From Candidatus Vogelbacteria bacterium (GTDB lineage Bacteria > Patescibacteriota > Minisyncoccia > Phycocordibacterales > XYD1-FULL-46-19): a stretch of DNA of 19,478 bases. The stretch lies in NCBI GenBank assembly GCA_026395035.1, contig JAPLZN010000084.1, positions 1 through 19,478 on the forward strand, given 5' to 3'. Below, piece after piece: positions 1 through 19,478 of this stretch. Position 1 is the first letter of the stretch, and each line of letters begins with the position of its first letter. The notes under the pieces are model-generated. The model was not told where the DNA came from and did not search any database. It was given only the letters and a program-made list of their open reading frames with translations. Made by a program: the position numbers and the translations under genes.

Positions 1-1494
1 GAAGAAAAAGAAGCCAAACGCGCGGCACGGCCGCCATTTACCACCAGCACCTTGCAACAAGTAGCATCGAGTCGCTTGGGCTATTCGCCTTCTATTACTA
101 TGCGTTTGGCGCAAAAACTCTATGAAGCCGGCCATATTACCTATATGCGCACGGACAGCATTAGTTTGAGTTCACTAGCAATAAACGAGATTGGGGCCTT
201 GGTCAAATCCCAATACGGCGAAAAATATGCCAACCCGCACAATTTCAAAACTAAGAGCAAGAATGCGCAGGAAGCGCACGAAGCGATTCGGCCATCTCAT
301 GTTGATAAATTGAAAGTCAGCGCAAGCGCGCAGGAACAAAAACTCTACGAACTAATTTGGGCGCGCGCCGTCTCTTCGCAGATGACAGACGCTCTCATTA
401 TGCGCACCCGGATTGAAGCCATGGCAAGCGACAAGTCTATCCCCTTGTTTATTTCCACCGGTTCACGCGTTATTTTTGACGGCTGGTTGAAAGCCGATCC
501 GCGTTCGGCCGGTGAAGATGTTTTATTGCCAAAGATCAAAGAAGACGATCCACTAAAACTGGAGGAAATCACTTCGACTGGCAAGGAAACCGAACCGCCA
601 GCGCGCTTCTCGGAAGCCGGGTTGGTTAAAGAACTGGAAAAACGCGGGATCGGCCGGCCGAGTACTTATGCTTCCATCATTAAAACGATTATTGATCGTG
701 GTTATGTCGTCAAGGAACAGCGCGCTTTAATGCCGACTGATACCGGTGAAGTAGTGAGCGATTTCCTATCGCAATATTTTTCCGATTACATCAGTGATAA
801 ATTCACGGCGGAAATGGAAGACGAGCTGGATGAGATCGCGAATGGAACCCGAAGTTACCTTAAAACTCTGAAAGACTTTTACGGCCCGTTTAAAAAAGAC
901 GTGGACGCCAAAAAAGATATTCCCAAAATCTCTGACCTGGGTAAAGCGCCAGCGGACATCAAATGCCCGGTCTGTGGCGGTCCGATGATTATCAAACTGT
1001 CACGCTCCGGCAAGTTTTATAGCTGTGCCAAATTCCCCGACTGCGCCGGCGCCCGCAAGATCGACGGGACGGAACTGGCCGCCCCGAAAGAGATCGGCGA
1101 GAAATGCCCGGACTGCGGTGAGGGCCAGCTCGTGGAGCGCGAAGGCCGCTTCGGGATGTTCATCGCCTGCAGTCGTTATCCCAAATGCAAATTCATCCGC
1201 AAATCCGAGAATGCCGACGGCACGAACCCCGGCGACACTGGTGTGGAGTGCCCAGAGTGTAAAGCTGGCACGATGGTGGAAAAACGCGGCCGCTTTGGAG
1301 TATTTTACGGCTGTTCCAATTATCCCAAGTGCAAAAACATCATTAAAGCCAAACCGACCGGCGCCGTTTGCCAGTACCCGCGTGACTACGGTCCCTGCGG
1401 GCATCTGATGATGGCTGGGACAAAAACGATCCCCGAGCGTTGCAGCGACAAAAATTGTCCAAATAACAATCCGCACAAACTAAAAGATAAGTAG
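1..1494 (+). CDS. topA: DNA topoisomerase I, 3' part (5' end outside window)
   Basis: Type IA topoisomerase that relaxes negative supercoils by cleaving one strand. The frame is open from base 1, so the N-terminal TOPRIM half is missing. The visible part begins in the conserved PPFTTSTLQQ stretch, followed by the active-site motif ITYMRTDS, whose catalytic Tyr is codon 142-144. The RPS(H)VD and GIGRPSTYA motifs of the cleavage domain follow. The C-terminus has three CxxC...CxxxxxC topoisomerase zinc ribbons at about 963-1053, 1107-1197 and 1248-1335, then a fourth Cys-rich segment ending at the TAG of 1492-1494. The family and orientation are certain. The unusual point is immediately downstream: a small structured element and a second, diverged copy of the last 60 bp of this gene, so the present 3' end may not be the ancestral one. 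Confidence 0.97.
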   Translation, partial: EEKEAKRAARPPFTTSTLQQVASSRLGYSPSITMRLAQKLYEAGHITYMRTDSISLSSLAINEIGALVKSQYGEKYANPHNFKTKSKNAQEAHEAIRPSHVDKLKVSASAQEQKLYELIWARAVSSQMTDALIMRTRIEAMASDKSIPLFISTGSRVIFDGWLKADPRSAGEDVLLPKIKEDDPLKLEEITSTGKETEPPARFSEAGLVKELEKRGIGRPSTYASIIKTIIDRGYVVKEQRALMPTDTGEVVSDFLSQYFSDYISDKFTAEMEDELDEIANGTRSYLKTLKDFYGPFKKDVDAKKDIPKISDLGKAPADIKCPVCGGPMIIKLSRSGKFYSCAKFPDCAGARKIDGTELAAPKEIGEKCPDCGEGQLVEREGRFGMFIACSRYPKCKFIRKSENADGTNPGDTGVECPECKAGTMVEKRGRFGVFYGCSNYPKCKNIIKAKPTGAVCQYPRDYGPCGHLMMAGTKTIPERCSDKNCPNNNPHKLKDK

Positions 1495-1496
1495 GT

Positions 1497-1628
1497 AGCA
1501 CGCAACCTGCGTTGCGTGCGCCACTAGTTTTTGTCGGGCGGAGCGTTACGAGGCCAGCAGGCCGAGTCACGAGACGGGGTCGCGGAAATTTTCGAGCGAC
1601 GGCGAGAAAATTATCTGTGACCAAAAAC
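1497..1628 (+). repeat. Small structured element at topA 3' end (CTGC-hairpin family)
   Basis: It starts three bases after the topA stop. A hairpin with a perfect 9-bp stem and CTGC loop lies at 1498-1519, preceded by A and followed by G. Next, GTTTTTGTC at 1527-1535 is the reverse complement of GACAAAAAC in the topA 3' end (1419-1427). The interior has two stem-loops in which GA dinucleotides face each other across the stem: GA-GGCC-AGCA-GGCC-GA at about 1550-1566, and AATTTTC-GA-GC-GACG-GC-GA-GAAAATT at about 1587-1611. It ends with GACCAAAAAC (1619-1628), which can pair with 1527-1535 (one bulge) and starts the second topA copy. The architecture matches the elements after tRNA-Leu and tRNA-Tyr. 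Whether it works as DNA (mobile element) or RNA is unknown. Confidence 0.6.
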
Positions 1629-1701
1629 GATCCCTGAGCGTTGCAGCGATAAAACTTGCCCGAATCACAACCCACAAAAACTGACACCAGTTACTAGTTA
1701 A
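1621..1701 (+). pseudogene. Displaced second copy of the topA 3' end
   Basis: Bases 1622-1683 match topA 1421-1482 at about 52 of 62 positions. Read in the topA frame the copy gives KTIPERCSDKTCPNHNPQKL and continues to a TAA at 1699-1701. Eight of the ten differences fall at third codon positions and seven are synonymous, so the two copies diverged while both were under protein-level selection. It has no start codon or ribosome site of its own. The simplest reading is a former topA C-terminus cut off when the element at 1497-1628 was inserted with a replacement end. A local duplication followed by neutral decay would not give this third-position bias. Confidence 0.7.
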
Positions 1702-1784
1702 CAATGAACAATTAGCAATAAAATACCTAACAAAATTTCACTAATACTGAAACACTGTTAATTGTTCACTGTTCATTGTATATT
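1694..1784. repeat. AT-rich inverted repeat before rel
   Basis: AACAATGAACAATTA near 1700 is the approximate reverse complement of TAATTGTTCACTGTTCATTG at about 1759-1778, so the gap between the displaced topA end and rel can fold into a long imperfect hairpin. It resembles the low-complexity intergenic repeats elsewhere in this window (3294, 15161, 15962). It overlaps the likely rel promoter. Confidence 0.5.
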
Positions 1785-1790
1785 GAGTCA

Positions 1791-3284
1791 ATGCTTCTCC
1801 TCGATCCCCAAGAGATTACCTCCAAAATGAAGAACCCGGCCGAAGCCGGTCGACGACTGGTCGCGCACGCTTTTTCGTTTGCCCAGAAAGCGCATGAGGG
1901 CCAACGGCGCAAATCCGGCGAACCGTATTTTCTGCATCCGTATAATGTCGCTCTGATCTTGGCTGATTTTGGCGCCGATGCCGAAACAATCGCCGCCGGC
2001 CTCTTACATGATACCGTCGAAGATACAGGTATTACCCCGGAAATAATTAAGAAGGATTTTGGGACAACCGTCGCCTTTATGGTAGACGGCGTGACCAAAC
2101 TGGGCGAACTGAAATACAAAGGTGTCGCCCGTCATGCCGAAAGTTTACGTAAAATGTTCGTCGCCATGGCCGAAGATATCCGGGTCATCGTCATCCGACT
2201 GGCCGACCGTCTGCATAATGTCCGCACACTGCAATATGTGGAGCCGGAAAAACAGAAGCGGATTGCGTTGGAAACATTGGAGATCTATGCCCCACTCGCC
2301 AATCGGCTCGGCATGTGGAAAATGAAAGGCCTTCTGGAAGACGCTAGTTTCCCTTACGCTTACCCGAACGAATATAAACAGGTTGTCACCCTACGAAAAA
2401 CCAAAGGCAAGGAAACCATCAAACGCCTGGAAAAAATCTATCGCGTCCTACAGGGAGCGCTGGCCGAACGCGGTTTCAAAGATTTTTCTATCGACTATCG
2501 CATCAAATATCTTTACAGTTTGTGGGCTAAATTGAAACGAAATAATATGGATATTGAAAGTATCTATGATATTTCCGCCCTGCGCCTGATTGTCGATAAT
2601 GTTGAGCAATGTTATCAGGCCTTGGGCATCATTCATAGTTTGTGGCGTACTGTTCCCGGCAAGCTGAAAGATTATATCGCCGGTCCCAAGCCAAACGGCT
2701 ATCAGAGTATCCACACGGCTGTTTTTACCGGCGACGGTTCAATCGTCGAAATCCAAATTCGCACCAAAGCCATGCAACGAGAAGCTGAACTGGGCGCCGC
2801 CTCGCACATCCTATATGACGAGGCCGGCAAGCCAAAAGGCAAAGATGCCGAAAAAAAGATTCCCAAGAGTATTAAATGGATCAGTGACCTGATTGAGTGG
2901 CAGAAAAACGTCAAGGAATCGGACGAATTTTTGCACACCCTAAAAACGGATTTTATCCGCGATCGCATTTTCGTCTTCACCCCCAAGGGAGATGTAGTAG
3001 AGCTTCCCAAGGGCGCGACAATGATCGATTTTGCCTATACGATTCACTCCGATATCGGCAATCACGCCTCTGGTGCCTGGATGAACGGTAAGTATGTGCC
3101 ACTCGACACGGAGCTGACCAACAAATGCACCGTAAAGATCGAGACCAAGAAAATCGCCAAGCCTTCAATCAAGTGGCTCGACTTCGCCAAAACGACCATC
3201 GCCAAACGCCATATTAGGAATTATCTCGGTCTGGAAAACAAACCGCCAGTCAAGAGTTTGTTTAATCGACTGTGGGGAAAGTAG
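1791..3284 (+). CDS. rel: RelA/SpoT-type (p)ppGpp synthetase/hydrolase, short C-terminus
   Basis: Bifunctional stringent-response enzyme of 497 residues. The N-terminal HD hydrolase domain has its ligands: His in FLHP (about 49), HD in LLHDTVED (73-74) and Asp in RLADRLHN. The synthetase domain follows with YRIKYLYSLWAKL, YDISALRLIV, GPKPNGYQSIHTAV and EIQIRTKAM. A TGS domain starts at IFVFTPKGDVVELPKGAT. The protein ends soon after the TGS, so the zinc-finger and ACT regulatory regions of full-length Rel are missing; ribosome-dependent control may differ. The start is uncertain: ATG at 1791 is used, a TTG lies in frame at 1776, and no Shine-Dalgarno is seen. TATATT at 1779-1784 would put transcription start about at the ATG, so the mRNA may be leaderless. 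Confidence 0.93.
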   Translation: MLLLDPQEITSKMKNPAEAGRRLVAHAFSFAQKAHEGQRRKSGEPYFLHPYNVALILADFGADAETIAAGLLHDTVEDTGITPEIIKKDFGTTVAFMVDGVTKLGELKYKGVARHAESLRKMFVAMAEDIRVIVIRLADRLHNVRTLQYVEPEKQKRIALETLEIYAPLANRLGMWKMKGLLEDASFPYAYPNEYKQVVTLRKTKGKETIKRLEKIYRVLQGALAERGFKDFSIDYRIKYLYSLWAKLKRNNMDIESIYDISALRLIVDNVEQCYQALGIIHSLWRTVPGKLKDYIAGPKPNGYQSIHTAVFTGDGSIVEIQIRTKAMQREAELGAASHILYDEAGKPKGKDAEKKIPKSIKWISDLIEWQKNVKESDEFLHTLKTDFIRDRIFVFTPKGDVVELPKGATMIDFAYTIHSDIGNHASGAWMNGKYVPLDTELTNKCTVKIETKKIAKPSIKWLDFAKTTIAKRHIRNYLGLENKPPVKSLFNRLWGK

Positions 3285-3293
3285 GGAAACAAT

Positions 3294-3322
3294 TATGAGT
3301 GATGAGTGATGAGTGATGAATA
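3294..3322 (+). repeat. GATGAGT heptamer tandem repeat
   Basis: About three and a half copies of a 7-bp unit ATGAGTG follow the rel stop codon. The same word recurs before the superoxide dismutase gene (15966-15980). From here to about 3410 the sequence is A-rich and I see no gene. Confidence 0.8.
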
Positions 3323-3415
3323 AAAATTCAAAAATAATAAATAGACATAAAAATCCATCAACACAAACATCACACACGATATATTACAACAACAGATTCA
3401 AGACAATAAATCCCC

Positions 3416-3525
3416 CGTTTTTGAGTGCAGTCCGAGACGCGAGCGAGGCTTGCAACAAGCGAGTGCAGACTAGTGCAGTGCCCAGCGCCAGTAGGCGGCG
3501 GGTACGAAGAAGTGCACCAAAAATG
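3416..3525 (+). other. GC-rich structured intergenic block between rel and parB
   Basis: A 110-bp island within AT-rich DNA, bounded by GTTTTTG-A-GTGCA (3417-3429) and TGCAC-C-AAAAAT (3513-3524), which pair to close it. Inside are GCTTG-CAA-CAAGC flanked by GAG on both sides (about 3445-3463) and the 10-mer GCCAGTAGGC (3487-3496), which also occurs in the same sense in the first tRNA-Leu element (complement of 5649-5658). It lacks the CTGC hairpin and any copy of a neighbouring gene end. It may be a decayed relative of those elements, or a bidirectional terminator region for rel (+) and parB (-). Confidence 0.4.
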
Positions 3526-3531
3526 AAGGTT

Positions 3532-4524
3532 CTACAAACTAAAGTTCTTGACGAAATAAAGATCCTCATCCGGCTGGATTGGCTCGGCAGGCTGTTCGGC
3601 TTCCGGCAACTGCTCGGCCGGTAAGATTGCCTCACTATCCGATAGTAGCTTAGATAAGTTCGCTTTCTGCCCCTCCAGAAGATCCAGGATCTTCTGCAAA
3701 TCGTCCTCGGAAAAGAATTGGATTGTCACTCTTCCCCCTTTATCCTCGCGTTGTTCGACCAGCACCTTGGTACCGTATTTTTCGGAGAGTCGCTGTTCAA
3801 TATCCAGAATGGCCGGTTGAATAATATGCTTCTCCCGGCGCACGCGATCGACAGCCACCCGACGAGCAAAGACTTCGGCATCGCGCACGGTCATGTGATT
3901 ACTGATAATTTCCTTAAACAAAGTCGCCTGCTCGTCGGGATGATCAATCAGCATGAGCAGTGGCTTGGAATGGCCTTCGGTAATTTTACGCACCACGATC
4001 GCGTCAAGAATTTCTTGCGGTAGGCCGAGAATTCGAATCGTATTGGAAACATATTCTCGGCTCTTGCCGATTCGCTTCGCGATATCGACATGCTTGAGAT
4101 TAAATTCGTTGGCCAACTTGTTGAAAGCCACCGCCCGATCGATCGGATTCAAATCTTCGCGCTGAAGATTCTCGATGATCGCCATCTCGAGCTTCAATTT
4201 ATCCGTATCGTCGCCGGTCCGAATAAGCGCCGGCACCTGTGACAATCCGGCAATTTTAGACGCGCGCCAGCGCCGTTCGCCCGCGATTAATTCATACTCG
4301 GCAACTAGACTGCCATCCTCGCGCAAGACCTCTTTTCTTGTTACCACGAGGGGTTGCAAAACTCCGTACTGACGAATCGAATCCGCCAGATCGCGCAAGC
4401 GATCTTCGTTAAATTCCGTTCGCGGTTGGAACGGATTGGGTTTTATTTTGTCGACATCGATCCAAAAAATCGAGTCTTGGGGTCGTTCGATACGATCAGA
4501 CATATTATATAGAATCGGATTCAA
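3532..4524 (-). CDS. parB: Chromosome partitioning protein ParB
   Basis: DNA-binding CTPase clamp of the ParABS system. It has the N-terminal ParB/Srx-like domain with NPFQPR, GVLQPLVV and GERRWRA, the ENLQRxDLNPID motif, a helix-turn-helix around VDIAKRIGKSREYVSNTIR, and the EGHSKPLL segment. The C-terminal dimerisation region ends at a TAG (3532-3534). The start is taken as TTG at 4524 because AGGGAG (4531-4536) lies 6 nt upstream; an in-frame ATG at 4503 has no ribosome site and follows a TATAAT directly. The TTG overlaps the TGA of the upstream small gene as TTGA, which suggests translational coupling. No parA is present in the window and no parS site was recognised. Confidence 0.95.
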   Translation of the reverse strand: MNPILYNMSDRIERPQDSIFWIDVDKIKPNPFQPRTEFNEDRLRDLADSIRQYGVLQPLVVTRKEVLREDGSLVAEYELIAGERRWRASKIAGLSQVPALIRTGDDTDKLKLEMAIIENLQREDLNPIDRAVAFNKLANEFNLKHVDIAKRIGKSREYVSNTIRILGLPQEILDAIVVRKITEGHSKPLLMLIDHPDEQATLFKEIISNHMTVRDAEVFARRVAVDRVRREKHIIQPAILDIEQRLSEKYGTKVLVEQREDKGGRVTIQFFSEDDLQKILDLLEGQKANLSKLLSDSEAILPAEQLPEAEQPAEPIQPDEDLYFVKNFSL

Positions 4525-4724
4525 AAATAACTCCCTAATTCTAGCACAAGCGTTTCCGGAAACAAGAAAAGACCTTGCGCGAATTCGCGCAAGGTCTGCT
4601 CATAGGTTTTCTTCCAGGCATTGTACGCCTGGTCCCAGCTTCCTGTTTGAGACCAGACCGACTCAAACTCGCGATCGGCGATCGAAGCGGCCCGCACGGC
4701 CGGATCCTTGGTAAAGTATCGCAT
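4521..4724 (-). CDS. Small protein of unknown function upstream of and overlapping parB
   Basis: A 67-residue protein with no recognised family, moderately charged with aromatic residues (VWSQTGSWDQAYNAW). It has a good ribosome site (GGGAGGTGAGAG directly before the ATG at 4724) and a strong promoter at 4762-4790. Its TGA overlaps the parB TTG start by TTGA. Unusually, a terminator-like hairpin (4571-4596, T-rich after it on this strand) lies inside the coding sequence, about 50 bases before the stop, so part of the transcripts may end before parB and without a stop codon. It could be a leader gene setting parB expression. The existence of the gene is well supported; the function is not known. 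Confidence 0.7.
   Translation of the reverse strand: MRYFTKDPAVRAASIADREFESVWSQTGSWDQAYNAWKKTYEQTLREFAQGLFLFPETLVLELGSYF
4571..4596 (-). terminator. Intragenic terminator-like hairpin (attenuator candidate) before parB
   Basis: A perfect 13+13 palindrome GACCTTGCGCGAA/TTCGCGCAAGGTC is followed on the minus strand by TTTTCTTGTTT. It is inside the small gene's reading frame and upstream of parB. Confidence 0.6.
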
Positions 4725-4761
4725 CTCTCACCTCCCAGATCGTAGTTTTGGACTATTCGGT

Positions 4762-4790
4762 AGTATACTACACAAAGCTATTTATGTCAA
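4762..4790 (-). promoter_or_regulatory. Strong sigma70-type promoter of the small gene-parB unit, with palindrome
   Basis: On the minus strand: TTGACA (4785-4790), 17-bp spacer, TATACT (4762-4767). The -10 lies in a perfect 12-bp palindrome GTAGTATACTAC (4760-4771), which could be an operator. Confidence 0.75.
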
Positions 4791-4800
4791 TTTTCGCAAC

Positions 4801-4834
4801 AAAAAAGCCCGCCGAGGATATACCGCAGCGGGGC
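4801..4834 (-). terminator. Intrinsic terminator
   Basis: On the minus strand a GCCC(C)GC.../...GCGGGC stem is followed by TTTTTT (complement of 4801-4806). It lies about 25 nt after the second stop of the ORF at 4858-5085, closing that unit. Confidence 0.65.
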
Positions 4835-4857
4835 AAGAAAGATAGGGAAAGAGTGAG

Positions 4858-5085
4858 TCAGACCGACACCAGTAGTCCGGCAAAGTGAGCCACTGGAGCC
4901 AAGAGCCAAAAACGCTCTTCGTCGTGACCTAGTAAGACCGGAATTTGTGTTCCCGTTACGGCGACCACATCCGAACAAGACCCTAAGTCAGCCCGAGCCA
5001 AAGCGTCATTTTCATCCGCTCATTCTCCGTGGCCAACCGACTTCAACCCCCCTTCTTCAATGCGAAAGAACTCAAACTGTCTCAA
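4858..5085 (-). CDS. Small ORF with an in-frame TGA, function unknown
   Basis: A strong ribosome site AGGAGG (about 5094-5099) lies 8 nt before a TTG at 5085. The frame reads 21 codons (MRQFEFFRIEEGGLKSVGHGE) to a TGA at 5020-5022, then continues for 53 protein-like codons (with VVAVTGTQIPVLLGHDEE and FWLLAPVAHFAGLLVSV) to a second TGA at 4858-4860. A promoter lies upstream (5135-5163) and a terminator just after the second stop, so the transcript is sized for the full 75-codon frame. Options: nonsense-mutated gene, readthrough or recoding, two short genes with reinitiation at a TTG after the first TGA, or chance. Other genes here end in TGA, so a genome-wide TGA reassignment is unlikely. No family was recognised. 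Confidence 0.4.
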
Positions 5086-5134
5086 CTTCCTGTCCTCCTG
5101 GAACAAAAATAGGCCACTAGGCCGTACTTTTTTA

Positions 5135-5163
5135 ATGATAACACCCAGAAGAATTTTGGTCAA
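5135..5163 (-). promoter_or_regulatory. Promoter of the 4858-5085 unit
   Basis: On the minus strand: TTGACC (5158-5163), 17-bp spacer, TATCAT (5135-5140). A GGCC-TAGT-GGCC hairpin followed by TATTTTTG lies in the leader (about 5105-5124) and could be an attenuator. Confidence 0.6.
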
Positions 5164-5170
5164 GAGAAAT

Positions 5171-5190
5171 CCCCGCGCCGGAACGCGGGG
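5171..5190 (-). terminator. Terminator of the 41-residue peptide gene
   Basis: CCCCGCG-TTCCGG-CGCGGGG on the minus strand, followed by ATTTCTCTT, about 25 nt after the TGA at 5215. Confidence 0.65.
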
Positions 5191-5214
5191 AGGCAAAAAG
5201 GGAAACACGAACAA

Positions 5215-5340
5215 TCAATCTTCTTCCTCCGGTGGGGACGGGGGGTGATGTGGTGGCGGTAAGCCGTAAATCATGGCCAAAATAATGGCCAGCAGGACGA
5301 TCCCGCCCAAAGACCAGGATACCCAAGGGGGCCAAGGCAT
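5215..5340 (-). CDS. 41-residue proline-rich single-span membrane peptide
   Basis: The ATG at 5340 is preceded at 8 nt by AAAGGAG. The peptide has a Trp/Pro-rich start (MPWPPWVSW), one hydrophobic helix (GGIVLLAIILAMIYG, about residues 12-26), a Pro/His-rich tail and an acidic end (PPEEED). A good ribosome site and a downstream terminator support expression. It is probably membrane-anchored with the tail on one side. No family was recognised. A TTGATT...ATTAAT pair near 5376-5400 (minus strand) could be its promoter. Confidence 0.6.
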   Translation of the reverse strand: MPWPPWVSWSLGGIVLLAIILAMIYGLPPPHHPPSPPEEED

Positions 5341-5407
5341 TGAAGTGACTCCTTTCGTGAGCGGTACTGGCTAAATTAATACCATATATTGATTAGGAAT
5401 CAAAATT

Positions 5408-5533
5408 CAGGAGAGGACTCTCGCCCAACGGGCGCTGGTACTTTTCTTTTTTATTCAGCTAAAAGCTTCATAAACATAGAAAAGTCTTTCTCGTCCTCAC
5501 GCGACTGGAGCAGTCCAGTCGCTTCCTGGGCAC
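5408..5533 (-). repeat. Structured element 2 after tRNA-Leu (CTGC-hairpin family)
   Basis: Read on the minus strand: GTGCCCAGGA (complement of 5524-5533, an inverted copy of the tRNA-Leu 3' end); a 25-nt insert with a perfect 9-bp stem and CTGC loop (5501-5522); GAGGAC (inverted copy of T-arm bases); a stem ACTTTTCT/AGAAAAGT enclosing TTTAT-GA-AGCT-TTT-AGCT-GA-ATAAA; a small GCCC-GTT-GGGC hairpin; and the direct 13-nt copy GAGTCCTCTCCTG of the tRNA-Leu T-arm/acceptor (5408-5420, identical to 5753-5765). GAGGAC can pair with GTCCTC to close the structure. The interior closely matches the tRNA-Tyr element, with compensating differences in the stems. Confidence 0.65.
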
Positions 5534-5541
5534 AAAGGAAG

Positions 5542-5721
5542 GGACTCGCCCGCACCTCTCCTTGTGCCGTCGCACTTCGTCGGGTTGCACCACAGGGGCA
5601 CTTCTATTTTGATAAATCAAAATATGTCGGGCACCGCCTCACGATCTCGCCTACTGGCTCGATATCGTCCCGGCGTTCGAGTCCTCACGCCAGCCAAGCA
5701 GTTGGCTGGCTTCCTGGGCAC
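5542..5721 (-). repeat. Structured element 1 after tRNA-Leu (CTGC-hairpin family, larger interior)
   Basis: On the minus strand, directly after the tRNA and its terminator: GTGCCCAGGA (5712-5721, inverted copy of the tRNA 3' end), a 25-nt insert with a 9-bp stem and CTGC loop (hairpin 5689-5710), then GAGGACTCGAAC (inverted T-arm copy, 5675-5686). GGACTCG pairs with CGAGTCC at 5542-5548. The interior is larger than in the others and includes ATC-GA-GCC-AGTA-GGC-GA-GAT, an ATTTTGATTTATCAAAAT hairpin, and GGCACAAGGA/TCCTTTGTGCC, which competes with the closing stem. It is arranged in tandem with element 2, as if the same site was used twice. Confidence 0.6.
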
Positions 5722-5748
5722 AAAAAATCGGCCAACGCCGATTATTTG
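5718..5748 (-). terminator. Terminator of tRNA-Leu
   Basis: AATCGGC-GTT-GGCCGATT followed by TTTT on the minus strand. Its lower stem is extended by pairing of the tRNA 3' end (CCTGGGCAC) with the inverted copy beyond the T-run, so the terminator and the tRNA acceptor strand are structurally connected. Confidence 0.65.
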
Positions 5749-5830
5749 TGCCCAGGAGAGGACTCGAACCTCCATGTCTTGCGACACACGATTTTGAGTC
5801 GTGCGCGTCTACCAATTCCGCCACCCGGGC
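5749..5830 (-). tRNA. tRNA-Leu (anticodon CAA)
   Basis: 82-nt type II tRNA read from 5830 to 5749. The 7-bp acceptor is GCCCGGG/CCTGGGC (one G-U). The anticodon loop is CTCAAAA with anticodon CAA (reads UUG). It has a long variable arm (TGTCGCAAGACA) and a T-arm with TTCGAGT. The discriminator is A and the 3' CCA is not encoded. Two structured elements carrying copies of its 3' end follow it. Confidence 0.95.
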
Positions 5831-5839
5831 AATGATCAT

Positions 5840-5867
5840 ATTTTACCGATTTTTCAGGAATTATCAA
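5840..5867 (-). promoter_or_regulatory. tRNA-Leu promoter
   Basis: On the minus strand: TTGATA (5862-5867), 16-bp spacer, TAAAAT (5840-5845), 9 nt before the mature tRNA 5' end. Confidence 0.7.
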
Positions 5868-5930
5868 CAATTTGCATTTGTTTTCAATTCATTGTAGGCT
5901 TACCGAAATTGATCTTAAAGGAGTTCGCCC

Positions 5931-6308
5931 ATGACCAACCCAGACAGCATTTTCGTCCGAGAAGGAAAGCTCGAGTTCAATGAAACTTACCTATCAGGTT
6001 TATCGGCCTTATACGCCGATTGCCAAGGTAATGTTCAGACAGACATAATCTCCGAAAAAGCTCGCGATTTAGTGGAAGACCCTAATTGCTGCTCGGAGTT
6101 ACTCACTGAATTCGTGTTGCTTCCTTGTCAGACCGATTCGTTCCGGGTCGCATGCGAGATTTTTGCCACGGAGATCCAAATAAAAGCAAAAGGCTCGCAT
6201 TCGCCGAGCTTAGAATTGGCCCGCAAAATGGCGACTGAATCGGCCAAACGCCCAGAACTGGGTAACCAAGATTGGTGGGTTGACACTATCAATAGTCGAG
6301 CAGCTTGA
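5931..6308 (+). CDS. Hypothetical protein, 125 residues
   Basis: The ATG at 5931 has an AAAGGAG ribosome site at 5917-5923, and an intrinsic terminator follows at 6389, so the gene stands alone. The protein is acidic and soluble, without signal peptide or membrane helix. Four cysteines are present (DCQGN, the pair in PNCCSEL, LPCQT, VACEI) but not in a zinc-ribbon spacing. The C-terminus is WWVDTINSRAA. No family was recognised and the neighbours (divergent tRNA-Leu, downstream miaA) give no clue. The codon pattern and ribosome site make the gene credible. Confidence 0.7.
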   Translation: MTNPDSIFVREGKLEFNETYLSGLSALYADCQGNVQTDIISEKARDLVEDPNCCSELLTEFVLLPCQTDSFRVACEIFATEIQIKAKGSHSPSLELARKMATESAKRPELGNQDWWVDTINSRAA

Positions 6309-6388
6309 GCCTCAAACATAAGATTTTTGGCCGAATTCAACCCAACCTTGGTCAAGATTGGAGATTAATCCATTGATGACCATGTTCG

Positions 6389-6417
6389 ATGCCGCTCTTC
6401 GGAGCGGCATTTCTTCT
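6389..6417 (+). terminator. Intrinsic terminator after the 125-residue gene
   Basis: ATGCCGCTC-TTCG-GAGCGGCAT (6389-6410) with a UUCG-type loop, followed by TTCTTCT. Confidence 0.8.
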
Positions 6418-6451
6418 GGAACCCCGTATCATTTTGCGATATAAATATCCC

Positions 6452-7108
6452 ATGAAACCGAAAATATTAGTGATTGTCGGACCGACCGCTTCGGGCAAGA
6501 GCAACCTGGCTGTTTTACTGGCCAAAAAATTCGGCGGAGAAGTCGTCTCGGCCGATTCCCGGCAGGTTTATCGCGGACTTAATATCGGCTCCGGCAAAGT
6601 GACCACCAAAGAAATGGCTGGCGTCACCCACCATCTCTTAAGTATCGCCAGTCCCAAACGAGTCTATTCGGTCGCCCAATACCAAGTGACCGCTACTCGC
6701 GTCATCGCCGATATTTTAAAGCGGGGAAAACGACCGATTATTTGCGGTGGTACCGGCCAATATGTGCAGAGTATTGTGGATGGCCTGTCCTTGCCCTTGA
6801 CCTCACTTAAAAACAAGATTGAAATAAGATTGCTCAAACGATTAAAACAAGGAATGATCGCCGAAGTTAAAAAACTGCGAGCGGATGGCCTGTCCTGGAA
6901 GCGACTGGAATCTTTCGGTTTGGAATATCGCTACCTGGCGCGCTTTTTGCAAAATAAAATTACCCGGACGAAAATGATCGCGCAACTCTCCACCGAAATC
7001 ACCCACTATGCCAAACGACAAATGACTTGGTTCAAAAAAGACCGGCGAATCATTTGGGTTACCCGACCGGCGGAAGCGGAAAAACTCGTTAAAAAGTTCT
7101 TGGATTAA
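6452..7108 (+). CDS. miaA: tRNA dimethylallyltransferase MiaA, compact form
   Basis: Transfers a dimethylallyl group to A37 of tRNAs reading UNN codons; tRNA-Leu(CAA), tRNA-Trp and tRNA-Tyr in this window are typical substrates. Motifs: P-loop GPTASGKS (residues 10-17), SADSRQVYRGLNIGSGK (33-49), SVAQY (73-77), GGTGQY (99-104), and KRQMTWFKKD near the end. The length is 218 residues against about 300 in E. coli. The segment after GGTxxY that forms the alpha-helical insert domain in larger MiaA proteins is missing, with the frame intact, so this is a reduced enzyme rather than a broken one. The start is ATG 6452 without a ribosome site; ATATAAAT about 8 nt upstream suggests a leaderless mRNA. 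The 3' end overlaps the convergent CYTH gene by 4 nt. Confidence 0.93.
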   Translation: MKPKILVIVGPTASGKSNLAVLLAKKFGGEVVSADSRQVYRGLNIGSGKVTTKEMAGVTHHLLSIASPKRVYSVAQYQVTATRVIADILKRGKRPIICGGTGQYVQSIVDGLSLPLTSLKNKIEIRLLKRLKQGMIAEVKKLRADGLSWKRLESFGLEYRYLARFLQNKITRTKMIAQLSTEITHYAKRQMTWFKKDRRIIWVTRPAEAEKLVKKFLD

Positions 7109-7668
7109 ACAGGAAAAACAATGTCCTCGCCCGTTGATCCGGTCGCTTTTTTGTAGTCATCAAATAAATGCCAATAAGTCACGGTCAGGCGTTCCTCCTT
7201 CTCCAAACCAAGCCTGATAATTACTTTTTCTATTTCTTCTTTACCCCCTTCTATTTCCATAAAATTACCGAAAGGAAGACGGTCCAAAGCAACCACCGCT
7301 CCGTCTAAGGCATACTCTGTCCGATATTTTTCCATCACCCATTTTTGCGTATAACCAAGCGTTTCCAGCATTTTTTCCGCCAGCATTGTATCGCTTATTT
7401 CAATTTCCAATTCCTCCCGTTCCTTATAATTTTCATCTGCTCCGACTAATTTGCGCTTGACCGTCATAATTTGTTTTTCTCCAGACCGCACGCGCAAAAA
7501 AATACCCCGTTCGCGTAAAGACTGGCTTGGTGTATCAAAACGCACCGCCCGCTGAAATGAATTATGATGCAAAAGTTCCCCGCCGGCCGTTTGAACGGCT
7601 GTTTCAATCTTTGACCAGTCAGCTAGCGCGAATTTTATTTCTATTTCAATGTTATTGTTGGCAGACAT
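7105..7668 (-). CDS. CYTH domain protein (class IV adenylate cyclase / thiamine triphosphatase-like)
   Basis: 187 residues. It has the CYTH signature ExExK (EIEIK, residues 8-12) and alternating charged strands typical of the triphosphate tunnel: RAVRFDTP, IFLRVRSGE, KQIMTVKRK, EREELEIEI, KYRTEYALDGAVVALDRLPFG, FMEIEGG. Family members hydrolyse or cyclise triphosphate substrates with divalent metal; the class IV cyclase-like branch fits best from the DxLPxxGxFxEIEG-type motif, but the substrate cannot be decided. It starts 4 nt after the secreted-protein gene and is the last gene of a tight minus-strand series. The TAA overlaps the miaA end. Confidence 0.88.
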   Translation of the reverse strand: MSANNNIEIEIKFALADWSKIETAVQTAGGELLHHNSFQRAVRFDTPSQSLRERGIFLRVRSGEKQIMTVKRKLVGADENYKEREELEIEISDTMLAEKMLETLGYTQKWVMEKYRTEYALDGAVVALDRLPFGNFMEIEGGKEEIEKVIIRLGLEKEERLTVTYWHLFDDYKKATGSTGEDIVFPV

Positions 7669-7672
7669 AATC

Positions 7673-8206
7673 TTAATTGCAAACAGGAATCAATTTACCA
7701 TTTTCAATCGAATAGAACTGCGTCCTCGCCAAGGGAGCAGAATAAGTCCCCTCCTCTAATCCTCGATTGGGATTAAAGGCAATCAGCCGGCTATTTTTAT
7801 AAAATTCCACCCCGTAGGCGGAGCGAAGACCGAAAGCGATCAGTTTTCCCGTCGTAGCATTGACGATAGCGTGATTTTGGCAGTCGGTGCCACAACCCCA
7901 CTCCGCCACGATATATTTGCCCGCAAAATTTACCCCCCGAAGGGTCGCCGATCGGATGAAAGCCCGGTAGGCTTCCGCTTCCGGATACCCCACCAGATTC
8001 AAGTCGGCCGGACGACTAGTATAAATATCCGCCGGGCCGATGGCGTAGTCTTTAAAATTCGGGGTCAAAACACAAGCCTTGTTGGTGACCGGCTTGGCTC
8101 GAAACGGCCGATCCGGTTTGATCATAAAACCAGCCGTGGCCGTAATAACAAAAGACGCCAAAACGATCAGTAAAAAACGGGAACGCGGTTTTTTGAGAAG
8201 CTCCAT
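7673..8206 (-). CDS. Membrane-anchored secreted protein with GCGTxCQ motif
   Basis: 177 residues. It has a positively charged start, then one hydrophobic segment (about 11-28), so the protein is exported and either anchored or cleaved. The C-terminal domain contains NFAGKYIVAEWGCGTDCQ (93-110) and AIVNATTGKLI, a pattern I recognise from a widespread family of uncharacterised exported bacterial proteins. Cys105 and Cys109 could form a disulfide or bind a ligand. The ATG directly follows the TAA of the HD gene (TAAATG) and the next gene begins 4 nt after its stop, so it is co-transcribed. Function unknown. Confidence 0.75.
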   Translation of the reverse strand: MELLKKPRSRFLLIVLASFVITATAGFMIKPDRPFRAKPVTNKACVLTPNFKDYAIGPADIYTSRPADLNLVGYPEAEAYRAFIRSATLRGVNFAGKYIVAEWGCGTDCQNHAIVNATTGKLIAFGLRSAYGVEFYKNSRLIAFNPNRGLEEGTYSAPLARTQFYSIENGKLIPVCN

Positions 8207-8827
8207 TTATTTTCTATTTTTCGAAGTCCAGAGACTGTTCCACCAATTAGAGGGGCTTTCCGAGCAAATTACCTGACCAATGCGTTTGGCCACAGCGGTT
8301 TTCAATCTGGATAATTGCGCATTGCCAGTCTTTTTTTCTTTACTTTTTCCTCGCAACCAGAGGGCTGCTTCTTTATTCCCTTGCCATTCATATTCGCGCA
8401 ACAAAAGGACCTGATCAAGTAAGTCAGCGTCTTTGGCTAAAATTGCTTCGATTGAAGTTCGCTCTTCATATTCATCCACCAATTCTTTCAAGTCCGGGTA
8501 AGGCAAACTGCCCAATTGTTCTTTCTGGATTTCTTCATCATGGATACAAACATACCGTTTATGAACCCAATTATGATCATTGGATCGGGCTTCGCCCATG
8601 TCATGTAGAATACCCATCATTACTGTTTTGTACGGATCGGCCCCGGATTCTTTCGCCAAAAACCAGGCAATAACCGCCACGCGATAGGAATGGGAGGAAA
8701 TACTATCCGACAGGTCGTCAGTTAAAAGCACCTGGCGATGAGCACGAATCAACTTACGCATCGTGCCGACTTCGTACAAAAAATTAGCAATTTTCCGGTC
8801 TTGGCTTTTTTTGTTTTTTTTCGGCAT
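8207..8827 (-). CDS. HD-domain phosphohydrolase, YfbR/HD_3-like
   Basis: 206 residues. HD metal ligands are visible: His46 in SHSYRVA, His75-Asp76 in GILHDMGEA, and Asp in AKDADLLD (about 133-135). The spacing and the HDMGEA motif match the HD_3 group that includes 5'-deoxynucleotidase YfbR, so a nucleotide phosphatase role is likely but the substrate is open. The ATG is at 8827, only 5 nt after the 3' end of tRNA-Trp, and no ribosome site fits. Translation would depend on a leaderless or near-leaderless mRNA released by tRNA 3' processing. An upstream in-frame extension would run through the tRNA and is rejected. Confidence 0.85.
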   Translation of the reverse strand: MPKKNKKSQDRKIANFLYEVGTMRKLIRAHRQVLLTDDLSDSISSHSYRVAVIAWFLAKESGADPYKTVMMGILHDMGEARSNDHNWVHKRYVCIHDEEIQKEQLGSLPYPDLKELVDEYEERTSIEAILAKDADLLDQVLLLREYEWQGNKEAALWLRGKSKEKKTGNAQLSRLKTAVAKRIGQVICSESPSNWWNSLWTSKNRK

Positions 8828-8832
8828 ATCTG

Positions 8833-8904
8833 CGGGTCCAGCTGGACTCGAACCAGCAACTTTCGATTTGGAGTCGAAAATTTTACCATTGAAACTATGG
8901 ACCC
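8833..8904 (-). tRNA. tRNA-Trp (anticodon CCA)
   Basis: 72 nt, read from 8904 to 8833. Acceptor GGGTCCA/TGGACCC, anticodon stem TTCGA/TCGAA with loop CTCCAAA, and T-loop TTCGAGT. Discriminator G; the CCA tail is not encoded. The stop codon of the upstream LAGLIDADG-like gene (8895-8897) lies in its 5' part and the HD gene starts 5 nt downstream, so it is sandwiched in a protein-coding transcript. A tRNA-Trp near rpmG is a familiar bacterial arrangement, which suggests the endonuclease-like gene was inserted between them. Confidence 0.95.
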
Positions 8905-9554
8905 GTGTTTTTAATAAATTCTTCCGCAATTGCCATCAATTTTCTCTTCATCGAAGAATCATAATAATTTATACAAACACACCCCGGATACCCCTCCCTG
9001 CGATTTACTCCTGTGTGTAGTTTGTTATGAGGTCTCATAAACTGACCCCTTGGAATTCTAGCTGTTTTTGACCAAAAATTCAACTGTTTTTCCTTGTCAT
9101 GATAATCATGCAAGTGGACACAAACACGGAACTTACTTTCGTCGATTTCAAACCCCCGCCTAAACCATCTTAAAAAAGTAGCAATCATAGCAGGGTCAGA
9201 ATTGGTAAAACTCAGGGTACTTCGCAATCCCTTACCACCCTCGCAAGCATAAAGCAAAGAACAAGCAAACTGAGCTAGTTTCCTGTCTATTTTTATATTA
9301 TTTAGCAACGAGCGGGCATATTCCCTCGCCACGATATTTTTTTGTCTAGTAATCTCATGGTGAGCTTTAATCGACATCTCTTGCCCTTTGGTTAATTTTG
9401 ATCGAATAATCTCCTGAGCTTTTTTAGACAAGTTAGCATCTCTCACCCACAAAGATGCCGAACTTTTGGCTACTCCGAGCTCGGCTCGAATTTCTCCCAA
9501 AGAGTATCCTTTTTGCCGTAATTTTATTGCCTGTCTTTTGGCTTCCAGTTTCAT
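8895..9554 (-). CDS. HTH plus LAGLIDADG-like protein A, abutting tRNA-Trp
   Basis: 219 residues. An N-terminal helix-turn-helix (about 15-38, GYSLGEIRAELGVAKSSASL) is followed by a domain with LLYACEGGKG (100-109), FTNSDPAMI (116-124), RVCVHLHDY and FWSKTARIPRGQF (160-172). The same blocks occur in the protein at 11754-12380, so the two are homologous. The L-L-Y-x-x-E-G block resembles a single LAGLIDADG motif with Glu in place of the catalytic Asp, and the NSD..MI..F block also fits that fold; this is inference, and a transcription factor is an alternative. The TAG lies inside tRNA-Trp. A leaderless start fits: TTAGAA, 17 bp, TATAAC, then AGGGT before the ATG. The promoter contains the palindrome TGTTATATAACA (9567-9578). 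Confidence 0.75.
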   Translation of the reverse strand: MKLEAKRQAIKLRQKGYSLGEIRAELGVAKSSASLWVRDANLSKKAQEIIRSKLTKGQEMSIKAHHEITRQKNIVAREYARSLLNNIKIDRKLAQFACSLLYACEGGKGLRSTLSFTNSDPAMIATFLRWFRRGFEIDESKFRVCVHLHDYHDKEKQLNFWSKTARIPRGQFMRPHNKLHTGVNRREGYPGCVCINYYDSSMKRKLMAIAEEFIKNTGP

Positions 9555-9598
9555 ACCCTGTTATATTGTTATATAACATATATTCTAACATTTCCTAT

Positions 9599-9634
9599 CC
9601 ACAAAAAAGAGGGCAAAAGCCCTCTTTTTTGTGG
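9599..9634. terminator. Perfect bidirectional terminator
   Basis: A 16-bp perfect stem CCACAAAAAAGAGGGC / GCCCTCTTTTTTGTGG with an AAAA loop. It has A/T tracts within the stem on both strands. It ends rpmG, whose stop is 6 nt upstream on the minus strand. Confidence 0.9.
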
Positions 9635-9639
9635 ATAAC

Positions 9640-9798
9640 TTATTTTTTGACCTCCTTATGAGCTGTCTGTTTCCTACAATATTTGCAGAATTTCTTCAAT
9701 TCAATCTTGCGTTCAACCAGTTTCTTATTTTTTCGGCTCCAGTAATTGATGCGTTTGCAGTCTTTACAGGCCAATTTGATGAGTTGATCTTGTGACAT
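9640..9798 (-). CDS. rpmG: Ribosomal protein bL33
   Basis: 52-residue basic protein of the large ribosomal subunit. It starts MSQDQLIKLACKDCKRINYW and has two CxxC pairs (CKDC at 11-14, CKYC at 38-41), the zinc-ribbon form of bL33. The body is Lys/Arg-rich (SRKNKKLVERKIELKKF). The promoter at 9808-9836 places transcription start about 3 nt before the ATG, so the mRNA is essentially leaderless, which matches the lack of a ribosome site. Confidence 0.93.
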   Translation of the reverse strand: MSQDQLIKLACKDCKRINYWSRKNKKLVERKIELKKFCKYCRKQTAHKEVKK

Positions 9799-9807
9799 GG
9801 TGGCACC

Positions 9808-9836
9808 ATTCTAACCTATCTAGCCTAAAATATCAA
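9808..9836 (-). promoter_or_regulatory. rpmG promoter
   Basis: On the minus strand: TTGATA (9831-9836), 17-bp spacer, TAGAAT (9808-9813). The -10 ends 9 nt before the rpmG ATG. Confidence 0.7.
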
Positions 9837-9868
9837 TGGGTCCGCTAATTGCTTAGTCGGACCCATTT
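9837..9868. terminator. Hairpin terminator between the 44-residue peptide gene and rpmG
   Basis: ATGGGTCCG / CGGACCCAT arms with a T7 tract on the plus strand and TTGATATTTT after it on the minus strand. The stop codon of the small minus-strand gene (9853-9855) is in the loop. Confidence 0.7.
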
Positions 9869-9987
9869 TTTTGTCTTATCTTGGCTATCCAGGACCGGAT
9901 CTTGGCCCGTAACCAAAGATCCCAGGTCGCGATCACCATAATCATCGCCACCACGACCAGGCCGGCCAAGAAATCAAGTTTTTCCAT
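9853..9987 (-). CDS. 44-residue single-span membrane peptide
   Basis: The ATG at 9987 is preceded by GGAGGAAGGGAG, a very strong ribosome site. The peptide starts MEKLDFLAGL, has a hydrophobic helix (VVVAMIMVIATWDLWL, about 11-26) and a basic amphipathic tail (RAKIRSWIAKIRQKNGSD). A consensus-like promoter lies upstream and a terminator hairpin overlaps its stop. It was recognised by expression signals, not by homology. Function unknown. Confidence 0.65.
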   Translation of the reverse strand: MEKLDFLAGLVVVAMIMVIATWDLWLRAKIRSWIAKIRQKNGSD

Positions 9988-10017
9988 CTCCCTTCCTCCC
10001 CTTCTCGAACTTGCAAG

Positions 10018-10046
10018 ATACTACAATATAAAATACGATTTGTAAA
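10018..10046 (-). promoter_or_regulatory. Promoter of the 44-residue peptide gene
   Basis: On the minus strand: TTTACA (10041-10046), 17-bp spacer, TAGTAT (10018-10023). Confidence 0.65.
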
Positions 10047-10053
10047 GTACAAC

Positions 10054-11079
10054 TTAAATCGCCCGTTCCCTAAGATATTGATAAATCCCCGGATCTTCCA
10101 AGCCTAGCGTCCAGGCCGAAAAACCGTGCAGATTATACAGCGAGGCCAAATCCACTTTTCGGCTGAAACTTTTGGCGTTTTCGTACCACGCCCGGTATTT
10201 TTTCCGGCTATTAAAATAATCCACAAACGGCACCTGTAATTCCGGATCCCAGCCCCATTTCACCGCCTGATTACCGTTCGTTAATTCGGCAATTCGCCCG
10301 TAGCCCCCGATATCCACCACTTTGCCGGTCTTTTGATCCCACTTCCAAAAATAAAAGGGAACGCCAAGTGACAGTTTGTGAGCCGGAACCTGACCAATCG
10401 CAAAACGAATAACCTTCTTCACCCACGGCAAACTGGCCACCGGCCCGGCCGAATCAACCTCGTCGTAAGACATGATGCTTAAAAAATCAGAGTTCTTACC
10501 AAGCTCTCGATAATCATAGGCGCCAATCACCCGATGCCAAAGATTGCGCGGATAATCGGACGGATTAAGCGAGTATTGAGCAATTACTGCCACCGAAAAT
10601 TGCAAACCAGCCTCCTTGAATTTTGGATAGGCCCGCCGGGCAAAGGCCGAATATTTATCGCGATATTCGTCGGTCATTTGCTCAAAATCAAATTGCCAGC
10701 CGATAAAGTCAAATTCCTTCGCTTCGACAATCATTTGCGTGATAATTTTGTCTTGAACCGTCGGATTATCTAAAATTTGATGTAGAGTGTCCTGACTGAA
10801 TTGAGAATTGACCAGCAGAGGCATTATTTTTACCCGATTAGTGCGCGCGATAATCAAAAATTCCGCCGATAAACCGCCGGTCAGTTCCCCCGTTTCATCC
10901 ACGCTATACACCTGCGGGGCCACCACCTCAATATTCTTGGCGTTTTTTTGAAATGAAGCGAACGACTTTATCCCCTCGGTGTAGTAAAAGATCTTAGTGA
11001 AATTCTGGGCAAAGGAAAATAGTGGCGTACCAAGCACGAGTAAAAAGGAAAGAATAAAAATATTTCGCTGAGAAATCAT
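10054..11079 (-). CDS. Secreted GH18-family glycoside hydrolase (YaaH/SleL-like)
   Basis: 341 residues. A signal peptide covers about residues 1-24 (hydrophobic IFILSFLLVLGTPLFSFA). The catalytic region reads FDFIGWQFDFEQM near residues 124-136, the GH18 DxxDxDxE region with the proton-donor Glu kept at about 133 but the first Asp positions not standard. Further GH18-like blocks are FLSIMSYDE, LSLGVPFYFWKW and GFSAWTLGLEDPGIYQYL at the end of the barrel. Such proteins without LysM domains act on peptidoglycan or chitin-like polymers; the substrate is not determined. ATG 11079 is chosen; a TTG in frame lies one codon earlier. TAAAAT about 10 nt upstream again points to a very short leader. Confidence 0.87.
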   Translation of the reverse strand: MISQRNIFILSFLLVLGTPLFSFAQNFTKIFYYTEGIKSFASFQKNAKNIEVVAPQVYSVDETGELTGGLSAEFLIIARTNRVKIMPLLVNSQFSQDTLHQILDNPTVQDKIITQMIVEAKEFDFIGWQFDFEQMTDEYRDKYSAFARRAYPKFKEAGLQFSVAVIAQYSLNPSDYPRNLWHRVIGAYDYRELGKNSDFLSIMSYDEVDSAGPVASLPWVKKVIRFAIGQVPAHKLSLGVPFYFWKWDQKTGKVVDIGGYGRIAELTNGNQAVKWGWDPELQVPFVDYFNSRKKYRAWYENAKSFSRKVDLASLYNLHGFSAWTLGLEDPGIYQYLRERAI

Positions 11080-11127
11080 CAAACATATTTTAACACAAAC
11101 AAAGATATTTCGGACACAATAAGACCC

Positions 11128-11370
11128 TCACTCACGTAAGGGTCTTGAACGAGGTTCACTTACAAACTGAAGGTAAGCGGCTCCCAAAGGATAGCCGACG
11201 AGCATAAAGATGACCAATACCCGCAGTGTCCCCTGTGAAACTTGGTCCAGCCATTTGTTCAGACCGTCCTGGTAAAAATACAGGAGCGGATTCAGGTCAC
11301 AAACGGCAAGCATCATGAGGATAGGAAGAACCGCGATGCAGATAGCAAATACCTTAATAAACTTCTTCAT
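11128..11370 (-). CDS. Two-span membrane protein, 80 residues
   Basis: The ATG at 11370 is chosen because GGAGG lies 6 nt upstream; the frame is open further but that part covers the promoter. It has a hydrophobic segment after MKKFIKV (FAICIAVLPILMMLAVC, about 8-24) and a second (LRVLVIFMLVGYPLGAAYLQFV, about 49-70), with an Arg-rich C-terminus. No family was recognised. A hairpin AAGACCCT/AGGGTCTT (11121-11146) overlaps the stop and may end transcription, although its T-run is weak. Confidence 0.65.
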   Translation of the reverse strand: MKKFIKVFAICIAVLPILMMLAVCDLNPLLYFYQDGLNKWLDQVSQGTLRVLVIFMLVGYPLGAAYLQFVSEPRSRPLRE

Positions 11371-11419
11371 ACGAACCTCCGCATGATCAAACGTATGGGG
11401 TGTAGAACCCTCTAACCAA

Positions 11420-11447
11420 ATAGTACCAAAAGTGCCCCCGATTGCAA
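11420..11447 (-). promoter_or_regulatory. Promoter of the 80-residue membrane protein gene
   Basis: On the minus strand: TTGCAA (11442-11447), 16-bp spacer, TACTAT (11420-11425). Confidence 0.6.
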
Positions 11448-11521
11448 ACAAAAATTAACCACAAATAAAAAGATCGGGCAGGATCCTTCCGCGACTCTCA
11501 TCGTGCCAGCGTACTTAGAAA

Positions 11522-11641
11522 CAGGATTCTCCCCCTACGGGGGCGGGTACTTTTCTTGTTTACTCGGCTAAAGCCTCGTAAACATAGAAAAGTCTTTCGA
11601 ATCCTGACGCGAGCAAAGCAGTTTGCTCGCTCCCTACGCAC
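11522..11641 (-). repeat. Structured element after tRNA-Tyr (CTGC-hairpin family)
   Basis: On the minus strand: GTGCGTAGGG (11632-11641, inverted copy of the tRNA-Tyr 3' end), a 25-nt insert with a perfect 9-bp stem and CTGC loop (hairpin 11609-11630), CAGGATTCGAA (11596-11606, inverted T-arm copy), a stem ACTTTTCT/AGAAAAGT enclosing TGTTTAC-GA-GGC-TTTA-GCC-GA-GTAAACA, a CCCCC-GTA-GGGGG hairpin, then GAATCCTG (11522-11529), a direct T-arm copy pairing with CAGGATTC. The insert interrupts the inverted copy at the same tRNA position as in the tRNA-Leu elements. Another short match to the tRNA (GGGCAGGAT, about 11476-11484) lies beyond it and could be an older remnant. Confidence 0.65.
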
Positions 11642-11676
11642 GAGAAAAGCCGCTTTCGCGGCCTTCTCTTTTCTCG
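11641..11676 (-). terminator. Terminator of tRNA-Tyr
   Basis: GCCGC-GAAA-GCGGC followed by TTTTCTCG on the minus strand. The stem is extended by CGAGAAAAG/CTTTTCTCG and further by the tRNA 3' end with its inverted copy. Confidence 0.7.
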
Positions 11677-11759
11677 TGCGTAGGGCAGGATTCGAACCTG
11701 CGTAGCCCGAAGGCGAGGGTTTTACAGACCCTTGTATTTGACCACTCTACCACCTACGC
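11677..11759 (-). tRNA. tRNA-Tyr (anticodon GTA)
   Basis: 83-nt type II tRNA read from 11759 to 11677. Acceptor GCGTAGG/CCTACGC, anticodon loop CTGTAAA, a long variable arm around CTTCGG, T-loop TTCGAAT, discriminator A, and no encoded CCA. The stop codon of the upstream gene (11754-11756) is in its acceptor stem and a structured element follows its 3' end. Confidence 0.95.
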
Positions 11760-12380
11760 ATATTTTGTCTTGTACTCTTCCATCCAGCCCATAATGACCT
11801 GCCAGAGTTTCTTGTCATTATAGCGAATATGTATTAAACCATACCGCATTTTGCCCTCTTTGCCAAGCTGGTAATCTTGCCTTACATATGGTTTGGTAAA
11901 CTGTTTGGCGGGTATTTTAGTAACATTGCTCCAGTATTTTATAAGTGCGACGGGGTGCTGATTAGAGTAGCAATACATATAAACCCGGAGTCGGTCTTCT
12001 CGGATACCACAAATTTTTCGTAAAAAATTCAGGAAGGCCTTAATCATTTCCGTATCGCTATTGGCAAAGTCAATTGTTTCTCCTGCCTTATAACCTTCAC
12101 CCCAATACAAGATGACCCCCAACAATTTTAATTCCTCGTCTTTCGCGCACGAACATTTTTTCAGGCAAAACGATAACGGCTTATGAGAAAAAGTAGCCGC
12201 GTTTTGTTCGCTTAAATTTCTCCGTTCAATATGATGTCGACGCAAAAAATAATAAACAGCATCGATTGATACATTTAATTTTTCTCCGATTTGGCGTGCA
12301 CTTAATAAATCCTTATAATAAAGGTTTTTAATCTGATCAAGTTTAGAATCTATAATCTTCGCCACGCCCTCATTATACAT
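11754..12380 (-). CDS. HTH plus LAGLIDADG-like protein B, abutting tRNA-Tyr
   Basis: 208 residues. N-terminal helix-turn-helix (about 24-50, LLSARQIGEKLNVSIDAVYYF), a basic linker, and a C-terminal domain with LLGVILYWGEGYKAG (86-100), FANSDTEMIKAFLNF (105-119), LRVYMYCYS and YWSNVTKIPAKQF (149-161). LLGVILYWGEG aligns with the LAGLIDADG block, with Glu at the acidic position. The C-terminal domain is clearly homologous to the protein at 8895-9554, while the N-terminal parts differ. The TAG is within the tRNA-Tyr acceptor stem. The start is uncertain: ATG 12380 overlaps a TATAAT; if that is the -10, a leaderless GTG at 12365 is more likely. Homing endonuclease or DNA-binding regulator remain open. 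Confidence 0.75.
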   Translation of the reverse strand: MYNEGVAKIIDSKLDQIKNLYYKDLLSARQIGEKLNVSIDAVYYFLRRHHIERRNLSEQNAATFSHKPLSFCLKKCSCAKDEELKLLGVILYWGEGYKAGETIDFANSDTEMIKAFLNFLRKICGIREDRLRVYMYCYSNQHPVALIKYWSNVTKIPAKQFTKPYVRQDYQLGKEGKMRYGLIHIRYNDKKLWQVIMGWMEEYKTKYA

Positions 12381-12418
12381 TAGTCAATACAAATGTTCCT
12401 GTGTATAACTTGCTTAGA

Positions 12419-12448
12419 CAGCAAACCGCCCTTACGGGCGATTTGCTG
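12419..12448 (-). terminator. Hairpin after clpB
   Basis: CAGCAAAtCGCCC-GTAA-GGGCGgTTTGCTG, 17 nt after the clpB stop. It is a long stable stem but without a clear T-run, so it may stop transcription weakly or protect the mRNA 3' end. Confidence 0.5.
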
Positions 12449-12464
12449 ATGGTATGCGAAGTGA

Positions 12465-15155
12465 TTACTTCTTGCTCCCCTCTCTCGTTCTTACGGTCGA
12501 AGCTACTTTTTTGCCGCGACCGACGAGCTGTTTGATATCAATTTGGGGCAGGCCGTCTTTAATCGTCACTGATACTGCGCTTCCCTCTCCCGCCTTACGG
12601 CCAATAATATGCTCGGCCACCGGGTTTAAGAGCTTGTTTTGAATGATTCGTTTGAGCGGTCGAGCGCCGTATTCCGGACTATACCCTTCCTTAGCCAGAT
12701 AAGCGAGCGCGTCCGGCGAAACTTCGAGCAAGATATTCTTTTCCACCAGTCGTTTGCGTACGATACCAAGCTGAATCTCCACGATCTCGCGAATTACTTC
12801 TTCCGACAGCGGATTGAAAATAATCACCGCATCCAGCCGATTTAGGAATTCGGGTCGGAAATGATTCTTGAGCGACTCCATAATCTTGTCTTTGACATCA
12901 CCAAACGCGGATACCGCGCCGCCATGGCGGAAGCCGATCTTTTGGAATTTGGTAATATACTCGCTACCCAAATTCGAGGTCAGAATGATAATCGTGTTTT
13001 TGAAATTTACTACTCGTCCTTTCGAATCGGTCAAACGACCGTTATCAAGCACCTGCAGTAAAATATTGAACACTTCCGGATGAGCTTTTTCCACCTCGTC
13101 GAAAAGCAACACCGAGTACGGCCGGTGACGAACGGTTTCGGTTAGCGAACCGCCTTCTTCATAACCGACATAGCCGGGTGGGGAACCGATCAATTTGGAC
13201 ACGGAATATTTTTCCATGTATTCCGACATATCGACGCGTACCAGCGCCTTGTCATCGTTGAACATAAACTTAGCCAGCGTTTTAGCTAATTCTGTTTTGC
13301 CTACTCCAGTCGGACCCAGAAAAATAAACGAGCCGATCGGCCGGTCGGGATCGCTGATGCCGGCGCGTGACCGTTTGACCGCCTCAGCAATTTCTTTAAT
13401 CGCCTCATCCTGTCCGCGCACCCGCTTGGCCAATTCCTCTTTCATCCGCCCGAGTTTTTCCGCTTCTTCTTCGAGCATTTTCATCACCGGAATGCCGGTC
13501 CAGCGCGACACTACTTTGGCAATCTCTTCGGCGGTCACTTCTTCTTTTAAGATCTGGCGAGTCATTTGCAATTTTTTCAGTCGCGCATCGCGTTGAGCTA
13601 ATTGCTTTTCGAAATCAGGCAAAAGGCCATAGCGAATCTCAGCCGCCTTAGCCAAATCCACCCGTAGTTCGGCCTGGTTGGCTTCCAAGCGCAGGGATTC
13701 GATCTTCTCTTTGATTTCCCGGATTTCGGCGATTGTTTGCTTTTCGTTCTTCCAGCGCAATTCCAACTCCCCCGTTTTTTCCCGCAAGTCACCAATCTCT
13801 TTATCAATCTTTTTGATGCGCGCTTTAGCGTCCTTGCCGGCCACCGTTTCCGCCTCTTTTTTGAGCGCCTCCCGTTCCACTTCGAGCGTCATTATTTTGC
13901 GATGGGCTTCTTCCAACTCCGCCGGTTTGTTCTCCAATTCGAGGCGCAAGGCCGACGCCGCTTCGTCGATCAGGTCTATCGCCTTATCGGGCAGGAAACG
14001 GTCGGTAATATAGCGAGCCGACAAATTGACCGCCGAAACAATCGCGTCGTCGGTAATGCGCACCCCATGATGGATCTCGTAGCGATCCTTAATGCCACGC
14101 AGAATCGTCGTCGCATCTTCGATCGTCGGCTCTTCCACCAAGACTGGTTGAAAACGCCGGGTCAGCGCTTGATCTTTTTCGATGTATTTCTGATATTCCT
14201 TTAGTGTCGTAGCCCCGATGGCTCGCAGTTCTCCGCGCGCCAAAGCCGGCTTCAGCATATTGGAAGCATCAATGGCTCCTTCTGCCGCTCCCGCTCCCAC
14301 AATGGTATGAATCTCGTCGATGAATAAAATAATCTTGCCGTTTGATTTTTCGATCTCTTTGATGATATTTTTCAGACGCTCTTCAAACTCACCGCGATAT
14401 TTCGTCCCAGCCAGCAAGAGTCCCAAATCCAACGAAACGACTTCCTTATCGCGTAACGATTCCGGCACATCGCCCTTGGCAATCCGAACCGCCAAGCCTT
14501 CCGCAATCGCCGTCTTGCCGGTACCCGGCTCGCCAATCAAAATCGGATTATTCTTGGTTCGACGCGAGAGAATCTGCATCACTCGGCGAATCTCGTTTTC
14601 CCGGCCGATGACCGGATCGAGCTTGTCTTTCTGTGCCAGCTCAGTCAAATTTTTCGTGAATTTGTCGATTGCCTTATTCTTTTTACTATGATCGACGATG
14701 TCCGTCTTGTTGGCGCGAATCTCCTCGACAACATGCGTCACCCCGTCGCGCGTAATACGAAAGCGAGATAGTATTTCGAGCGCCGGCGACGGCACATCAA
14801 GTAAAGCCAGCAAGAGATGTTCCGTTGAAACAAATTCGTCGTGCATAGTTCCGGCAATTTTGGCCGAAGTGTCGAATATGCCGACCAGCTCGGGAGTCAG
14901 ATAGATCTGATACGAGGGCGCCGACACATTGCCACTTTCCGGTCCATCAAGCGAATCAAGCAAGAAATCGGTAAGCATAATGGAATCAACTTCGAGCTTA
15001 TCGAAAATCGTCAACACCATGCTATCGTCCTGCAACAAGAGCGCCGCCAAAAGATGCAGGGGGTTGACCTGGTTTTGTCCGCGCTCAATAGCCAACTCGT
15101 GAGACTTGCGGATGGCTTCTTTGGCTTTAGAGGTGAAGTGTTGGAAGGGAGGCAT
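12465..15155 (-). CDS. clpB: Disaggregase chaperone ClpB (Hsp100 AAA+ ATPase)
   Basis: 896-residue hexameric ATPase that pulls proteins out of aggregates together with DnaK. Order: Clp N domain with two repeats (about 1-150), AAA-1 with Walker A GEPGTGKT (208-215), Walker B ILFIDE (about 276-281) and Arg finger region RRFQ, a charged coiled-coil middle domain (about 410-535), AAA-2 with Walker A GPTGVGKT and Walker B LLFDEVEK, sensor-2 region YGARPLKR and a C-terminal extension ending in REGSKK. The presence of a full middle domain argues for ClpB over ClpA or ClpC. A promoter with an inverted repeat lies upstream (15250-15278). It is transcribed alone. Confidence 0.95.
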
Positions 15156-15160
15156 AATTT

Positions 15161-15195
15161 CAATTACAAATTACAAATTACGAATGACAAATTAA
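15161..15195. repeat. AAATTAC tandem repeat in the clpB leader
   Basis: Repeats of a 7-bp unit, ACAAATT with ACGAATG variants, lie between the clpB promoter and its start codon. The same words recur at 15999-16032. Confidence 0.75.
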
Positions 15196-15249
15196 ATACA
15201 AACCCGATACTAACATGAAAACAAGGGCTAGATTACTGCTTATTGTCCT

Positions 15250-15278
15250 ATCATATAACTATTTTTGTTATATGTCAA
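15250..15278 (-). promoter_or_regulatory. clpB promoter with overlapping inverted repeat
   Basis: On the minus strand: TTGACA (15273-15278), 17-bp spacer, TATGAT (15250-15255). CATATAAC-N7-GTTATATG (15252-15274) covers both boxes and is a good operator candidate for a stress repressor. It is not the CIRCE element. A leader of about 90 nt follows. Confidence 0.7.
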
Positions 15279-15318
15279 TACGGTCTAGGCCATAAATATG
15301 GCTCAATACGAACGTATT

Positions 15319-15960
15319 TTAAGCTTTGATCTCGGCCGGAGTAATTCCGCTTTGTTTCAATTTGGCGTCTACCGCCTTCCAGTCGATGACATGATAAAAG
15401 GCTTCGATGTATTCCGCCCGACGGTTTTGATATTTCAGGTAATAGGCATGTTCCCACAGATCGAGAACGAGCAGAGCAACCTTCTTTTCTTCGGGTAAGT
15501 TCTGATTGGCGGTATTTTCAATGCTTAATTTCCCGTCAACATCGATCAAAAGCCAAGTCCAACCGGAACCAAAGAGAGCTAATGCTCGTTCGGAGAATTT
15601 TTTCTTAAAATCATCATATGAACCGAACTGGTCTTCCAGAGCCACCCCAATCGTCGTCCCGTCGGGCTTGTTATCAGGCTTCGCCGGCTTACCTAAAATC
15701 TCCCAGAAAAACGAGTGATTTAGATACCCTCCCCCGTTGTTTACGATTGTCGGTCTAATCTCAACTGGAATATCCTTATCCGCCCGCCGGATGAGCGCGA
15801 TTAAATCTTTTTCTGCCAGATCCGGATGACCCTCGAGCGCGGCGTTTAATTTATCGGCGTAAGTCTGATGATGTTTAAGCTGATGGACCTTCATCGTCGC
15901 TTCGTCGAAATACGGCTCCAGATCGGTATATTTATATGGCAAGTTTGGGATTTCGTACAT
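15319..15960 (-). CDS. sod: Superoxide dismutase, Fe/Mn family
   Basis: 213 residues. It converts superoxide to oxygen and hydrogen peroxide. All four metal ligands are at the usual positions: His26 (MKVHQLKHHQTY), His82 (GGGYLNHSFFW), Asp167 and His171 (LDLWEHAYYL). Tyr34 and the GSGWTWLL motif are present. Iron versus manganese cannot be decided by eye. Its presence implies exposure to oxygen, by the cell itself or through a host. It lies between clpB and the cysteine desulfurase gene, all on the minus strand, but is separated from each by repeats, so it is probably its own unit. A small palindrome AATACG-TT-CGTATT (15305-15318) follows the stop. Confidence 0.95.
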   Translation of the reverse strand: MYEIPNLPYKYTDLEPYFDEATMKVHQLKHHQTYADKLNAALEGHPDLAEKDLIALIRRADKDIPVEIRPTIVNNGGGYLNHSFFWEILGKPAKPDNKPDGTTIGVALEDQFGSYDDFKKKFSERALALFGSGWTWLLIDVDGKLSIENTANQNLPEEKKVALLVLDLWEHAYYLKYQNRRAEYIEAFYHVIDWKAVDAKLKQSGITPAEIKA

Positions 15961-15961
15961 T

Positions 15962-16035
15962 TTATTCAGTGATGAGTGATGAATTTTATTTTAATCCATC
16001 ACTTGTCATTTGTCATTTGTCATTCATCATTTAAG
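15962..16035. repeat. Tandem TTTGTCA / ATGAGTG repeats between sod and the cysteine desulfurase gene
   Basis: It contains GTGATGAGTGATGAAT, then CATTTGTCATTTGTCATT and CATCATT. It is the same word family as at 3294 and 15161, and contains no coding sequence. Confidence 0.75.
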
Positions 16036-16038
16036 CTA

Positions 16039-17310
16039 TTAAAGATTAATCTTTCGATTCTTCTGTAAAATCTCTTTTATCACCCTTACCGTATAATCCA
16101 CATCTGCTTTAGACGCCCCCCGATCAAGAGAAAAGCGAACTGTTCGATCGGCATAGTCGCGGTTCTTCCCTAGCGACATTATAACATGGGCGTCATCTTT
16201 GTGGTGAGTCGAACAGGCGCTCCCGGTCGAAGCGGCGATACCCTGAGCATCGAGCCAGAGCACGGCCAATTCCCCCGGCACGCCGGGAAAAGTCACATTA
16301 ATATTGTTGGGCAGGCGTTCCGCCAGATGGCCATTGATGACTACTCCGGAAATTTTCCGTAATTCAGCAATAAAATAGTCACGCACGGCTTCAAGATCAG
16401 TACTTTCTTTTTCGGCCCCAGCCGCCGCAATTTTAAGCGCCGTAGCGAACCCGACGATACCGGCCACATTTTCCGTTCCAGACCGAAGCCCGCGTTCCTG
16501 TCCACCTCCAACAATAATCGGTTCAATAAAAGTATTGCGCCGAACAAACAGACAACCGACGCCTTTCGGTCCGTATATTTTTGAACCGTTTAAGGTCAGC
16601 AAATCCACCCCCAGCTGTTCTACTCCAAGCGGTAGAAAGCGAGGAGCCTGACAGGCATCGGTATGAAAATACGGCAAGCGCTCCCCTTGGATGTCATTAC
16701 GAGAAGGCGTACCCGCCGACGAAGCAATCTCGAGATTGCTTCGGGAGTACCCTCGCAATGACGCCGAACTCCGCCAATGTCGTAAAAATTTCGCAATCTC
16801 TCTAATCGGTTGAATCGTGCCAATCTCATTGTTGGCGTACATCACTGAAACCAAAGCTGTATCCGGACGAAGCTTTTTTTCCAATTCATCCAACTTAACG
16901 ATACCTTGGTCGTCAACTGTCAAATAGTCTATCCTCCAACCTTCTCGTTCCAACTGCGCGCAAGATTCCAACACCGCCCGATGTTCAATCGCTGACACGA
17001 TGATATGCCCCGGCTGTTTAATTTTATTTTTCGCCAAAAGTCCGCGCGCCACGCCCAAAATTGCCAAATTGTCGCTTTCCGTACCACTCCCGGTAAAGAT
17101 AATCTCATCGGCATGAGCGCCCAAGATCTGGGCGACCCCTTCCCGCGCTTCCGCCATCGCCTTTTGCGCCGCCACGCCCTCTTGGTGCAAACTGGATGGG
17201 TTACCAAAATCCCCCGTCAAAAACGGCTCCATGGCCTTCACTGCCCGCAAATCTACCGGGGTTGTTGCGGCGGTATCTAGATATATTCTCTTTTTCTTAA
17301 AACCCAACAT
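16039..17310 (-). CDS. nifS: Cysteine desulfurase (NifS/IscS family) with in-frame palindromic insert
   Basis: PLP enzyme that removes sulfur from cysteine for Fe-S clusters and tRNA thiolation. Motifs: IYLDTAATTPV at the start, GSGTESDN, SAIEHRAVLE (His110), MYANNEIGTIQPI, FHTDACQA, PLP-lysine in NGSKIYGPKG (Lys244), RSGTEN, and the active-site cysteine in STGSACSTHH (Cys366). The length is 423 against about 390 for the family. The excess is explained by residues about 183-207 (ASLRGYSRSNLEIASSAGTP and following), which are encoded by a palindromic repeat at 16693-16762 inserted between the helix after IQPI and LPYFHTDACQA. The frame is kept and all catalytic residues remain, so the enzyme may work. 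ATG 17310 is the first plausible start. No scaffold gene is adjacent. Confidence 0.93.
   Translation of the reverse strand: MLGFKKKRIYLDTAATTPVDLRAVKAMEPFLTGDFGNPSSLHQEGVAAQKAMAEAREGVAQILGAHADEIIFTGSGTESDNLAILGVARGLLAKNKIKQPGHIIVSAIEHRAVLESCAQLEREGWRIDYLTVDDQGIVKLDELEKKLRPDTALVSVMYANNEIGTIQPIREIAKFLRHWRSSASLRGYSRSNLEIASSAGTPSRNDIQGERLPYFHTDACQAPRFLPLGVEQLGVDLLTLNGSKIYGPKGVGCLFVRRNTFIEPIIVGGGQERGLRSGTENVAGIVGFATALKIAAAGAEKESTDLEAVRDYFIAELRKISGVVINGHLAERLPNNINVTFPGVPGELAVLWLDAQGIAASTGSACSTHHKDDAHVIMSLGKNRDYADRTVRFSLDRGASKADVDYTVRVIKEILQKNRKINL
16693..16762. repeat. 70-bp palindromic repeat inserted in the cysteine desulfurase gene
   Basis: The ends are inverted: GTCATTaCGAG ... CTCGcAATGAC. 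The centre is the perfect palindrome GAAGCAATCTCGAGATTGCTTC. This sequence type (GTCATTGCGAG...GAAGCAATCTC) is widespread in bacterial intergenic regions and comparable in style to Rickettsia palindromic elements that sit in frame within genes. Confidence 0.85.
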
Positions 17311-17357
17311 GCCTGTATTTTGACATAAATTAGCACAGGTTTCTAGTGTCTGCCGAG

Positions 17358-17386
17358 TTGTCCAACTACCACTTTCGGATTATACT
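17358..17386 (+). promoter_or_regulatory. Promoter of the DUF4446 gene
   Basis: TTGTCC (17358-17363), 17-bp spacer, TATACT (17381-17386), 29 nt before the ATG. Confidence 0.65.
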
Positions 17387-17415
17387 TGTAATCAATTGAT
17401 TAGCTAATTTTTTCC

Positions 17416-17862
17416 ATGCCTATCGACACTCTTTTAGTTTATATCCTGATCGCCGGCGTGGTTTTTCTGACCGCGGAAGCTTTTCGTTTGAATTCCCGTT
17501 TGAAAAAAGTCTTGCTGGGCAAAACCGGCAGTGATTTGGAAGAATCAATCAATACCCTAATGAAGGGAATGGAAAATCTGGACGGCCGAGCCACCGAGAT
17601 TGAGAACTACATCATCAAAATGGAGGAACGACTGAAACAGAGTATCCAGCATGTCCGGGTCGTTCGCTTCAATCCCTTTCCCGATCAGGGCGGCAATCAG
17701 AGCTTTGCTATTTGTTTTCTTGACGAACAGGGCAATGGTGCCGTGATATCGAGTCTTTACTCACGCGATAAGGTAAGCGTGTACGCCAAACCAATCATCA
17801 AATACGCTTCCGAGTTCGAGCTTTCCGGCGAAGAAAAACAAGCAATCGACAAAGTAAGATAA
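17416..17862 (+). CDS. DUF4446 family membrane protein
   Basis: 148 residues. An N-terminal membrane helix (about 5-22, TLLVYILIAGVVFLTAEA) is followed by a coiled-coil-prone segment (about 35-75) and the family signature VRVVRFNPFPDQGGNQSF ... FLDEQGNGAVISSLYSRD ... VYAKPI. The same order is known in the DUF4446 family of Firmicutes and other bacteria, with no established function. It stands alone on the plus strand before infB, separated by a palindromic repeat. Confident as a family member; function unknown. Confidence 0.88.
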   Translation: MPIDTLLVYILIAGVVFLTAEAFRLNSRLKKVLLGKTGSDLEESINTLMKGMENLDGRATEIENYIIKMEERLKQSIQHVRVVRFNPFPDQGGNQSFAICFLDEQGNGAVISSLYSRDKVSVYAKPIIKYASEFELSGEEKQAIDKVR

Positions 17863-17905
17863 TTGTTGTAAACTTGTCAAGTATCGCTTGGCCACTGTTT
17901 TTTGT

Positions 17906-17989
17906 GTCATTCCCGCGCAGGCGGGAATCTAGTGTACTAGTTTCGTAAAGTGGTAATACTCCTGGATTCCGGGTCAAGCCCGGAATGAC
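17906..17989. repeat. 84-bp palindromic repeat upstream of infB
   Basis: The terminal inverted repeat is GTCATTCC ... GGAATGAC. Each half forms its own hairpin: CATTCCCGC-GCAG-GCGGGAAT and ATTCCGGG-TCAAG-CCCGGAAT. This belongs to the common CATTCCCGC...GCGGGAATCC class of dispersed bacterial repeats, and looks MITE-like. Confidence 0.8.
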
Positions 17990-17998
17990 AATGCCGAA

Positions 17999-18044
17999 AC
18001 ATTCGTAGCCATTCGTAGATTAGTATCATTCGTAGATTGGTATG
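17999..18044 (+). repeat. Direct repeats CATTCGTAGATT(A/G)GTAT before infB
   Basis: CATTCGTAG occurs three times, and the 17-bp unit with GATTxGTAT twice head to tail (about 18010-18026, 18027-18043). The second copy runs into the infB start codon, so the leader has no normal ribosome site. Confidence 0.75.
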
Positions 18045-19478
18045 ACTGAAAACACTAAAAAAACCACCCAAAACCAACCTCGTCCCCCGGTGATCGCCAT
18101 CATGGGGCATATTGACCATGGCAAATCCACCCTTCTGGATTACATCCGCAAGGCCAATGTTGTGGCTGGCGAAGCGGGCGGCATCACCCAGCACATCAGT
18201 GCCTACGAAGTTGTTCATAAAACCGAAGCTGGCAAGGAACAGAAAATCACTTTTCTAGACACGCCGGGACATGCCGCTTTTTCCGCCGTCCGTGAACGAG
18301 GCGCGCAAATTGCCGATATCGCCGTTTTAATCGTTTCGGCCGAAGAAGGCGTGAAGGAACAGACGATTGAAGCCTATCGTTCGATCGAACAAGCAAAAAC
18401 GCCCTTTATCGTAGCAATCAACAAGATCGACCGTCCAAACGCCAATATTGAACGAACCAAGCAACAGTTGGCAGAAGTCGGTATTTTAGTGGAAGGCTAC
18501 GGCGGAGCAGTCCCCTTCGTCCCCATTTCGGCCAAATCCGGCGAGGGCGTAAAAGACCTGCTCGATATGATGCTTCTCGTGGCCGAAGTCGAGGAACTGA
18601 CGGGCGATCTATCCGCCCCGGCCGAAGGCTTCGTCCTCGAAGCCAACCTCGACCCACAGATCGGTATGACCGCCACCCTCATCATCAAGAACGGTGTTTT
18701 GCACACTGGCGACCTGGTGGCCGTCGGCACGACTTACGCTAAAATTAAAAAATTGGAAAATTTTCTCGGCCAAAAGACGAACGAAGCCGCTTTTTCTTCT
18801 CCGGTTCGCGTTTACGGATTTTCCACTATTCCGCCCGTCGGATTTTGCTTTAAGGCCTTTCCCGACAAAAAAGAGCTGGACAGCTACTTGGCCCTTCCGG
18901 ACACCAAGAGTGCCTGTTCATTTTTACCTTCCGGCAATGCCAATCAAAATACCGGTCCGACCGTTATCCCCCTGATCGTCAAGGCTGATGTCTTCGGCTC
19001 GCTTGAAGCAGTGCTCAAGGAGATAGTTAAGTTGGGAACTGACAAGGTCGGACTGAATATCGTTCAGACCGGGGTCGGTACAATTTCCGAAAATGACGCC
19101 AAGGCGGCCAGCTCTTCTCCTAATTCGATCGTTTTGGGCTTTCATGTGAAGACCGACCGTTCGGCTGCCGACCTGGGAGAGAAATTCGGTTTCAAGATTA
19201 TGACTTTTGATATCATTTACAAGCTGTCCGAATGGCTGACCGAGGAAATCGCCACTCGCACGCCGAAAGAAAGGATTGAGGAAATCACCGGCCGAGCCAA
19301 AGTACTGAAATTATTCGCCCAAAACCGCGATAAACAAATTATCGGCGCGCAGGTCATAACCGGGGTTATTAAGAAGGGCGAGGAGGTCCGCATTATCCGG
19401 CGCGATTCGGAAGTCGGTCGCGGAAAAGCCCTCGATCTGCAAGAACAGAAAATTAAAATGAGCCAAGTCAGCGAAGGC
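18042..19478 (+). CDS. infB: Translation initiation factor IF-2 (3' end outside window)
   Basis: GTPase that places initiator tRNA on the ribosome. 479 codons are visible, open at the window edge. Only about 20 residues precede the G domain, so the long N-terminal region of E. coli IF-2 is absent. G motifs: G1 GHIDHGKS, G2 region [13 protein letters not shown]3 [10 protein letters not shown]4 NKID, G5 SAK. Domain II ([20 protein letters not shown]), domain III ([28 protein letters not shown]) and the start of domain IV ([18 protein letters not shown]) follow. G1 ends in KST where KTS is more usual in IF-2. The start at 18042 lies within a direct repeat. Confidence 0.96.

Follow-up and report, generated by a model that had tools for sequence, protein, structure and literature searches.

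A family of ORF-less mobile elements of ~150-220 bp, which occupy the 3' portion of tRNA and tmRNA genes in Patescibacteria and carry arms made by fold-back copying, is on balance the probable explanation of a structured region behind tRNA-Tyr in the window, that is, the whole 19,478-nt stretch of Candidatus Vogelbacteria DNA that was analysed. The plan of the family comprises the full tRNA 3' half, a loop, an antisense copy that a 25-nt hairpin usually splits near the T-stem/acceptor boundary, a folded core, of which there are several types, and a distal copy of the 3' half, which continues through a second hairpin at some loci (L036, L052 and tRNA-His of G011). The tRNA 3' half, the loop and the inverted arm together form a long hairpin. 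The family is apparently large and unnamed, and it adjoins essential genes in a large uncultured bacterial group. No description of the element was found in the open-licence literature searched.

Elements behind tRNA-Tyr and tRNA-Leu in the window

ARAGORN places three tRNA genes on the minus strand of the window, namely tRNA-Leu(CAA), tRNA-Trp and tRNA-Tyr. The host gene tRNA-Tyr and its element consist of the following parts:

11676-11759, minus: host gene tRNA-Tyr(GTA) (ARAGORN; Rfam RF00005)
11522-11693, minus: whole Tyr element including the proximal copy, 3' of tRNA-Tyr
11677-11693, minus: proximal copy, the tRNA-Tyr 3' half (tRNA positions 57-73)
11641-11676, minus: hairpin loop linking the proximal and inverted copies (RNA fold)
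11632-11640, minus: acceptor part of the inverted copy, TGCGTAGGG
11607-11631, minus: 25-nt CTGC hairpin AGCGAGCAAACTGCTTTGCTCGCGT within the inverted copy, where T-stem and acceptor parts meet (covarying 9-bp stem)
11596-11606, minus: T-arm part of the inverted copy (tRNA positions 54-64)
11549-11593, minus: core stem P2, ACTTTTCT/AGAAAAGT, with a tandem-GA hairpin (covariation; DNA fold)
11531-11543, minus: core hairpin P3, CGTAG loop region (covariation)
11522-11529, minus: distal direct copy GAATCCTG of the T-arm 3' side, able to close the core (DNA fold)

The acceptor part of the inverted copy is 9 nt long, and a perfect 18-nt inverted repeat is present at 11632-11649/11668-11685. Folding of 11522-11640 as single-stranded DNA gave z = -6.9, and folding of 11522-11693 as RNA gave z = -11.8. 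The T-part of the inverted arm can pair with the distal copy in the DNA fold of 11522-11640, and with the tRNA 3' half in the RNA fold once the latter is included. Among random 300-mers preserving base composition only, a split inverted copy was found in 0 of 20,000 for tRNA-Tyr and in 0 of 20,000 for tRNA-Leu.

At the tRNA-Leu site there are two elements with two different cores:

5749-5765, minus: tRNA-Leu(CAA) 3' half, proximal copy (ARAGORN)
5676-5720, minus: inverted copy of Leu element 1 (5712-5720 and 5676-5686) with hairpin 5687-5711
5541-5675, minus: core of the other type (GAACGCCGG..) of Leu element 1, with a decayed distal copy at 5541-5547
5488-5532, minus: inverted copy of Leu element 2 with hairpin 5499-5523
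5408-5485, minus: core (5422-5485) and distal copy (5408-5420) of Leu element 2

Cores like that of Leu element 1 also lie 3' of other tRNAs in the same genome. The earlier note had claimed that the hairpin splits the inverted copy at the same place behind both tRNAs, 10 nt from the tRNA end, and that the interior of the Tyr element is shared with Leu element 2. The split is indeed at the same place (9 nt of acceptor sequence, or 10 counting C74), and the two interiors are 78% identical. A shared plan and interior combined with host-specific arms was moreover found in many genomes and not in the window alone, which confirms this first observation as correct and general.

Behind tRNA-Trp of the window no such element was seen by eye, and the covariance model described below (R1) had no match there either. 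Among ORFs of at least 80 aa, none overlaps the Tyr element; the only one overlapping an element of the window is an ORF at 5389-5835 (+), which is antisense to the Leu elements and extends into the tRNA. Except for tRNA, no Rfam family reached its threshold in the window, and none was significant in the Leu region at relaxed settings.

Distribution and fold of the family

A BLASTN search with the Tyr element identified 36 places in 11 of the 16 genomes of the bacterial family. ARAGORN found a tRNA gene upstream on the same strand in 24 of the 30 loci fetched, and two of the remaining six (L012 and L020) contain a tmRNA gene, as does L108 of the genome of the window itself. The element lies 3' of the tmRNA at 1604-1983 (-) in L020 and at 1598-1980 (-) in L108. 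Against Rfam, a set of 30 fetched loci gave just tRNA, tmRNA and one distant LOOT RNA (RF03000, in L211), which lies kilobases from the element and was set aside. A hammerhead- or twister-like ribozyme was considered by eye and dropped, there being no Rfam match.

The covariance model R1 was built on 20 of 22 extracted copies (L025 and L027 left out) and, at E up to 1e-4, gave 360 matches in 99 of 197 genomes of the order, the other 98 having no match at this threshold. Among the R1 matches inspected one by one (L033-L060), 26 of 28 had a tRNA upstream, 24 of them at 5-52 nt and two at 187 and 229 nt. An exact core pattern, which selects one core type, was searched in contigs of 3 kb or more of 84,980 species genomes and found at 56 loci. 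The titles of 42 of these give a lineage, in all cases within Patescibacteria (including Vogelbacteria, Nomurabacteria, Taylorbacteria, Zambryskibacteria and Paceibacterota), and the other 14 read only 'bacterium' or 'uncultured bacterium'. A tRNA gene lies upstream of 49 of 58 distinct exact-core matches (the pattern search itself lists 59), with 26 anticodon labels. In a phylum sample of 379 genomes, order members included, 8 had a match and only G388 (49 bits) lies outside the order. No match to the element was found in viral contigs, phages or plasmids.

Several copies have well-formed arms with no tRNA or tmRNA found upstream (L004, L019, L022, L211, L213 and others); a decayed tRNA, the end of a contig or a host gene of a different kind may account for them. 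In L210 (1560-1889), the core occurs three times in tandem with 134-nt spacing, 3' of one tRNA-Ser.

The fold is supported by covariation. In the 20 copies, 24 of 34 pairs were changed on both sides, with a covariation score of 0.465 (0.156 in shuffles). For 107 distinct copies, which were aligned to the model and are hence biased toward it, 33 of 34 pairs had double changes and the score was 0.585 (0.164 in shuffles). G-U pairs were scarce in the 25-nt hairpin (12/902, 1.3%) and in P2 (18/1095, 1.6%), compared with 5.3% in the closing stem and 4.1% in P3; the tRNA T-stems and acceptor stems of the same loci had 5.3% and 3.6%, respectively. Being limited to two of the four helices, the low G-U content hints at DNA-level copying or DNA-level structure for the 25-nt hairpin and P2 and for no more than these.

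The wide conservation of core and stems, together with an arm kept matched to its tRNA, would also be compatible with a structured RNA that serves the host at tRNA ends (in termination, sensing or 3' processing), is maintained by selection and has been duplicated between tRNA genes. We consider this improbable, as the distribution is patchy (the 98 genomes without a match at the threshold used; the same tRNA with a different element or none in related genomes) and tandem copies and remnants occur.

Arms, host genes and retargeting

The inverted arms were compared with tRNA genes in 41 of the 49 tRNA-linked elements, those with a gap of <130 nt. On average, the 8-nt T-part of the arm mismatched its own tRNA at 0.34 positions and other tRNAs at 2.55, and the 9-nt acceptor part did so at 1.63 and 3.76, respectively. 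When the arm-tRNA pairing was permuted, 0 of 5000 permutations reached the observed sum of 81 (permuted mean 250.8, minimum 221). The own tRNA was the unique best fit in 34 of the 41 single elements.

In the fetched loci, an inverted T-part was present within 300 nt of 124 of 268 distinct tRNA genes, a survey in which most loci had been fetched for the element and tRNAs with <200 nt downstream or an unparsed T-loop were left out. The controls gave 50/1232 for the tails of other tRNAs and 35/1340 for shuffles. In protein-fetched loci (L070-L099 and L231-L239), the inverted T-part was found at 7 of 34 tRNA genes. The two arm parts are separated by 25 nt in 57 of the 124 cases, by 24 nt in 6, 23 nt in 3, 26 nt in 1 and 50 nt in 1, and the hairpin usually falls between tRNA positions 65 and 66 (±1), where T-stem and acceptor stem adjoin. 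Eight of the 124 were classed as contiguous, hairpin-less arms (L008 wrongly so), and these have cores of other kinds; in the remaining 48, a search that allowed 1 mismatch in 8 detected no acceptor part of the arm.

These results bear on the alternative of ordinary terminators plus chance. Many copies contain a terminator-like hairpin by eye, and the Tyr loop resembles a terminator, but a simple consensus terminator scan was positive there on the plus strand only, with no terminator on the tRNA (minus) strand. The covariation shuffles, the arm permutations, the T-part survey and the random 300-mers refute this alternative, and we regard it as scarcely tenable.

The distal copy had a mean of 1.61 mismatches of 8 in the T-part (41 elements) and a near-intact acceptor part (0-1 mismatch of 9) in 10 of 41. 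A three-way comparison of the T-part, possible in 36 of the 41 elements, gave 46 sites at which tRNA and distal copy differ, some of these distal mismatches stemming from core variants that shift the distal copy; the arm sided with the tRNA at 40 of them, matched the distal copy at 3 and matched neither at 3, and it deviated alone at 7 further positions. For the acceptor part (13 of 41 elements, 117 positions), all three were alike at 84 positions, the arm agreed with the tRNA only at 14 and with the distal copy only at 3, and the arm alone deviated at 16. In G013 and G014, the acceptor stem of tRNA-His is altered on both strands and the inverted arm shows the altered form; the distal copy of G013 keeps the form of G015.

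The occupation of tRNA sites differs between related genomes. The cores behind tRNA-Trp and the adjacent tRNA-Tyr of G029 agree at 67 of 69 aligned bases, leaving aside 13 nt of gaps in a loop, whereas their arms fit Trp behind tRNA-Trp and Tyr behind tRNA-Tyr. In the sibling G166, no element is recognisable at Tyr and a different, truncated one lies at Trp, and both sites are empty in G111. In the conserved Val-Leu(GAG)-His neighbourhood, compared in six genomes of the bacterial family, all three sites are empty in G004, and Val and Leu in G012; G013 has elements at Leu and His and none at Val, G014 (whose contig reaches His only) has a tRNA-His element of the G013 type, and in G015 and G011 all three sites hold different elements. 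Neither an insertion event nor a pre-insertion site in a near-identical strain was seen among the genomes compared. The 1.7-kb tRNA-Trp/tRNA-Tyr segment (L121 versus L154) lies in opposite orientation relative to its flanks in G166, a flip that may have come from recombination between oppositely placed tRNA elements.

Core similarity follows the genome. In a comparison of the variable core parts (non-independent pairs; same-genome same-tRNA pairs and cores with <8 variable bases left out), cores of the same genome behind different tRNAs had a similarity of 0.602 (n = 23 pairs), significantly above that of cores of different genomes behind the same tRNA (0.512, n = 34; p = 0.0024), and the latter equalled the background (0.510, n = 1118; p = 0.42). 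The arms are thus acquired at the target, since cores track the genome and not the tRNA kind, near-identical cores bear different arms, and related sites are empty or differently filled.

The earlier note had also proposed that guide-like parts of the element match the host gene, as expected of an element that uses base pairing to copy or recognise its target. The match itself held, the fit to the own tRNA being far better than under any of the permutations, and the copying half of this reading is supported by the clustering of cores by genome, by the different arms on near-identical cores of one genome and by the siding of the T-part arm with the tRNA over the distal copy. That arms always match the adjacent gene was true for most copies only: 9 of 58 had no tRNA upstream, the tail of another tRNA fitted equally well or better in 7 of 41, and at tRNA-Gly(TCC) of the genome of the window the arm T-part fits the distal copy rather than the tRNA (by eye). 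As for the recognition half, an inverted arm acting as a guide, in the form of RNA or single-stranded DNA, would find its target tRNA gene by base pairing. The strong and maintained complementarity of the arm and the hairpin dividing it near the T-arm/acceptor border agree with such a guide, which would however predict core lineages tied to one tRNA kind; none were seen, and near-identical cores bear different arms within one genome. Since core lineages are not tied to tRNA kind, a carried guide receives no specific support, and we judge it rather unlikely.

Candidate enzymes, mechanism and known systems

No enzyme strictly co-occurs with the element in the 197 genomes (Y1_Tnp, RVT_1, the HTH/LAGLIDADG-like ORF and PF00589 were compared). 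Y1_Tnp was somewhat more frequent in genomes with the element (53/99) than in those without (36/98; p = 0.022) and was missing in 6 of 18 element-rich genomes. RVT_1 (39/99 versus 42/98, p = 0.67) has no link to the element, and a reverse transcriptase was set aside as the mover.

An HTH/LAGLIDADG-like ORF was more frequent in element genomes (52/99 versus 28/98, p = 8e-4) and was missing in 47 of the 99, including 6 of the 18 element-rich ones. Two such ORFs of the window, at 11754-12380 (-) and 8895-9554 (-), have an N-terminal HTH and a LAGLIDADG-like domain and terminate at the 5' edges of the tRNA-Tyr gene and the tRNA-Trp gene, respectively. All seven found with the Tyr ORF in this genome directly precede tRNA genes, and a profile search of the genome counts an eighth match. 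The seven-copy profile matches I-DmoI (E = 1.5e-4), and the stop lies -15 to 114 nt from the tRNA start in 25 of 30 loci of the order. Judged by these sequence features, the ORFs are putative tRNA-linked homing-endonuclease-like genes. No relative of the Tyr ORF was found in viral contigs. In L064, a serine-recombinase-like ORF (by eye) at 2-1282 (+) extends into tRNA-Asp, and the neighbouring tRNA-Met has an HTH/LAGLIDADG ORF. R1 at E up to 0.01, a model that under-detects other core types, matched 7 of 37 ORF loci (L061, L063, L065, L081, L089, L094 and L097). In the genome of the window, the element is present at 4 of 7 ORF-linked tRNAs (Tyr, Ile, Val and Gly), with none seen by eye at Trp, Met and Arg.

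The element might be moved by an Xer-like recombinase, which is nearly universal, by the ORF in some of the genomes, or by nothing more than host replication. The first would be a cellular Xer-like tyrosine recombinase that inserts the folded element at the T-loop in the manner of integron and tRNA-phage integrases, the chimeric tRNA end being corrected later. PF00589 is present in 186 of 197 genomes, the fold is conserved while the stems vary, the tRNA-His acceptor stem is altered on both strands in G013 and G014, and the T-loop is used by phage Ms6 (PMC1762012). However, four of the 11 genomes without PF00589 at E up to 1e-8 bear elements (G000, G119, G120 and G196; 85-99% complete), and insertion alone does not produce the inverted arm. 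This explanation seems to us unlikely as well.

We tentatively favour the arms not being inherited but rewritten at each target by fold-back DNA synthesis, through which a gene-less core could colonise all kinds of tRNA and tmRNA genes, restore the gene end and keep its arm matched. The core would be inserted near the T-loop, an entry point suggested by distal copies that begin at or near position 57, some of which continue through the second hairpin. Strand synthesis would then fold back, first over the folded core and next over the downstream hairpin, and would copy the adjacent target once inverted and once direct, giving the inverted arm and the restored tRNA end. Afterwards, arm and tRNA would be kept matched by selection or by template switches inside the palindrome; such switching during DNA replication has been proposed to make and mend quasi-palindrome arms (PMC8794818). 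The weakest point is the 25-nt hairpin between two target-derived arms, of which one simple fold-back gives no account.

If the arms are copied from the target, the element would need neither a guide library nor a sequence-specific enzyme to retarget, and would make a natural system for work on template switching, on the integrity of tRNA genes and on mobile DNA in reduced genomes. Annotation of tRNAs and other RNAs would need a mask or a model for the family.

IS200/IS605 and REP elements likewise have folded hairpins and target-linked short sequences. Here, unlike in that group, a Y1 transposase is not obligatory, and the arms are 17-20 nt long and match the target. Integron attC cassettes share a conserved fold with variable stems; their core sites were not seen by eye in this element, which is bound to tRNA genes. 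As regards group II introns and retrons, no Rfam match of that kind was found at the window elements or in the 30 fetched loci, nor was there an association with RVT_1. MITEs have terminal inverted repeats of their own and a fixed target duplication, whereas here each copy has inverted arms that follow its host tRNA, and the distal copies are of unequal extent.

Like the family, integrative elements and phages that insert into tRNA 3' ends target the T-loop or 3' half, restore the tRNA and have a distal repeat of the 3' half; the present elements do bear such a direct repeat on their far side. The T-loop is a known integration site, used for instance by phage Ms6 at tRNA-Ala (PMC1762012). The elements described here differ in being <0.25 kb, in occupying many tRNA kinds, in carrying an extra inverted copy of the target and in having no integrase of their own (ORFs of at least 80 aa in the window). 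Archaeal tRNA introns, which are described as transposing between tRNAs (PMC10714607), have similarly spread across many tRNA kinds as far as that source describes them; here, in contrast, the tRNA is uninterrupted, with complete tRNAs upstream by ARAGORN, and the element lies 3' of the gene. A parallel for the arms themselves is quasi-palindrome template switching, which, as presented in PMC8794818, makes and repairs inverted copies and changes both arms at once; that is a mutational process, whereas the element behind tRNA-Tyr and its relatives are probably mobile.
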